64,000 bases of DNA, from the NCBI GenBank assembly GCA_021371855.1, contig JAJFVL010000055.1:124001-188000 (forward strand). Direction: 5' to 3'. The DNA comes from Bacteroidales bacterium (GTDB lineage Bacteria > Bacteroidota > Bacteroidia > Bacteroidales > VadinHA17). Position numbers and translations under genes: made by a program. Positions 1-64,000 of this stretch are shown piece after piece (the stretch's first letter is position 1; each line of letters begins with the position of its first letter). The notes below the pieces were generated by a model. That model worked only from the letters and a program-made list of their open reading frames with translations. It ran no database searches and had not been told where the DNA came from.

Positions 1-87
1 CATTTGAGAAATAAAATAAATAATTTTAACCCGCAAATCTCAATGAGAAATGCAACAAAATAAAAATTAAACTAAACAGATAAAAGC

Positions 88-492
88 ATGTCAAAAATCA
101 CGTCATTGGCGGATCTTAAAAAGAAACGCGAAGAAATTAAGACCGGGTTGGACATCAGAATTAAGGCTATGGATCCTGAAAGTGTTGTTCAGGTAAAAGT
201 AGCGATGGCAACATGCGGTATTGCATCAGGAGCAAAAGCCGTTATGGAGTTTTTTCTGGAACAACTCGAAAGGAGAAACATTGCAGCTATTGTAACTCAG
301 ACAGGCTGCATGGGGTATTGTTATGCAGAACCTACTATTGAGGTTAAACTCCCGGGACAGGAACCTGTTGTGTTTGGCTATGTAGATCTCAAAAGAGCAG
401 ACCAGATCATTGAAAAATACATTAAGACGGGTGAACTTGTTGATGGTATCATCCCAGTGAATTACCAATCTATTGATGACAAAAAAGAATAA
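88..492 (+). CDS. (2Fe-2S) ferredoxin-like protein of hydrogenase operon
   Basis: A 134-residue protein of the thioredoxin-like [2Fe-2S] ferredoxin family (NuoE-like fold). The core begins near residue 36 with MATCGIASGA (Cys43), followed by TGCMGYC (Cys74, Cys78). It lies 12 bp before hydB and is probably cotranscribed, so it is likely an electron-transfer or assembly partner of the hydrogenase in the cytoplasm. Only three Cys can be seen at the expected ligand positions, where NuoE-type domains use four. No signal peptide or membrane segment is visible. The role is inferred from family and operon position. Confidence 0.85.
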   Translation: MSKITSLADLKKKREEIKTGLDIRIKAMDPESVVQVKVAMATCGIASGAKAVMEFFLEQLERRNIAAIVTQTGCMGYCYAEPTIEVKLPGQEPVVFGYVDLKRADQIIEKYIKTGELVDGIIPVNYQSIDDKKE

Positions 493-504
493 GGAGGAAA
501 AATT

Positions 505-2298
505 ATGTCAAAGTACAGCATGCATCTTCTTGTCTGCGGTGGCACAGGTTGCCATTCTTCAGAAAGCGATGCTATTGTCTGCAATTTAAGGGATGAACTT
601 GAAGCAAAAGGTTTAACCGACAATGTTCAGGTTATTCTGACAGGTTGTTTCGGCTTTTGCGAAAAAGGACCTATTGTGAAAGTAATGCCCGATAATACTT
701 TCTATGTACAGGTTAAACCAGAGGATGCACAGACAATAGTTGAAGAACACGTTATAAAAGGAAGGAAAGTAACCCGTCTTTTATACAAGGATCCTGTAAG
801 TAAGGAACCGGTTTCTGACTCAAAACATATGGGCTTTTTCAAAAAACAGCTCAGAATAGTTCTTCGTAACTGCGGATTTATCAATCCGGAGAATATTGAT
901 GAATATATCGCACGCGATGGTTATATGGCTCTCGGAAAAGTACTTTCAGAGATGACCCCTGAAGATACCATTAAAGTGATAAAGGATTCAGGTCAGAGAG
1001 GTCGTGGTGGCGCAGGATTCCCGACAGGTCTCAAATGGGAACTGGCCCGCAAGAACCAATCCGATGAGAAATATGTGGTTTGTAATGCTGACGAAGGTGA
1101 CCCCGGAGCATTCATGGATCGTTCTGTTCTTGAAGGCGACCCACACTCAGTTCTTGAAGCAATGGCAATCTGCGGATACAGCATCGGAGCGTCAAACGGA
1201 CTGATATATGTGCGCGCAGAATATCCTCTTGCAATTCACAGATTGCAGGTTGCCATTAAACAGGCAAGAGAATATGGATTGCTTGGCAATAATATTATGG
1301 GCACCGGTTTTAATTTTGATATTAATCTCCGCTTTGGCGCAGGTGCATTTGTATGCGGTGAAGAGACTGCTCTCATTCATTCAATGGAGGGGCTTCGCGG
1401 TGAACCTACAGTGAAACCGCCATTCCCTGCAGAATCAGGTTTCCGTAGTAAACCTACTAATGTTAATAACGTTGAGACATTAGCCGCTATTCCTGTTATT
1501 ATCCTTAAAGGAGCAAAATGGTACTCAAGTATCGGAACTGAAAAATCAAAAGGAACAAAAGTATTTGCACTGGCAGGAAAGATAAACAACGTCGGGCTTA
1601 TTGAAGTTCCGATGGGTACTACGCTGAGAGAAGTGGTCTTCGAGATCGGTGGCGGTATAAGAAACGGCAAAAAATTCAAAGGTGTACAGACCGGTGGACC
1701 ATCAGGAGGTTGCCTTTCAGAAAAACATCTGGATATTCCAATTGATTATGATAACCTGATTGCAGCCGGTTCAATAATGGGCTCAGGAGGTATGATCATT
1801 CTTGATGAAGATGACTGTATGGTTTCAATGGCAAAATTCTACCTCGACTTCACCGTTGAGGAATCATGCGGAAAATGTGCCCCCTGCAGAATCGGTAATA
1901 AGAGGTTAAATGAGCTTCTTGGCCAAATCTGTGAAGGTAAGGGAACTATTGAGGATCTTGACAGACTGAAAAATATGAGTAATGTTATAAAAGACACTGC
2001 TCTTTGCGGTCTTGGACAAACCTCACCAAATCCTGTGCTCTCAATGATGGAAAATTACAGAGAAGAGTTTGTGGCGCACGTAGTTGATAAAAAATGTCCT
2101 GCAGGTCATTGCCGCAGCCTGATGGAATATGTTATTAATCCTGATAATTGTGTCGGATGTACTGCATGCGCAAGAGTTTGCCCTGTTGGTGCTATTAAAG
2201 GGGAAAGAAAAGAAACTCACAAGATCGATCCTTCTATTTGCATTAAATGCGGTTCATGTAAAGAGAAATGTAAGTTTGATGCAATATTTATCAGATAA
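505..2298 (+). CDS. hydB: NADH-dependent [FeFe] hydrogenase, NuoF-like HydB subunit
   Basis: The flavin and NAD(H)-binding subunit of the bifurcating HydABC hydrogenase. Domain order: an N-terminal thioredoxin-like [2Fe-2S] domain (Cys11, Cys16, Cys48, Cys52); a NuoF core with the Gly-rich GRGGAGFPTG nucleotide motif near residue 165 and NADEGDPGAF; the SLBB region; the NuoF [4Fe-4S] motif ESCGKCAPCR near residue 455; and a C-terminal two-cluster ferredoxin (CVGCTACARVCP and CIKCGSCKEKC). A strong AGGAGG site precedes the ATG. The 597-residue length and architecture fit HydB of Thermotoga-type enzymes. It oxidises or reduces NAD(H) and passes electrons between ferredoxin and HydA. It is followed by hydA after 11 bp. 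Confidence 0.95.
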   Translation: MSKYSMHLLVCGGTGCHSSESDAIVCNLRDELEAKGLTDNVQVILTGCFGFCEKGPIVKVMPDNTFYVQVKPEDAQTIVEEHVIKGRKVTRLLYKDPVSKEPVSDSKHMGFFKKQLRIVLRNCGFINPENIDEYIARDGYMALGKVLSEMTPEDTIKVIKDSGQRGRGGAGFPTGLKWELARKNQSDEKYVVCNADEGDPGAFMDRSVLEGDPHSVLEAMAICGYSIGASNGLIYVRAEYPLAIHRLQVAIKQAREYGLLGNNIMGTGFNFDINLRFGAGAFVCGEETALIHSMEGLRGEPTVKPPFPAESGFRSKPTNVNNVETLAAIPVIILKGAKWYSSIGTEKSKGTKVFALAGKINNVGLIEVPMGTTLREVVFEIGGGIRNGKKFKGVQTGGPSGGCLSEKHLDIPIDYDNLIAAGSIMGSGGMIILDEDDCMVSMAKFYLDFTVEESCGKCAPCRIGNKRLNELLGQICEGKGTIEDLDRLKNMSNVIKDTALCGLGQTSPNPVLSMMENYREEFVAHVVDKKCPAGHCRSLMEYVINPDNCVGCTACARVCPVGAIKGERKETHKIDPSICIKCGSCKEKCKFDAIFIR

Positions 2299-2309
2299 TC
2301 AGAAAAACA

Positions 2310-4088
2310 ATGGAAACAATAAAACTTACTATTGATAATAAAGAGATTGAAGTACCAAAAGGTACCACAATATACCAGGCTGCCAAAATGCTGGGAATAG
2401 ATATCCCTACATTGTGCTATATGCATCTGGATGATATGAACATCGAGAACAAACCTGCAGGTTGCCGTATTTGTGTAGTTGAAGTTAACGGAAGAAAGAA
2501 TCTTCCTCCCTCATGTTCGACAGATTGCCAGAACGGAATGGTAGTAAAAACTCATACCACAAGGGTATTGAATGCCCGCAGAACCGTTATGGAATTTATA
2601 CTTTCCGACCATCCAAAAGATTGCCTGGTTTGTTCAAAATCAGGAAATTGCGATTTGCAGGCTATGGCTCACCGTCTGGGTATAAGAGAAATTCCCGGAC
2701 AGGAATATGCAGCAGTATCCACTTACCGGAAAGACACATCACCATCAATTATAAGGGATCTCGACAAATGTATATTATGCCGTCGTTGTGAGACCATGTG
2801 TAATACTGTTCAGACTGTCGGTGCTTTATCAGCTGTAAACAGAGGATTCATGGCCACTGTAGCGCCTGCATTCGAAGAGAATCTCGAATATTCTCCCTGC
2901 ACCTATTGCGGACAGTGCGTTGCTGTCTGCCCAACCGGTGCACTTACCGAAGTTAACCATATTCCTCAGGTTCTGAGAGCCCTGGCTGACCCGACAAAGA
3001 CTGTTGTCGTACAAACTGCTCCTGCGGTACGAGTTGCCCTTGGAGAAGAGTTCGGAATGAAACCCGGATCAATTGTTACAGGTAAACTGGCTGCTGCATT
3101 AAGAGCTCTCGGTTTTGATTATGTTTTCGATACCGACTTTGCTGCTGACCTGACAATTATGGAGGAAGGAACAGAACTTCTTGACAGGCTGGGAAGATAT
3201 CTTAAAGGAGATAAATCTGCAAGAATCCCTATACTTACATCATGCTGCCCGGGTTGGGTAAATTTCTTTGAATATTATTTCCCCGATCTGAAAGATGTAC
3301 CTTCAACAGCAAAATCACCACAGCAGATGTTCGGAGCAATTGCCAAATCATACTTTGCCGACAAGATCGGAGTAAACCGTAAGGATATGGTTGTTGTTTC
3401 AATAATGCCATGTCTTGCAAAAAAATATGAATGCCAGAGAGACGAATTCTCAGTTGACAATAATCCTGATGTTGATTATTCAATATCTACCAGGGAATTG
3501 GCAGCATTCATCAAACAGGCAAATATCGACGTCAATTCACTTGATGATGAAGATTTTGACAATCCGCTTGGAGAATCAACCGGTGCCGCCGTAATATTTG
3601 GCACTACCGGTGGTGTTATCGAAGCAGCCTGCCGTACAGCTTACGAAATTTATACAGGTAAAAAACTTGCTAAAATTGATTTTACCGAGTTGAGAGGCAT
3701 GGAAGGTGTTCGTTCTGCGACAATTGATTTCAATGGGCTTCCTTTGAATATCGGAATTGCACACGGTCTTGGTAATGCACGTAAGCTTCTTGATGATGTC
3801 AGAGCCGGAAAATCACAGTTCCATGCAATTGAAGTTATGGCCTGCCCCGGAGGGTGTGTGGGTGGAGGCGGACAACCATTGCATCATGGCGATTCCGAAG
3901 TGCTTAAAGCCAGAGCTGCAGCACTATATACTGAAGACAAAAATAAGCCGCTCAGAAAATCTCACGAGAATCCGTTCATAATAAAGCTTTATGAAGAGTT
4001 CCTTGGCAAACCTAACAGCGAAAAGGCACATCATCTTCTTCATACTCATTACTTTGACAGGAAGGAAAAGATCATAATTAAACATTAA
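2310..4088 (+). CDS. hydA: NADH-dependent [FeFe] hydrogenase catalytic subunit HydA
   Basis: The catalytic subunit for reversible H2 formation. An N-terminal NuoG-like [2Fe-2S] domain (Cys36, 52, 55, 69) is followed by a His-Cys3 [4Fe-4S] motif (His101, Cys105, 108, 114) and two ferredoxin [4Fe-4S] clusters (Cys154-164 and Cys197-207). The H-cluster domain has all three signatures: TSCCPGW (311-316 region), MPCLAKKYE (Cys368) and MACPGGCVGGGGQP (Cys512, Cys516). A C-terminal small-subunit-like segment is present. The 592-residue length is normal for this group. No hydE, hydF or hydG maturase is in the window, so these must lie elsewhere if the enzyme is active. Confidence 0.96.
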   Translation: METIKLTIDNKEIEVPKGTTIYQAAKMLGIDIPTLCYMHLDDMNIENKPAGCRICVVEVNGRKNLPPSCSTDCQNGMVVKTHTTRVLNARRTVMEFILSDHPKDCLVCSKSGNCDLQAMAHRLGIREIPGQEYAAVSTYRKDTSPSIIRDLDKCILCRRCETMCNTVQTVGALSAVNRGFMATVAPAFEENLEYSPCTYCGQCVAVCPTGALTEVNHIPQVLRALADPTKTVVVQTAPAVRVALGEEFGMKPGSIVTGKLAAALRALGFDYVFDTDFAADLTIMEEGTELLDRLGRYLKGDKSARIPILTSCCPGWVNFFEYYFPDLKDVPSTAKSPQQMFGAIAKSYFADKIGVNRKDMVVVSIMPCLAKKYECQRDEFSVDNNPDVDYSISTRELAAFIKQANIDVNSLDDEDFDNPLGESTGAAVIFGTTGGVIEAACRTAYEIYTGKKLAKIDFTELRGMEGVRSATIDFNGLPLNIGIAHGLGNARKLLDDVRAGKSQFHAIEVMACPGGCVGGGGQPLHHGDSEVLKARAAALYTEDKNKPLRKSHENPFIIKLYEEFLGKPNSEKAHHLLHTHYFDRKEKIIIKH

Positions 4089-4122
4089 TACTTTAACATT
4101 GGTCAATAATAATTTAACGGAT

Positions 4123-4605
4123 ATGTCTCATATAAAAATAGAATTAAGAAAAGAAGATGTGGATTTTATAAAAGGAGTATGTTCTTCTTTCAATAATGAT
4201 CCACAGGAGCTTATAAATGTTCTGCACACTACTCAGGAACATTTTGGATATCTTCCTGCAGAGATTCAGGAAGTTGTTGCTGAAAACATGAACGTACCTG
4301 TAGCCAAGGTATATGGAGTGGTATCTTTCTACTCTTTCTTTACCATGACTCCAAAAGGCAAGTATCCTATTAGCGTATGTCTCGGGACAGCATGCTATGT
4401 CAGGGGTGCTGAAAATGTTCTTGCGGAGTTCAAGAAAGAACTTGGAATTCAGGTAGGCGAAGCAACTAAAGACAACAAGTTCTCATTATCCACACTCAGA
4501 TGTGTTGGTGCCTGCGGTCTTGCTCCGGTTGTTTTGGTAGGTGGAAAAACCTATGGCAGGATTGCTCCTGACGATGTCAAAAATATTCTGAAAGAATATG
4601 AATAA
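4123..4605 (+). CDS. hydC: NuoE-like HydC subunit of bifurcating hydrogenase
   Basis: A 160-residue NuoE-type [2Fe-2S] subunit. A helical N-terminal half (QEHFGYLP, VYGVVSFYSFF) leads into a thioredoxin-like domain with the four ligands CLGTAC and CVGAC. It supplies the third subunit of HydABC. An in-frame TTG eight codons upstream (4099) would extend the protein, but the ATG at 4123 begins the conserved sequence and is preferred. The gene closes the operon and is followed by a strong terminator. Gene order here is ferredoxin-like, hydB, hydA, hydC. Confidence 0.93.
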   Translation: MSHIKIELRKEDVDFIKGVCSSFNNDPQELINVLHTTQEHFGYLPAEIQEVVAENMNVPVAKVYGVVSFYSFFTMTPKGKYPISVCLGTACYVRGAENVLAEFKKELGIQVGEATKDNKFSLSTLRCVGACGLAPVVLVGGKTYGRIAPDDVKNILKEYE

Positions 4606-4636
4606 GAGGTTTTAAAATTTGTAACAGGTAAATATG

Positions 4637-4671
4637 GAAACCGGGATTAGCTTAGTCCCGGTTTCTTTTTT
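4637..4671 (+). terminator. Rho-independent terminator of the hydrogenase operon
   Basis: A perfect 10-bp inverted repeat (GAAACCGGGA / TCCCGGTTTC) with a 9-nt loop is followed by six T residues. It lies 31 bp after hydC and overlaps the stop codon of the convergent ygiQ-like gene. The T tract is only on the plus-strand side, so it should act mainly on the hydrogenase transcript. Confidence 0.9.
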
Positions 4672-6475
4672 CCCTTCCATGCTTATGCACAATATCTTCA
4701 GGCCTGACATGCTGGCCTTTATTATACCAAAAAAAGAAATCCTTCTGTCGTCTCTTATCTTCAATATTTCTTGCCACAAAAACCTTCTTCCCTGTATATG
4801 GATTAAAACCGGTGTAATACATCAGGGTTGAAAGAGTCATCGGTGTGGGAGTAAAATCCTGTACCTGTTCAGGTTTTATGCCCAGACTTTTCACCTCGCC
4901 GGCCAGCTCTTTCATGTCAGAATCCTGACATCCGGGATGTGATGAAATGAAATACGGGATGATTTCATACTTAAGATCATGTTTTGTTTTTATGTTATCG
5001 AACCGTTTCTTAAGCTTCTTAAAAAGATCAAAGGGGGGCTTACGCATATTGAATAAAACACCCGGGGAGGTATGCTCCGGAGCGACTTTCAATCTTCCTG
5101 AGACATGATTCACAATAAGCTCATCAAGATATTCGTTTTCAATTCTCCCGGCACTTTTATTCCATTCGGGGAATAACAAATCGTAACGAACTCCGCTACC
5201 GATAAATGATTTTTTTATTCCCTCCATACTGTCTACTTTCCTATATAAATCCAAAAGAGATTTATGGCTGGCATTCAGGTTTTTGCAGACAGCAGGCCAG
5301 ATACACGAAGGTTTCGGACAAGTCTTGCACAGTTTCTGATCCTTTCCTTTCATCCTGTACATATTGGCAGATGGCCCGCCAAGATCTGACAGATAACCCT
5401 TAAAATCAGGCAATTCGGAAATTTTCTTTACTTCATTCAGTATTGATTTTTCTGACCTGCTTATTATCTGTTTGCCCTGATGTGCAGCTATTGCGCAAAA
5501 ACTGCATCCGCCAAAACATCCACGATGAATGTTAACGGAATATTTTATCATTTCGTAAGCAGGAATATCTTCCTTCTTATTATACTTTGGATGTGGCATG
5601 AACATGTATGGAAGATCGAATGTGCGATCAGCTTCATCTTCGTCCATGGGAGGGAAAGGTGGATTGACTATTATTTTTGAATCACCCATCTGCTCATTCA
5701 GCCTGGCTGATTCAATTTTATTCGATTCTTTCTCAAACTTCACAAAATTTTCAGCAAACAGGTTTTTATCCTTTACACATTGTTCAAATGAATTAAGTGT
5801 GATGTCTTTCCATTGTTTCTGAATGGGTAAGCGGTCGCCCTTTTGTGTAATGATTGCAGTCTGCTGAATCGTTTTAAGCGACGAGAAAGGTACTCCTTTC
5901 TCTAACAGTCTTAACAGCTCCCGCAAAGGTTGTTCACCCATTCCGTATATCAGCATATCAGCTCCGCTGCTCATAAGGATGGAAGGTTCCAGTTTGTCCT
6001 TCCAGTAATCATAATGCGTAAGCCGGCGCATGGAAGCTTCGATTCCTCCCAGAACCACAGGAACATCCGGAAACAGCTCCCTGAGAATTTTTGTATAGAC
6101 AATTGTGGGATAATCCGGGCGGAAACCTGCTTTGCCTCCTGGGGTGTATGCATCATCAGATCGCAGGCGACGGGCAGCAGTATAATGGTTGACCATTGAA
6201 TCCATATTGCCGGCAGTAACACCAAAAAAATATTTTGGCTTACCCAGTTTACGGAAATCCCGTAGATCGTCTTTCCAGTTTGGCTGAGGGACAATTGCAA
6301 CATGGAATCCTTCAGCTTCAATAACCCTTCCGATAACTGCCGGACCGAATGACGGATGATCGACATAAGCATCACCACTGAAGATGATTACATCAATTTC
6401 GTCCCAACCGAGTATTTCAACCTCTTTCTTAGTTGTAGGAAGCCATTGTTTATTAAATATCGGTTTAGTTTTCAC
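4652..6475 (-). CDS. YgiQ family radical SAM protein
   Basis: A 607-residue radical SAM enzyme of the YgiQ (UPF0313) family. An N-terminal B12-binding-like region (SGDAYVDHPSFG, GGIEASMRR) precedes the radical SAM motif in HRGCFGGCSFC, which carries the CxxxCxxC cluster ligands. The conserved tail contains VQDFTPTPMT and YYTGFNPYTGK. The reaction of this family is not established to my knowledge. The start is GTG at 6475, with no in-frame ATG before the conserved N-terminus. It is convergent with hydC and divergent from the patatin gene. Confidence 0.92.
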   Translation of the reverse strand: MKTKPIFNKQWLPTTKKEVEILGWDEIDVIIFSGDAYVDHPSFGPAVIGRVIEAEGFHVAIVPQPNWKDDLRDFRKLGKPKYFFGVTAGNMDSMVNHYTAARRLRSDDAYTPGGKAGFRPDYPTIVYTKILRELFPDVPVVLGGIEASMRRLTHYDYWKDKLEPSILMSSGADMLIYGMGEQPLRELLRLLEKGVPFSSLKTIQQTAIITQKGDRLPIQKQWKDITLNSFEQCVKDKNLFAENFVKFEKESNKIESARLNEQMGDSKIIVNPPFPPMDEDEADRTFDLPYMFMPHPKYNKKEDIPAYEMIKYSVNIHRGCFGGCSFCAIAAHQGKQIISRSEKSILNEVKKISELPDFKGYLSDLGGPSANMYRMKGKDQKLCKTCPKPSCIWPAVCKNLNASHKSLLDLYRKVDSMEGIKKSFIGSGVRYDLLFPEWNKSAGRIENEYLDELIVNHVSGRLKVAPEHTSPGVLFNMRKPPFDLFKKLKKRFDNIKTKHDLKYEIIPYFISSHPGCQDSDMKELAGEVKSLGIKPEQVQDFTPTPMTLSTLMYYTGFNPYTGKKVFVARNIEDKRRQKDFFFWYNKGQHVRPEDIVHKHGREKRNRD

Positions 6476-6550
6476 CTTTCTAAGTTACTTTAAAATAACT
6501 ATCCTGCTTATCTTTGCAATATTAATCAATCGCATTTAAATAAGCCGGAT

Positions 6551-8860
6551 ATGAGAATCAAATACTGTCCACTTTTAAAATACTCTTCAGGAATAACCAT
6601 TTCTAACAACTTTCTTTTTCTTTTTCTTTTTCTCTTTCTATTTCTATCCCTTATATCTTCTTACGCTCCGGCACAGGAAATTACGAAAAGACCAAGTGTC
6701 GGTCTTGTTCTTAGCGGAGGAGGAGCCCATGGGCTGGCGCATCTCGGGGTAATTGAGGTAATGGAGGAAGCCGGATTAAGGCCTGACTATATTACCGGGG
6801 TAAGTATGGGCAGTATTATAGGTGGATTTTATTCTGTAGGATACACAGCCGACAGTTTGCATAAGCTGCTGAATACAATCAACTGGCAACTCCTCCTCGC
6901 TAATAACATCTCTGAGAACAAGGTGATTTTTCTTGAAAAAAGACATGTAAATAATAGCATTCTTGCATTACCCCTTACACCAAAAAAGGTAGTACTGCCT
7001 TCAGGTCTTATAAACGGGCAACAGATTGAAAATGCGCTAAGTTATTATCTGTGGCCTGCAGCAGGTATAAATGATTTCTCAAAGCTTCCTATCCCTTTTA
7101 TGTGTTTAGGAACCGATATCATAACCTATAGAAAAGTTGATCTGAAAACCGGTTACCTGCCTGATGCTATAAGGGCCAGTTTTTCAGTTCCTTCCGTATT
7201 TACTCCTCTTAAGATCGATACTCTTCTTCTGGTTGATGGAGGATTGATAAGAAACTTTGCAGCAAGTGAGGCCAAAGAAATGGGAGCTGAAATTATTATA
7301 GGATCATATGTCGGATACGAAGGTTATAAGGAAGATGAGCTGCAATCTGTTTCAGGAATACTGAAGCAGATTGCAATGTACAGAAGCCTTGAAGATTTTA
7401 ATAAAGAAAAGGATCTGGTCAATGTGCTTATCAAACCTGATGTTAAGGGATTATCAGTAATGGAATTTGAGAATGTTGACTCCCTGGTCAGAAGAGGATA
7501 TGAAGCAGCCCTACCTTATAAAGACTACTTTAAAAAACTTGCAGATTCCCTTAACAAACTGGGCCCGCAAGAACCAGTTAAGAACATTCTTGATAAGGAA
7601 TCTTATACGTTTGATAAAATTGAAATTAACGGTAATAAAAACTTTCCGGATTATCAGGTTCGGGGTGTACTTGATATTATACCGGGAGAAGAAATTAACC
7701 GGAATATGATTACAGACAAAATAGAACTTTTATATGGGAAAGAATGGTTTGATAAAGTGAAATACAAGATTGTCCCCCATAATGATTCCCTTACCCTTGT
7801 TATTGACTGTATCGAAAAACCTCAGGCAATGCTATATGGTTCAGTATATTACGACAACTCACTCAATGTTGGAATTAACGCCGGGATATCTGTCAAAAAC
7901 CTACTGACTCAAAGATCTGTAATCGATATAAATTCATTTATAAGTAAATATTACAAGGTAGAGCTTAATTATCTTCAGTTCATTGATCAAAATCAGAAAA
8001 TCGGATTATCAGCAAATTTCTATTCTGATAATACGCCTGTACCCATGCTGGAATTAAGAGGTGTAAAAGGCAATGTAACCAGCAACAATTTCATACCGGG
8101 GCTATCAGTAAGTCAAAGATTGGGACTCAACCAGATGATGAGCATTACATCAAATTATGAGCACCTCCATCTCAATCTTAAATATGTTTCAAATTCTCAG
8201 ATAAAAAACCTCTCATACAACTATATTTCTTTAATCTATGACTATCAGTTAAATACTATTGATAAGAAATATTTCCCAAACAGAGGTACAATTTTAAATG
8301 TTTCTGCAGGTACATCAAAACTTCTTTCGGCAGGGATAAACACCAATTTTTCCGAGGTAATATACAAAAGGAATAATCCCGGGGAATTTTCTTTTAACAG
8401 ATTTTTTACTCTCCAGGGAAATGTCAGACATTACTTTTCTCCTACCGAAAAACTTACTTTTACAACAGGGGCAAATGCATTATGGATCACTGATTCCGAT
8501 TCAATCTCGGCACAAAACAATTTTTTTATTCTCGGAGGTATTGAATCGCTTAGCAAAAGATCAATCCCAATGGTTGGATTTCATGCAAATGAAATTGCTG
8601 TAAAAAAATTAGCCGGATTCCAGACAGAGGTAGATCTGGAAATGGCAAAAAATCTGCATGTTAATCTGATGGTCAACATTTTTGCTGCACAGGAGGTTAA
8701 TCGGGATGAAGGATTTTCATATCTTACTGGTTTTGGTGTCGGAGTTGGATACATGTCAATAATCGGACCTCTGAAAATCGGTATAATGCAGGGAAACTAT
8801 GATCGTGAAAGCTACTTCAACAAATTAAAAGGCTATATAAGTTTTGGATACAACTTCTAA
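6551..8860 (+). CDS. Patatin-like phospholipase with Omp85-type barrel (PlpD-like)
   Basis: A 769-residue protein with a signal peptide (1 to about 42), a patatin domain (about 48-340), one POTRA-like segment (about 350-425) and a C-terminal Omp85-type beta barrel. The patatin oxyanion motif GGGAHG (57-62), nucleophile motif GVSMG (Ser85) and VDGG (Asp229) are all present, so lipid acyl hydrolase activity is expected. The layout matches type Vd-like or PlpD-like proteins, in which the barrel anchors or exports the lipase at the outer membrane. A TATCTTTG element at 6509-6516 could serve as the -7 box. The signal peptide is made of a repeated Phe-Leu unit. Confidence 0.9.
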   Translation: MRIKYCPLLKYSSGITISNNFLFLFLFLFLFLSLISSYAPAQEITKRPSVGLVLSGGGAHGLAHLGVIEVMEEAGLRPDYITGVSMGSIIGGFYSVGYTADSLHKLLNTINWQLLLANNISENKVIFLEKRHVNNSILALPLTPKKVVLPSGLINGQQIENALSYYLWPAAGINDFSKLPIPFMCLGTDIITYRKVDLKTGYLPDAIRASFSVPSVFTPLKIDTLLLVDGGLIRNFAASEAKEMGAEIIIGSYVGYEGYKEDELQSVSGILKQIAMYRSLEDFNKEKDLVNVLIKPDVKGLSVMEFENVDSLVRRGYEAALPYKDYFKKLADSLNKLGPQEPVKNILDKESYTFDKIEINGNKNFPDYQVRGVLDIIPGEEINRNMITDKIELLYGKEWFDKVKYKIVPHNDSLTLVIDCIEKPQAMLYGSVYYDNSLNVGINAGISVKNLLTQRSVIDINSFISKYYKVELNYLQFIDQNQKIGLSANFYSDNTPVPMLELRGVKGNVTSNNFIPGLSVSQRLGLNQMMSITSNYEHLHLNLKYVSNSQIKNLSYNYISLIYDYQLNTIDKKYFPNRGTILNVSAGTSKLLSAGINTNFSEVIYKRNNPGEFSFNRFFTLQGNVRHYFSPTEKLTFTTGANALWITDSDSISAQNNFFILGGIESLSKRSIPMVGFHANEIAVKKLAGFQTEVDLEMAKNLHVNLMVNIFAAQEVNRDEGFSYLTGFGVGVGYMSIIGPLKIGIMQGNYDRESYFNKLKGYISFGYNF
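6611..6646 (+). repeat. Six tandem TTTCTN-type hexanucleotides in coding sequence
   Basis: Three exact TTTCTT units and three units differing at the sixth base encode six Phe-Leu pairs in the hydrophobic core of the patatin signal peptide. The unit length is a multiple of three, so slippage would change core length in two-residue steps without a frameshift. Confidence 0.9.
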
Positions 8861-9191
8861 ATGCATAGATAAAAGTAAAACTTCTTAATTCTTTCCACTG
8901 CAGGATTTGATTTTTAAAGGCACAGATAACAGAAGACAAGGGACACATGGAATAAGAAAAGAAAGTAATCGGTAATCGGTAATCAGTGAACCGGAAGCCG
9001 GGCTCCTTATTTAAAACGGTCTGATTATTGTATTTATGATTATCAGAAAATGAAATGATTTTTTATCATATATCATTTCATCCGTATATAATTTATTTTA
9101 AAGGTTGGCTGGAACCGCACATGATTGAAAATTATTTTTATACGTGTTTGTGATTGCGTTCAATCATGTGGGTTTCATAATAAATGAGAAG
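8861..9191. other. Intergenic region without a recognisable gene
   Basis: No credible coding frame. It contains a short tandem of TAATCGG, TAATCGG and TAATCAG around 8966-8986, a short GC-rich segment near 8993-9003 and an AT-rich stretch near 9050-9100 that could hold the promoter of the TPR gene. No clear terminator follows the patatin gene. Confidence 0.5.
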
Positions 9192-11423
9192 ATGGATTCA
9201 GCAAAGATAATACAGCAACATAAACGCCTCTGCAACCTGGTGTCAGAGAAGAAAATAAAGCAAAGCCTTGATATCCTTGCAGATATGATTACATCATCAT
9301 CATCAGGTGATCTACGTGATGAGTATGAGAATATTGTGATGACCTATAGGAATATGCTCACTTATACCATTGAAGGAATAGAAGATCCTGAACGTAACAA
9401 GATTTATCTGAAGCTGGCACAGTCAATTCTTGGTCTTTCCGACCGTATAAGACAGGACATATTGTCACATTATTCAGGATGGAATACCTACTGGGTAAAA
9501 CAGCAAACTGAAAAAGAGATGAAGATGAGCGGGAAAACAATTGTTGAAACCGTTGATGACCTTATGTTTAAATCGGAACTTGATGAATGGCTGAAATTAA
9601 GTAACGAGATAAATCCCGATCCTGAATCTGAAATTTCAAGAAAGCATAAACATCTGATTAAAAATATTTTCAACCATCTCTGGCTGACCGATTATTATGG
9701 CGAAGCAGAAAACAGCCTGATTGACATTATTCTGAATTCCGGGAAATTCAGATGGTATGAAGCCAGCATTTTTACTTCCGCTATTACTTTGAGCTCATTC
9801 AGGACATGGCAATCAGCAAAACTTCTTCATCTTATAACAATATACAATCTGGGCCAGAAACAGGTCAGGGAGAGAGCCCTTTCAGGATTGATCCTCAATC
9901 TGCATTATTATAACGACAGAATCTTATTATATCCGGAAGTTACCGAAGTGATCCATAAAATGAGTCATGACAGTAAATTCAGGGAACAGTGCATGATTAT
10001 CGTTTTGCAGATAATCAGGTCGCGTGAAACAGAAAAACTGGGAAAGAAACTTCATGATGAGATATTGCCTCAGGTTGCAAAACTAAAACCAAGGATCGAA
10101 GAAAAACTTGATCTGGACAATATTCTTCCAAGTGAGAAAAATGAAGAGAAAAATCCCAACTGGTCACAGGTTTTCAATGACTCAGAAGAGATATTTAAGA
10201 CAATGGAAGAGCTGACAAAACTCCAGATGGAAGGAGCTGATGTTTATATGACAGCGTTCGCCAACATGAAGCATTTTGACTTTTTCAAGGATTTCCAGAA
10301 CTGGTTTATTCCATTTTATCCTGATCATGAGACCGTTAATGAGATTTACAGGGATGAGATTCTTGGTCCGGGAACCAATGAGCTTGCAGAAGCATTGTAC
10401 AAGACTCCTTTCATATGCAATTCCGATAAATACTCTTTGCTTTTAAATCTCAAGTATCTTCCTTCAGCTCAAAAGAGTATGATGCTGAAAGTTTTTCGTA
10501 TGGAACTTGATGGTCTTCAGGAAATAAATGATGAAAATTCTGATACTGATCCGTACCGGAGTTTCAGGACAATTGTCACACAGTATCTTCAGGATATTTA
10601 CAGGTTCTTTAAATTATCTCCTTACAAGAAAGAATTTGAGGATCTTTTTGCCGGCAAACTTGATATTTATAATTCGGAGTTTTTCAGAATGACCTGTAAC
10701 GCCTCAGAGGCAGAAGCCGGGCTTGCAGATTACTTTTTTAGCAAAGATTTTTACAGTGATGCACTTTCTCTTTTCCTTAAACAGGTAAATGACAGACCGT
10801 CAGATGCCCAGTTATATGAAAAAATCGGATATTGTTACCAAAAGAGTGCTGTTTATGAAGATGCTCTCAGATATTACAGAAGAGCAGAGCTGATCGACAG
10901 AAAACCATGGACATTAAAAAAAATCGGATTATGCCTGCGAAGACTGGGCAGAAATGAGGAGGCACTTGAATATTACCTTCAGGCATGCGACATGGAACCT
11001 GAAAATATCCATACTGTTATCATGACTGCGCTTTGCTACCTCGATTTAAAGAATTATGAACAGGCGCTGAAATATTACTTCAGGGTTGAATATAATGAAC
11101 CTGATAACCTGAAAATTTTAAGGCCTATAGCATATTGTTATTTCGTACTTGGAAGATTTGATGATTCTGAAAAATATTATGACCGTTTATCGGCAGGAAA
11201 ATTAAATGCACATGATATGATAAACAAGGGCCATCTGGCTCTATGTAAGGGGAACAAGAAAGAAGCAGTAGATCTGTATCGTCAGAGTATAATCAGCGGT
11301 GAATTATCCGAAGAGCAGTTCATGGCTATCTTTGCAGAAGATAAAGGTATATTGGTCTCTCTTGGAGTCAACCCTGATGATCTGCCGATTCTTCTTGATT
11401 ATCTGTTGTTTTCCATTGGGTAA
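9192..11423 (+). CDS. Tetratricopeptide repeat protein, function unknown
   Basis: A 743-residue alpha-helical protein. The N-terminal 500 residues have no motif I recognise. The last 230 contain several TPR units, for example SDAQLYEKIGYCYQKSAVY, GLCLRRLGRNEEALEYYLQA and CYLDLKNYEQALKYYFRV, which are typical protein-interaction scaffolds. No signal peptide or membrane segment is visible from the chosen ATG. The frame is open back to a GTG at 9144, but the added residues look unnatural, so ATG 9192 is used. The 3' end overlaps the convergent gene at 11399 by 25 bp. Confidence 0.8.
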   Translation: MDSAKIIQQHKRLCNLVSEKKIKQSLDILADMITSSSSGDLRDEYENIVMTYRNMLTYTIEGIEDPERNKIYLKLAQSILGLSDRIRQDILSHYSGWNTYWVKQQTEKEMKMSGKTIVETVDDLMFKSELDEWLKLSNEINPDPESEISRKHKHLIKNIFNHLWLTDYYGEAENSLIDIILNSGKFRWYEASIFTSAITLSSFRTWQSAKLLHLITIYNLGQKQVRERALSGLILNLHYYNDRILLYPEVTEVIHKMSHDSKFREQCMIIVLQIIRSRETEKLGKKLHDEILPQVAKLKPRIEEKLDLDNILPSEKNEEKNPNWSQVFNDSEEIFKTMEELTKLQMEGADVYMTAFANMKHFDFFKDFQNWFIPFYPDHETVNEIYRDEILGPGTNELAEALYKTPFICNSDKYSLLLNLKYLPSAQKSMMLKVFRMELDGLQEINDENSDTDPYRSFRTIVTQYLQDIYRFFKLSPYKKEFEDLFAGKLDIYNSEFFRMTCNASEAEAGLADYFFSKDFYSDALSLFLKQVNDRPSDAQLYEKIGYCYQKSAVYEDALRYYRRAELIDRKPWTLKKIGLCLRRLGRNEEALEYYLQACDMEPENIHTVIMTALCYLDLKNYEQALKYYFRVEYNEPDNLKILRPIAYCYFVLGRFDDSEKYYDRLSAGKLNAHDMINKGHLALCKGNKKEAVDLYRQSIISGELSEEQFMAIFAEDKGILVSLGVNPDDLPILLDYLLFSIG

Positions 11424-11920
11424 GGCTTCATTGCAGTATCGTGCTCATCGTGCGGAGGGGGCGGCATTGGCGGGCCATCCGGGGATGGTCTTCTTCCACC
11501 CCAATCATGTCTCCTTAAATTATTGACATCAAGAGTATCATTTTCACGATTCTTCCGGTATTGTTTTATCATTTCCTCACGTCGTTCATCCATCTCTTTC
11601 AATCGTGCCCGTTGTTCTTTTGTCAGGCAGGTATCAATTTCCTTTCTGAATTCTTTTATACTTAAGTCAAGTTCCTTTCGAAAGTTCTTTTGCAGTTCTC
11701 CGTTTATTCTGGCATATTTATCAAGGACAAGGTCAATTTTTGCTTTTTGTTGCTCGTCAGGATTTATTGCATGGTAAATACCTTCTCTGAATCGTTCTTC
11801 TGAAAAAAATACCCGTACAGGTTTTAGTTTATGGTATCTGATCTGTGCGGAGGTAAGCATTCCCAGGACAAATCCAATTATAAGTGTTACTATGGCAAGT
11901 ATTATCGGTTTTGTTTTCAT
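11399..11920 (-). CDS. Spy/CpxP-like periplasmic protein, N-terminally anchored
   Basis: A 173-residue protein with an N-terminal membrane segment (about 5-25, ILAIVTLIIGFVLGML). A charged helical domain follows, with INPDEQQKAKIDLVL and CLTKEQRARLKEMD, two LTxxQ-like helices as in periplasmic heavy-metal sensor or Spy/CpxP proteins. A Pro-rich, His-containing tail (PPMPPPPHDEHD) follows. It is the last gene of an ECF sigma operon and probably senses or buffers envelope stress or metal. The function is inferred; the family resemblance is moderate. Confidence 0.7.
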   Translation of the reverse strand: MKTKPIILAIVTLIIGFVLGMLTSAQIRYHKLKPVRVFFSEERFREGIYHAINPDEQQKAKIDLVLDKYARINGELQKNFRKELDLSIKEFRKEIDTCLTKEQRARLKEMDERREEMIKQYRKNRENDTLDVNNLRRHDWGGRRPSPDGPPMPPPPHDEHDTAMKPYPMENNR

Positions 11921-12016
11921 TTTATTCTTTTTATTATATAAAGTTTTGCAATGCTTTCATGTACGGGATAAAGGGTTTAGAGATATTTGTCTCATTCAGA
12001 ACATTCAAGTTTTAAA

Positions 12017-12370
12017 TTAATTTCCCGTCAGCAGGCATACGATACTCTCATCATAACTATCGCTCAATCCGAGAAATGAGTTGAATGAGATAGAACCTTC
12101 CATCATAAAAATTGAAATAAGCAGAATGACAATTGCAGCTACGCCTGTGAATGCAATGCGATAGAATGCAAAATTCATTGATTTCAGAAACTCCACTTTG
12201 CTGTTTACAGCCAATCCGAGGGAAAACAATCTGTCAAGGACCCTATCATTAAAACTATTGCTAAAATCGTAAGAGACACCCGCCTCTTCCAATTTTCCGG
12301 ATGCTTCCAATGGATTGGTTTTGATATCCAACGAATTGATTATTAATTTTTTAACCTCAGCAGGTTTCAT
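12017..12370 (-). CDS. Small single-pass membrane protein of ECF sigma operon (possible anti-sigma)
   Basis: A 117-residue protein. The first 60 residues are soluble and would face the cytoplasm, followed by one transmembrane segment (about 72-92, TGVAAIVILLISIFMM) and a short outer tail. It starts 4 bp after the sigma-factor stop codon. Size, topology and position match anti-sigma factors of ECF operons, but I cannot see a zinc-binding ZAS motif (HxxxCxxC). The role is inferred from context. Confidence 0.65.
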   Translation of the reverse strand: MKPAEVKKLIINSLDIKTNPLEASGKLEEAGVSYDFSNSFNDRVLDRLFSLGLAVNSKVEFLKSMNFAFYRIAFTGVAAIVILLISIFMMEGSISFNSFLGLSDSYDESIVCLLTGN

Positions 12371-12374
12371 GACA

Positions 12375-12935
12375 TTATTTTTTTTTCAATATATTTTTTA
12401 ATTGCTCCTGTGCTCTTGATAACCTTGAAAGAACCGTACCCAGAGGCAGATCAAGTATTTCTGCAGTCTCCTTTGTGGAATAACCTTCAAGCATTCTCAT
12501 TATTACTATTATCCGAAACTTGGGATCCAATGCCATCAATGCCTTATTTACTATTTCCGATGCCTCTTTTCTTTCTTCGTAGTCATAATCCGCAATTTCC
12601 AATTCATACATTTCGTTATTTTCCTTTTGTGCAAACATAGAGAAGAATCTTTTTTTTCGTTTTAGCTCATTAAGTGTCAGGTTTATCGCAATTCGCTGAA
12701 TATAAGTCGACAGTTTAGCTTCTCCCCTGAATTCTGATAAAGAATAATAAAGTTTTATAAATACCTCCTGCCCTATATCTTCCGCATATGCAGAATCGCC
12801 CAACATACCTTTGACTGTACGAGCAATCATCTTCTGATACCTCCTTATTATTTCTCCAAAGGCTTTCCTGTCGCCGTCCAGAGATGCCTTTATCAGTTCA
12901 TCTTCACTGATTTCATCGTACGGTCTTGCAGTCAT
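12375..12935 (-). CDS. RNA polymerase ECF-type sigma factor
   Basis: A 186-residue sigma-70 family protein. Region 2 includes FGEIIRRYQKMIARTV and AEDIGQEVFIKLY. Region 4 includes LALDPKFRIIVIMRMLEGYS-type sequence and the helix-turn-helix YSTKETAEILDLPLGTV. It directs transcription of envelope-related genes in most relatives. A TTG lies six codons upstream in frame (12953), but ATG 12935 gives a normal N-terminus. It heads a three-gene minus-strand operon with a membrane protein and a Spy-like protein. Confidence 0.92.
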   Translation of the reverse strand: MTARPYDEISEDELIKASLDGDRKAFGEIIRRYQKMIARTVKGMLGDSAYAEDIGQEVFIKLYYSLSEFRGEAKLSTYIQRIAINLTLNELKRKKRFFSMFAQKENNEMYELEIADYDYEERKEASEIVNKALMALDPKFRIIVIMRMLEGYSTKETAEILDLPLGTVLSRLSRAQEQLKNILKKK

Positions 12936-13028
12936 ACTCTTACATATAGACAACTGATAATATGCTTATATTCCCTTTTCTGATACAAAAGTTCCCGGAG
13001 ATCAGTTCGATGGAAAATTTCTTAAGAC

Positions 13029-15035
13029 TTAATTCTGAGGAAGAAGATTATTCTCTTCGATCAATTTGATTTCATAGTCTTTTGTATATCTGACAAGAAA
13101 AAGTTTCTGGTTTTCAAATCCGTCACCTGAGTTTTTCCTTTTAAAATCAAATTGACTCTCAAGAAGATCCGGATAATGAATTTCCGGATGCTCAACAAAA
13201 TTCTTACCGTGTATGGCGATTCCGCTTACAAAATAGTATGCAATATCGTATCCCTGCCAGGCATAACTCTTTTCAGGAGGTTCAGTTAAAAATTTTTGCC
13301 TGAAAGTGGAATTAAACCGCTTCACATTCTCCTTATTATAATCGATCCAATATGGAGAATAAACCATTACATTAAGATCGAAAAAGTATTTCGGATCAAG
13401 ATTTTCAACATCAATCATCTCAGGATATCCAAAGACTTTTACATCGAACTTTCTGGAAAGATTATGAACTTCCATTATTGTCTGACTTATTACAGGAGCA
13501 TCTTCAGAAGCAACAATAACAACATTTCCGGAATTTTCTGAAAGAGAATTGCTCAACCGGTTTATTGAACCAGAATCAAACATCGATCTGCTGTTAAATA
13601 TTAATTCTTTAACCCTGATCTCGTCATTTTGGATCTTATAGCTCAACTCGTTAATTATCTGTTTTTTGAACCTTTGTATATAAGGATCAGTTCCTGTAGT
13701 ATCAGAATGAATGAACACAAAATTATTATTGTAGTTTTTGCTTACCTTCTTGGCAAGTGCTTCCTGTGTAACTTCGGGGGAAGAAATTGACATAAAAAGA
13801 GTAGGGTTGCCTGATAAGGCGGAATTATTAATGAGTGGAACCGGTGATACTACCGGAATGTTCAAATTTCTGGCATAAGAAGCTACTATAGTAAGATTAC
13901 GGGAGTAAACAGGACCGATTATAAGATCCATTTTTGCAAGCTTCCCAGATTTTACAAGCCTGGTTATTTCAACCGTATCGCTTTTAATATCATATGGATA
14001 AATATTAATATCCAATCCTAATGAACGAAGTGTATCTGCGGCAATCAATATTCCTTCATACATCTCCACAAAGTCAAGGCTCCGGGGATATATCCAGTCA
14101 TCTCCTCTTAAAATTTCATTTTGAACACTTTTACCTTGTGCTGAATTTGATGTTTCAATTTCGCTTCGTGAGGAATTTTCCTCAAGATAAAATGGTAACA
14201 GAACAGCAACATTTAATGATCCCGTCAAATCCCTAACTTCTGAAAAGCCAACCGGCCGTTCCTGTTCAATCAGGGGTTTTTCAGAAATTGTCGCAACAGT
14301 ATCGGGATTGATAACTTCTGCCTGCTGCACTTCTATGTCCTTCACCGGGATCCTTATGAAATCGCCAACCTGCGGAAACCGTAAATTTTTGTTTTCCTTT
14401 TTTAATTCTCTGACGGATAGTCCATATTTTTCAGCAATTGAAGAAAAGGATTCACCCTGAAGGACTTTATGATAAGAGATCTTTTTATTTTGATCCTCAC
14501 GATTAGAAATCTTTTTGTTTTGATCTTCAGATTTTTGTTTGCTGCTCGTAAATTCTCTGCGGGGGATTGCTATCTCAGTGCCTATTGACAGTTTATTAAT
14601 GTCAATCCCCGTGTTACTCCTGATTATTTCATTTTCAGACACACCATACGATTTGGAAAGGGAATATATGGTTTCCCCCTGCGCCATTGTATGATATATG
14701 TATTTGCTTTCGTCGTGCTGCTTTGTAACAGGAGAAGGTTCAGCAGGTTTTACCTCCATGACCTTTGCAACAGAAATTCTGAGTGCCTGCCCTTCTTTAG
14801 TCCCACTAACCACAGCAGGGTTTTCTTTCGCTAATTCCTCAACCGTAATGCCGTATGCTTTTGAAATTGAGTAAGCTGTCTCACCTTTTTTAACCTGGTG
14901 AATATAATATTGAATACCGGAAATAATTACTTTGTCTTTTGATCTCTCAACAACAACCTGGGAACATGCAATATCATGAAACAGCAATAAAACTGAAAGT
15001 ATCAGCAGAGTTTTTATAAAGTTAATTATTTTCAT
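13029..15035 (-). CDS. LysM-domain protein fused to type 1 periplasmic-binding fold
   Basis: A 668-residue exported protein with a signal peptide (1 to about 26) and three LysM domains (about 40-90, 110-160 and 185-235; HQVKKGETAYSISKAYGI, HTMAQGETIYSLSKSYGV, HKVLQGESFSSIAEKYGL). A domain resembling amino-acid-binding ABC receptors (about 270-660) follows, with LNVAVLLPFY and LIIGPVYSRN. LysM domains bind peptidoglycan; the C-terminal domain could bind a cell-wall ligand. No ABC permease or ATPase gene is nearby. It lies upstream of purC and phoH in coordinates, on the same strand. The function is unknown. Confidence 0.82.
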   Translation of the reverse strand: MKIINFIKTLLILSVLLLFHDIACSQVVVERSKDKVIISGIQYYIHQVKKGETAYSISKAYGITVEELAKENPAVVSGTKEGQALRISVAKVMEVKPAEPSPVTKQHDESKYIYHTMAQGETIYSLSKSYGVSENEIIRSNTGIDINKLSIGTEIAIPRREFTSSKQKSEDQNKKISNREDQNKKISYHKVLQGESFSSIAEKYGLSVRELKKENKNLRFPQVGDFIRIPVKDIEVQQAEVINPDTVATISEKPLIEQERPVGFSEVRDLTGSLNVAVLLPFYLEENSSRSEIETSNSAQGKSVQNEILRGDDWIYPRSLDFVEMYEGILIAADTLRSLGLDINIYPYDIKSDTVEITRLVKSGKLAKMDLIIGPVYSRNLTIVASYARNLNIPVVSPVPLINNSALSGNPTLFMSISSPEVTQEALAKKVSKNYNNNFVFIHSDTTGTDPYIQRFKKQIINELSYKIQNDEIRVKELIFNSRSMFDSGSINRLSNSLSENSGNVVIVASEDAPVISQTIMEVHNLSRKFDVKVFGYPEMIDVENLDPKYFFDLNVMVYSPYWIDYNKENVKRFNSTFRQKFLTEPPEKSYAWQGYDIAYYFVSGIAIHGKNFVEHPEIHYPDLLESQFDFKRKNSGDGFENQKLFLVRYTKDYEIKLIEENNLLPQN

Positions 15036-15062
15036 TCTTAATTATTTTAATGACTTCATTAT

Positions 15063-16013
15063 TTACAGTGACTTAAGGAACGTCCTGCAGTTTTTTTCAA
15101 TCCTCTCGGGAACGTTACTTATATCTGCTTTGAAAAACTTTTCCCCGGTTATCTTTTCATAAAGTTCAATATACCTTTCCGACACTTCATTAACAAATGC
15201 ATCGGTCATTTCAGGTATCTTCTGCCCCTCTTTCCCCTGGAATCCGTTAGCCATGAGCCATTCTCTCACAAATTCTTTTGACAATTGCTTCTGCTGAAGT
15301 CCCTTATCGAATCGTTCCTGATATCCATCAGCATAAAAATAGCGTGATGAGTCAGGGGTGTTTATTTCATCAATAAGATAAATTTTCCCATCTTTTTTAC
15401 CAAATTCATATTTTGTATCAACAAGAATCAAGCCATGGTCTTTGGCTATCTGAGAACCCCTCATAAAAATTCCCATAGCATATTCCTCTATCATGGTGTA
15501 TTCCTTCTCAGGAATAAGTCCGCGGCTTATTATTTCAGAACGTGATATATCCTCATCATGTCTTCCTTGCTCAGCTTTTGTGGTGGGTGTGATTATAGGC
15601 TTTTCAAATTGCTGATGCTCTTTCATACCATCAGGTATTTTAATCCCACATATCTCCCTGGCACCTGCTTTGTATGCCCGCCACGAGCTACCTGTCAGAT
15701 AAGCTCTTACAATCATTTCAACAGGATATGGTTCACATTTGTGTCCAAATGTCACTGTCGGATCGGGTGTTGCAATTTTCCAATTTGGGACAATATCGCT
15801 GGTCGCATCAAGAAATTTTGCTGCAATCTGATTAAGCACCTGTCCTTTATAAGGTATTCCTTTGGGAAGCACGACATCAAAGGCTGAAATCCTGTCTGAG
15901 ACGATCATCAGCAGATATTTGTCGTTAATGTTGTATACATCCCTCACTTTTCCTTTGTAAATACTCTTCTGTCCAGGGAAATTGTAATTCGAACTTAAAA
16001 TTGTTTTGACCAT
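15063..16013 (-). CDS. purC: Phosphoribosylaminoimidazole-succinocarboxamide synthase (SAICAR synthetase)
   Basis: A 316-residue enzyme that joins aspartate to CAIR with ATP in purine synthesis. Visible motifs include [11 protein letters not shown] near the N-terminus (ATP site), [25 protein letters not shown], and the C-terminal [13 protein letters not shown]. The length fits the longer, yeast-like form. The ATG start is clear. It lies between phoH and the LysM gene on the same strand with about 30-bp gaps, suggesting cotranscription. Confidence 0.96.
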
Positions 16014-16043
16014 AACTCTCTAATAATTAAAAATATATTTGCT

Positions 16044-17030
16044 TTAATCTGTGGCTGTCTGTTTATTCTCCGGACCTTTCTGAGGATTCTCTTCATTCTC
16101 ATAAGCCCGTACAATCCTCTTGACCAGTTTATGACGCACAATATCTCTTTCATCGAATTTTATTATTGAGATACCTTCGATATCGTTCAATATACGCATT
16201 GCCTGAAGTAAACCTGATTCGCTTTTCCTTGGAAGATCAATCTGGGTTGTGTCGCCAGTCATTATGAACTTGGAGTTTACCCCCATCCTTGTCAGGAACA
16301 TTTTCAGCTGGTTCATAGTTGCATTCTGAGCTTCATCAAGGATCACGACTGCATTTTCGAGAGTTCTTCCTCTCATAAATCCAATCGGTACAATTTCAAC
16401 TGTCCCGTCTTCAAGCCATGTCTCCAGCTTTTTGAAAGGTAACATATCATGAAGGGCATCATATAGGGGTTGGAGATACGGATCAAGTTTTTCTTTCATA
16501 TCTCCCGGAAGAAAACCTAACCGTTCTCCGGCCTCAACTGCAGGACGCGTAAGAATAATTTTTTTTACTTCTTTTTCCTTTAATGATTTTACTGCCAATG
16601 CAATAGACGTATATGTTTTTCCTGTTCCTGCCGGTCCTTCAGCTATTATCAGATCATTTGTTTTATAATTATTTACCAGAAGCAACTGGTTAACAGTACG
16701 AGCTCTTACCGGTTTTCCGCTGGTTCCAAAAACGATAGTCTGCTCAAATTCCCCTTTTGATGCCGATTTCATATGTTCAGCATCAAAAAAATATTTCTCT
16801 ATATCCTGCTCATCCAGCCGGTGATACTTATGGTAATATTCTATAAGTCCATTGAATTTCTCTGCAAAAACAGTAATCTCTGATTCCTCTCCCATACATT
16901 TAACCTCATTACCACGGGCCATGATTTTAATTTTTGGAAAGAAACTACGGATTTTATCAAGCAACGAATTGTTTGTGCCGAAAAAGACAACAGGATCAAT
17001 ATCCTCAAGAATAATTACTATCTCTGTCAT
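16044..17030 (-). CDS. phoH: PhoH family ATPase
   Basis: A 328-residue PhoH-like P-loop ATPase. A small N-terminal domain is followed by the Walker A motif GPAGTGKT (132-139), RPAVEAGERLGFLPGD and the Walker B-like VILDEAQNAT. These proteins are thought to act in RNA metabolism, often near ybeY; here the neighbours are purC and a divergent SAM hydrolase. A divergent promoter region of about 147 bp separates it from the plus-strand gene at 17178. Confidence 0.93.
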   Translation of the reverse strand: MTEIVIILEDIDPVVFFGTNNSLLDKIRSFFPKIKIMARGNEVKCMGEESEITVFAEKFNGLIEYYHKYHRLDEQDIEKYFFDAEHMKSASKGEFEQTIVFGTSGKPVRARTVNQLLLVNNYKTNDLIIAEGPAGTGKTYTSIALAVKSLKEKEVKKIILTRPAVEAGERLGFLPGDMKEKLDPYLQPLYDALHDMLPFKKLETWLEDGTVEIVPIGFMRGRTLENAVVILDEAQNATMNQLKMFLTRMGVNSKFIMTGDTTQIDLPRKSESGLLQAMRILNDIEGISIIKFDERDIVRHKLVKRIVRAYENEENPQKGPENKQTATD

Positions 17031-17177
17031 TAAAACTCACAAGAATTTATGAACTGATTTATCATATGCTAAATATTATTTGAACAATAGCAACCAGTTT
17101 AAAAAAATATCATATTGAAAAGTACAAAGTAAGGTTATTTTTCATTAGAAGATTATCTTTGTTACAAGTTTTTTCAT

Positions 17178-17972
17178 ATGCCTGTAATTACATTAACAAC
17201 CGAATGGAAGCCCGGTGATATCTATAATGGAATCATAAAAGGGAAACTTTGCAGTATGTGTCCGGAAGCCGTCATAATTGATAATGCCGGCAATATTGAT
17301 CCGTTTGATATAGGGCAGGCCTCTTTCATTATAAGAAATACATATGAAAATTATCCTAAAGGTTCGGTTCATATAATATGCGTCCACTCTGAAGCTGGCT
17401 GCGATCAGGATCATCTTATCGTCAGGGCAAAAGATCATTTTTTCGTTGGAACCGATAATGGGATTTTCAACCTTATACTCAATTCAGAACCCGATGAGAT
17501 CATAAAAATTGATCAGGATGGATCTACAGATGAGCTGGATATCTTTGCTAAAGCCACTTCTGATATTTTATCAGGTAAAAAACTTTCGGATATTGGAAAG
17601 TCAGTAAATACACTTCGTGAAAAAATTCCTCTAAGAGCAACTATCGACAAAGATGTAATAATAGGTAGCATCATTTTTATCGATTCGTACGGGAACGCTA
17701 TGTCGAATGTCACTAAGGATGTGTTTAACAGGGTATTTGAAAACCGCGATTACAGAATACTTATTCAAAGCAATAAAAATTTCACAAGACAGATTTCATT
17801 GAAATATAGTGATGTCCCTGTTGGGGAGATGCTTGCCAGGTTTAACCAGTTTGACCTTCTTGAGATTTCAATTAATGGCGCCGACATTTCCGAACTGTTA
17901 AGCCTCTCAATAGGTTCTGTTGTGCGTATCGATTTAGCCAGCAAGGGCACATCTTCGAACCATTTATTCTAA
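17178..17972 (+). CDS. SAM hydroxide adenosyltransferase (DUF62 family)
   Basis: A 264-residue member of the chlorinase/fluorinase-like family that in most bacteria hydrolyses S-adenosylmethionine to adenosine and methionine. Visible family features are FIIRNTYENYPKGSVHIICV, FVGTDNGIF and the C-terminal barrel region with GSIIFIDSYGNAMSNV. A TATCTTTG box at 17154-17161 lies close upstream. It is followed 12 bp later by mazG, so the two are probably cotranscribed housekeeping hydrolases of nucleotide-type metabolites. Confidence 0.88.
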   Translation: MPVITLTTEWKPGDIYNGIIKGKLCSMCPEAVIIDNAGNIDPFDIGQASFIIRNTYENYPKGSVHIICVHSEAGCDQDHLIVRAKDHFFVGTDNGIFNLILNSEPDEIIKIDQDGSTDELDIFAKATSDILSGKKLSDIGKSVNTLREKIPLRATIDKDVIIGSIIFIDSYGNAMSNVTKDVFNRVFENRDYRILIQSNKNFTRQISLKYSDVPVGEMLARFNQFDLLEISINGADISELLSLSIGSVVRIDLASKGTSSNHLF

Positions 17973-17984
17973 AAACAGTTATTC

Positions 17985-18767
17985 ATGAATGATAAAAACA
18001 CAAGTCTTGAGGAGTTTAGCAGACTTCTCAGCATAATGGATGAGCTCAGGGAAAAGTGTCCATGGGATAAAAAACAGACAAATGAGAGTCTTCGTAAACT
18101 TACGATCGAAGAAACATACGAATTAGCCGAAGCAGTTCTCACAGGCGACGATGAAGGAATAAGGAATGAGCTGGGCGACCTCCTTATGCATATAGTTTTC
18201 TATTCAAAAATAGGTTCTGAGAAAGGGGCCTTCACCATAGCCGATGTTTTGAAAGGGATTAATTCAAAACTCACTTACAGACATCCGCATGTATTTGGTG
18301 ACGTAACTGTAACCGGGGCTTCAGAAGTTGAAGAAAACTGGGAAAAGCTCAAGATAAAAGAGGATAATGGCTACAAACCTGTATTATCCGGGGTACCTGC
18401 TTCATTGCCTGCAATTATTAAAGCAAACAGGATCCAGGAAAAAGTAAGGGGAGTCGGGTTTGACTGGGAAAAACGTGAACAAGTATGGGACAAAGTATTG
18501 GAGGAGATTACAGAACTTCAAAGAGAAATAGAAAACAGGGATAAAAATGCTATTGAATCAGAACTTGGTGATGTCCTTTTTTCAATTATTAATGCATCGC
18601 GTTTGTATGGCATCGATCCTGAAGCAGCCCTTGAAAAAACCAACAGAAAATTCATTAAACGATTCAATTATCTTGAGAAGGAGACACTAAAAAAAGGTAT
18701 CTCACTACATAATATGAGTCTCGATGAGATGAATGTAATATGGGAAGAGGCTAAAAAAGAAGATTAA
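17985..18767 (+). CDS. mazG: Nucleoside triphosphate pyrophosphohydrolase MazG
   Basis: A 260-residue two-domain MazG. The first domain has LREKCPWDKKQTNESL, EETYELAEAV and ELGDLLMHIVFYS. The second has EITELQREIENRDK and ELGDVLFSIINASR. The acidic EExxE and ExxD sets bind Mg2+. It hydrolyses (d)NTPs to monophosphates and pyrophosphate, cleaning the nucleotide pool. It follows the SAM hydrolase gene by 12 bp. Confidence 0.95.
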   Translation: MNDKNTSLEEFSRLLSIMDELREKCPWDKKQTNESLRKLTIEETYELAEAVLTGDDEGIRNELGDLLMHIVFYSKIGSEKGAFTIADVLKGINSKLTYRHPHVFGDVTVTGASEVEENWEKLKIKEDNGYKPVLSGVPASLPAIIKANRIQEKVRGVGFDWEKREQVWDKVLEEITELQREIENRDKNAIESELGDVLFSIINASRLYGIDPEAALEKTNRKFIKRFNYLEKETLKKGISLHNMSLDEMNVIWEEAKKED

Positions 18768-18798
18768 TCCAGTTTGCAACTCTGTGACCTCAATGGCA

Positions 18799-18813
18799 CG
18801 GATTTTAAATCCG
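18799..18813. terminator. Short perfect palindrome between convergent mazG and speB
   Basis: CGGATTT-T-AAATCCG is a 15-nt palindrome in the 105-bp gap between two convergent genes. No T tract follows on either strand, so a terminator role is only a weak guess. Confidence 0.3.
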
Positions 18814-18872
18814 CACCAGCTTTATACGAGGGATTTTGGGAGAATTGACAAATAAAGACAGGAAAAAGTAAA

Positions 18873-19709
18873 TCAGGCAAACCTGTAACTCAGAAGCTGG
18901 TAGATAATTTTTGCAGCGACGAAATCTGGTGCCTTATTTGCTGCTGTCGGGCAGAGTTCAACAACATCAAAACCGACAACGTTCCTGTTTTTGATTACTT
19001 CTCTCATAAAATGGAGAAGTTCAAAATACTCAGGTCCACCCGGTTCCGGGGTTCCTGTTGACGGTATTAAAGATGGGTCAAAAACATCAAGGTCGATTGT
19101 TATATATACATTCTCAGTAAGAGTATCCAGCGCTCTTTCATAAAGGCTCTTGTCATAATACAATTCGTGAGAATAAAACATCCTGGTCCTGTCAAGGCCG
19201 GATACTTCCCCTTCAGACATACTTCTGATACCAACCTGGACAATCGGAGCCATCTCACGTGCCCTTGCCATAACACAGGCATGATTAAATGGAGAGCCTT
19301 CATATTCCTGTCTGAGATCAGCATGAGCATCGAGCTGAAGCACAGTCAGATTATTAAAACGTTCCGAAAACGCTTTAAAGGCTCCAATAGATACCGTATG
19401 ATTTCCGCCTATGATCACCGGAAATTTATTCTCTGACAGAAGCGATAATACCTTATTATATACTGCATTGACAAGCTTTTCAGGGGTCTCTTTTTCGATG
19501 ATCGGTTCAATTGTATTGATACCTTTCAGATGAGCTTCCGACTCAGTTTCAACATCGTAGAATTCAAGGTTAACAGAGGCTTGCAAAATGGCTTCAGGAC
19601 CCTTATCGGCCCCTTTCATCCATGTACTTGTAGCGTCGTAAGGAACAGGGACAATGATTATTTCTGACTCAGAATAATCATAAACCACCTCATTACCCCC
19701 AAAATTCAT
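18873..19709 (-). CDS. speB: Agmatinase / ureohydrolase
   Basis: A 278-residue arginase-family enzyme with the metal-binding motifs IGGNHTVSIG, LQLDAHADLR and ITIDLDVFDPS, which together supply the His and Asp ligands of a binuclear Mn site. The usual GGDH appears as GGNH. Agmatinase (agmatine to putrescine and urea) is the likely activity; other guanidino substrates cannot be excluded. It starts 24 bp after the DUF5606 gene, and the pair is probably cotranscribed. Confidence 0.85.
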   Translation of the reverse strand: MNFGGNEVVYDYSESEIIIVPVPYDATSTWMKGADKGPEAILQASVNLEFYDVETESEAHLKGINTIEPIIEKETPEKLVNAVYNKVLSLLSENKFPVIIGGNHTVSIGAFKAFSERFNNLTVLQLDAHADLRQEYEGSPFNHACVMARAREMAPIVQVGIRSMSEGEVSGLDRTRMFYSHELYYDKSLYERALDTLTENVYITIDLDVFDPSLIPSTGTPEPGGPEYFELLHFMREVIKNRNVVGFDVVELCPTAANKAPDFVAAKIIYQLLSYRFA

Positions 19710-19733
19710 GAGAAAAAAACAATTAACTTCATT

Positions 19734-20231
19734 TTATTTATCCTTTGCTTTTGCAGAGCTTTTAAGTTTCTGTTTTTCTTTAGCAGCAACGGCTTCTGTT
19801 TTTGCTCCAGCTACATCTTCAGTTTCAGCCTCAGTTGTTTCAGGCTCGTCTTTAATCAGAAGGTTAAGCCTTTGAAGAGTATTGTACCATAGGATAACCT
19901 TTTTGATATCAGAAGTATAAACCTTCTCCTTATTGTACTCGGAAAGTATTGTTTCAAAATAGGATTTAAGTTCATCAGAGGAGAGTTTTGAATCGATAGA
20001 GGGTCCACCATTCTCCTTCTCATAAATCAGATCAAATACTTTTCCCAGCGGTTTATCCTCATTATAAGTAAATATGGCTATATCTTCGAGCGAACTCACT
20101 TTTGCTGAGCCATATACACTACTTCTTTTTTTTGTTTCAAGGTGTTCAACGATTATTGCATTTTTTCCCTGGGCAATAAATCTGAAAAGCCCCGGTTCAC
20201 CTGAAATTGCCAGAATATCTTTTAAGTTCAT
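19734..20231 (-). CDS. DUF5606 domain protein
   Basis: A 165-residue Bacteroidetes-specific protein. The N-terminal conserved part (LKDILAISGEPGLFRFIAQG, SSLEDIAIFT) is followed by a Lys/Ala/Glu-rich tail (AVAAKEKQKLKSSAKAKDK) that is probably disordered. The function is unknown. No signal peptide. It lies directly before speB. Confidence 0.8.
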   Translation of the reverse strand: MNLKDILAISGEPGLFRFIAQGKNAIIVEHLETKKRSSVYGSAKVSSLEDIAIFTYNEDKPLGKVFDLIYEKENGGPSIDSKLSSDELKSYFETILSEYNKEKVYTSDIKKVILWYNTLQRLNLLIKDEPETTEAETEDVAGAKTEAVAAKEKQKLKSSAKAKDK

Positions 20232-20310
20232 CTTTTTTATTTTTCTGCAAAATTAATCCTTGTATTGTATTGTCGATCTTATTATTGATTTTTTTTGAAA
20301 ATTTATTATA

Positions 20311-21042
20311 TCACACAATGTTTCTTTCTTTCTTTATCTTCTCGTAAGCTTCGTTGACCTTCTTAAATTTTTCCTCAGCTGTCTTCCTGATGTCTTCGCC
20401 AAGATGACTCACCTTATCAGGATGGTACTTCATGGCCATTCTCCTGTAGGCTTTCTTCACCTCATCATTTGAACATGATGGATCTATTTCAAGGATTTTA
20501 TATGAGGAATCGGTTTCGGGTATAAACATATTTTTTATTGACAGGAAATCGCTTGAAGCAATTCCCATAGCACCGGATATCTTCTCAAGAAGTGAAATTT
20601 CAGCAGGTTGAATTATGCCATCAGCGACTGAAACATTGAATAACAGGTGCAGTAATTGAAGCCGTGATGAATAATCCATGTTCTGGTTTATCTGCAGACA
20701 GATATCCCTGACAAGGATCTCCTGTTTAAGAATGTCCTTCAGCATCAGCAGCGCCTGTTTTGCAGATTCTTTGCCAAATTGCCTGACAAAGAACTGTTTC
20801 ACATAATCAAGTTCCGATTTTACTACTTTGCCATCAGCTTTCATAACTGCTGCCAGCAGGACTATCAGACTAACCCCAAAATCACCCTGAGTTGTTCTGA
20901 CTGTTTTGGATGTATATGTAATAGCGGGTTGTTCTGTATTGCTATCTATCATTGATCCTACAAGGAAGCCCAACAGTCCTCCTATAGGGCCACCCAATGC
21001 CCAGCCAAGTCCGCCGACCAGCCATTTTCCAAAAATCCCCAT
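20311..21042 (-). CDS. TerB/DnaJ co-chaperone, DjlA-like
   Basis: A 243-residue protein. A Gly-rich hydrophobic N-terminus (about 5-30) looks membrane-associated. A TerB-like helical domain (about 55-165, with [17 protein letters not shown] and [15 protein letters not shown]) and a C-terminal J domain (about 175-240) with the HPD motif in [10 protein letters not shown] follow. This is the DjlA layout; it should stimulate DnaK at the membrane. The start overlaps the coaE stop codon by one base (TAATG), indicating translational coupling. Confidence 0.88.
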
Positions 21043-21662
21043 TACCGTGTACCTGTTTTTATATAAGTTAATATGTCCTCATGAATTTTCAGGATAGCCG
21101 GGATGATCATATCTGTTTCAGAATTATGAATAACATAATCTGATAATTTTATTCTGGATTCATCATCCATCTGATTCCGCATCCTATCCAGTACCTGTTC
21201 TCTTGTGAGGTTATTCCTGCTGATAACTCTTTCCATTCTTTCCTCAACCGGGGCGACTACGGTAGCTATCCTGTCGACAAACTTTGAAGCGCCACTTTCA
21301 AAAAGGATGGCAGCTTCCATTATAACATACGGAGCAGGTTGCTCCAATTCCCATCTTCTGAAATTTTCGAAAACAATAGGGTGTACAAGAGAATTAACCT
21401 TCTGAAGAAGGGTATTGTCATTAAAAATAATTGCGGCCAACTCCTTTCTGTCAAGATTTCCATCTGTATACAGGTTTCTTCCCGTAATTGAATTTAAACG
21501 TCTGATAATGCTCTTGTCGTTATTCATTATTTCTTTCGCTTCCTGGTCAGCTGAAAAAACCGGTATTCCCAGAATGCTGAAAACCTTGCATACACAGGTT
21601 TTGCCACTGCCTATACCACCGGTGACACCTAGCTTCATTCCGGGTTTTTTTCCTGTTTTCAT
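21042..21662 (-). CDS. coaE: Dephospho-CoA kinase
   Basis: A 206-residue P-loop kinase for the last step of CoA synthesis. The Walker A motif is GGIGSGKT (15-22); [10 protein letters not shown] and [14 protein letters not shown] are typical of the family. It overlaps the DjlA-like gene by one base and follows the YbbR-like gene by 21 bp. An internal Met (residue 9, MKLGVTGG) could be the true start. Confidence 0.94.
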
Positions 21663-21683
21663 ATACTTCAGTTAAGCTTAAGA

Positions 21684-22202
21684 TTACCTTTTTCTTTTCT
21701 CCGGAATATTGTTATCATGTACACCAGGAGATGATTTTACCGTTATTTTATCAAGAGTAAAAAAAAGAGTATCTGGCTTAATTGATGTTATTTCACATCC
21801 CGACATTAACTGAACAGCAAGGCTTTTAGTCAGTCCTGATGTTACGATATAATATTCGGGGTTCCGACTCTCGGGAACTCTTTTGTAATTTACTTTTGAG
21901 AAATCAATTACGATCTGAGGTTTTTTATTTGTGACTTTGAGCTTCAAAATTGAATAACCCGAACCTTTAAGATACAGGACCAGTTTAGCCTGGCTGTTTT
22001 CAACAAGTGCTCTTCCTTTCGGAACGTTAATATACTTAACAGGATATCTAATGTCCGCTTCAATTTCTTTCTGAAGGGAATTAAGATACCATAGAACAAA
22101 TGAAAGCAGAAGAAAGAAGATAAAAATTACCGCATCATGGTTGATTCCTCTTACCTCCTTCTTCGCAAGGTTTTCTTTCCGGGTTCCATGTATTCCCTTC
22201 AC
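21684..22202 (-). CDS. YbbR-like domain protein
   Basis: A 172-residue protein with an N-terminal transmembrane segment (about 25-43, AVIFIFFLLLSFVLWYL) and a beta-rich extracytoplasmic part with YPVKYINVPKG and KLVLYLKGSGYSILKLKV, as in YbbR-like domains. The start is GTG; no in-frame ATG exists before the membrane segment. The yajC, ybbR, coaE order is one I know from Bacteroidetes genomes. The function is unknown. Confidence 0.75.
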   Translation of the reverse strand: MKGIHGTRKENLAKKEVRGINHDAVIFIFFLLLSFVLWYLNSLQKEIEADIRYPVKYINVPKGRALVENSQAKLVLYLKGSGYSILKLKVTNKKPQIVIDFSKVNYKRVPESRNPEYYIVTSGLTKSLAVQLMSGCEITSIKPDTLFFTLDKITVKSSPGVHDNNIPEKRKR

Positions 22203-22229
22203 AAAAGGTTAAATGAAAAAAGTTAAAAT

Positions 22230-22553
22230 CTATTCGTCAACTGATGGATCTTTTAGCAGTGCATTTTTGTCAACTTTCAATTTAACATCACCGCCAACAT
22301 CCATAGTAACATAGTGGTCCTTAACTTCGTATATTTTGCCATAAATTCCCCCGGTTGTTATAACCTTATCACCTCTTTTAAGAGAACTTCTGTAGTTATT
22401 CATCTCTTTTTGTTTTTTCATCTGAGGTCTGATCATGAAGAAGTAAAAAACAACAAAGACAAGAATCAGAGGCAGGAACGTCACAAAGGCATTGCTCTGG
22501 CCGGTAGCTCCGGCAGGCTGTCCCATTAAATACAAAAAAGCAAAATTGGTCAT
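22230..22553 (-). CDS. yajC: Preprotein translocase subunit YajC
   Basis: A 107-residue single-pass membrane protein. The membrane segment is about 24-42 (FLPLILVFVVFYFFMIRP), followed by the conserved cytoplasmic motif SLKRGDKVITTGGIYGKI. It accompanies SecDF at the Sec translocon. It lies between the DUF1573 and YbbR genes on the same strand. Confidence 0.95.
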   Translation of the reverse strand: MTNFAFLYLMGQPAGATGQSNAFVTFLPLILVFVVFYFFMIRPQMKKQKEMNNYRSSLKRGDKVITTGGIYGKIYEVKDHYVTMDVGGDVKLKVDKNALLKDPSVDE

Positions 22554-22575
22554 TGTTTCAATTATTAATTATTAA

Positions 22576-23013
22576 TTACTGATTATTATTGGATACTACT
22601 TCAGCTGTTATTCTCAACAGTACTACTGGGACTGTTGCATTTGACTTTACGGTTATTGTTTTTGTCTGCATTCCGTTTCTTCCGGAGGTATCAAAAACAA
22701 CCTCAAGTTTTCCTTGTCCGTCGGGAGGTATAGGTTTAGAATCAAATTTTGGAACTGTGCATCCACAGCTTGTTGTTGCAGAAGCAATTACAAGACTCCC
22801 TGTCCCTTTATTCTTGAAAGTAAATGTAAATCCCAGTTTTTCACCTTCCGTAACTTTGCCAAAATCATGTTCATATTCTTTAAAAACAATTTCAGCATTC
22901 CCGGTATCAATCAGCTGTGTTACATTTTTGGCAGCATCTTTCCGTGTGGAATTACCACAATTTGATAACATAATTGCTGTCAGAGCAAAAAAAGTAAGTA
23001 GAATATTTCTCAT
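22576..23013 (-). CDS. DUF1573 lipoprotein
   Basis: A 145-residue lipoprotein with lipobox MLSNC (Cys19). The conserved core resembles an ASPM/Hydin-type Ig fold: EHDFGKVTEGEKLGFTFTFKN, TTSCGCTVPKF and GKLEVVFDTSGRNG. Proteins of this family are common in Bacteroidetes; the function is unknown. It lies 23 bp after nusB and before yajC. Confidence 0.88.
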   Translation of the reverse strand: MRNILLTFFALTAIMLSNCGNSTRKDAAKNVTQLIDTGNAEIVFKEYEHDFGKVTEGEKLGFTFTFKNKGTGSLVIASATTSCGCTVPKFDSKPIPPDGQGKLEVVFDTSGRNGMQTKTITVKSNATVPVVLLRITAEVVSNNNQ

Positions 23014-23035
23014 AAAAATAAATAATACCTGATAC

Positions 23036-24001
23036 TTAATTATTTTCTGTCAATTTCTCCCCGACTAATCCTCTTCCAAATTTATTGAACAGCCCTTCAT
23101 CACGAATTTCTTTGACGATATTATCGAGAATTCCGTTTACAAAGGTACTGCTTTTTGAAGTACAATAGTATTTTGCAATTTCAATATACTCATTAAGAGT
23201 TACTTTTACAGGTATCTCCGGAAATTCAAGTATTTCAGTTATTGCAAGTTGCATTACAAGGATATCCATAAGTGCAATCCTCTCAACCTCCCAGTTGGTG
23301 GTGTTTTTATCGATAAGTTCAGAACATTTTTTATTCTGAAGTATTGCCTTCCTGAAAAGAATCTTTACAAATTCTTCGTCCTCTGTATTCTTATATAAAG
23401 GCATCATCGGTGCATTTTCATCAGAATCAGCTTTGAATTTTTTCAGGGTCTTTTCAATCATTGCAGATATGTATTCCAAATCGTCGTTCCAATAAATACT
23501 CTGCTCTTCAAGATTTGACTGAAGATCTTCCGATTCAGCGAACAGATCTGTTATCAGTTTGACAACAAACTTCTTATCCAATATATAATTATGGTTTTCT
23601 GACTCCATATACTTCATATATTCATCCCATACAATCATCTTATTGTACAGTAACCGTGGGATATGCTGGTAGTTAGCCCAGGTAAGTTTTTGCGATGAAA
23701 TATAATTATTAAATGCCAGGTTTTTCCTCAGCTGAGCTATAACCTGATTGTCAATAAACCGCCTTTGAGGGTTCAGATCCTGAGGGGTGGGCATTCTCTT
23801 CTGGAGAGCCATATCGATCTTTTCACCGGCAACATCAGCAACATCAAGCACTAACAGAAGCAGATAATGGTATAGATCATAAGTCTTTACAATACTGAAC
23901 ATCAGTTCCTTCTCAGCCTGGGCCAGATTCTCATCTTCCCTCCGGTTAAAAGCGTAAAGAGCCATTAAGGCTTTTATCCGTAGTAATCTTCTGCTTATCA
24001 T
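23036..24001 (-). CDS. nusB: Transcription antitermination factor NusB
   Basis: A 321-residue long-form NusB as found in Bacteroidetes. The N-terminal part is helical, and the C-terminal NusB domain (about 190-310) has NTTNWEVERIALMDILVMQL and TLNEYIEIAKYYCTSKSSTF. It binds boxA RNA with NusE to support rRNA transcription. It heads a minus-strand block nusB, DUF1573, yajC, ybbR, coaE. Confidence 0.92.
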   Translation of the reverse strand: MISRRLLRIKALMALYAFNRREDENLAQAEKELMFSIVKTYDLYHYLLLLVLDVADVAGEKIDMALQKRMPTPQDLNPQRRFIDNQVIAQLRKNLAFNNYISSQKLTWANYQHIPRLLYNKMIVWDEYMKYMESENHNYILDKKFVVKLITDLFAESEDLQSNLEEQSIYWNDDLEYISAMIEKTLKKFKADSDENAPMMPLYKNTEDEEFVKILFRKAILQNKKCSELIDKNTTNWEVERIALMDILVMQLAITEILEFPEIPVKVTLNEYIEIAKYYCTSKSSTFVNGILDNIVKEIRDEGLFNKFGRGLVGEKLTENN

Positions 24002-24175
24002 TTATTAAGAACGTCTATTTTTTCGCTGCAAAAATACTCTTTTTCCCTTACCCTCAAAACAACTAAGCAAAATTACATGCCATTGATGACAATTATTCAA
24101 CCCTGTTTTTATTTGAAAAAATAATTATTACATTTGACAATATAAAACAAAAACCTAAAACTAATTGACTGAGAA

Positions 24176-24577
24176 ATGGAAGAAGAAGCCGAATTAAAGG
24201 AAGTCATAAACGGTCATGATGATAAGAATGTAAAGGAAGAAATCTTCACCAAAGTAGTCCGTGCCGGTAAAAGAACCTACTTTTTTGATGTTAAAGCTAC
24301 ACGTAAAGATGATTATTATCTTACTATTACCGAAAGCAAAAAACGATTAGGCAAAGAAGGAAAGGTATTCTATGAAAAACATAAAATTTTCCTGTACAAG
24401 GAAGATTTTGAAAAGTTTACTGATGGATTAAGAGATGCTGTCGTATATATTGAAAATGGCAAAGATGAAACTGCTGCTCCCGAACCTTTTTCAATGGATG
24501 AACCCCTGGAAGAAAGCAATGCTTTGACAGCAGAAGTATTTACAAATGTCGAATTTGAGGACCTTGGAAAAAAGTAA
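24176..24577 (+). CDS. DUF3276 (PUR-alpha-like) nucleic-acid binding protein
   Basis: A 133-residue protein whose core (about 20-100, EEIFTKVVRAGKRTYFFDV, DDYYLTITESKK) matches the DUF3276 or PUR-like domain that binds single-stranded DNA or RNA. The tail is acidic. A TACATTTG box lies at 24129-24136. The gene is divergent from nusB and is followed by DUF456 after 13 bp. Confidence 0.85.
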   Translation: MEEEAELKEVINGHDDKNVKEEIFTKVVRAGKRTYFFDVKATRKDDYYLTITESKKRLGKEGKVFYEKHKIFLYKEDFEKFTDGLRDAVVYIENGKDETAAPEPFSMDEPLEESNALTAEVFTNVEFEDLGKK

Positions 24578-24590
24578 AGAACATTTCTAA

Positions 24591-25070
24591 ATGTCCGACT
24601 ATATTCTCCTCTCTTTAGGAATTCTTCTCATGATATTGGGAATAATTGGTTGTCTTGTACCGGTACTGCCGGGACCGCCTTTTAGTTTTCTTGGATTGAT
24701 ATTACTTCAGTTAACCAGATTCGCCGATTTTTCACAGACAACCTTAATTACTCTTGGAGTCATAGCTGTTGCCGTTTCAATCCTGGACTACATTGTCCCT
24801 GTCTGGGGAACAAAAAAATTCGGAGGCTCAAAATACGGGATGAGAGGTGCCACTGTAGGTCTGATAATAGGGATTTTCCTAGGTCCGATGGGCATAATAA
24901 TAGGATCGTTGATCGGAGCCTTTGTAGGGGAAATGATATTCAAAGATGATATTAATTATGCGTTAAAGGCAGGGTTCGGCAGCCTTTTAGGTTTTCTGAC
25001 AGGTGTAGGATTAAAACTAGCTACTTCTTTTGTAATGACTTTCTATTTTGTAAAGGAGTGGATAAATTAG
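24591..25070 (+). CDS. DUF456 membrane protein
   Basis: A 159-residue integral membrane protein with about four to five segments and Gly-rich repeats such as GLIIGIFLGPMGIIIGSLIGA, characteristic of DUF456. The conserved N-terminus includes GCLVPVLPGPP. The function is unknown. It is probably cotranscribed with DUF3276. Confidence 0.85.
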   Translation: MSDYILLSLGILLMILGIIGCLVPVLPGPPFSFLGLILLQLTRFADFSQTTLITLGVIAVAVSILDYIVPVWGTKKFGGSKYGMRGATVGLIIGIFLGPMGIIIGSLIGAFVGEMIFKDDINYALKAGFGSLLGFLTGVGLKLATSFVMTFYFVKEWIN

Positions 25071-25166
25071 TCTGTAAAATAAAAAGTTTATAAAGTTAAA
25101 AGCTCGGCAAAGCCTTGAAAAATTGGAATACTATTCTCCCCCTTTATGAACTTTATGAACTTTCGA

Positions 25167-26165
25167 CTATCCTAATGTCGCTACCATCACTGCCTTAATG
25201 GTGTGTAAACGATTTTCAGCTTCGTCAAATACAATGGAATACTTGGATTCAAATACATCTTCGGTAACTTCCAATCCGTCCATACCAAATTTTCTGAAGA
25301 TCTCCTCTCCTACTTTGGTTTCCCTGTTATGATATGCAGGCAGGCAATGAAGAAATTTCACATTGGGATTACCGGTTTTCTCAACAACCTGCTTATTTAC
25401 CTGGTATGGTCCCAAGAGTCTTATTCTTTCCTCCCATACGGAATCAGGTTCGCCCATTGAAACCCATACATCGGTATAAAGAAAATCGACACCTTTAACT
25501 GCCTCATCAACGTTTTCGGTAATTGTAATTTTCGCACCTGTTCCTTTGGCTATCTCCAGACATTTAGCTACAAGTTCCTTATCAGGTTGATAAGCCTTTG
25601 GTGCAGCAGCCCTGTAATCCATACCCATATGCGCAGCGCCAACCATGAGGGAGTTTCCCATGTTGTAGCGAGCATCGCCAAGGTAACAGAAAGCTATTCC
25701 AGAAAGAGGTTTTTCCGAGTGTTCGCGCATAGTAAGGAAATCGGCAAGTATCTGGGTCGGATGTGACTCATTTGTAAGACCATTCCATACCGGCACACCT
25801 GCATATTTTGCCAGTTCTTCCACGATATCCTGACCGTAGCCACGATATTCAATACCATCAAACAACCTGCCCAATACCCGTGCAGTATCCTTCATCGACT
25901 CTTTTTGTCCAATCTGAGAACCTGTCGGCCCAAGATATGTTACGTGTGCTCCCTGGTCATACGCGGCAACTTCAAATGAACATCTGGTTCTGGTCGAAGT
26001 TTTTTCAAATATCAATGCGATATTTTTCCCTTTTAACATAGGTTGTTCTGTACCTGAATATTTTGCTTTTTTCAGATCCGCAGCGAGGTCAAGTAGAAAT
26101 TTTATCTCTTCCGGATTAAAATCGAGAAGTTTAAGAAAATTCCTGTTTCGAAGATTATATGGCAT
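25167..26165 (-). CDS. arcB: Ornithine carbamoyltransferase
   Basis: A 332-residue enzyme interconverting ornithine plus carbamoyl phosphate and citrulline. The carbamoyl-phosphate loop STRTRCSFE (57-65), [19 protein letters not shown] and the HCLPAYHN motif near residue 273 are present. Strong resemblance to E. coli ArgI/ArgF-type sequences and the adjacent carbamate kinase suggest a catabolic (ArcB-like) role in making ATP from citrulline, but an anabolic role cannot be ruled out. Confidence 0.93.
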
Positions 26166-26334
26166 AGCTGTAAATGTAAATTTGAAAATGGAATAATTTA
26201 AAAATTTATAGCGTAAAAATAATAATTATTTGGCAATAATATCAAGAAACGATCATCCTTCACCAAACCTAAGAATGGCAAAGCCGGTTACTGGCTTTCT
26301 TCCGGCCTGATGCTTCATGCCTCACTGCTGATAC

Positions 26335-27303
26335 CTACCTTCGATCATCTTCATATTCCATCGTGATCTTTGAGCCATATCTTTTATCAGCGAGCTTAAA
26401 TGCCTCAGTGATAATGCTTTTTTTACCACCATTTTTTAAAAAATCAAGGCAGGCTCTAATTTTAGGTTCCATGCTGCCTTTGGCAAACTGACCCTGGTTA
26501 AGGAATTTCAACGTATCGGAATAATTAAGAAATTCCTTTATCTCCTGGTTTGGTTTTTTATAGTTTATATATATATAAGGAACATCTGTAAGAATATAAA
26601 ACTCCTCAGCTCTGATCTGTGTTGCAAGAAGAGAGGAGGCCATATCCTTATCAATTACTGCCTCTGCCGGTCTTACATCGTTTTTTTCATCAAGATAAAC
26701 CGGGACTCCTCCTCCTCCTGATGCTATCACAATATTCCCCGCTCTTGCAAGATCGTGTACTATTGATACATTCATCACACTGACCGGTAGCGGTGAAGGA
26801 ACCACCCTTCTGAAACCACCCCGGGTTTTGATTTCTTCTTTAAAAAGCCATCCCTTCCTTGATGCCAGATCATCAGCCTCCTCTTTTGAATATATCTTAC
26901 CGATCCGTTTCTGCGGATCACTGAAAGCAGGATCATTAATATCGACCAGTACCTGCGTAACAAGGCAAATCACGTTTTTCTTAATCCCGTGCCTGTTAAG
27001 TACATTTCTGAACATCCTTTCTACCATATATCCTATTCCGCCCTGAGAGTCGGCAACACAGATATCAATTGGCATTTGTGCTATACCATATAATTGCTCA
27101 CCTGCATCATTACGCATAAGTATATTGCCAACCTGGGGACCATTGCCATGAGTTATGACCAGATCATATCCTTCATCAATAAAAAAGATCAGGTTTTCAA
27201 GGGTTTCTGTTGTATTTTGTTCCTGTTCATCTATAGTGCCAACCTGATTGCCCCGTAAAAGAGCGTTGCCTCCAAGTGCAACAACCGCTAGTTTCTTTCC
27301 CAT
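26335..27303 (-). CDS. arcC: Carbamate kinase
   Basis: A 322-residue amino-acid-kinase-fold enzyme: VVALGGNALL at the N-terminus, THGNGPQVGNI, ASGGGGVPV and AVIDKDMASSLLA. It transfers phosphate from carbamoyl phosphate to ADP. It is upstream of arcB on the same strand with a 169-bp gap. Arginine deiminase (ArcA) is not in the window. Confidence 0.94.
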   Translation of the reverse strand: MGKKLAVVALGGNALLRGNQVGTIDEQEQNTTETLENLIFFIDEGYDLVITHGNGPQVGNILMRNDAGEQLYGIAQMPIDICVADSQGGIGYMVERMFRNVLNRHGIKKNVICLVTQVLVDINDPAFSDPQKRIGKIYSKEEADDLASRKGWLFKEEIKTRGGFRRVVPSPLPVSVMNVSIVHDLARAGNIVIASGGGGVPVYLDEKNDVRPAEAVIDKDMASSLLATQIRAEEFYILTDVPYIYINYKKPNQEIKEFLNYSDTLKFLNQGQFAKGSMEPKIRACLDFLKNGGKKSIITEAFKLADKRYGSKITMEYEDDRR

Positions 27304-27555
27304 TCTGTCTGTCGGATAACTTACTGTTAGAAAAGCATAAAATCTGATTAGTAATATACCTTAAATAAATGTCTGTTTAAAACTAAAGTTAACTAATTTA
27401 AAAGATTATCAGTTCTTTTGTAACAATGAAAAAGGGTATGAAAACATAAATTTTACTATCTGAATCCAGCTGACTAATCTCATAATAATCAAAAGGAAGA
27501 ATTGAAGTCTCAAAAAAAATATTACATTTACGTTGTTCAAAATATCATGTAATAG

Positions 27556-28242
27556 GTGAGATCTAAGTATGTATTGTCCATTGCAGTATTTTTTGCATTG
27601 ACGGGTTACTCCTGTAAAGAAAGAGGCGGTAAAAATATTGATCAGGGTGAAATCCATTATAATATAGATTATATAGGTAATGTAGGGGCTGTTCCAAAAG
27701 AACTCCTGCCACAAAACCTGGTTATTTCATTTAAAAAAGATAAATTTCTTTTTGAAATGGTTTCCTCGTTTGGCAATTCTGGCATTATCAACCTCTCCAA
27801 TCCTGAAAAAAATATTTTTGATACATACTTTAGCCTTTTAACACTTAAGTATTTTTATGAAGCAAAACCAGGAGAAATGTTTCCTGTTTTTGAGCAGATG
27901 GAAGGAATAATAGTCAGTAAAACATCAAAGACTTCGGTAATTTGCGGTTATAACTGTAAAAATGCTCAGGTAACCTTTCCCAAAGACCGGGAAAAGATCT
28001 ACGATATCTGGTATACAAATGAGATTGATGTTCAACACGCAAATGCCTGTACTCCCTTCGAAGATATTGATGGAGTCCTTATGAGCTTTTTCTTTTTACT
28101 TGGTCCTGCAGAGCTTCATTTTAATGCTGAGACAGTATACAAGAAGGATATACCTGATGAAGCATTTGAAAGAAGAGAAAAATTTTCAAGGGTGTCGAAG
28201 GAAGATATCAATAGACTTATCAATAAGACAATCAGTTTTTAG
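27556..28242 (+). CDS. Hypothetical lipoprotein
   Basis: A 228-residue protein not recognised by me. A GTG start is followed by a lipoprotein signal ending in LTGYSC (Cys20); an in-frame TAG lies immediately before the GTG, so no longer form is possible. The body is a mostly beta protein, with IHYNIDYIGN and EMFPVFEQMEGIIVS, and two Cys near residue 133 (CGYNCKNA). It may belong to a broad family of beta-rich lipoproteins with an outer-membrane or periplasmic location. The neighbours (arcC and ftsK) do not suggest a role. Confidence 0.6.
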   Translation: MRSKYVLSIAVFFALTGYSCKERGGKNIDQGEIHYNIDYIGNVGAVPKELLPQNLVISFKKDKFLFEMVSSFGNSGIINLSNPEKNIFDTYFSLLTLKYFYEAKPGEMFPVFEQMEGIIVSKTSKTSVICGYNCKNAQVTFPKDREKIYDIWYTNEIDVQHANACTPFEDIDGVLMSFFFLLGPAELHFNAETVYKKDIPDEAFERREKFSRVSKEDINRLINKTISF

Positions 28243-28342
28243 ATACAGATAACAGGCAGCAAGACAATAAGTTCTATTATTATTCAGGTAACAGATAATT
28301 CAATATCCCTTTATTCAGGAAACAAAATCATCGATCCGGATT

Positions 28343-28372
28343 TTGTGTAAAATGTAAAATTATTACCTTTGG
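28343..28372 (+). promoter_or_regulatory. Bacteroidetes-type promoter upstream of ftsK
   Basis: TTTG (28343-28346), an 18-nt spacer and TACCTTTG (28365-28372) match the TTTG / TAnnTTTG consensus with a spacer one base shorter than usual. The ftsK ATG follows at 28414. Confidence 0.5.
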
Positions 28373-28413
28373 ATTTCGTTTAAAAAGCGATTTTGTTGAA
28401 ATTTCAGACAGAA

Positions 28414-30885
28414 ATGAATAAAGAGAAGGAAGATGTTAGCAAGAAGAGCACAAAAGCTGCAAAGGGGTCTGAAAAATCCAAATCCTTTTTAAGTGATGAG
28501 AGGATCAGATTCATTCTGGGGGTACTCATTACAGGTTTTGCCTTATATCTGCTGGTGGCATGTGTTGCTTACCTTTTCTGGTGGAAAACAGATCAAAGCC
28601 TTCCCGATTCCGATATAGTTTCCGGTTCTGATGTCGAAGTAAAAAACTGGTCGGGCAAAAGCGGCCATTTTCTTGCTAAAATGATAATCGGTTACGGATT
28701 TGGATATGGAGCTTTTTTTGTTCCTCTTATTTTTGGATCAATTGGTCTGTACCTTCTCAATTTTCCAAAGATCAAACCTGTCAGACTTTCTGCAAAATTC
28801 GCCTTTGCTGCAATTATTCTTTCACTTATACTGGGATTCATCTTTGGAGAGTATAAAGGTTATCTTATTAGCGGCCCGGGCGGTGCTCAGGGATATCTGG
28901 TTACAAAATGGATGAATGCATTCATGGGGAAGATCGGAACCGGAGCTATTCTGACTGCAGCAACGATAGCATATCTTATCTTTGCCTTAAAGGTTAAACC
29001 CGAATCGTTCCGTATAAAATTGCCTGCATTTCCAAAGTTTAAAAAAACCGGAAAAAAACCGGAAAATATTTCCGAAGAGATTGATAATGAAGAACAAGAT
29101 TCTTCGGAATCTGAGGAAGAACCAATTATTGAAAACAACCAGGAAGAAGATGATGAAGTAGAAGGAAAAGGTCAGGTAGAATTCATTGTAAGGAATACAA
29201 ACCTTGACATTGATACTGATGATTCTGATGAAGAAGTTCCTGAAGCCCTGACCGGAAGATCCATTATCCATGAATTTGATAACGACAATAAGAATATTCC
29301 GAGTGTAGAAGGGATCCCTTTAAATATTACGCGACCTGATACCGGAGATAGTCTTTCGGAACATGAGGTTGATAAAATAATGGAAGATTATGATCCCCGC
29401 CTCGATTTGTCGCACTATAAATTTCCTCCAGTTTCAATTCTTAAAGATCATAAAGCAGAAAGTGTTTATGATAATAATGAAGTTTTTGAAAACAAAGAAA
29501 ATATTATCAAGACCCTTGGCGACCATAAGATCGGAATCAAAAGTATTTCCGCCACTATTGGTCCAACAGTGACTTTATATGAGATTGTACCTGAACGCGG
29601 GGTAAGACTGGCGCGTATTAAATCGCTTGAAGATGACATAGCTCTTAATCTTTCAGCACTTGGGATAAGGATCATTGCTCCTATTCCTGGAAGAGGAACC
29701 GTTGGAATTGAGGTGCCGAACAAAAAACCCGAGATTGTTTCGATGCGATCACTTATCACTTCAAAAGCTTTCCAGGAGTCTAAGTTTGAGCTTCCCCTTG
29801 CCCTTGGCCGGACTATTACCAACGAACCATATATAGTCGATCTTACAAGGATGCCGCACCTTCTTGTTGCCGGAGCAACCGGACAGGGCAAATCTGTTGG
29901 GATAAATGCAATCATCACATCGATCCTTTATAAAAAACACCCTGCTGAAGTTAAATTTGTTCTCATCGATCCCAAAAGGGTTGAGTTGCCATTGTATATG
30001 AAGGTTGAAAGACACTTTCTTGCCAAGCTTCCGGGAGAAGAAGATGCCATAATAACTGATACTCAAAAGGTTATAAACACACTAAACTCATTATGCATCG
30101 AAATGGACAACCGCCTTGAGCTGCTTAAAGTTGCCCAGTCACGTAATATCAGGGAGTATAATGAGAAATTTATCTCAAGGAAACTGAATCCTGAAAAAGG
30201 TCATAAGTATTTGCCATATATAGTTCTGATAATAGATGAATTTGCCGATCTTATAATGACAGCCGGAAGGGAAGTGGAAGGACCTATCGGCAGGCTTGCG
30301 CAACTTGCCAGGGCAATTGGGATACATCTTATAATTTCAACCCAAAGGCCATCGACAAACATCATCACTGGTTTTATTAAAGCCAATTTTCCGACCAGGA
30401 TCGCGTTCCGTGTATTTTCATCTATCGATTCACGGACTATACTTGATGCAACAGGGGCTGACCGGCTTGTCGGAAGAGGCGATATGCTTGTATCATCTGG
30501 AGCAGAGCCTGTAAGGGTACAATGTGCTTTCATCGACACTCCTGAAATTGAAGAACTTACAGATTTTATCGGATCACAGCAGGGTTATACCGACGCAATG
30601 CTTCTTCCTGAATATATCGACGACAGTGAGTCTGGCTCCGCCGAAGTAGACCTGCGCAAGAGAGATCCGATGTTCGACGAAGCTGCCAGGCTTGTAGTGC
30701 AGCATCAGCAGGGCTCCACTTCCCTGATCCAGCGAAAACTTTCGATAGGATACAACCGCGCCGGAAGAATTATTGACCAGCTTGAGGCTGCAGGAGTTGT
30801 AGGACCATTCGAAGGGAGCAAAGCCAGAGATGTTCTTTGTTCAGACATAATGGTTTTGGAACAGATTTTGAAGCGTCTTGAATAA
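28414..30885 (+). CDS. ftsK: DNA translocase FtsK/SpoIIIE
   Basis: An 823-residue chromosome-segregation motor. Four to five membrane segments lie in the first 210 residues, followed by an acidic linker (about 215-330). The motor domain carries the Walker A motif AGATGQGKS near residue 488 and Walker B in IVLIIDEFADL. A C-terminal gamma winged-helix domain (STSLIQRKLSIGYNRAGR) reads polar sequences. An upstream TTG (28393) is in frame, but ATG 28414 is preferred. The LolA-like gene follows after 9 bp. Confidence 0.95.
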   Translation: MNKEKEDVSKKSTKAAKGSEKSKSFLSDERIRFILGVLITGFALYLLVACVAYLFWWKTDQSLPDSDIVSGSDVEVKNWSGKSGHFLAKMIIGYGFGYGAFFVPLIFGSIGLYLLNFPKIKPVRLSAKFAFAAIILSLILGFIFGEYKGYLISGPGGAQGYLVTKWMNAFMGKIGTGAILTAATIAYLIFALKVKPESFRIKLPAFPKFKKTGKKPENISEEIDNEEQDSSESEEEPIIENNQEEDDEVEGKGQVEFIVRNTNLDIDTDDSDEEVPEALTGRSIIHEFDNDNKNIPSVEGIPLNITRPDTGDSLSEHEVDKIMEDYDPRLDLSHYKFPPVSILKDHKAESVYDNNEVFENKENIIKTLGDHKIGIKSISATIGPTVTLYEIVPERGVRLARIKSLEDDIALNLSALGIRIIAPIPGRGTVGIEVPNKKPEIVSMRSLITSKAFQESKFELPLALGRTITNEPYIVDLTRMPHLLVAGATGQGKSVGINAIITSILYKKHPAEVKFVLIDPKRVELPLYMKVERHFLAKLPGEEDAIITDTQKVINTLNSLCIEMDNRLELLKVAQSRNIREYNEKFISRKLNPEKGHKYLPYIVLIIDEFADLIMTAGREVEGPIGRLAQLARAIGIHLIISTQRPSTNIITGFIKANFPTRIAFRVFSSIDSRTILDATGADRLVGRGDMLVSSGAEPVRVQCAFIDTPEIEELTDFIGSQQGYTDAMLLPEYIDDSESGSAEVDLRKRDPMFDEAARLVVQHQQGSTSLIQRKLSIGYNRAGRIIDQLEAAGVVGPFEGSKARDVLCSDIMVLEQILKRLE

Positions 30886-30894
30886 AGTTAAACA

Positions 30895-31533
30895 ATGAAA
30901 GTCTTTAATCTTGTTTTCTTAATTCTCTTTATGCAGACTCTGTGCGTCATGGGACAAAGTGACCAGAAGGCTGTCAAAATACTCGATAATTTCTCTGCAA
31001 ATGCTCTTGGGGCCCCATCTGTTTCAATGAAATTTCTTCTTGTTACAAATGACAATGTTGAAAACACTACCGATTCATTAAATGGATCCGTTATCCTCTG
31101 CAAGGATAAATATAAACTTGATCTGGATGACAATATAACCTGGTTTGACGGCCAGACATCATGGAGTTATCTCAGTGCAGAAAAAGAGGTTACAATAACG
31201 AAAGCTGACAAGAAGGATAATTCATTTCAAAGTCGTCCCTCGTCCATCTTTTCAATGTACAAAAAGGGCTACAAATGCAGGCTAATAGAAGAAAGATCCG
31301 ATTCATATATTATCGATCTCTATCCGTCAGATTTAAAAAGTGAACTCGTAAGGGTCCGCCTTTCCATTGGGAAAACGTTGCTGAACCTCAGGAACCTGGA
31401 ATATAAGAGGAAGGATGGAATTGTGATAACTCTCAATGTAAAAGAGTATAACCTGAAGGTGAATCCAATGCAGGACACATTTACATTTCAGGAAGGAAAA
31501 TTCAAGGGAGTTGAGGTCAACGACATGCGTTGA
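30895..31533 (+). CDS. Outer-membrane lipoprotein carrier LolA-like protein
   Basis: A 212-residue periplasmic protein with a signal peptide (1 to about 21) and a LolA-like open beta barrel: GSVILCKDKYKLDLDDNITW, DGQTSWSYLSAEKEVTI and FTFQEGKFKGVEVNDMR. It should shuttle lipoproteins to the outer membrane. It directly follows ftsK, an order I know from other bacteria. It is convergent with the HDIG gene. Confidence 0.85.
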   Translation: MKVFNLVFLILFMQTLCVMGQSDQKAVKILDNFSANALGAPSVSMKFLLVTNDNVENTTDSLNGSVILCKDKYKLDLDDNITWFDGQTSWSYLSAEKEVTITKADKKDNSFQSRPSSIFSMYKKGYKCRLIEERSDSYIIDLYPSDLKSELVRVRLSIGKTLLNLRNLEYKRKDGIVITLNVKEYNLKVNPMQDTFTFQEGKFKGVEVNDMR

Positions 31534-31546
31534 ACGTAAAAAAATC

Positions 31547-32929
31547 TCATTCCGGATAAACGACCCGTGAGTGATAGATTGTCGACAGACTTTTCTTAAA
31601 AACACTCTTTATTTCAGTGATATCTTTAAAAGTAAGAGGAGCATCAGAGAACTGATCATCCTGTTCCTGTATAAGTAATATCCTTTCGACCAGTTCACTT
31701 ATAAAAGCTTCAGTGTGTTTATCCAATGTCCGTGAAGAGGCTTCCAGAGCATCAGCCATCATTATTATTGCCATTTCTTTTGAAAAAGGTTTAGGTCCGG
31801 AATAGGCAAAATCCTTTTCAGTTTCTTCAGTTTTCTGGTTCGTTTCAAGGTATTTCCTGTAAAAGAAATAAGTCTTGGTTGTTCCATGATGTGTCCTTAT
31901 GAAATCAATTATCTGTACAGGAAGTTTATATTTTCTGGCAATTAATACCCCTTCATTAACATGATTAATTATAATTTTTGAGCTTTTAACAGGATCGAGG
32001 TTATCATGAGGACTGGCCCTCAATGTCTGATTTTCAACAAAACATTCCGGATTGACGATTTTCCCGATATCATGATATAGTGCTCCTGTCCTTACTAAAA
32101 GAACATTTGCATTTACTGCTCTTGCAGCTTCTTCAGCCAAAACGGCAACTTGTCTGGAATGTTGAAAAGAGCCAGGTGCTTCTTCGGCTAATTTTCGTAA
32201 GAGTGGTTGATTGGTATCGGATAGTTCCAGTAATGTGGTATCAGATAAGAAATAAAATTTCTTCTCAAAAAGGAAGATCAAAGGATAGCTTAAAAGAATC
32301 ATAACACCGTTTCCTGCAATCCATTTAAAATTTGACCAGTCTATATTTTCTATTTTTTCAACGTTTTCTATGTTTATGGAAAAGAAGATAACCGAATAGC
32401 ACAGTACTATGAACACACATGAAAGAAATAATTTACCTCTCCGGTATGTGTTTGAAAGAGAAAATATTGCGACCATACCTGTTAAGAAATTCAAGAAAAT
32501 TAATTCAAAAGGTTTTGGAACAATTAGCCCTGCAAGCATTATGGTTATCAAAAGAATATACAAAGCCAGGCGTGAATCATAAAATGTACGAATGACTATC
32601 GGAATTAAAGCAAAAGGAATAAGATAAAGTACATTCTGATCATTAAAAGATACACAGATTCTTGTTATTGCAACGAAAAATAAAATTGTAATAATAATAA
32701 AGAATGTCTTTCGTGTTACCTTCAGTATCTCGGGACGGAATTGCATGAGAAACAGGTAAAGGACAATGTAACACGATGTTACAGCAATCGAACTGCCAAG
32801 CATTTCGGGCCATGTATAGTTCTTATCATGCGATATAATCCACACAATAAATACTATACTCAGTACAAAAAGAATCAAATTTATTATGTATTTTCTTTTT
32901 GAATTCCAAATTTTCTGAACTTCAGACAT
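31547..32929 (-). CDS. HDIG-domain membrane phosphohydrolase (short PgpH-like)
   Basis: A 460-residue protein. The N-terminal 215 residues hold about seven to eight membrane segments (7TM-7TMR_HD-like). The C-terminal HD domain (about 250-450) has the metal motif HSRQVAVLAEEAARA, LYHDIGKI and HHGTTKTYFFY. PgpH-type proteins hydrolyse cyclic di-AMP. The usual large extracellular sensor domain of PgpH, which normally precedes the 7TM part, is absent. The substrate is inferred from the family. Confidence 0.85.
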   Translation of the reverse strand: MSEVQKIWNSKRKYIINLILFVLSIVFIVWIISHDKNYTWPEMLGSSIAVTSCYIVLYLFLMQFRPEILKVTRKTFFIIITILFFVAITRICVSFNDQNVLYLIPFALIPIVIRTFYDSRLALYILLITIMLAGLIVPKPFELIFLNFLTGMVAIFSLSNTYRRGKLFLSCVFIVLCYSVIFFSINIENVEKIENIDWSNFKWIAGNGVMILLSYPLIFLFEKKFYFLSDTTLLELSDTNQPLLRKLAEEAPGSFQHSRQVAVLAEEAARAVNANVLLVRTGALYHDIGKIVNPECFVENQTLRASPHDNLDPVKSSKIIINHVNEGVLIARKYKLPVQIIDFIRTHHGTTKTYFFYRKYLETNQKTEETEKDFAYSGPKPFSKEMAIIMMADALEASSRTLDKHTEAFISELVERILLIQEQDDQFSDAPLTFKDITEIKSVFKKSLSTIYHSRVVYPE

Positions 32930-33216
32930 TGCCTGGCTGATTAGATAAACCTGATTTTCAACGGCAAATTTAGAGTAATTTTTCTAATATATTAAAAAAA
33001 GAACTTACATGTGAATATTCAATTCTCCCTCTGCGGGATTCTGTGAACAACAAAAATAATCAGGTGGATTATTTTGTAAGAACTTACAATAAGCTCCGGG
33101 CAGACACAGAGAACGCTAAGGAAATCCAGATATAACATATAATCCACATAGAACATAGGCAGAGACAAAACAAGACAGAATCAAGGATATTTACTAATTT
33201 TGAAAAAAATGAATAC

Positions 33217-33978
33217 ATGGAAAGATATATTTGTGAGAATGTATTTGTCCCGTTAAGATCGGGCCCGTCGCATAAATCAGAAATGCTTAGCCAGATTCTT
33301 TTTGGTGAGAGGTATACTGTTATTGACAAATCAGGTAACTGGATTAAAATAGAGACTATTTTCGACAATTACACAGGGTGGATCGACATAAACCATATGC
33401 AGCAATCTCCTGATGAAAATGTTTCCAACGCATATGTTCTCAACAGGTCGTTATTATGTTTTAAGAATGACAGGACCAAACTGGTTCTTGAAGCCGGATG
33501 CGAAATCTTCAATCCTGACTTTGAAGAAAAATTATTCATTCTGGGAAAAACCATTTATACCACCAGCGACGAATTCAGCCACAAATTCATTTCTGCAAAT
33601 GATTCAATTGCTGACACGGCAATGAAGTTTATAAACAGTCCATATATATGGGGAGGACGTATTCCGTCAGGAATTGATTGTTCAGGTCTGACACAACTTG
33701 TTTATAAGATCCATGGCATTGCAATTCCACGCGATAGCAGTAAACAGGCGGAAATTGGAGAAGCAATTAATTTCATTGATGAAAGCAAACCTGGCGACCT
33801 GGTTTTTTTCGATAACGAATATGGAAAAATAATACATGTAGGAATGATCTTCGCCAGGGGTTTGGTCATACATTCATCTGGCAGAGTGAGAATCGATCCG
33901 ATTGATCATCAGGGTATTTTCAAACAGGAAACAGGCAGTTATTCACATCATCTGAGAACAATAAAAAGAATTATATGA
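33217..33978 (+). CDS. NlpC/P60 (C40) peptidase with SH3 domain
   Basis: A 253-residue cysteine peptidase of the cell-wall hydrolase class. The first SH3-like region is at about 5-62 (VPLRSGPSHKSEM), with a second beta segment at about 70-125. The catalytic domain (128-250) has GIDCSG (Cys155), HVGM (His207) and IHSSGR (His219). It cleaves peptidoglycan stem peptides, probably gamma-D-Glu-diamino acid bonds. No signal peptide is evident from the ATG used, which is unusual for this class in a periplasmic role; it may recycle internalised muropeptides. A TAATTTTG box is at 33195-33202. Confidence 0.88.
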   Translation: MERYICENVFVPLRSGPSHKSEMLSQILFGERYTVIDKSGNWIKIETIFDNYTGWIDINHMQQSPDENVSNAYVLNRSLLCFKNDRTKLVLEAGCEIFNPDFEEKLFILGKTIYTTSDEFSHKFISANDSIADTAMKFINSPYIWGGRIPSGIDCSGLTQLVYKIHGIAIPRDSSKQAEIGEAINFIDESKPGDLVFFDNEYGKIIHVGMIFARGLVIHSSGRVRIDPIDHQGIFKQETGSYSHHLRTIKRII

Positions 33979-34038
33979 TTGTCCACTCAATTTTTGACAA
34001 TAAGACTTAAGACCTTCCGACTGCAAGACAACCACTCT

Positions 34039-35700
34039 TCAAAGTTTCGACATTTTTATTTCAACCTGTCTCAGTATCATTTCTTCCTGAATCATTGCCA
34101 TATTCTCAATTGCGCCTCCTTTCATGAGAATCTCCTTCACAAAAGATTTATCCTCAAGGCCTGAAGCGTTGATCTTAACATTAAGAAAAGCTCCCTTTAT
34201 GCACGAGCGTAGAGCCAATGCTCCTACCCCTGCATCAGTCACTGAATTTGGATTTCCTTTTTCTACCATTTCTTTTATGAGTTCAAACCCCGAAAAGGCG
34301 GTCTCCATAACATTTAAAGGAACCATGATTGCATTCTTTGTTGCATCCTGAACAGCTTTTTTTCTGATGATTTTTTCCTCTTCAGTTTTTTTAGGAAGTC
34401 TGAATGCTTCCAGTATTTTATTGAAAGCAGCTGTATCTTCATCAACCAGACCTAACAGGGTATTCTGAATAGCTTTTCCCTTTTCGGCCAAATCGGAGAA
34501 TTCTTTCCATCTTTCATCCCAACCCCGTTTATGACTCGATAAATTTGCAACCATTGTTCCAAGAGCAGCGCCAAGAGATCCCATATATGCAGATATTGAA
34601 CCTCCCCCTGGAGCAGGTGATTCTGAAGCTGTTTCATTCAGGAAAGCTCTGAGGCTCATGTCAGTCAGTTTTTTTCTCCCTTGTTCTTCCATGACAAATT
34701 CAATTATCTTCTCTTCGGGTTTAAAGGAATGGATATCATTAAGTCCCATCGATTTAACAGCTATTTTAATCAGTTCACCATCGGAGACACCTGTTGATCT
34801 TTGCTGCTTTTCAAGGAAGTAACGTCCTGCATCCAGAATTGCTTTCAGTGGAATAAGACCAATCAGTTCCGATCCGGTAACCCTTACACCTCTTGCTTCA
34901 GCTTTATGGCAGACTTCATCAAAAGCTATATGAACAGGAGTCACTGAAATGTTGGTAAGGTTCATTGATATCTGGGCAATACCATATTCTTCAATATACC
35001 AACCTATTGCCTTTACACACTTCAGAGAACCGGGGACATAGGTTCTCTCCCCGTTCTCACCCTTCACAGTCCTGCCTTTTTCCCTGACATCAAAAGCAAT
35101 AGCATTGGCCCTTCGGGTAGATGTTGTATTCAGGTTGACATTATATGCCACCAGGAAATCGCGTGCTCCAACTGCTGTAGCTCCTGCTTTAATGTTGACC
35201 CGATCCGGACCGAAATCGGGCTTCCATTCACTGTCAGCCAGCTTCATCTTAAGCCCCTCATATTCTCCGGCTCTGCAGTTGGCCAGATCTCTGCGTTTCT
35301 CTTTAAAAGCAGCATTCTCGTAACAATATACAGGGATCTCTAATTCTTTACCTATCCGTTCTGCCACCTTACGCGCATAAATTACTGTCTCTTCCATTGT
35401 AACACCTGAGACAGGGACAAAGGGGCAAACGTCGGTAGCGCCCATACGCGGATGTGCGCCATGATGTTTCGACATATCAATAATTTCAGAAGCTTTTTTT
35501 ACCGCTTGAAATGCAGCCTCTTCAACTGCCTCGGGATTTCCTACAAAGGTGACCACTGTCCGGTTAGTGTCTTTGCCCGGATCAACATCAAGCAGTTTCA
35601 CTCCTCTTACAGATTCAATAACATCGGTGATCTGTTTTATGATTCCCATGTCTCTGCCTTCGCTGAAATTCGGAACACATTCTATTATTTTCTTCTCCAT
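34039..35700 (-). CDS. ftcD: Bifunctional glutamate formimidoyltransferase / formimidoyl-THF cyclodeaminase
   Basis: A 553-residue fusion. The transferase part (1 to about 300; IIECVPNFSEGRD, HHGAHPRMGATDVCPFVP) moves the formimino group from formiminoglutamate to tetrahydrofolate. The cyclodeaminase part (about 345-545; ASESPAPGGGSISAYMGSLG) releases ammonia. It serves histidine degradation in the cytoplasm. Its partner hutI is next on the same strand. HutH and HutU are not in the window. Confidence 0.95.
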   Translation of the reverse strand: MEKKIIECVPNFSEGRDMGIIKQITDVIESVRGVKLLDVDPGKDTNRTVVTFVGNPEAVEEAAFQAVKKASEIIDMSKHHGAHPRMGATDVCPFVPVSGVTMEETVIYARKVAERIGKELEIPVYCYENAAFKEKRRDLANCRAGEYEGLKMKLADSEWKPDFGPDRVNIKAGATAVGARDFLVAYNVNLNTTSTRRANAIAFDVREKGRTVKGENGERTYVPGSLKCVKAIGWYIEEYGIAQISMNLTNISVTPVHIAFDEVCHKAEARGVRVTGSELIGLIPLKAILDAGRYFLEKQQRSTGVSDGELIKIAVKSMGLNDIHSFKPEEKIIEFVMEEQGRKKLTDMSLRAFLNETASESPAPGGGSISAYMGSLGAALGTMVANLSSHKRGWDERWKEFSDLAEKGKAIQNTLLGLVDEDTAAFNKILEAFRLPKKTEEEKIIRKKAVQDATKNAIMVPLNVMETAFSGFELIKEMVEKGNPNSVTDAGVGALALRSCIKGAFLNVKINASGLEDKSFVKEILMKGGAIENMAMIQEEMILRQVEIKMSKL

Positions 35701-35722
35701 ATAAATATTATAACCTTGAATT

Positions 35723-35805
35723 CCCTCTGTGAATCCTCTGCGAATTCTGTGTGTAAGTTCTTATTCTTCCGTCACACGGGAGACACAGATAAGTCACAGA
35801 GAACT
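35723..35805. repeat. Palindromic CTCTGTG-type intergenic repeat
   Basis: The ftcD-hutI gap contains CTCTGTG, CCTCTGCG and TTCTGTGTG units on one side and CACACGG, GACACAG and TCACAGAG units on the other, forming an imperfect inverted repeat. Similar units occur near 33030 and 33102. It is probably a dispersed noncoding repeat rather than a terminator. Confidence 0.5.
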
Positions 35806-35835
35806 ACTGAGTTTTATAAACTATTTCGTATTGAT

Positions 35836-37098
35836 TCATTTAATGATTTTCCCTTTAAGAATAACTGTTTCAATCAGGTTGCTGCCATAAGCATATGGCA
35901 TAAATTCAAAAGACGGAATCTCTTTTGTAATGAATACATTTGCCACTTTTCCTTTTGCTATAGATCCGTGCGTTTCTGATAATCCCATTGCATAAGCTGA
36001 ATTGATCGTAACAGCATTAATAACTTCTGAGGGCAGCATTTTTAATCTGATGCAACCCAACGACATGATCAGCTTCATATTCCCCGATGGGGAGGAACCA
36101 GGATTATAATCCGAAGCCAGTGCTACCGGAAGACCTGCTCCAATCATCTTTCTTGCCGGCGCATCCTCCATGCCAAGGAAAAATGAAGATCCGGGAAGGA
36201 TCGTGGGCATAGTTTCAGATCCCAGAAGTAAATTTATTTCTTCATCGCCTGTACATTCAAGATGATCAACAGAAAGAGCATTATATTTCACCCCTGTTTG
36301 CACCCCTCCGGAAAAATCCAGTTCGTTTGCATGAAGTTTTGCCCTCATACCATATTTCATACCTGCCATCAATATTCTTTCGGTATCTTCAACAGAAAAG
36401 AAACCACGATCACAAAAAACATCGATATAGTCGGCCAGCTCAAAGGAAGCAATTACTGGTATCATCTCATTAATAATAAGGTCCACATACTTTTCCCTGT
36501 TGCTTATGTAAGGTTCAGGGACTGAATGAGCGCCCAGAAATGTAGACTTAACTTCAACCGGACAGGTATCTTTGATTCTCCTTATTACCTTAAGCATTTT
36601 TACTTCATCATTAAGGTTAAGTCCATACCCGCTTTTTATTTCAACTGCTCCGGTGCCAAAGCTTATTATTTCGTTTATGCGTTTCATTGATTGTAAGAAC
36701 AACTCCTCTTCTGTTGTATTGTGAAGCAGCTTTGCCGAATTCAATATTCCACCGCCATTTTTTGCAATTTCCTCATAGGACAATCCCTGCATTTTTTCAG
36801 AATATTCAATCTCCCGGCTGCCTGCATAAACAATATGCGTGTGTGAATCGCAGAAAGAGGGAAAGACCATCTTGCCGGCAGCATCAATGATTTCAATGTT
36901 TGGATTATCTTTAAAAATATTTTCAAAATCAAGGTCTTCCATTTTTCCGAAATTACTGATAAGACCATCTATGAGAAGCAGGAATGCATCATTTATTGTG
37001 CCCAGTTCAGACATGTCATCGCCACACACTTTTAATCTCAGGGTATCTTCGACCTGAACCAGACACTTTATGTTTTTAATCAGTAAGCCTGTAAGCAT
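35836..37098 (-). CDS. hutI: Imidazolonepropionase
   Basis: A 420-residue amidohydrolase converting imidazolone propionate to N-formiminoglutamate in histidine degradation. Metal motif SHTHIVYAGSRE, KSGYGLNLNDEVK, KLHANELDFSGG and the C-terminal ALASDYNPGSSPSG are visible. It lies upstream of ftcD on the same strand and supplies its substrate. The 234-bp gap to the divergent plus-strand gene holds a 9-bp inverted repeat (AACCTCTAT at 37184, ATAGAGGTT at 37273) of unknown meaning. Confidence 0.95.
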   Translation of the reverse strand: MLTGLLIKNIKCLVQVEDTLRLKVCGDDMSELGTINDAFLLLIDGLISNFGKMEDLDFENIFKDNPNIEIIDAAGKMVFPSFCDSHTHIVYAGSREIEYSEKMQGLSYEEIAKNGGGILNSAKLLHNTTEEELFLQSMKRINEIISFGTGAVEIKSGYGLNLNDEVKMLKVIRRIKDTCPVEVKSTFLGAHSVPEPYISNREKYVDLIINEMIPVIASFELADYIDVFCDRGFFSVEDTERILMAGMKYGMRAKLHANELDFSGGVQTGVKYNALSVDHLECTGDEEINLLLGSETMPTILPGSSFFLGMEDAPARKMIGAGLPVALASDYNPGSSPSGNMKLIMSLGCIRLKMLPSEVINAVTINSAYAMGLSETHGSIAKGKVANVFITKEIPSFEFMPYAYGSNLIETVILKGKIIK

Positions 37099-37333
37099 TT
37101 AGTCGTATAATTAAAGTTCTAAGGTAGCAAATATTGAAAAATGAGATGAAAATTTAAGGTTTTCTTTATCTTTAACACTATGAAACCTCTATGTATTCCA
37201 AAACAAGACTGATCGCGACTTGTCGGGAGAGGTCAACGATGCTAAACAATAGTGAAAATAATTTTTCAAAATATAGAGGTTCCATACAACCTTAAACTAA
37301 AAATTATCTAAGGATAAAACAAACCTTTAACTC

Positions 37334-38698
37334 ATGAAAAAGACATTTTTTTTTCTGTTGATGATGACCTCTGCGCTTTCCATATCTGCCCAGGATAATA
37401 AAGTAAAGACCGGCTGGAAATTCGGAGGAGCCCTGCCCGCTATCTCATTTGATTCCGACCTCGGATTTCAGTACGGTGCTCTGGTAGAGTTTTTCAACTA
37501 TGGCGATGGCAGCACATACCCTGATTACTTCGACCACACCTACACTGAAGTATCGCATTACACAAAAGGAAGCGGCATATTCAGGTTCATGTATGAATCG
37601 AATCATCTGATCAAGGGTGTCCATATGACAACCGACCTCAGTTATCTTCCTGATCAGGCAAGTCACTTTTATGGATTTAATGGTTACGAATCAGTTTTTC
37701 ATAAAGACTGGATGGATGATGAACTATCAGGTGCCGGATATCGTACAAGAATGTTTTACCGTTTCCAACGGAACCAGTTCAGGTTTAAGAACGACTTCCA
37801 GGGAAAACTATCTGGTGAACATCTTAAATGGAGTGCTGGATTTGCTTTCCAGAATTTTAAGATCAACTCGGTCGATATTGACAAACTTAACAAAGGAAAG
37901 AATGTTAAACTGCCGGCGGTAGCTGATCAGCCCGGTCTTTTTGAATTGTACAATGAAATGGGTCTTATCCCGAACGACGAGATCAGCGGAGGCTGGGTTA
38001 ACACAATCAAAGCAGGCCTGGTTTACGATAGTCGCGACAACAGGCCCAATCCAATGAAGGGAATATGGACAGAGATAGGAGTTGAGGCAGCTCCCTCGTT
38101 TATGGGGAACGACAATAATTTCTCAAAATTATATATCACGCATCGTCAGTATTTTACGTTAATAGAAAAGGATCTTTCGCTTGTATACCGTTTAGGCTAT
38201 CAGTCAACTATTTCAGGTAATGTCCCTTTCTATTACCAGTCACAGGTGATCACTTCCATGCTTACAGGAGCCACATCTGAAGGATTAGGAGGAGCCAGTA
38301 CCTTAAGAGGAGTTTTGAAGAACAGGGTTCTTGGTGATGCTTTCTTTTTCGGAAATATTGAATTACGGTGGAAACCACTCTACTTTACATTTTTAAAACA
38401 GGATTGTTATCTTGGGCTAGACGGATTCTATGATTTTGGACAAGTGACAAAGAATATAGAACTTCCTGACAATCTCATCGATGCATTCTATAATTCAGAT
38501 GCAATTAAGAACATTTACAAGGAAGATTCTCCTGCTGATTATTTTAAACCAGGAACAGAAAAGCTCCATCAGAGCGCTGGTGTCAGTTTAATGGCTGCCA
38601 TGAACCAGAACTTTGTAATAGCTGTTGATATGGGAAAAGCCTTTAATAAACAAGATGGGAACATAGGATTTGCAATCGGGTTGAATTATCTGTTCTAA
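37334..38698 (+). CDS. Omp85/BamA-type outer-membrane barrel protein without POTRA
   Basis: A 454-residue protein with a signal peptide (1 to about 19, ending SISAQ) and a beta-barrel body rich in alternating aromatic strands, for example VYDSRDNRPNPMKGIWTEIG. The end IGFAIGLNYLF suits a barrel C-terminus. The surface-antigen (D15-like) barrel is recognisable; no POTRA domain precedes it. It may be a small transporter or scramblase-like pore. The function is not known. Confidence 0.75.
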   Translation: MKKTFFFLLMMTSALSISAQDNKVKTGWKFGGALPAISFDSDLGFQYGALVEFFNYGDGSTYPDYFDHTYTEVSHYTKGSGIFRFMYESNHLIKGVHMTTDLSYLPDQASHFYGFNGYESVFHKDWMDDELSGAGYRTRMFYRFQRNQFRFKNDFQGKLSGEHLKWSAGFAFQNFKINSVDIDKLNKGKNVKLPAVADQPGLFELYNEMGLIPNDEISGGWVNTIKAGLVYDSRDNRPNPMKGIWTEIGVEAAPSFMGNDNNFSKLYITHRQYFTLIEKDLSLVYRLGYQSTISGNVPFYYQSQVITSMLTGATSEGLGGASTLRGVLKNRVLGDAFFFGNIELRWKPLYFTFLKQDCYLGLDGFYDFGQVTKNIELPDNLIDAFYNSDAIKNIYKEDSPADYFKPGTEKLHQSAGVSLMAAMNQNFVIAVDMGKAFNKQDGNIGFAIGLNYLF

Positions 38699-38710
38699 AG
38701 ACACATATTA

Positions 38711-39985
38711 TCAGAATCCTTTCAGGAAATAAGCGAGGGCAACACCGAAATAATTACCCAGAACATATCCTATTATGCCTCCGGTTATTCCCGTAACGAT
38801 TAAATCCTTGTTTTTAAGAGCATTTGCTACCAGTGGAACAAATGGAGGAGAGAATATAAATGCGGTGGCAGTAATCAGGAAATTATCAGCGTCAACTTTA
38901 AAAATTTTCGCCAGAATAAGATGAAGAATGAGAGATCCGAAATAGCACCATGAAATAAAAAGGATCAGATCAAGCATCCCTATGCTGAACATCGATTTAA
39001 GGTCGGCCATTGAAGCTACTGTAAGAGAAAAGACAAGAATCAGGTACATCCCAAGTTGAAATGTCTTTTCAATTTTGTTCAAAGGTTTAAGTAGCGATGC
39101 AAGAATTGCCAGAGTTGTTATGGAGAGAATGACCACCACCATTTGAGGAAACATAGGTAAAACCAGACTTATTCCTCCTGCAAGAGCAAAAATAATTACA
39201 GAGACCCCCAGCGCTTTTAAAAGAGGGAATAAAGTCTTTTTATTCAGCATACCGGAGAAATCTTCCAGAGTTTCTGTTTCTTTTGCGATAAGATCACCTT
39301 CCGCAGAAAGTTCTTTTTCTTCTGCGAATTTGGGAAGAAAAGTTCTGAATATCTTTGGGGCAACGGTAATAAAGAATAAAACGAGTACTGCACCTATAAT
39401 CATATCATAGGTACTTACAATTACAAAGAGATTAGGATCGACATTCAGCGCCATTTTTATTGCCACGAAATTAGGGGTTCCGCCTGTATATATGCCTTCA
39501 AACATCCCGGCGAGTTTCCAGCTATCCGGAATTGAATCCTTCCATATAAAGAAACCTGCAGTTACCATTACTAATCCAGCGATAAGTGCCAGTGCCACTG
39601 AAACAAAGCCCTTTCTTGCATACTTCAGCCACCGCTTAATATTTAATGAGAAAAGCAAAAGCGGGAATGCCAGGGGTACAACTACCGTCGGGATCAGATC
39701 CTGAACAGTTGCAATCTGATTCACAAATTTGTCTTCAGCCGGGATAACGCCATCATTTATAAGTTTTTCAAGCTCAGAACCAGGAAGTGCTGTCCTACCC
39801 TGAAGTGCAAGTTTATATTGATCGCTCCCCTCAGGAAAAATTCCGGAACTTCCTAATATGAGTCCAAAAACATAAGCAAGAACAATTGTTCCGAGTTTCT
39901 GCAGGACTGACCATTTTTTACACATGTAGATGATAAGCAAAGGGAATGTAAAGTAAAAGATGACAAGGAGTACAATTTTAATCAT
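38711..39985 (-). CDS. DUF819 family membrane protein
   Basis: A 424-residue integral membrane protein with about ten to twelve segments (for example VSVALALIAGLVMVTAGFF), of the DUF819 (YjcL-like) family. It resembles ion or sodium-symport-type carriers, but no substrate is known. The frame extends to a TTG at 40009; the ATG at 39985 is preferred because it begins a normal first membrane helix. It lies downstream of fabI, separated by a terminator. Confidence 0.85.
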   Translation of the reverse strand: MIKIVLLVIFYFTFPLLIIYMCKKWSVLQKLGTIVLAYVFGLILGSSGIFPEGSDQYKLALQGRTALPGSELEKLINDGVIPAEDKFVNQIATVQDLIPTVVVPLAFPLLLFSLNIKRWLKYARKGFVSVALALIAGLVMVTAGFFIWKDSIPDSWKLAGMFEGIYTGGTPNFVAIKMALNVDPNLFVIVSTYDMIIGAVLVLFFITVAPKIFRTFLPKFAEEKELSAEGDLIAKETETLEDFSGMLNKKTLFPLLKALGVSVIIFALAGGISLVLPMFPQMVVVILSITTLAILASLLKPLNKIEKTFQLGMYLILVFSLTVASMADLKSMFSIGMLDLILFISWCYFGSLILHLILAKIFKVDADNFLITATAFIFSPPFVPLVANALKNKDLIVTGITGGIIGYVLGNYFGVALAYFLKGF

Positions 39986-40012
39986 GTTATAGAGTAAAGG
40001 GTTTCTCAAATA

Positions 40013-40044
40013 TAAAAAAAGTGACTTACCTTAAAGCAAGTCAC
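40013..40044 (-). terminator. Rho-independent terminator after fabI
   Basis: On the minus strand, a 7-bp perfect stem (GTGACTT / AAGTCAC, positions 40021-40044) with a 10-nt loop is followed by seven T residues (40014-40020). It lies 25 bp past the fabI stop codon and should separate fabI from the DUF819 gene. Confidence 0.8.
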
Positions 40045-40069
40045 CTTAAAAATAGGTTTTAATACTTAT

Positions 40070-40912
40070 TTACTTTTCATCACAATCGCACTCATCGAAA
40101 CTCTTTTTGTACTGCTCAATCGCCCTAAGGCTCATACCCATGCTGGAGAAGCCGCCGTCGTGAAATAAGTTTTGCATTGTAACCTTGCGTGTAAGATCAG
40201 AAAAAAGTGCAACACAATAATCTGCACATTCTTCAGCACTGGCATTACCCAGAGGAGACATCCGTTCGGCAAAATCAATTAAAGAGTCAAAACCATGAAT
40301 CCCGCTTCCGGCTGTAGTAGCTGTAGGAGATTGAGATACGGTATTAATTCTTACTTTTTTGTCGCGTCCATAGATGTAACCAAAACTCCGGGCTATTGAT
40401 TCAAGGAGCGCCTTGGCATCCCCCATATCATTATAACCTGTAAGAGTTCTTTGTGCTGCAACGTACGACAATGCGACAACTGATCCCCATTCCTTCAAAG
40501 CATCAAGCTTATATGCGGTTTGCAGGATCCGGTGAAAACTAAGAGCAGAAATGTCAAGTGTCTTCAGCATATTATCGTAGCTGGTCTGTTCATAAGGGAT
40601 ATCCTTCCTTACGTTTGGTGACATTCCAATAGCATGAAGGATAAAATCAAACTTTCCGCCAAAAACTGTCATGCTTTCTGAGAGCAGATTATCAATTTCA
40701 TCCATTTTAGTGGCATCTGCAGTGATTACCTTACTGCCGGTAAGCTTAGCCAGATCATTAATAGTTCCCATTCTGACAGCTACCGGTGAGTTGGTAAGAA
40801 CCAGTTCAGCCCCCTGCTGCCAGGTTTTCAGAGCAACCTGCCATGCAATAGATTTTTCATTAAGCGCTCCGAAAATGATCCCTTTTTTCCCTTGCAAAAG
40901 ACCTTCTCTCAT
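40070..40912 (-). CDS. fabI: Enoyl-ACP reductase FabI
   Basis: A 280-residue short-chain dehydrogenase that reduces enoyl-ACP in fatty acid synthesis. N-terminal KKGIIFGALNEKSIAW is the nucleotide-binding motif. Tyr150, Tyr160 and Lys167 (YVAAQRTLTGYNDMGDAK) match the YxxxxxxxxxYxxxxxxK catalytic pattern of FabI. SQSPTATTAGSGI is the substrate loop. Length is slightly longer than E. coli FabI, with an acidic Cys-containing tail (DECDCDEK). It is followed by a terminator. Confidence 0.93.
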   Translation of the reverse strand: MREGLLQGKKGIIFGALNEKSIAWQVALKTWQQGAELVLTNSPVAVRMGTINDLAKLTGSKVITADATKMDEIDNLLSESMTVFGGKFDFILHAIGMSPNVRKDIPYEQTSYDNMLKTLDISALSFHRILQTAYKLDALKEWGSVVALSYVAAQRTLTGYNDMGDAKALLESIARSFGYIYGRDKKVRINTVSQSPTATTAGSGIHGFDSLIDFAERMSPLGNASAEECADYCVALFSDLTRKVTMQNLFHDGGFSSMGMSLRAIEQYKKSFDECDCDEK

Positions 40913-40937
40913 TGGATTATACTTTAATATTGTTCAA

Positions 40938-42602
40938 TTAATTAACCGAGGCTTTAAAAAGTTCTCTGGCATTTTTTATTGATGTTTCAGTTACCTCACT
41001 GCCGCTTAGTAATCTGGCAACCTCCAGTACTCTTTCTTCAGGAGATAACAATTTAATCCTGGTAAATGTTGAGTCGTCCATTTCATCTTTGTAAACATGA
41101 TAATGCATGTTTCCACGCGATGCAACCTGTGGCAGATGAGTTATGTTTATTACCTGCATATACTCACCCATTCCTGCAAGTATTTGTCCTACTCTGTCAG
41201 CAACTTCTCCGGATACGCCGGAATCAATTTCATCGAATATTATGGTAGGCAGGTTATTATTCTTTGTAAGCAACGATTTAAGGCTAAGCATGACCCTCGA
41301 TAATTCACCTCCCGATGCAATTTTGGCGAGGTTCTCCGGAGCAATCTGTTTGTTTGCAGAAAACAGAAAATCTGCCTGGTCAATTCCGGATGCATTAAAT
41401 TCCTTTAACCGGCTAAGTGATATTCTGAACTTTGCATTAGGCATCCCCAACTGTTTCAGCAGTTCTATGATTTTCAATTCAATCTCAGGCACAGCATTCG
41501 CTCTCTTATCCGACATCTCTTCAGAAATGATTTTCAATGAGGCAGATGCATTGTTGAGAAGTACTTCGAGTTCAGAAAGCCGCTCATCGTTTGAAACGAT
41601 CGATTTAATAAATTCACATATCTCTTCTTTCTTAATTATGAGTTCATCAAGATTATTCACCCGGTGCTTTTGCATCAGTGAGTAGAGATTATCAAGTCTG
41701 CTGTTTACATGTTCCAGACGTTCAGGATCTGCTTCAATAGAAGCGCATAGTTTCTCGATCTCAGCGGCCAGGTCATCGAGTTCGATGAGCGATGATTCGG
41801 TTCTTGAAAGAAGGCAAGCTCCATCAGGCAAAAATGCTCTTATTTTTCCAATATTTATTTTAACCTCTCTGAGCATCGATAATATGGATATCCCTTCTGC
41901 AGAAAAGAGATTTGATGATCCGGTTAATGCCAGTTTAATCTCTTCTGCATGTCCCAGGAGTTCCTGTTCTGTCTCCAGCTCTTCCTGTTCCCCTTTTTTC
42001 AGTTTGGCTTCCTGGAGCTGATCAAGCTGATATTGATAATATTCAAGATCTGCTTTATTCCGGTCGGTCTTTTCCTTAACTTCATCGTATTCTTTCTTTA
42101 ATTTCCGGAAACTGGAATAAGTTGCCCTGTATTCACCTTTTAGCCTGGCAGCCCCTGCAAATGAGTCTATTATATTCAGCTGGAATGAGTTATCATTCAG
42201 CATAAGAGTCTGATGCTGTGAATGTATATCTATCAGCTTTTCACCAAGCTCCTTTAATACGTTTACGGTTACGGGTGTATCGTTAATAAAAGCGCGTGAT
42301 TTACCTGCAGGATTTATTTCTCTTCTAAGGATTGTGACAGGCTCATAATCAAGCTCATTGGAAACAAAGAAACCATTGAAATCATATTCCTCAATTTTGA
42401 AGGAACCTTCAACAATACATTTTTCATTTTTATTAAGAAGAACTGTTGTGTCCGCTCTGGAGCCAAGAATAAGGGAGAGAGCTCCAAGGAGAATAGATTT
42501 ACCTGCACCGGTTTCGCCGGTTATTATAGTAAGACCGTTTTCAAATTCAATGTCAAGTTCCTTAATAAGGGCATAATTTTGAACGAGAAGTTTTGCGAGC
42601 AT
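40938..42602 (-). CDS. recN: DNA repair protein RecN
   Basis: A 554-residue SMC-like ATPase in double-strand-break repair. Walker A TGETGAGKS (28-36), a long coiled coil (about 160-370), the signature ASGGELSRVMLSLK and Walker B TIIFDEIDSGVSG are all visible. It lies between DUF4835 and fabI on the same strand with gaps of 9 and 25 bp. Confidence 0.96.
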   Translation of the reverse strand: MLAKLLVQNYALIKELDIEFENGLTIITGETGAGKSILLGALSLILGSRADTTVLLNKNEKCIVEGSFKIEEYDFNGFFVSNELDYEPVTILRREINPAGKSRAFINDTPVTVNVLKELGEKLIDIHSQHQTLMLNDNSFQLNIIDSFAGAARLKGEYRATYSSFRKLKKEYDEVKEKTDRNKADLEYYQYQLDQLQEAKLKKGEQEELETEQELLGHAEEIKLALTGSSNLFSAEGISILSMLREVKINIGKIRAFLPDGACLLSRTESSLIELDDLAAEIEKLCASIEADPERLEHVNSRLDNLYSLMQKHRVNNLDELIIKKEEICEFIKSIVSNDERLSELEVLLNNASASLKIISEEMSDKRANAVPEIELKIIELLKQLGMPNAKFRISLSRLKEFNASGIDQADFLFSANKQIAPENLAKIASGGELSRVMLSLKSLLTKNNNLPTIIFDEIDSGVSGEVADRVGQILAGMGEYMQVINITHLPQVASRGNMHYHVYKDEMDDSTFTRIKLLSPEERVLEVARLLSGSEVTETSIKNARELFKASVN

Positions 42603-42611
42603 GGCCTATTA

Positions 42612-43544
42612 TTATTGAGTCCCCGGATTATTTATCCCTGCATACTTTGATTTATTTGAAGGATCAATCTCTGTAAGAATTTGAATAACACGACTTTTCT
42701 CTTCAGGAAATGCCGGTGTAAAGATATTTACAAGTTCGTCTGATTTTGATTCGAGTACAACTTGCATGAGGTACATATATGGATCAGGCTTTTTTCTGTA
42801 GACTTCCTGAAGGAGCTTAAGGCTTTCAACAATGCTAAGCCGGGCTTCTGATATTTTTGATTCCATCTTATCGAGCCCGTTTATATTATAATCATAAATA
42901 AACTGCCTCACTCCTTCATATTCCTTATCGAGAAGGTTCTTTACCAGCCAGTATCTGTTCCTGTTCCGGGAACCATCATATGGTTTCCAGCCAGCCTCTG
43001 GTGCATTTTGCGCATTTGAGACAATTTTCTCAGCCATCTGGAAGAATTCAGTGCCTCCCATCAGGGAAAATGAATCATAATCAAATCCAAGAATTAAATA
43101 TGTATAGTATGCCAATACCGACACAAGGTTTGACCTGTGGGTTGAAGGATCAAATTCCAAAGGCTGAAACTCCACATATTCGAATTGAAAATTATTATCA
43201 ATAAAATTCAGAATGGTGGAATTATAAGTAGTATTGAAAACCGGACGGCGAAGCTGAACCTGAATTGTACCTTTGAATTCGCCGGCAGAAAGCTGGCTTG
43301 TAAGGTTGATCAGTATATTGCAATCGATCCTCTCAGCATAGCTAAAAACATGTTTTGTCCAGATAGTGTTGTTTAAAAACTCATAAATATCGCGTTGCAT
43401 CGATTCATATACTTCACGGTTTGATCCCTGAATACTTTGGGCAGAGACCTGAACATTACAGTTTAATTCCTGAGAATAGATTATTGTCGGGAACAATACC
43501 AGGGGGGTAAGAAGATAATATTTTAAAAAACGCAATAATGTCAT
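42612..43544 (-). CDS. DUF4835 protein
   Basis: A 310-residue exported Bacteroidetes protein with a signal peptide (1 to about 25, FPTIIYSQ), then ELNCNVQVSAQSIQGSN and WTKHVFSYAERIDCNILINL. The family lies next to coaBC and recN in relatives, as here. The function is unknown; a periplasmic or outer-membrane-associated role is likely. Confidence 0.85.
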   Translation of the reverse strand: MTLLRFLKYYLLTPLVLFPTIIYSQELNCNVQVSAQSIQGSNREVYESMQRDIYEFLNNTIWTKHVFSYAERIDCNILINLTSQLSAGEFKGTIQVQLRRPVFNTTYNSTILNFIDNNFQFEYVEFQPLEFDPSTHRSNLVSVLAYYTYLILGFDYDSFSLMGGTEFFQMAEKIVSNAQNAPEAGWKPYDGSRNRNRYWLVKNLLDKEYEGVRQFIYDYNINGLDKMESKISEARLSIVESLKLLQEVYRKKPDPYMYLMQVVLESKSDELVNIFTPAFPEEKSRVIQILTEIDPSNKSKYAGINNPGTQ

Positions 43545-43553
43545 TATGACAAC

Positions 43554-44762
43554 TTATCGAATAATTGAAACAATTTTATTAAGAATATCTATTGCAGCCT
43601 CTTCTTTTGATTTTAACTCAAATTTATCAATATTATTGTACCGGTCAATTATCGTGATCTTGTTTGTATCATGACTAAAACCTGCGCCATCCTCTCTCAA
43701 TGAGTTCAGAACAATTATATCCAAATTTTTTCTTGTAAGTTTTTCTCTTGCATTTTCCAATTCATTGGTTGTTTCAAGAGCAAAACCTGCAAGGATCTGT
43801 GACGGTGTCTTCGTTTTACCCAGAGTCATGGCAATATCGACAGTAGGTATTAGTTTTAACACAAGATCATTCCCTCCTTTTTTTATTTTTTCTGTTTTTA
43901 TCTGTCCTGGGGTAAAATCAGCCACCGCAGCAGCCAATATTGCAATGTCACAGCCGGGAAATCTGGAAATACATTCCTCAGCCATCGATTCCGCAGTTGA
44001 AACATTAATTACATTAACCAGATTGTTCTTTGGAGCCAGTGTTACGGGACCTAGTACAAGCTCCACCGAAGCACCATATTCTGCTGCTTTATCGGCAAGT
44101 GCGATTCCCATTTTTCCTGACGAGTAGTTACTTATAAAACGAACCGGGTCAATAGGCTCTCGTGTGGGTCCGGCATTAATAAGAAGACGCTTGCCATTCA
44201 GAGGCTTATAACTTTTTTTTTTTGAGAAGAAGCTTTCGATCTCCTTCACAATTTCTTCAGGTTCGGCCATTCTTCCTTTACCCGTGAGTCCGCTTGCCAG
44301 TTCGCCGGTTGATGGTTCCAGTATAAAATTTCCGAAAGCTCTGAGAGTTTCAATATTTATTGTTGTTGCCGCATGTTTCAGCATATCAACATCCATTGAA
44401 GGGGCAATAAAAACCGGACAACGTGCTGATAAATAAGTTGTAAGGAGCAGGTTGTCAGCAATTCCGTTAGCCATTTTAGCGATGGAATTTGCTGTCGCGG
44501 GAGCTATAAGGTAAAGATCGGCCCACATTCCAAGATCCACATGACTATTCCAGTCACCGTTTTCCGGATTAAAAAATCCGGTAAGTACAGGATTTTTTGA
44601 CAATGTTGCGAAGGTAAGAGGTGTGACAAATTCTTTTGCATGATCTGTCATGAGCACCTTCACTTCAGCCCCATTCTTAACAAGCAACCGGATGATATTT
44701 GCAGTTTTATAAGCTGCAATACCTCCGGTTACACCTACAAGTATGCGTTTGCCTTTCAACAT
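43554..44762 (-). CDS. coaBC: Phosphopantothenoylcysteine decarboxylase / synthase
   Basis: A 402-residue bifunctional CoA-pathway enzyme. The N-terminal flavoprotein CoaC has VGVTGGIAAYKT, SHVDLGMWADLYLIAPATAN and APSMDVDM. The C-terminal CoaB has LINAGPTREPIDPVRFISN and AAVADFTPGQ. Two motifs differ from E. coli: the usual PAMN is PSMD, and the flap motif containing the decarboxylase Cys reads ELASGLTGKGRM, with Ser where E. coli has Cys. I recall similar sequences in other Bacteroidetes, so it is probably a lineage trait. Confidence 0.93.
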   Translation of the reverse strand: MLKGKRILVGVTGGIAAYKTANIIRLLVKNGAEVKVLMTDHAKEFVTPLTFATLSKNPVLTGFFNPENGDWNSHVDLGMWADLYLIAPATANSIAKMANGIADNLLLTTYLSARCPVFIAPSMDVDMLKHAATTINIETLRAFGNFILEPSTGELASGLTGKGRMAEPEEIVKEIESFFSKKKSYKPLNGKRLLINAGPTREPIDPVRFISNYSSGKMGIALADKAAEYGASVELVLGPVTLAPKNNLVNVINVSTAESMAEECISRFPGCDIAILAAAVADFTPGQIKTEKIKKGGNDLVLKLIPTVDIAMTLGKTKTPSQILAGFALETTNELENAREKLTRKNLDIIVLNSLREDGAGFSHDTNKITIIDRYNNIDKFELKSKEEAAIDILNKIVSIIR

Positions 44763-44774
44763 TGGCAGGCTAAT

Positions 44775-45107
44775 TTACTTCTGTTTGGCAGTAGTATCAG
44801 GGTTTCTGTAAAAAATTTTACCTTCCTCAAGTTCCTGTAAAGCAATAAGGGTCGGTTTTGGAAGTTTTTCGTAAAATTTAGAGATTTCAATCTGTTCACG
44901 ATTTTCAAATACCTCTTCCAGATTGTCACTGTACGAGGCAAACTCTTCAAGCTTTTTATTAAGTTCCTGTTTCATCTCAACCGCAATCTGATTGGATCTT
45001 CTTGAAACAATTATCACTGTCTCATAAATATTTCCCGTTCCCTTAGTCAGAAGGTCCAGATTACGTGTATTTGTTGTTGTTGGTGCTGCAGATTTTCTGT
45101 AATCCAT
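44775..45107 (-). CDS. rpoZ: RNA polymerase omega subunit (Bacteroidetes type)
   Basis: A 110-residue protein with TKGTGNIYETVIIVSRRSNQ and a C-terminal KPTLIALQELEEGKIFYRNP, typical of the divergent omega subunit in Bacteroidetes. It helps assemble RNA polymerase. It lies between bamD and coaBC on the same strand with 6-bp and 12-bp gaps. Confidence 0.85.
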   Translation of the reverse strand: MDYRKSAAPTTTNTRNLDLLTKGTGNIYETVIIVSRRSNQIAVEMKQELNKKLEEFASYSDNLEEVFENREQIEISKFYEKLPKPTLIALQELEEGKIFYRNPDTTAKQK

Positions 45108-45113
45108 AATTTA

Positions 45114-45929
45114 TTAATTATTTACTCCACTATCAGTAATTTCTTTTTTAAGATATTTGTCCGTTTTCTGGAAAATCCCCTTGACCTCTTTTGAATACAG
45201 GCTTTGAGGGAATTCTTCCATGAAAGAATAATAGTCATCAAGAGTAGTCTGATATCTCTCTCTTTGTTTATTTTCAGCGCTATTTTCAGCATACAGAAAT
45301 AGTGAATGTAGTTTTATATACATCATCTCTTCCCTGTATTTTGTTCCGGAATATTCTTTAAGTGTATTGTTAAGGGCTGTAATTGCAGCCTTATATTGTT
45401 TCATATCAAAATAGAGTTTTGCACTCAGATATGCTTTTTCAGCAAGCCTGTCCTCCAATTCCTTAATAATCTTTTTGCTTTCTTCGACTTTGGGACTGGA
45501 AGGAAACTTGTTAATAAAAATATTAAATCCTTCAATAGCACTTTTTGTATTTTCCTGATCAAGTTCCGGACGGGGTGACATTTTATAATCTGACATTGCA
45601 GCAAGGTAATGAGCCTCCTCAGCATGTATTCCGAAAGGGAACTGATCGATAAAAGATTTAAAATAACTTCCTGCCATTACATAATCCTTCATCCCATAGA
45701 AACTCTGTGCATTCATCCAATTAAGATCTTCAGCCTCTTTTGTGGCCCTGTATTGCGGAAGTATCTGGGCTAACAATTCAGATGATTTAACATACAACCC
45801 TGCATTGAAATACTCTTTTGCCTTTTCTTTTTTTAGCTCATAATCAGTGCTCTTAAGAAGCCTTTCATATTCTCCGCAAGAGCTTACCAACACCAAAATT
45901 ATCAGTAATATATATAATCTGAACTTCAT
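45114..45929 (-). CDS. bamD: Outer-membrane assembly lipoprotein BamD
   Basis: A 271-residue lipoprotein with lipobox LVSSC (Cys18) and TPR-like helices (KEYFNAGLYVKSSELLAQIL, QFPFGIHAEEAHYLAAMSDY). It works with BamA in outer-membrane protein assembly. The frame extends 13 codons upstream to another ATG, but ATG 45929 gives a standard lipoprotein signal. It heads the bamD-rpoZ-coaBC-DUF4835-recN cluster. Confidence 0.9.
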   Translation of the reverse strand: MKFRLYILLIILVLVSSCGEYERLLKSTDYELKKEKAKEYFNAGLYVKSSELLAQILPQYRATKEAEDLNWMNAQSFYGMKDYVMAGSYFKSFIDQFPFGIHAEEAHYLAAMSDYKMSPRPELDQENTKSAIEGFNIFINKFPSSPKVEESKKIIKELEDRLAEKAYLSAKLYFDMKQYKAAITALNNTLKEYSGTKYREEMMYIKLHSLFLYAENSAENKQRERYQTTLDDYYSFMEEFPQSLYSKEVKGIFQKTDKYLKKEITDSGVNN

Positions 45930-46104
45930 AGAAAAAAATGTTGCGCAAAAATACGGATTTTTTTTCATTTCAGATATAAAAACGTAATTATTATACTTTT
46001 ATTTCGCTTTCCGATGGCATCCGGCAAATTAGGTATAAATAGGTATACTGAAATACCTTCTTATCCTTATTTTTGTCACGGATAAAACAATAATAAGAAT
46101 TGCA

Positions 46105-47349
46105 ATGGATATTTTTGAAAAGCTCAAGAAAAACAGAGGTTCTTTAGGCCAATATTCGGATATGGCAGACGGGTATTTTGCTTTCCCGAAACTTGAAGGA
46201 GAGATTGCTCCTAAAATGACATTCAGGGGTAAAAAAGTATTAGCCTGGAGTTATAACAATTATCTCGGATTAGCTAATGTTGAGGAAATCAGAAAAGCTG
46301 ATGCCGAATATACCGAGAAATACGGCCTTGCCTATCCAATGGGTGCCAGAATGATGTCGGGACATACATCCGTTCATGAGAAATTTGAAAAAATGGCCGC
46401 CGAGTTCGAGCATAAAGAAGCTGCTTATCTTCTCAACTTTGGATACCAGGGAATGATCTCAATAATTGACGCTCTTGTAGACAGACATGATGTAATAGTT
46501 TATGATTCGGAAGCACACGCTTGCATTATGGACGGGTTAAGACTTCATGCTGGTAAAAGATTTGTTTTTCCTCATAATGATATCGAAAGTTGCGAAAAAC
46601 AACTTCAGCGCGCAACAAAACTTACCGAAGAGTCAGGAGGTGGAATCCTTGTCATAACCGAAGGCGTTTTTGGCATGGCTGGAGACCTTGGTAAACTTGA
46701 CAAGATCACAGCTCTGAAAAAGGAATATAATTTCAGGCTTCTGGTTGATGACGCCCATGGATTTGGTACAATGGGAGCCACCGGGAGAGGCACCGGAGAA
46801 CATTTCGGCGTTCAGGATCTGATTGATGTTTACTTCGCCACCTTCGCCAAAGCGATGGCCGGCTTTGGCGGATTTGTTGCCAGTGAAAAAGATGTAATAA
46901 ATTATCTCCGTTATAATCTGAGATCACAGATCTATGCAAAATCTCTTCCAATGGCAATGACTCTCGGAGCAATTAAACGACTTGAAATGATTCAGACTCA
47001 CCCTGAATACAGAGAAAAACTCTGGACAAATGTAAGGGCTCTTCAGAAAGGTTTGCGAGATGCCGGACTTGACCTTGGGAGAACTGAATCACCTGTAACA
47101 CCTGTCTATATAAAAAGTGGTGTAGGCGAAGCAACTCAACTGATATACGACTTAAGAGAAAACTATAATATTTTTTGTTCAGTAGTTGTATATCCTGTCG
47201 TTCCAAGAGATGTGACAATGTTAAGATTGATTCCAACTGCCGCACATTCACTGGAAGATGTAGAATATACTGTAAACGCATTTAAGGAAATAAAGAGGAA
47301 GGTAGACAATAACGAATATCCTCATGAACTGGCTGATTTCAGAAAATAA
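46105..47349 (+). CDS. PLP-dependent alpha-oxoamine synthase (KBL/SPT family)
   Basis: A 414-residue fold-type I aminotransferase-like enzyme condensing an amino acid with an acyl-CoA. His138 (YDSEAHAC), VDDAHGFG (215-222) and the PLP lysine Lys249 (ATFAKAMAGFGG) are present. Candidates are serine palmitoyltransferase for sphingolipids (frequent in Bacteroidetes) or 2-amino-3-ketobutyrate CoA ligase; the sequence does not let me decide. The promoter may use TATTTTTG at 46068-46075. It is followed by a terminator. Confidence 0.85.
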   Translation: MDIFEKLKKNRGSLGQYSDMADGYFAFPKLEGEIAPKMTFRGKKVLAWSYNNYLGLANVEEIRKADAEYTEKYGLAYPMGARMMSGHTSVHEKFEKMAAEFEHKEAAYLLNFGYQGMISIIDALVDRHDVIVYDSEAHACIMDGLRLHAGKRFVFPHNDIESCEKQLQRATKLTEESGGGILVITEGVFGMAGDLGKLDKITALKKEYNFRLLVDDAHGFGTMGATGRGTGEHFGVQDLIDVYFATFAKAMAGFGGFVASEKDVINYLRYNLRSQIYAKSLPMAMTLGAIKRLEMIQTHPEYREKLWTNVRALQKGLRDAGLDLGRTESPVTPVYIKSGVGEATQLIYDLRENYNIFCSVVVYPVVPRDVTMLRLIPTAAHSLEDVEYTVNAFKEIKRKVDNNEYPHELADFRK

Positions 47350-47371
47350 CATTTATTCCCATTTTTATGAG

Positions 47372-47402
47372 AGCTGTATCTTTCCGGTGCAGCTTTTTTT
47401 TT
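47372..47402 (+). terminator. Rho-independent terminator after the oxoamine synthase gene
   Basis: A 7-bp stem (AGCTGTA / TGCAGCT, one G-U pair) with a 9-nt loop followed by nine T residues, 22 bp after the stop codon. This matches a factor-independent terminator on the plus strand. Confidence 0.8.
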
Positions 47403-47516
47403 GCTGTTTCAAACAAAACACTGGAAAACCTGTTATAAATAACAGTACAACATTCATTTCTGAAAGGTACTGGATGTTTACTTATATTTTCATTCAGAAT
47501 TTTCATATTAATATTA

Positions 47517-48170
47517 ATGGACATTAAAAACCATAATAAAAATATCTTAAAAGGTTACAACATGCTTCTCTATTTTACCGGGAGCATGATAATGAATAAA
47601 CCTTCAAAAGAGTGTATCACAGATTTCTGGGCAGAAGGTATTCTGAAAAATCTTCCGGTCTCAAGTTCTAATCCGAATTTTATTAAAGCAGCCTCCCTGC
47701 TTAGGGATTCGTGTGAAGACAGTACAGTTTGTGAAAAGAAATTGTGTGATGATTTTACCAGATTGTTTGACCGGGATGAGTTATCCCTTGCTCCTCCTTT
47801 TGAATCTTATTTCAGGATTAAAAAATATTCAGAATCAGAAAATCAATTATTCAGTGTAACCGAATTCTACAAGTCATATGGATGGGAATCTCAATATTTG
47901 GGGAACTTAATGGATGATCACCTTGGAACTGAACTTCTGTTTCTGACCCGTCTCATTGAAAAATATACTGTTTTTGACGATGAGGTCTGTCTGGCTGAAA
48001 TGAGAAGCGAGATCCGAAGGTTTATAAAAACACATCTCCTTTCATGGATATATGAATGGAATAACTATGTTCAGGAATATTCAGAGACAACATGCTTCAA
48101 AGGAATAGCAGCTCTAGTTATTGCCTGTACTGAAGATATTTATGCTCTTCTCAACAGAAATCAATTTTGA
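47517..48170 (+). CDS. TorD/DmsD-like chaperone
   Basis: A 217-residue all-helical cytoplasmic protein of the TorD (redox enzyme maturation) family. Visible features: FTRLFDRD and PPFESYF in the first half, then MDDHLGTELLFLTRLIEKY and FIKTHLLSWIYEW, which match the family pattern D-H-x-G-x-E-L and HLxxW. Such chaperones insert the molybdenum cofactor and guard Tat signal peptides of DMSO/TMAO reductase-like enzymes. No molybdoenzyme gene is adjacent. Confidence 0.75.
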   Translation: MDIKNHNKNILKGYNMLLYFTGSMIMNKPSKECITDFWAEGILKNLPVSSSNPNFIKAASLLRDSCEDSTVCEKKLCDDFTRLFDRDELSLAPPFESYFRIKKYSESENQLFSVTEFYKSYGWESQYLGNLMDDHLGTELLFLTRLIEKYTVFDDEVCLAEMRSEIRRFIKTHLLSWIYEWNNYVQEYSETTCFKGIAALVIACTEDIYALLNRNQF

Positions 48171-48205
48171 ATTTCTTCAGCTTTGTTACTCCTTATCCTG
48201 ACAAT

Positions 48206-48230
48206 GGATGAATGAATGAATGAATGAATG
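48206..48230. repeat. AATG tetranucleotide repeat
   Basis: GATG followed by five AATG units between the convergent TorD-like and SRPBCC genes. Noncoding; no role can be assigned. Confidence 0.85.
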
Positions 48231-48272
48231 GCCGGGATGAGAATCAGGAAAGATCGTTGCTGCCTGTTGTCT

Positions 48273-48659
48273 TTAAAAATTGGGATTGAAAAAGTCTATT
48301 ATTGCACCAAAATAATACTCCCTCCACCCTTCTGCTATATCATTGAACTCCTCATCAGGAATATTAGTGTGCTCAACAGTTACCTGTGAATTTTCCCTGT
48401 CAGGAACTATAGTAATGGTAACAATCGATTTTTCAGCCTGGTCGCCGAAATACCACTCCTGAACCACTTTCCTATCCTGAATAAACTCAAGATTTTTGCC
48501 TGAAATATCGTCTTCCCAGAGAGAGAACTCACTGCCCGGTTCTGTGCTCATCTGTGCAGGATAGCCCGACCATAATTCAATTGTGTACGGATTTGTCAGA
48601 GCTGCATACACGTCTGCCGGTTCTGCATTTATTTTGAATATCTTTTTAAAAATCTTCAT
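48273..48659 (-). CDS. SRPBCC (AHSA1-like) domain protein
   Basis: A 128-residue START-like fold protein: FKINAEPADVYAALTNPYTI, ELWSGYPAQM, EWYFGD and the C-terminal FNDIAEGWREYYFGAI helix. It is likely a small ligand-binding or AHSA1-like protein of unknown specific role. It lies 20 bp past trxB on the same strand. Confidence 0.85.
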   Translation of the reverse strand: MKIFKKIFKINAEPADVYAALTNPYTIELWSGYPAQMSTEPGSEFSLWEDDISGKNLEFIQDRKVVQEWYFGDQAEKSIVTITIVPDRENSQVTVEHTNIPDEEFNDIAEGWREYYFGAIIDFFNPNF

Positions 48660-48678
48660 TATGTAATGTTTGGGAATA

Positions 48679-49674
48679 CTACTTCATATTCAACAAATAA
48701 CATTCAACATCAATAGCTGCCATACAACCTGATCCTGCAGCTGTTACAGCCTGCCGGTAATGAGGATCCTGAACATCTCCTGCAGCAAATACCCCTTCAA
48801 CATTTGTTTTTGTTGTACCTGGAATTGTTTTGATATATCCTGTCTGATCTGTTTCAAGATATTTCTTAAATACAGCAGAGTTTGGTGTATGCCCTATTGC
48901 AAGAAAAAAACCATCAATTTTAATTTTAACAATTTCTTCTTCTTTTGTTCCCTTTCTCTTTACCAGAGTTGCCCCTTCCACTCCGTTTTCCCCGAAAAGA
49001 TCAACAGTCTGATGTTCCCATAATACTTCAATATTTTTAGTACTCAGGACTTTTTCCTGCATCGTTTTAGAAGCCCTTAAGACATTTCTTCTTACAATAA
49101 GATAAACCTTCCGGCATAATCCTGCAAGATAAGTCGCCTCTTCAGCTGCAGTATCGCCACCGCCTACAACTGCAACATCTTTGCCTTTATAAAAGAAACC
49201 ATCGCAGGTTGCACAGGCAGAAACTCCCATGCCTGCATATTTGGTCTCCGATTCCAACCCAAGATATTTTGCAGTTGCACCAGTAGCTATTATTACTGCA
49301 TCCGCTTCAATAATCTTATTATCATCGATAGTAACCCTGTGTTTCTTTCCTGAAAAATCCACAGCAGTTGCAATCCCAAACCTTATATCGGTTCCAAACT
49401 TCTCCGCCTGTTTTCTTAAATCATCCATCATCTCAGGTCCTGTTATTCCGTTGGGATATCCAGGAAAATTTTCAATTTCTGTGGTGGAGGTCAGCTGACC
49501 TCCCATTTGAAGGCCGGTGTACAAAACAGGTGCCAGATTTGCTCTTGAAGTGTAAATTGCTGCTGTATATCCGGCTGGTCCTGAACCCAGAATCAGGCAT
49601 CTTACTTTTTCGACATTCTTTATATCGTTGTCAGGAGAATCTTCCTGAACATTCAAAGGTTTAAATAAATCCAT
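48679..49674 (-). CDS. trxB: Thioredoxin-disulfide reductase
   Basis: A 331-residue flavoprotein with FAD motif GSGPAGYTAAI (30-40), redox pair CATC (Cys154 and Cys157) and NADPH motif VVGGGDTAAEE. It keeps thioredoxin reduced in the cytoplasm. The N-terminal 22 residues before the FAD motif are longer than in E. coli TrxB. It precedes the SRPBCC gene on the same strand. Confidence 0.95.
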   Translation of the reverse strand: MDLFKPLNVQEDSPDNDIKNVEKVRCLILGSGPAGYTAAIYTSRANLAPVLYTGLQMGGQLTSTTEIENFPGYPNGITGPEMMDDLRKQAEKFGTDIRFGIATAVDFSGKKHRVTIDDNKIIEADAVIIATGATAKYLGLESETKYAGMGVSACATCDGFFYKGKDVAVVGGGDTAAEEATYLAGLCRKVYLIVRRNVLRASKTMQEKVLSTKNIEVLWEHQTVDLFGENGVEGATLVKRKGTKEEEIVKIKIDGFFLAIGHTPNSAVFKKYLETDQTGYIKTIPGTTKTNVEGVFAAGDVQDPHYRQAVTAAGSGCMAAIDVECYLLNMK

Positions 49675-49760
49675 GTTAATATTGTGTTATGATGATTACA
49701 AATATAAAAAATATATGCAGAATCTTTTTAAATGCAAAGATGAACAAGTTGATTCCGATT

Positions 49761-49791
49761 TTTGCATAATCAAAATTGTTGACTATTTTTG
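49761..49791 (+). promoter_or_regulatory. Bacteroidetes-type promoter for tRNA-Pro
   Basis: TTTG (49761-49764), a 19-nt spacer and TATTTTTG (49784-49791) match the TTTG-N19-TAnnTTTG consensus exactly. A start site near 49798 would give a short leader before the tRNA at 49870. Confidence 0.75.
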
Positions 49792-49869
49792 CATGAGCTT
49801 TTTTTAAAGCCTTCATCAAAGCTGCCGAGGTTATAAAATCCATCTTCTTTAAAGCTATGGTGGAGAAAA

Positions 49870-49943
49870 CGGGGTGTGGCGCAGTTGGCTAGCGCACTTG
49901 CATGGGGTGCAAGGGGTCGTCTGTTCGAGTCAGATCACCCCGA
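49870..49943 (+). tRNA. tRNA-Pro (anticodon GGG)
   Basis: A 74-nt cloverleaf folded by hand: acceptor CGGGGTG / CACCCCG, D stem GCGC / GCGC, anticodon stem CTTGC / GCAAG with loop ATGGGGT (anticodon GGG), T stem GTCTG / CAGAT with loop TTCGAGT. The discriminator is A and CCA is not encoded. It reads the proline codons CCC and CCU. Confidence 0.95.
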
Positions 49944-49954
49944 CAGTTGAAACA

Positions 49955-49986
49955 TAAAAAGGTTAGAGAATATCTAGCCTTTTTTG
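49955..49986 (+). terminator. Rho-independent terminator after tRNA-Pro
   Basis: GGTTAGA (49961-49967) pairs with TCTAGCC (7 bp, one G-U) across a short loop and is followed by a run of T residues to 49985. It lies 17 bp after the tRNA. Confidence 0.8.
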
Positions 49987-50142
49987 TTTATATGGGTCCC
50001 TGCAATTTCCTTGAAAACTTTGTAAAATCAAATGATATACTGAATTTTTGTTTTTACCTTTACTTTTTATGATTGTTATAAAGGGCTGAATGTAAAAGGT
50101 TAGTACTTCATTTTTCGCAAAACACAGCATATAATCTAAGTT

Positions 50143-52266
50143 ATGAAATCATCACATACCCGCAGACATTTCATTAAAACGTCAGCCATTAATGCCATCG
50201 GAATTGGTTTAGCAAGTAATCTGCCTGTTCCGGGAACAACTTTTTTATCAAGGGAAAGCAGGCCGGAAATCACTAATGATCAAAATCTTAAATTGCCATT
50301 TATCCCCAAACGGGCTGCCAGTTGGTGGTGCGACCTGGAAGATCTTCTTTGGCCTCAAAAGAAAGTTACTGACAGTATAAAACGCAGGGCTGAATCTTTT
50401 GCAAATGCCAAAATTGATACTGCAATTAATTTTGGTTTTCACATACGTTTTGATTTTTCAAATTATTTTGGTCAATTACATGGTTATTACGCAAATGTAT
50501 GCGAAGAATTACATAAATATGATATAAAATTTATAGATCACTATTCGTGTAACCATGTAGAACGCCCAAGGGGAGAAGAGGAATTCAGAAAGTTACATAA
50601 AGGTCAACGACATCATATATTATTGTTTCATGATCCTGTTGCGGCACAATATGCACAATATGAAGGGCATTTTTTTAATGATATTTGCGAAGTTGATCTA
50701 CGTGACGGAACCAGGGGGTATGCCAGACAATATCAGATGGAGGCCTTCTGCCATAATAATCCGGAATTTCTTGATATGCATAAAAAATACCTGCAAAGGC
50801 TTATGAAAGAAGTCCCATTTGATGGTATTGAAGTTGATGACATGTGTGATTATGCCGGACTTACAACATGCGGATGTGACTATTGCAGGGAGAGATTTAA
50901 AAGGGATTATGGGCATGAGATTCCAGCTTTTGGAGAAAAATATTTTTGGGGAGACACAACCAAAAACATGCTCCTCTGGGGAAATTATGAAAATCCGGTC
51001 TTCAGGGACTGGATAAGGATGAAGATTGAGTCTGTTGCTGATCATGTAAAAATGGTAAAAGGTATCGTTGGCAATAAACCCCTGATGTCTTGCTGCTCAA
51101 GTACAGGTCCGATAACACTGAATTCCATTGCACTAAACCTGGAAAAGCTTTCTCCTTACCTGGATTTTTTCATGCTTGAAAATGTTGGTACAAACATCAA
51201 TTGCGTAAATTGGGTCAGAATGGATGCTGAAGCCCTGCAACAAAAAGATATTGCACAAAAGAGAGGGAATGCCCCTGCCATGGCTTTAAGTTATACTATT
51301 TATGATAAAGGCGGTTACCTCGGCTGGTGTCTGAGCCGTTTCTGGGGTGTTGCAAACTGGAGCAGCACTCTCAATCAAAGGCTTGAAGAAGATCCCCCTG
51401 ACGCGATGGAAATAGAGGATATAATAGGTAATTACAATAACTGGGAGATAAAGAACAGTGATCTTAATTATACCAACGGAAAAGACTTTATTGAAGTCCG
51501 GCTGGTAAGCAGTAGTTTTTGCAGAGATAATGGCTGGCATGGCTCTGATGGATTTGAACAATGGGATAAGGTTAAAGCATGGTCTGCCAGTCTGGTTAAG
51601 AAAAACATTGGCTATCGCTTCGTACGTTCCATGGAGCTGTCCAATCCCATTGAATTGTGCAAGGATAACACTCCTTTAATTTTAGATGGACTGGGATGTG
51701 TTTCGGATAATCAATTCAGCTCAGTTCAAAACTATCTTTCAAAAGGGGGAACAGCATGGCTTGCCTTGCCATTTGGAACCCATGATGAAAAAGGTTATAA
51801 AAGGAGTGTTCCCCTCTCGGAAAAACTATTAAAATCAAGGTACAAAAATCTTGTCATTATAGATAGTGCAACATCTTCCAATCCCATTGAAACACTTATT
51901 CAAAATGGCATGTTTCGTCCTGCATTAAAACAGTTGTCGGGTGATACACGATGGGCCGCAAGAATAAGATTTTACGAATATAAACCAGTTATTCATTTTA
52001 TGAATACCGCACTTATTGCAATACCTCATCCCATAATAAAAGATAATTCCGGAGTTCCGATATTGAAAGATATTGAATCAGAAATTAGAGATAATGACAT
52101 TACTTATGAATTCAGTTCAAAAAAAATTTCATTATCCCGGTTATCATTAAAGAGCCCTGAACTGGGAGAGGAAACAAGAAAAGTGGATATCCATGAGACA
52201 AAAAATGGTTACTCAACCATAAAGATCAATCTCGATGGAGTGAAAGTCTATGCTCTCGTTCAATAA
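50143..52266 (+). CDS. Tat-exported glycoside-hydrolase-like protein
   Basis: A 707-residue protein with a twin-arginine signal (SSHTRRHFIKTSAINAIG at the N-terminus). The body looks like a TIM-barrel hydrolase: FHIRFDFSNYFG, FIDHYSCNHVE, FDGIEVDDMCDYAG and a CGCDYCRERF Cys cluster near residue 245, followed by a probable Rossmann-like or beta-galactosidase-trimerisation-type domain (about 440-600) and a small beta domain. It resembles hypothetical glycosyl hydrolase families (GHL6 or GH42-like). The substrate is unknown. No polysaccharide-utilisation genes (SusC/SusD) are near. Confidence 0.65.
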   Translation: MKSSHTRRHFIKTSAINAIGIGLASNLPVPGTTFLSRESRPEITNDQNLKLPFIPKRAASWWCDLEDLLWPQKKVTDSIKRRAESFANAKIDTAINFGFHIRFDFSNYFGQLHGYYANVCEELHKYDIKFIDHYSCNHVERPRGEEEFRKLHKGQRHHILLFHDPVAAQYAQYEGHFFNDICEVDLRDGTRGYARQYQMEAFCHNNPEFLDMHKKYLQRLMKEVPFDGIEVDDMCDYAGLTTCGCDYCRERFKRDYGHEIPAFGEKYFWGDTTKNMLLWGNYENPVFRDWIRMKIESVADHVKMVKGIVGNKPLMSCCSSTGPITLNSIALNLEKLSPYLDFFMLENVGTNINCVNWVRMDAEALQQKDIAQKRGNAPAMALSYTIYDKGGYLGWCLSRFWGVANWSSTLNQRLEEDPPDAMEIEDIIGNYNNWEIKNSDLNYTNGKDFIEVRLVSSSFCRDNGWHGSDGFEQWDKVKAWSASLVKKNIGYRFVRSMELSNPIELCKDNTPLILDGLGCVSDNQFSSVQNYLSKGGTAWLALPFGTHDEKGYKRSVPLSEKLLKSRYKNLVIIDSATSSNPIETLIQNGMFRPALKQLSGDTRWAARIRFYEYKPVIHFMNTALIAIPHPIIKDNSGVPILKDIESEIRDNDITYEFSSKKISLSRLSLKSPELGEETRKVDIHETKNGYSTIKINLDGVKVYALVQ

Positions 52267-52389
52267 TCGTACCATCTTACGCGGTTTTTTGACTCTTTTT
52301 CACGGTTCCATACGCACCGCAAAACAGGTTCATTTTCACGACTATATGCAAGTTTTAGACAGCCCATTACTTTCGTTACTCACTCAAAA

Positions 52390-52452
52390 ATAGCAATTTT
52401 TTCTTTTAATTGAGACCTATACTAATGATTTTCAGTTAAAAGAAAAAGCTAT
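52390..52452. repeat. Imperfect palindrome P0 at the AbrB-like gene stop
   Basis: An arm reading TAGCAATTTTTTCTTTTAA (52390-52408) pairs imperfectly with TTAAAAGAAAAAGCTA further right, ending at the AbrB-like stop codon. It may terminate that gene, or belong to the foldback series of this region. Confidence 0.5.
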
Positions 52453-52631
52453 TCAGATTTCCAGTCACGTATTATGATCCTGTCCTGGTAAAGTCTCACA
52501 TCAATCTTTTGTTTTTCTTTCCATTTAAGTTTCCGGATGTACTCAATTGGGATTGTTACATAATAACTCGTTCCTCCTGATGCTTTTGTCAGGCTCCGGA
52601 TGTTTCTTTCTTCGGTTTTCCTGGTTGTCAT
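52449..52631 (-). CDS. SpoVT-AbrB-like DNA-binding protein
   Basis: A 60-residue protein with a swapped-hairpin AbrB pattern: SLTKASGGTSYYVTIPIEYI, LKWKEKQKIDVRLYQDRI. Such proteins act as antitoxins or transition-state regulators. ATG 52631 is preferred to a TTG six codons upstream. No toxin gene is adjacent. It lies at the left edge of the palindrome island, so it may bind there, but that is a guess. Confidence 0.7.
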   Translation of the reverse strand: MTTRKTEERNIRSLTKASGGTSYYVTIPIEYIRKLKWKEKQKIDVRLYQDRIIIRDWKSE

Positions 52632-52695
52632 GACATTTAAGATTTGCAACGTATTAAGATACGGTTTTTAATACGTTGATGTGACATCTGTCCTC

Positions 52696-52736
52696 GTGGC
52701 AGCTGGCCCTTTCATATCCCTTCTGCCAGCTGCCAC
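52696..52736. repeat. Palindrome P1, perfect 12-bp stem
   Basis: GTGGCAGCTGGC (52696-52707) and GCCAGCTGCCAC (52725-52736) form a perfect hairpin with a 17-nt loop. No T tract follows on the plus strand. Confidence 0.9.
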
Positions 52737-52758
52737 TCCGCGCGCCGTCCCTTCTACC

Positions 52759-52903
52759 TTTATTTTTGTCATGGTTTTTGTAGCTTATGCTCTTGCAGCA
52801 CATGCCGGCTTTTGTTTTTGTGTAAATGGATCTTTAGAGGTAAAAACAAAACCGGCAAGAGCTGCTCCACCGTTCCTGTACAAAAACACACGCCAAAAAT
52901 AAA
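52759..52903. repeat. Long imperfect palindrome P2
   Basis: Nested paired blocks: TTTATTTTTG (52759) with CAAAAATAAA (52894); GTTTTTGTA (52774) with TACAAAAAC (52879); GCCGGCTTTTGTTTTT (52804) with AAAAACAAAACCGGC (52842), one base unpaired. Its sequence recurs inverted in P7. Confidence 0.85.
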
Positions 52904-52920
52904 TGCCCAAAGCTATATTT

Positions 52921-52999
52921 ACATAATGCAAGTTATACGCAGCCTATTTTCAGCGGTATTGATTTTTGTGTTTCGGCTGGCCTATAACTGGCATTATGT
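52921..52999. repeat. Imperfect palindrome P3 with ACATAATGC ends
   Basis: ACATAATGCAAGTTATA (52921-52937) pairs with TATAACTGGCATTATGT (52983-52999) over 17 bp with one mismatch. The 9-mer ACATAATGC recurs at 53515-53523 in P6. Confidence 0.9.
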
Positions 53000-53108
53000 A
53001 CTTCGGGCTCCGCCAAATAGCCGCACTCCCTCCCCGCCGGTCCCGGGAACCAAAACCGCAAAAAAGCAAAGCAAAGGTATACAAGCTCCACACTGGCCGA
53101 CCCTCTGT

Positions 53109-53180
53109 AAAAAAGCAAGGCCAAGACAAGCGCCGATAATGTTTAATTGATTTTAAAGGTATCGGCGGCCTTGCTTTTTT
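53109..53180. repeat. Palindrome P4, 14-bp plus 7-bp stem
   Basis: AAAAAAGCAAGGCC (53109-53122) and GGCCTTGCTTTTTT (53167-53180) pair perfectly; GCCGATA (53132) and TATCGGC (53160) extend the stem, leaving nine unpaired bases only on the left arm. The right end is T-rich, so a terminator function is also possible. Confidence 0.9.
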
Positions 53181-53263
53181 TCCACGCTTGCATGTGGCGA
53201 GAGCTTTCTTTTTTTCCGGTTTTTCTTTTGAGGTAATGGTTACAATAAAACTTTAAAGGATGG

Positions 53264-53440
53264 CTTAACTTTGGCTTAGATACAGACCCAGCAAGCGCGA
53301 GGGGAAGTGTCAAGGTTTCCGGCAAAAAGTTTTTTACCGCTAAATTTCAATTGAAAGAAAAAAGTTTTTGTCAGGAACCCGAAGGGCTTGACCTTGACTG
53401 TGGGGAGGTGGAAGCTATCTTGACTAAGCCAAAGTTTAAG
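53264..53440. repeat. Long palindrome P5 centred on TTTCAATTGAAA
   Basis: The outer stem CTTAACTTTGGCTTAG (53264-53279) pairs with CTAAGCCAAAGTTTAAG (53424-53440) with one extra base on the right arm. Inner blocks GTCAAGG / CCTTGAC and CAAAAAGTTTTTT / AAAAAAGTTTTTG continue toward the centre at 53345-53356. Confidence 0.85.
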
Positions 53441-53511
53441 TCAACTACCGAGGATTGCTCGGCTGTTCCAGGAGTTTTCTTCTGGGTGAGCGCGTCAGGC
53501 TGCGGGGCTAT

Positions 53512-53601
53512 TTAACATAATGCTATTATAGGCCTGCACCGTAAAGCTTATTTCTGACCGGGATTATTCTTTGCAGCGCCTATAATGCCGTGTTATGTTA
53601 A
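53512..53601. repeat. Imperfect palindrome P6, inverted relative of P3
   Basis: TTAACATAA (53512-53520) with TTATGTTAA (53593-53601), and ATTATAGGC (53525-53533) with GCCTATAAT (53578-53586), pair with unequal bulges. The left arm matches the reverse complement of the right arm of P3. Confidence 0.85.
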
Positions 53602-53616
53602 TATAGCTTGGGAGGA

Positions 53617-53730
53617 TTATTTTTTGGCCGTGCTTTTTGTTTGCAGGGCCGGGGCGGCTCTTTGATCCCGACGTAAGGAGTGGGCAATGTGCCGCACGTG
53701 TGTTGGGACAAAAAGCATGACAAAAAATAA
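53617..53730. repeat. Imperfect palindrome P7, inverted relative of P2
   Basis: TTATTTTTTG (53617) with CAAAAAATAA (53721) and TGCTTTTTGT (53631) with ACAAAAAGCA (53708) form the stem. The right arm, read on the minus strand, gives GTCATGCTTTTTGT, matching GTCATGGTTTTTGT at 52768-52781 in P2 at 13 of 14 positions. Confidence 0.85.
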
Positions 53731-53753
53731 ACCGGCAGGGCACGGCGTGGGGA

Positions 53754-53809
53754 GGGGCAAAAAAGACCGTGCAAGCCCTGAAGCATGAAGGGCGGGGATT
53801 TTTTGCCCC
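53754..53809. repeat. Palindrome P8, 11-bp perfect outer stem
   Basis: GGGGCAAAAAA (53754-53764) with TTTTTTGCCCC (53799-53809), plus the inner pair GCCCT / AGGGC. It ends 6 bp before the ORF6N gene stop codon and could double as that gene's terminator. Confidence 0.85.
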
Positions 53810-53815
53810 GCGGAT

Positions 53816-54370
53816 TTATTCTTTTTCTGAAGTTTTAAATCCTATCCGGGGCCTGTTCTTATATTCCAGTTCTTCCTGTTTTGCTTTTTCAAACTGTTTG
53901 AGATATTCAAAAATCAGCATGATCTTATCATCATGCTCCGATATACTGTTTTCAATCTGTTCTAGTCTTATCAGTATATCTTTGTGCGTGAGCAGCATTT
54001 CTCTCATTTTGGTAAAAATTCTCACGACCTGTATATTTACCTGGACTGCTCTTTCACTATTAAGTACACTTGCCAACATCAATACTCCATGTTCTGTAAA
54101 TGCAAAGGGAGGAATACGTAAACCCATTATTTCCCTATTGGAAGTGCCAAAATTGCTTCTCCATTCTTCCATTTCCTCTTTTGTGAGTTCAAACATAAAG
54201 TCTTCAGGAAAGCGAGATCTGTTTCGTTTTACCTGTTCTTTCAACCGTCTTGTCTCAACTCCGTAAAGCTCCGCCAGATCCCTGTCCATCATTACTTTTT
54301 GTCCCCTGATGAGATATATCTTACTCATGATTAACTCATCTGGTACCATCAACTTATTTTCCTCATTCAT
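53816..54370 (-). CDS. ORF6N-domain protein
   Basis: A 184-residue protein. The N-terminal ORF6N domain (about 10-95) has KIYLIRGQKVMMDRDLAELY, ETRRLKEQVKRN, RFPEDFMFEL and FTEHGVLMLASVLNSERAVQ, as in phage Rha/KilA-N-related regulators. A helical C-terminal half is likely a coiled coil. Such genes are common in phages and mobile elements. ATG 54370 is preferred to an upstream TTG. Confidence 0.88.
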   Translation of the reverse strand: MNEENKLMVPDELIMSKIYLIRGQKVMMDRDLAELYGVETRRLKEQVKRNRSRFPEDFMFELTKEEMEEWRSNFGTSNREIMGLRIPPFAFTEHGVLMLASVLNSERAVQVNIQVVRIFTKMREMLLTHKDILIRLEQIENSISEHDDKIMLIFEYLKQFEKAKQEELEYKNRPRIGFKTSEKE

Positions 54371-54400
54371 AGGTTTGATTTTCAACGATAAATATAATAG

Positions 54401-55399
54401 TTAAAATTGGGTGTCGCATTTTGCGATACCCAATTTATTATTTAATGGATGACATTTCTCCAGTTTGTTTTTCAGGCTCTCAAGATTACTTCCCAGGTAA
54501 CGCTCTGTTGAGCTTACCCTCTTGTGACCTGCCATATATTGAACCTGCCGCAGGTTCATTGTCTTGAGCCAGTATGTTATGACACTCTGTCTTATCTTAA
54601 TTGCGTTGATGATACAGGGATTTATCTTCTTTATCTCCCGGAACAGGTGCCAAAGACTGTTTTTAATGTTCTCACTGCCATTGATACTGATAAATAGCTG
54701 GCTTTCTATCCGTGTTTTATTGATTCGATCAGGTTTACGAGCAGGACCAGGCTGATTGATCCCTTTGATTATAGCAGGACGTGTCACAGTTAAGTAATCA
54801 TGCAGCTCCATCACCTGGAATGGTCTTAATTCAAGGTTCCTGCTGTTTCTTCTCCGGTCACCCGGGACATGTATCTTTCCTTCTTTTAAACGTACATCTC
54901 CTGTATCAAGCCGTTTCAGGTCGTCCGTTGTAACTCCCTGGTAAATGAGTAATCCTAAAATAACTCTGTTCCGTTTTTGCCTTAATGTAATTGTCGGGTA
55001 ATCCTGGTAAAGGCTTTCCAGTTCTTTAAAGTTTATGATCCCGCTTATTATCTTATGACAGGATCCCTTTAAATACAGGTTGGTTGCAGGATTTATGATA
55101 AGCTGGTCATGCGTCTTCAGATATTCGTAATAATCCCTGATGCTGCTTAGCTTCCTGTTTATATGAGTATTGCTGTCACTTTCCAGCTTGCAGTAATCAA
55201 TAAAGTTCAGAAGATCATTGTAACTTGCATCTTCCACCTGTAATCCTTCTTCGGCAAGCCATTTCAGATAATACCCTGCATAGTTGCTCTTCTGCCGTAT
55301 AGTGTTTTCCCCGTTACCAAGATCCTTCAGGTAACTCTTAAAACCCTTCAACCTGATCATGATCTCATTGTTAAAACTGTATTCTGGCCTTTTATTCAT
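54401..55399 (-). CDS. Tyrosine recombinase-like protein lacking Arg I and box-II His
   Basis: A 332-residue protein. The N-terminal SAM-like domain (about 10-110) is followed by a catalytic-fold domain. GHKRVSSTERYLG supplies the His and Tyr (His292, Tyr301), and IKIRQSVIT keeps the second Arg (Arg270). The usual GLRxxEL block reads YQGVTTDDLKRL, so the first Arg is Thr157, and the box-II His is Ile267. It may have altered catalysis or act as a partner of the recombinase directly upstream. ATG 55399 overlaps the upstream stop codon by 8 bp, implying coupled translation; the frame also opens earlier (55447). A hairpin covers its last codons. Confidence 0.85.
   Translation of the reverse strand: MNKRPEYSFNNEIMIRLKGFKSYLKDLGNGENTIRQKSNYAGYYLKWLAEEGLQVEDASYNDLLNFIDYCKLESDSNTHINRKLSSIRDYYEYLKTHDQLIINPATNLYLKGSCHKIISGIINFKELESLYQDYPTITLRQKRNRVILGLLIYQGVTTDDLKRLDTGDVRLKEGKIHVPGDRRRNSRNLELRPFQVMELHDYLTVTRPAIIKGINQPGPARKPDRINKTRIESQLFISINGSENIKNSLWHLFREIKKINPCIINAIKIRQSVITYWLKTMNLRQVQYMAGHKRVSSTERYLGSNLESLKNKLEKCHPLNNKLGIAKCDTQF
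54404..54436. repeat. 15-bp hairpin over the 3' end of the second recombinase gene
   Basis: AAATTGGGTGTCGCA (54404-54418) pairs with TGCGATACCCAATTT (54422-54436) with one mismatch and a 3-nt loop. It encodes the last residues of the protein. No long T run follows on the minus strand, so it is an imperfect terminator candidate or a recombination site. Confidence 0.85.
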
Positions 55400-56270
55400 T
55401 TGCAAGATGCGTATAGATTTGTGTTGATTCCAGGCTGATATGGCCAAGAAAACGGCCTACTTCTTCAAGTGTCAGCCCACTTTGCAGTAAATGTGTGGCT
55501 ATCGAGTGCCGTAACGTGTGAAGGCCTACAGGCTTATTAATACCGGCTGCCTGCGCCAACTTCTGCAACCTGGATATCACCTGGTTACCACATAACCGCT
55601 TCCCCCTCATGCTTAAAAATAATGCTTCCGGATTCAGTCCTCCCTTAAAGCTCCGGATATGTTCCCTCCCTTGAAGAATATACGCTTCCAGATCTTCTGT
55701 AACGACTCCGGTCATGGGGACATATCGTTCCCTGTTCCCTTTTCCTGATCGTACAAAAACAAGTCTTTCTTTAAACAAAACATCTTTCACGTCAAGGCTT
55801 GTCCCTTCGCTGCGCCTCAGTCCACATCCGTAGTAAATACTCAGCATTGCCCTGTCACGCACCCCAAGATAATCACTGCCACAAGCTTTGTAAAGGGCTT
55901 TGATCTCTTCTCCGGTTAAAATGATCTTTGGGTTTTCTTTATCTGGCCTTGTCTTGACTGTGACCTCAAAAAAGGGCTTGCCTGTCTCCTGGAGGTACCT
56001 GCTAAAACGTCTCAGCGCATTAAAGTTGCTATTCATGTAATTATCCGACAGTCCGCCTGTGCGCCTTCGGTTACCACGTTTCTGCAGGTATTTGTAATAA
56101 CCTTCCAGGGTTTTGATGTTGACCGCTTCAAGTTCTGTTATCTTCAATGTTTTCAGATAAAAGAAAAAATCTCTCACGTAATGTGTTGAGAGATATACCG
56201 TACTACCAGCGTAACCCAGTGTTTTAAGCCACTTTTCGAAGGATTCTTCTATTATAACGTTTATATCCAT
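55392..56270 (-). CDS. Tyrosine recombinase (integrase/XerD type)
   Basis: A 292-residue recombinase with the full catalytic set: Arg152 (GLRRSE), Lys177 (SGKGNRERYVP), His251 and Arg254 (HTLRHSIATHL), His277 (LGHISLESTQIYTH) and Tyr286. The N-terminal SAM-like domain covers about 5-100. It cuts and rejoins DNA through a covalent 3'-phosphotyrosine. It is probably the active partner of the downstream, overlapping recombinase-like gene and could catalyse excision and integration of the element. It is upstream of that gene and downstream of the primase-type gene. Confidence 0.93.
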   Translation of the reverse strand: MDINVIIEESFEKWLKTLGYAGSTVYLSTHYVRDFFFYLKTLKITELEAVNIKTLEGYYKYLQKRGNRRRTGGLSDNYMNSNFNALRRFSRYLQETGKPFFEVTVKTRPDKENPKIILTGEEIKALYKACGSDYLGVRDRAMLSIYYGCGLRRSEGTSLDVKDVLFKERLVFVRSGKGNRERYVPMTGVVTEDLEAYILQGREHIRSFKGGLNPEALFLSMRGKRLCGNQVISRLQKLAQAAGINKPVGLHTLRHSIATHLLQSGLTLEEVGRFLGHISLESTQIYTHLANE

Positions 56271-56353
56271 TACAATGGGTTTTTAGTGCCATATACTGCA
56301 TTTTTCATCTTGTGCTATCCACTGCCTTAAACTTCCTGAGAGATAATTATATG

Positions 56354-56391
56354 AGTGGATAACTGAGGCTATTATCCACCTGTTATCCACA
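56354..56391. promoter_or_regulatory. Cluster of three DnaA-box-like sequences (possible origin)
   Basis: TTATCCACA (56383-56391) is a perfect TTATNCACA match; TTATCCACC (56372-56380) and the inverted TTATCCACT (56354-56362) differ at the last base only. They sit in the 121-bp gap between the primase-type gene and the recombinase, next to an AT-rich stretch near 56341. The position suggests a replication origin. Confidence 0.6.
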
Positions 56392-59085
56392 CTAACCACT
56401 GATTTTGCTTTTTATTTTTTCCAGAACGTCATCAAACACGCTGCTAATGTTAGTGTTAAGCTTCTGGTAATCATCAAAATTTATTACTTCATATTCATAG
56501 CCTCTCTTGTACCGATCGCCTCCAACAGGTTTTATATACCCGTATCTTACAAGCTGCAAAAGGTAATATTTAAGATTACTGGGATTCATGCGGAACGATT
56601 CCCGTACCTGGGAAGTAAAAAAACTTGCCTTCTGCTCCGTGAGGATCCACCTCTTTAGTCTCTCAAAGAAGCTCCGGCACTCGCCCGATAGTTCATCACT
56701 CTTTGCAAGAAGAACGTCCTTAAGCAGACGGTTTGCCCACTCTATATCTTCCAGAGTGGTCTCAATATATTGCTCCCCGGTCTTTGGATCTGTCTTTACT
56801 TCCCTCTGGTACTGGTGGTAAAATGTGATTGTCTCTATGGTTGCCAGATAGTGGGTATTTGTTCTCAGGGGCTTAAATATATAATCCGGAAGCTTCAGGT
56901 ATTCTGCAAAAGGATTTCTCACCGCTACGGGTCTTAACACCATCTGCATATCTTTAAAGAACTCCTTCAGATCGTCTTCCTCTTTGGTGTTTACCTTCCC
57001 GGCAGATAGCTTCCGCTGGTATTCCATAACCTGTTCCTTATGCTCCTTACTGTTATCCAGATAAATAAGCAAACTGCGGTTAGCGTTATCCTCATAAAGC
57101 TTTTCTTTTGTGGTGGTACCTGCAAGACAGATTGGTCCTTCAACATGCAGGGTTATTGTTCTCAGGTTTCCCTTACTGTCTTTAATAGGGACTGTCTTTG
57201 ATATGTGACGTTTGGTCTGTAGCTCCCTGAGTGGATAAAGAACATCCATCGCTCCGTCCATATCTTCAATAAGTACCAGTTTATGTTTTAGCTCCTTCCG
57301 GTCGAAGTAATAAAATGCATTCTCCGATAAGATGGTTATCTCAAGTTTCTCCTGCTCCGGAATAAGCTCTGATACTTTCTCCTGAAGGTAAGTCTTTCCT
57401 GTTCCGGATGATCCCAGGCTTACAATATGAAGCGGTTGCTGCCGGAGCCTTGAAGTAAACACCAGGTACATCAGCAGACGGTTTGTCTCTTCGCCGATCA
57501 TTCCCGTTTTACCAATATCATCATTGGTCCTTTTCATCAGATTAGGCGACTGCAGGTAACGCATGGCACGGATTTTATGCTCTTCACTAAGCTGGCGTAC
57601 CAGAGGCTTTTGCTGCTTCAGGCTTTCTATCCGGCTTAACCGGTAAGCTTCTACCTGCTCCGTGAGTTCTGCAATTGTGCGGCGAAGGATCACGCTGCCA
57701 ATCTCCAGCTGATCACTCGCTTTATTGATAAACTTCTCAAGATAATCTGAGTGGTATAGGTCCAGCGTGTGACGGATTGAATGCAGAGGATCCCCGGTAT
57801 CCCTGCGGTTGATCTTTATTGTGATCCGAAGACGGTCGAGCTGTTGCATGTTCACTCCACCAAGGATGGTGATCTGCAACTCGTCAGTTGTGAAAGTGAT
57901 ATATTCAGGGTTTCGGGTGTTTATCCTGCCTGTTGTTATGATCTTTTCAGGTGCTTCCTTTTCTTCTTTATCTGAAAGGCTTTCATCTGAAAGATTTTCA
58001 GTTAAAAGAAAAAGTTTCCTTTCATTAAGAAGCGAGGTAAATATATCACTGTCATACGTTACCGACAGGCTGTTGATGTCTTCCCCTTCCGGTGTTTCTA
58101 CATAACTTATCTTTACTCCTTGTAAAAGTTGGGATAAGGGTTCTGCATCGTGTTTTATTCCTTCTCTGCCCGCTTTATCGCCATCAAAGAAGAAGATAAT
58201 CTCCTGCAGCTTTTGCAGATCCTTTATCGCTGCCTTATGTTCATCAGTCAGTCCATTTGTGCCGTAACATGCCAGAACACTGTAATTTGTTGCTATTTCC
58301 GGTATCTGAAAAAGACTCGCTGCATCAATGATCGCCTCGGTTAAAATAAGCTTCTTGGTTTCCGGTTTTGGATATCCAGGATAAAGCCCGGTGCGGTTCC
58401 TGAGATAAAAGTGTTTACCTGTTCCGTTTACAGTTTCCAATATGGAACGACCGTAAAGACTTACTATTCTATCATTTCGATCCTTCAGTGGAAAGATAAC
58501 GCACTCCTTTGCAAAGGGTGTATAAGTTGCCATGCCATTAGGTACGCTACAGTTATATGGGATAAGTAGTCCTGCCCTGATACATGCCTTCTGATCTTCT
58601 TCACTCAGCTTACCGTGGTGGTGGAACTGCCCCGAGTTATAACCGGCTTCAAGTAATTCAATGGAAAGGTTTCTCTTTTTCATGTATTCCTTGGGCTTAA
58701 CACTTACCGGGTGACGAAGACCATGTTTAAAGCTCTCGAAGATCTTCGTTAAGATCTCTGTTCTATCTTCCGGTGTCTGATGCGGCTCTGCAGGTTTCTC
58801 CCTGGCCTGTAATGTTACTGGCGGTAACTCCACTATAAGATTCTGTGCTCTCAGGATTGCTTCATGCTTTCCTTTCTTCTCATACCTCTCAATAAACTCT
58901 ATCACATCGCCTGTAGCTCCACAGCCAAAGCAGTTAAAGGTATTTGTCTCAGGGTAGATCTTCAGGCTTGGCTTATCATCATTGTGAAAGGGACATTTTA
59001 TGAAGTGATGACGGTCAGGGTGCAAGCTGTAATGATTCAGGACTGTTTCTATGGAAAGACGCTGTTTGATTTCCTGGATTTCCAT
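56392..59085 (-). CDS. CHC2 zinc finger-Toprim-P-loop ATPase fusion (primase type)
   Basis: An 897-residue protein. The N-terminal CHC2 zinc finger has CPFH and CFGC (Cys31, His34, Cys52, Cys55). The Toprim region (about 245-335) has LILTEAIIDAAS (Glu250) and FFDGD (301-303). The C-terminal ATPase has Walker A GSSGTGKT (558-565) and Walker B LVLIEDMDG, followed by a probable DNA-binding tail. The CHC2-Toprim layout is that of DnaG primases; the ATPase is not the DnaB type. It probably primes replication of the element. ATG 59085 is used; the frame opens to 59130. It is divergent from an Xre gene. Confidence 0.9.
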   Translation of the reverse strand: MEIQEIKQRLSIETVLNHYSLHPDRHHFIKCPFHNDDKPSLKIYPETNTFNCFGCGATGDVIEFIERYEKKGKHEAILRAQNLIVELPPVTLQAREKPAEPHQTPEDRTEILTKIFESFKHGLRHPVSVKPKEYMKKRNLSIELLEAGYNSGQFHHHGKLSEEDQKACIRAGLLIPYNCSVPNGMATYTPFAKECVIFPLKDRNDRIVSLYGRSILETVNGTGKHFYLRNRTGLYPGYPKPETKKLILTEAIIDAASLFQIPEIATNYSVLACYGTNGLTDEHKAAIKDLQKLQEIIFFFDGDKAGREGIKHDAEPLSQLLQGVKISYVETPEGEDINSLSVTYDSDIFTSLLNERKLFLLTENLSDESLSDKEEKEAPEKIITTGRINTRNPEYITFTTDELQITILGGVNMQQLDRLRITIKINRRDTGDPLHSIRHTLDLYHSDYLEKFINKASDQLEIGSVILRRTIAELTEQVEAYRLSRIESLKQQKPLVRQLSEEHKIRAMRYLQSPNLMKRTNDDIGKTGMIGEETNRLLMYLVFTSRLRQQPLHIVSLGSSGTGKTYLQEKVSELIPEQEKLEITILSENAFYYFDRKELKHKLVLIEDMDGAMDVLYPLRELQTKRHISKTVPIKDSKGNLRTITLHVEGPICLAGTTTKEKLYEDNANRSLLIYLDNSKEHKEQVMEYQRKLSAGKVNTKEEDDLKEFFKDMQMVLRPVAVRNPFAEYLKLPDYIFKPLRTNTHYLATIETITFYHQYQREVKTDPKTGEQYIETTLEDIEWANRLLKDVLLAKSDELSGECRSFFERLKRWILTEQKASFFTSQVRESFRMNPSNLKYYLLQLVRYGYIKPVGGDRYKRGYEYEVINFDDYQKLNTNISSVFDDVLEKIKSKISG

Positions 59086-59188
59086 TGTTAATAAAATTTT
59101 ATAATGCTTATTCGCACACAATAATATCAAAACTCTTCATACATAACAAATCAACAATCCTTAAGATATGAACATAGGCATTATATAT

Positions 59189-59220
59189 ATTGCTCAAACA
59201 GTGCATTTAGACTATATTTG
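59189..59220 (+). promoter_or_regulatory. Promoter of the Xre regulator
   Basis: ATTG (59189-59192), a 20-nt spacer and TATATTTG (59213-59220) match the Bacteroidetes promoter pattern and precede the Xre ATG at 59251 by 30 bp. The region is shared with the divergent primase-type gene, so Xre may control both. Confidence 0.65.
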
Positions 59221-59250
59221 TGGTGTTAATAAATACTTTAATCTTTAGTC

Positions 59251-59598
59251 ATGAGCTTCGCACAGAGACTTAAAAAAGCAAGAACCGACAAAGGTTTATC
59301 TCAGACTGAGCTGGGTAGTTTGGTAGGAATACATTATACCCAGATAGGGCGATATGAAAACAAAGGAGCTCAGCCTTCTGCTGATATACTTTCTAAAATA
59401 GCTAATGTACTTGGCGTTTCTTCTGACTTCCTGACCAACGGTTCTACTGAAGAACTGGCAGAAAACACTTTAAGTGATAAAGAGTTGCTTAACCAGTTTA
59501 AGGCTATAGAAAAAATGCCAGATAACGATAAACACATCGTTAAAACTCTTATTGACGCTTTCATCACTAAAAGGAAGGTACAACAGCTGGCCTCGTAA
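59251..59598 (+). CDS. Xre-type helix-turn-helix regulator
   Basis: A 115-residue repressor-like protein. HTH at about 8-60: QRLKKARTDKGLSQTELGSL, HYTQIGRYENKGAQPSADIL. The helical C-terminal half contains LLNQFKAIEKMP. It is divergent from the primase-type gene, as regulators of prophages and mobile elements commonly are. It probably represses the replication or recombination genes. Confidence 0.92.
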   Translation: MSFAQRLKKARTDKGLSQTELGSLVGIHYTQIGRYENKGAQPSADILSKIANVLGVSSDFLTNGSTEELAENTLSDKELLNQFKAIEKMPDNDKHIVKTLIDAFITKRKVQQLAS

Positions 59599-59600
59599 TA

Positions 59601-59628
59601 ACAAAACCCCGGTCTCCCAGGGTTCTGT
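59601..59628 (+). terminator. Hairpin after the Xre gene
   Basis: ACAAAACCC (59601-59609) pairs with GGGTTCTGT (59620-59628), one mismatch, with a T-rich sequence after it. A plausible terminator, but the T run is short. Confidence 0.5.
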
Positions 59629-59686
59629 TTATCTTGCATTGTTTGTTGCAATACTGCAACGTAATTTTCCAGTTTTGGTTTAGAAA

Positions 59687-59705
59687 TAGCACGATAAGTA
59701 GCACG
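59687..59705. repeat. Direct repeat of TAGCACG downstream of the Xre gene
   Basis: TAGCACG at 59687-59693 and 59699-59705, in the 184-bp gap to the Rhs immunity-type gene. It could be part of an element end, but a matching copy at the left side was not found by eye. Confidence 0.4.
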
Positions 59706-59782
59706 GATACATACCTAAATCGGCAGGCAGGCACTTCGTAAATCGCACCAATTAATCTGTAATATCCATGCTATAAGTAGTT

Positions 59783-60133
59783 TTAATTTACTCTTTGTAA
59801 AAATTTATAATCATTATTTACTTTTGGATTGTCCTTTAGAAATTTGACCTTAATTGTATCTCCAACTTTATAGTTATCATTATATACCCATCCTTCATAC
59901 TTTACATTTTTGTATAAAAAAGAATAAGTACATTTAATCTTACCTTTACCTCCTACCTTTTTTTTGTCAATAACAATAGCATTAGTAATTTCTCCATTCT
60001 GATAAACCTGTTTATTAATATTTCCTTTCTTAATTACAGTATAAGCAAACCATGTAATTACAAATAAAAGAACTATTAAAGATATTTTATTTTTATAATT
60101 ATAACTTTCATTCTTCTTTTTATGCTTCATCAT
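59783..60133 (-). CDS. Probable Rhs immunity protein, membrane-anchored
   Basis: A 116-residue protein (115 from the second Met). The N-terminus is Lys/Asn-rich, with one transmembrane segment (about 18-36, ISLIVLLFVITWFAYTV), then a beta domain with CTYSFLYKNVKYEGWVYN and KVGDTIKVKFLKDNPKVN resembling DUF3592-type domains. It overlaps the Rhs fragment stop codon by one base (TAATG), the normal place for an Rhs-CT immunity gene. The function is inferred from position. Confidence 0.65.
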   Translation of the reverse strand: MMKHKKKNESYNYKNKISLIVLLFVITWFAYTVIKKGNINKQVYQNGEITNAIVIDKKKVGGKGKIKCTYSFLYKNVKYEGWVYNDNYKVGDTIKVKFLKDNPKVNNDYKFLQRVN

Positions 60134-60876
60134 TAATTAGTTTTATCCTTAACATATGTAGAAGCCCCATTTGATGCAGTATTTTGAACTGTCTTTGAAA
60201 CCGTTTCATTAGTTTTCTTTGCTGCAGATTGAGCTGCCTTTGCTTCACTAGTTATCTTTTTATTCATTTCTCTACTAACAACTTTCCCTTCTGTCTTTGC
60301 TTCGGTTCTTGCTGCTTTTACAGCTTGATTTACCGTCTTGGCACTTCTTACTTCAACATTCATGGCTGCTGGTGCGGCATCTCCAATTTTCCCTAAAGTC
60401 AATCCAATTGCTGTATTTTTAGTAGTTTCCGAAACAGTATTCACATTAAAATCAACTTTTCCAGAACCATCTTCTGCTGTTTTCCAATCTATGCCATTTC
60501 TAGCTACTTCAGTACCAATGGTTGCTACGGCTTTAACTAATGTGGAAGCTCCACTTGTAACAAAGCCTTCACCTGCCGAAATCATGATATCACCCATGTC
60601 AATATTGGATGTAAAAGAACTTAATCCCCTGCCTTCTAAAGCATTTGCGGCGACTTGACCTCCATATTCAACAAGGGCTCCAACTGCTGCTCCTATAAGA
60701 TTATCAACTCCAAAAATTCTGCCATCCGGGTCTGTAAGTTTTACCGGGTTATTTAATACATAATGATAAGGAGACCAGCTTTCTTGTCCACCATCTTCGC
60801 AACGAGGATCCACAACATGCCACCTTCCTATTTGCGGGTCATAGAACCTCGCGCCGTAATCATAACACTCCCAACC
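60133..60876 (-). pseudogene. 5'-truncated Rhs core with C-terminal toxin tip
   Basis: The frame begins after an in-frame TGA near 60877 with the end of the Rhs core ([31 protein letters not shown]). About 190 variable residues follow that would be the toxin tip, Ala/Lys-rich near the end ([14 protein letters not shown]). The thousand-residue shell that normally precedes the core is missing and no start codon is evident, so it is a displaced C-terminal module or a remnant. I cannot recognise the toxin activity. The immunity-type gene overlaps it by one base. Confidence 0.8.
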
Positions 60877-60896
60877 TCAGAAAAAGTCTGATATTG

Positions 60897-63854
60897 TTAT
60901 TTAGTCTGCAACCGTTGTAACAACTGATACATAGCTTCATACCGGCTAAGCCGGATGCCCACGGCTCCCCCTCCGGGATGTACTTCAACGAATTTCGGAT
61001 CGGGTGACAACCCAAAGCGATGGTAGAAAGCATTGTTAATAAAACTTTTAACCTTGTCGGCATCAACTTTTTGAGTATCGATATGCACCTGAAAATAGTC
61101 TCCCTGCCCTGCAGCATTAACACGAACGGCTACAGCATCTTTACCAAAAGACTTTTTGAGCATTGCTTCTGCCAAATCGATCAATGCAAGTCCCCTGAAG
61201 AAACTTGATCCTTCCATCCTGTGGAATTCAGGATAAGGTGTTTTTGAGAGTGTTTCATTATCCAGGCCCCTGTTGTAATCAAAAGGAGTTGCGCCAATCC
61301 TTTCCAGCCAAAGGTTCAGCAACTGTGGACCGTTAACTCCTTTTTCCCAGACAGCAGTTTTTTCCATCTCACCGACAGACGGTAAACTGTCAGGGTTAAT
61401 GTCATAACAGCAATCGCCACGCTGCGATAAGGAGACACATTCAATCCATTTGTCAGGATGGTGTATCAGGTAGAAATTCTTGGCAACTTCTCCGAATAAG
61501 TAAGCTACCATTGCCCTGAGAGGGACACCCTTTTCTTCCACAATTTTACCTGAAGCTGTTGTTCGTTTCATTACCGGTCCGCGCCATCCATCAAAAAGCG
61601 ACTTCATGGTATCATCTGCTTTCTTTCCTGCAGTAATCGTATCTATACCGTTCAAATCCACAAGTTGTCCGATATACCAATCGCGATTTGCAAATACTTG
61701 TTTCTGAAGGTCTTCCTGGCTGATCAGAAGAGGCAATTGCAAAAGAACGGAACATATCCATTCTCTGTTTTCCTCATTCAATAATCCGTCCGATATAAGG
61801 TCGGCCTCAATATGTTTAAAGAAATCTGTATCAATTGGGAGACGTACAAGCAATGCTGCTATTTCTGCTGCCTTACCAGTCATTTTGCGTATCTCAGTGG
61901 TGGTAAGATGTCCTTCACCAGTGGTTTCAGAATAAGTACCGTACGACCATCGCCATGCGCTGCGGTCACGTTCCACACTATAAGGAAAAATTATCTGATA
62001 CCTGTCATAAGGAATTGTGTATGTTCCTAAGACGCAATAATTATCCTTAGGATTAGAAGAAATAAGAGTACCTTTCCCTGCCAACCCTTTCTGTTCTGTT
62101 GCCTGGTCAAGAGAACCTGCCCTCACTCCTGTTCCATATTCCGCCTGACAAGCGAGATGTACCATGAGATCGGGAGGTATTCCCATTTCAAACAATGAGT
62201 TGATTGCATTCTTTGTTGCTACTGTCATTGCAGAAGAGCTTGAGAAACCTCCTTGCGGTATATTGCCTGTTGATACAAGTCGTAATCCCCCGAAATTAGT
62301 CATTCCAAGATGTTTCTGCACTTTTGTACCAAGATTACCCGTGCGTAATGTCCGGATGGATGCTATCGCATTGCCGACCAATGCAAATGGACGACGCATG
62401 TTGCTCGATACCCACAGTGTCGGAGGAGGCAAAGGTTGATTATTTTTCCGACGCTTCTCCAGTTCCTCATCACTGAAGTAACCCAGCGAAAGAAGTAATC
62501 CTTCACTCATATGTGTACCAAACTTCTCATATGCGTTTATATCTGATACTTCTTCTCCTGGATACATTGCTCCATAATCAGCAGGTACGTAATTGATGCT
62601 TTCACGATACATCTGATTCATCGGCACAAGGTGAATCCTTCCATCATCAGCACTTTGAACAAGGACTACAATCTGCTCCTCTCCTGTCACATCATCAGCT
62701 CCTATTGGCATTTGCCATGCAGGACCATAAAACCTCACCATATCGGGGTGCATGAATGCTATACGCAGACGGCCACCTGAAATACCGATTCCCAATGGTT
62801 TCCCCGGTTCGAAGGCAAGCTTTTCCTTCTTAATCATTGACAAAAGTTCGCCAAGCTGACGGGTAATAGATTTTATTTGTCCGGCAGTCCGGCCGTTCAT
62901 GATTGCTTTTGCCGCTTCCTCCACTTCCAGTTCTTCGGGTATAAGCAAACCTATTTTCGATGATAATATGCCCTCAAGCAACGCCAGATCCATCGGTTGC
63001 GTTACATCTGAGCAAAGAAGATCGTATTCCGGATCATTGATCTTTGTAGTTATGGTGCGTATATCTCCGCCTTCCTGACCGATTGACTCTATTATATCGG
63101 TAAGATAGTACTGACCCTGCGCATTTTCATTGGTAATGTTACGAAGACTACGGTATAATGTAGCTGCCCTGATTATATAAAGCGGACAGTTACCCTCAGT
63201 AATATTAAGAAGGGCCTGTCGCATCATGGTATCTTTCTCGGCAACAATATCCCGTTCCTCAATAATCCTTACGACACAACTGTTCTCATCTCTAAGGACA
63301 CGCCCTTTTCCACTGTTCTTAGGCGGTTCATATAAGGCTGTAAGAAAAGTCAGATCAGCTTCGCCATCACCTTCACAATGTCTGTTGTACAACCTCCGGA
63401 ATACTGAAGAAGGCACAATTCGATCACCCATCGTTATTATTAGCAATGGATTCTTTTCAAGTAATTCAGGAACACAAAAAGCTTCAAACGCAGCAAATGC
63501 GGTACCGCCTGTCGGATTATCTGATAATATGTATGTATTTTCCTCTCCAAGAGCAGATGTAACTTCATTGTAGCGATAACCAACCAGACATATTGCCGGG
63601 GCCGGGCTGAAACGATGGAAAGCATCTATGGAATGACGGGCCAGAGGCATCCCATGCACCTGTTGTATGCATTTTGGATCTTTACCAAACCGGGTGCCTT
63701 TACCCGCAACCAGAATCACTAAAACAGGTGAATCTGAGTTGATACTGCCCTGAATATCAAATTTTTCAGGATTCAGTACCTTATCACCTGTAAGTCTTGC
63801 TACATATTTTAGCGAATTATCTGATGCAGATCGTGATATATCTGTATGAATCAT
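60897..63854 (-). CDS. Sugar nucleotidyltransferase-GHMP kinase fusion
   Basis: A 985-residue protein. The N-terminal nucleotidyltransferase domain (about 43-300) has VAGKGTRFGKDPK and MGDRIVPSSVF. The C-terminal GHMP-kinase part (about 355-985) has the ATP motif IPQGGFSSSSAM (about 532-543), EYGTGVRAGSLDQATEQKG and a late GQGDYFQVHID. The pairing recalls bifunctional salvage enzymes such as fucokinase/GDP-fucose pyrophosphorylase, but the N-terminal domain is of the GlmU/MobA-like type. A kinase plus nucleotidyltransferase would turn a free sugar into a nucleotide sugar. The substrate is unknown. ATG 63854 is used; a TTG lies six codons upstream. Confidence 0.8.
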   Translation of the reverse strand: MIHTDISRSASDNSLKYVARLTGDKVLNPEKFDIQGSINSDSPVLVILVAGKGTRFGKDPKCIQQVHGMPLARHSIDAFHRFSPAPAICLVGYRYNEVTSALGEENTYILSDNPTGGTAFAAFEAFCVPELLEKNPLLIITMGDRIVPSSVFRRLYNRHCEGDGEADLTFLTALYEPPKNSGKGRVLRDENSCVVRIIEERDIVAEKDTMMRQALLNITEGNCPLYIIRAATLYRSLRNITNENAQGQYYLTDIIESIGQEGGDIRTITTKINDPEYDLLCSDVTQPMDLALLEGILSSKIGLLIPEELEVEEAAKAIMNGRTAGQIKSITRQLGELLSMIKKEKLAFEPGKPLGIGISGGRLRIAFMHPDMVRFYGPAWQMPIGADDVTGEEQIVVLVQSADDGRIHLVPMNQMYRESINYVPADYGAMYPGEEVSDINAYEKFGTHMSEGLLLSLGYFSDEELEKRRKNNQPLPPPTLWVSSNMRRPFALVGNAIASIRTLRTGNLGTKVQKHLGMTNFGGLRLVSTGNIPQGGFSSSSAMTVATKNAINSLFEMGIPPDLMVHLACQAEYGTGVRAGSLDQATEQKGLAGKGTLISSNPKDNYCVLGTYTIPYDRYQIIFPYSVERDRSAWRWSYGTYSETTGEGHLTTTEIRKMTGKAAEIAALLVRLPIDTDFFKHIEADLISDGLLNEENREWICSVLLQLPLLISQEDLQKQVFANRDWYIGQLVDLNGIDTITAGKKADDTMKSLFDGWRGPVMKRTTASGKIVEEKGVPLRAMVAYLFGEVAKNFYLIHHPDKWIECVSLSQRGDCCYDINPDSLPSVGEMEKTAVWEKGVNGPQLLNLWLERIGATPFDYNRGLDNETLSKTPYPEFHRMEGSSFFRGLALIDLAEAMLKKSFGKDAVAVRVNAAGQGDYFQVHIDTQKVDADKVKSFINNAFYHRFGLSPDPKFVEVHPGGGAVGIRLSRYEAMYQLLQRLQTK

Positions 63855-64000
63855 ATTATTCCTTTTTATCAAACGTTTATTCCTGCCGCAATAATTTGAA
63901 TGATTTTATTCAGTTAAGATTCTGTCACGAATCAATTTTATCGGGGAGTAAAAAACAGTATACAGTAAAGTCAACAATTATACTAAAAAAAATAAAATTT
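63855..64000. other. AT-rich upstream region at window edge
   Basis: No gene is visible in the last 146 bases. The stretch is AT-rich and probably contains the promoter of the fusion gene on the minus strand. Confidence 0.4.

Follow-up and report, generated by a model that had tools for sequence, protein, structure and literature searches.

We consider it likely that each half of the palindrome island at 52759-53730 is a folded, strand-specific recombination site that mimics dif and is probably served by host XerC/XerD. The window, that is, the whole stretch of 64,000 nucleotides analysed here, comes from a Bacteroidetes genome (G000:C62:124001-188000). A search of the open-access literature returned no description of this folded-site family.

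Architecture of the palindrome island

Sequence comparison and DNA folding resolve 52759-53730 into a unit present twice in inverted orientation, each copy consisting of a ~105-nt hairpin site and, 3′ of it in the folded orientation, a larger accessory hairpin. The preliminary description had claimed foldbacks within an inverted duplication, and the repeats were found where it had placed them. Complementarity between 52763-52781 and 53708-53726 reaches 95% across 19 nt, which include the 13-of-14-base match reported earlier. Inverted-repeat matches were also obtained between 52882-52926 and 53593-53637 (76%, 45 nt) and between 52920-52940 and 52980-53000 (90%, 21 nt). The DNA fold of 52759-53730 has an energy of −194.7 kcal/mol compared with −133.3 ± 6.0 kcal/mol for 20 shuffles (z −10.2), i.e., it lies far beyond all 20 of them. 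Unit B (52759-53030, minus strand) and unit A (53503-53737) gave z values of −7.0 and −5.4, respectively, and no shuffle matched the real fold energy for the whole island or for either unit. As in the preliminary description, no convincing gene is present inside 52759-53730. The palindromes are indeed there, but the bounds first given to them were slightly short, as site A already starts at 53503 and site B extends to ~53025.

Site A (53503-53612, plus strand folded) is a dif-mimic hairpin scoring 71.5 bits in R1 and 72.2 bits in R2 (E 2.6e-11), and both of its arms match the dif of its own genome. Its inverted copy, site B (52907-53025, minus strand folded), scored 58.1 bits in R1 and 59.6 bits in R2 (E 9.7e-9). 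Site B may be weakened, because a small GC hairpin (GGCGGAGCC) interrupts one of its XerD-like arms. A site variant with such a GC-rich mini-hairpin (GGCGAAGCC/GGCGGAGCC) in the outer stem was seen at 52907-53025 of the window and at 5365-5466 of locus L009 in the same genome. The accessory hairpin (domain 1) 3′ of site A, GGCCGTGCTTTTTGT...ACAAAAAGCATGAC with an inner stem, occupies 53613-53737 on the plus strand, and that 3′ of site B occupies 52759-52906 on the minus strand; both were delimited by folding and by relatives. The spacer between the inverted sites (53026-53502) is rich in hairpins, e.g., the stem 53109-53122/53167-53180, as judged from inverted repeats and from a relative, G012, in which its counterpart is found in pieces at 83-87% identity.

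A site family with the arms of dif

The starting set comprised relatives of the recombinases in 77 loci. Relatives of the site were searched for in other Bacteroidetes genomes and found: 48 different sites sharing the pattern AAGCTATnTTnACATAAT ... TTATAAC ... ATTATGTAAAATAGCC were reached via the recombinase-relative loci, and the site recurs across Bacteroidota. From a plain MAFFT alignment, RNAalifold predicted 16 pairs, 9 of them with compensatory change. For 84 distinct sites, in an alignment fitted to the structure model, 98.2% of cells are paired with 181 two-sided changes, and 0 of 500 shuffles were as good. The folded strand holds 33 G.U and no A.C pairs in the plain MAFFT alignment; the opposite strand holds 36 A.C and no G.T, one doubtful column being left out. 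Since the stems covary and the G.U pairs are confined to one strand, selection seems to act on a folded single strand, and we infer that DNA, not RNA, is what folds. By the pairing adopted, 4/4 or 5/3 bases in the centre remain unpaired, a feature shared with the folded CTXphi attP and with attC; one arm contains an extra base (TTATGTWAAnATAGC), and loops and flanks vary freely among sites.

The sequence CTATAA-TTTATA-TTATGTWAAATAGAA is present as a single copy in most genomes having it, including several complete genomes, and twice in G446; in the genome of the window, contig C14 carries CCTATAATTAATATTATGTAAAATAGAAC at position 153732. Because the sequence form and the copy number fit, we assign it as the host dif. 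The arm of site A reads GCCTATAA-TAGCA-TTATGTTAAATAGCC. Of the 19 XerC/XerD-arm bases, an average of 16.7 agree in the best match per site (84 sites), compared with 11.8 in dinucleotide shuffles, and at least 16 of the 19 are matched in 80% of the sites and in 0.14% of the shuffles. Judged by these matches, both hairpin arms are copies of the host dif, a resemblance that the preliminary description had missed. Next to the XerC arm, many sites have C or G where dif has T, and therefore not every site could pair with dif at that position.

Eleven dif loci were examined for a hairpin or an insert, and at 8 of the 11 no such feature was present. At two of the 11, in G257 and G593, the upstream 5′ arm pairs with dif at 11 of 11 XerD and 6 of 6 XerC positions. 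In G257 (L231), a 4184-bp insert with a PycC/effector/E2 Pycsar operon and capH/capP-like genes lies exactly at dif. Its left end, TTGTACTATAAT+GTACTTGCG+TTATGTAACTTGAGCTTTG, is the dif XerC arm again followed by the other arm of the site family, and its right end is the 5′ arm pairing with dif. Joined in silico, the two ends align in both arms with the intact site L196 of G162, the 3′ arm being identical over 19 nt. G593 has a 543-bp gene-cassette insert bounded on either side by a 14-nt XerC-arm repeat, TTTTGTCTTATAAT, and the hairpin with dif is as in G257. In G147, an ~8-kb ssDNA-phage-like prophage with a rolling-circle Rep bears a folded site at its left end, the one farther from dif. 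Arms split between insert ends at dif were thus observed in the relatives in G257 and G593; the element of the window lies elsewhere, its ends being in an rhs-type core site. As relatives stand at the ends of a dif-inserted defence-gene cassette, the sites look integron-style, without an integron integrase.

Two further loci may be recorded here. At the dif of G285 (L236), a direct repeat of ~107 nt ends exactly at the dif XerC arm, and the upstream genes are HipA/HipB-like and helicase-like (names by eye). A presumed cassette array near the dif of G593 was dropped, being tandem copies of a protein-coding repeat.

The surrounding element and other carriers of the site

The island belongs to an integrated mobile element of ~8.6 kb (52264-60861, minus strand), recognized by homology and junctions, whose ends share GATTA (52264-52268 and 60857-60861). 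Homology to relatives begins exactly at 52264, the left end, and the other end lies at ~60861. The palindromes are therefore internal, and the idea that they are plain element ends was rejected. A joined form of the element is seen as head-to-tail junctions in L035 and as a circular contig, L029, with a 127-nt terminal repeat.

The order within the element is Xre regulator, primase-ATPase, two tyrosine recombinases, ORF6N protein, island, AbrB-like ORF and an outward start, with an Rhs core end and orphan tip at the far end. The Xre-type regulator (59251-59598, PF01381) is on the plus strand and the remaining genes are on the minus strand. These are the CHC2/Toprim primase-ATPase (56392-59130; PF01807 and Toprim, ATPase motif by eye), the tyrosine recombinases YR1 (55392-56270; PF00589, 1.5e-41) and YR2 (54401-55447; PF00589, below the XerC/D cut-offs), the accessory ORF6N-domain protein (53816-54385; PF10543, 2e-35) and a small AbrB-like ORF (52449-52631), named by eye and conserved by tblastn in L010, L011, L013 and L088. 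The Rhs core end with its orphan C-terminal tip (60133-60855) was recognized by core-end matches to relatives. At the opposite end, the outward start (MGCLKLAY..., 52260-52367, minus strand), which a TGA ends here, would by its sequence fuse to a displaced Rhs tip. A small palindrome at 52641-52687 (CAACGTATTAA..TTAATACGTTG) recurs many times in the relative G001, in part together with the AbrB-like ORF.

Several relatives are flanked by rhs core copies around TA(C/T)GATTACGG, which codes for ten residues of the protein. In L039, L046, L063, L077 and 52264-60861, the family targets the rhs core and brings an Rhs tip of its own; the other element end has a start (MGCLKL...) and a promoter-like sequence, from which the displaced old tip would be expressed. 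The family looks like a site-specific Rhs tip-swapping element. Tandem Rhs elements 6.7-8 kb apart were noted in L067, L101, L103, L095 and L035. In G000 the element sits outside rhs genes, at a secondary site of GATTA type (GTTATGATTATTG; 52252-52281 and 60850-60880) at the stop codon of the gene 50143-52266.

Downstream sequence was long enough in 53 related elements; of these, 32 have the site within 3 kb downstream of YR2 (median ~0.84 kb), and 21 have no detectable site. An inverted pair is present in 21 of the 53, always in the same order (21/21). The association with the recombinase pair anticipated in the preliminary description is thus real in 32 of 53 elements, but an exclusive tie to YR1/YR2 is unsupported, because sites also occur where the nearby integrase is a different one or where there is none. 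Intact sites were found in several unrelated mobile elements. By covariance search, a site on contig C50 of the same genome adjoins a different integrase, a DUF5906 helicase and RadC, and other RadC elements also carry the site. In flavobacterial elements it stands beside defence and metal-resistance cargo, e.g., DISARM DrmA/DrmB (some names by eye). Two IMG/VR phage contigs with a terminase gene carry it; one other site pattern had no match among viral contigs, and blastn against PLSDB plasmids and INPHARED phages gave no match. On two contigs of G042, direct site repeats ~1 kb apart with small genes between them form cassette-like arrays; by eye, these genes resemble HEPN/nucleotidyltransferase pairs. 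Homology between flavobacterial elements starts or stops at the site, L143, for instance, resembling L188 on the upstream side and L180 on the downstream side, which is weaker support, as alignments of this kind may be anchored by the conserved site itself.

Mechanism, rival readings and known systems

According to the proposed mechanism, one strand would fold with the XerC-like arm (CTATAA) as inner stem and the XerD-like arm (TTATGTWAAATAG) as outer stem, so that the hairpin rebuilds the dif arms and the central bases stay unpaired. The element or cassette would turn single-stranded, the site would fold, and host XerC/XerD would swap one strand, on the XerC side of the centre, with the chromosomal dif or a second site of this kind. 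One end of the insert would then keep the 5′ arm, the loop and the XerC arm, the opposite end would keep the 3′ XerD arm, and the junction would be resolved by replication. The inverted pair would allow folding of either strand of an excised circle. XerC/XerD are the presumed acting enzymes, and the pair in the window is only presumably active, because its own element is inserted at a GATTA-type secondary site, not at dif. Recombination with dif alone does not explain the accessory hairpins or the fixed inverted pairing. The earlier proposal of a foldback recombination site is supported; the replication role offered beside it is less well supported.

Recombination of the folded sites by the element's own YR1/YR2 instead of host XerC/XerD is, in our estimate, unlikely. 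The position of the site downstream of YR2 in 32 of 53 elements (median ~0.84 kb) and the XerD/IntI-like profile of YR1 would suit it. The same site is nevertheless found in elements with unrelated integrases, in RadC and defence elements and in phage contigs without this pair, and the element itself integrates at an rhs-core site of different sequence. Still less probable is a role as inverted ssi/sso-type single-strand initiation sites, primed on each strand with the element's CHC2/Toprim primase. This would accommodate the strand specificity, the primase or replication genes near the site in several elements and the inverted order fixed in 21 of 21 pairs; it would have to work with unrelated primases, however, and predicts neither correctly spaced copies of both dif arms nor dif inserts that end in the two arms.

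A structured RNA transcribed outward from the island centre could also have covarying stems with G.U on one strand, yet we regard it as very improbable. The upstream motif TAnnTTTG (Bacteroidota −7 motif) is not enriched, occurring in sense at 7 of 77 sites and in antisense at 12 of 77, and no Rfam family matches; both results weaken the RNA reading, and freely varying loops and flanks together with arms that match dif also speak against it. The dif junctions argue against both single-strand priming and RNA.

The attC-like logic suggested in the preliminary description holds for the unequal unpaired bases and the strand asymmetry, but not for attC identity. Like attC (PMC4792948), the sites appear as structure-recognized folded single strands with an unpaired centre and an extrahelical (bulged) base in one arm, and a choice of strand shows in their one-strand G.U pairs; in most of the loci listed, the folded strand runs antisense to the cargo, and cassette-like arrays occur (G042). 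Membership among integron attC sites was rejected, as the outer core GTTRRRY/RYYYAAC with its bottom-strand AAC crossover triplet is absent from the consensus outer stem (GGCTATTT / AAATAGCC) and IntI is absent too. No cognate IntI was found: YR1 scores 117.9 bits against the IntI (TIGR02249) cut-off of 265 and 175.7 bits against the XerD cut-off of 329.6, and other host elements carry different integrases. Unlike those of attC, the arms carry host dif sequence, and the split is at the inner XerC side, whereas that of attC is at the outer R box. Acinetobacter pdif sites act as double-stranded 28-mers, and we know of none with a long covarying hairpin. The folded dif-mimic sites differ in having one; gene modules bounded by Xer recombination sites are common to both (PMC7399989).

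CTXphi attP(+) folds through two inverted dif-like sites of unequal centre, and XerC carries out a one-strand exchange with dif (PMC3089051). The arrangement found here is the same as in attP(+)/IMEX, with two inverted dif-like sites whose XerC and XerD arms enclose a short, unequal centre in what would be an ssDNA hairpin; for the relatives in G257 and G593, inserts are seen at the XerC side of dif. The differences are that the present sites belong to Bacteroidota, that their hosts are defence or gene cassettes, rhs-targeting and other mobile elements and not just ssDNA phages, that they often form an inverted pair with accessory hairpins, and that their XerCD dependence is putative. Temperate ssDNA phages of the PhiCjT23/FLiP type reside at the Flavobacterium dif (PMC9719478) and resemble the family in this insertion; the insert with rolling-circle Rep in G147 bears a folded site at its end. 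These phages are described with a palindromic dif motif of 28 nt at each end; the folded-site family also occurs in other mobile elements.

More tentatively, and with somewhat less than even confidence, we suggest that Bacteroidota have a Xer-driven, integrase-free counterpart of the integron, in which XerC/XerD insert dif-mimic cassettes at dif and, within larger mobile elements such as this rhs-targeting one, into each other. The covariance model and the junction sequences supplied make the idea directly testable. If it is true, the cassette cargo would be defence systems, toxin-antitoxin pairs and small genes, folded single-strand recombination sites would have arisen outside integrons and ssDNA phages, and Bacteroidota would move and stack anti-phage defence genes with housekeeping dimer-resolution enzymes alone.
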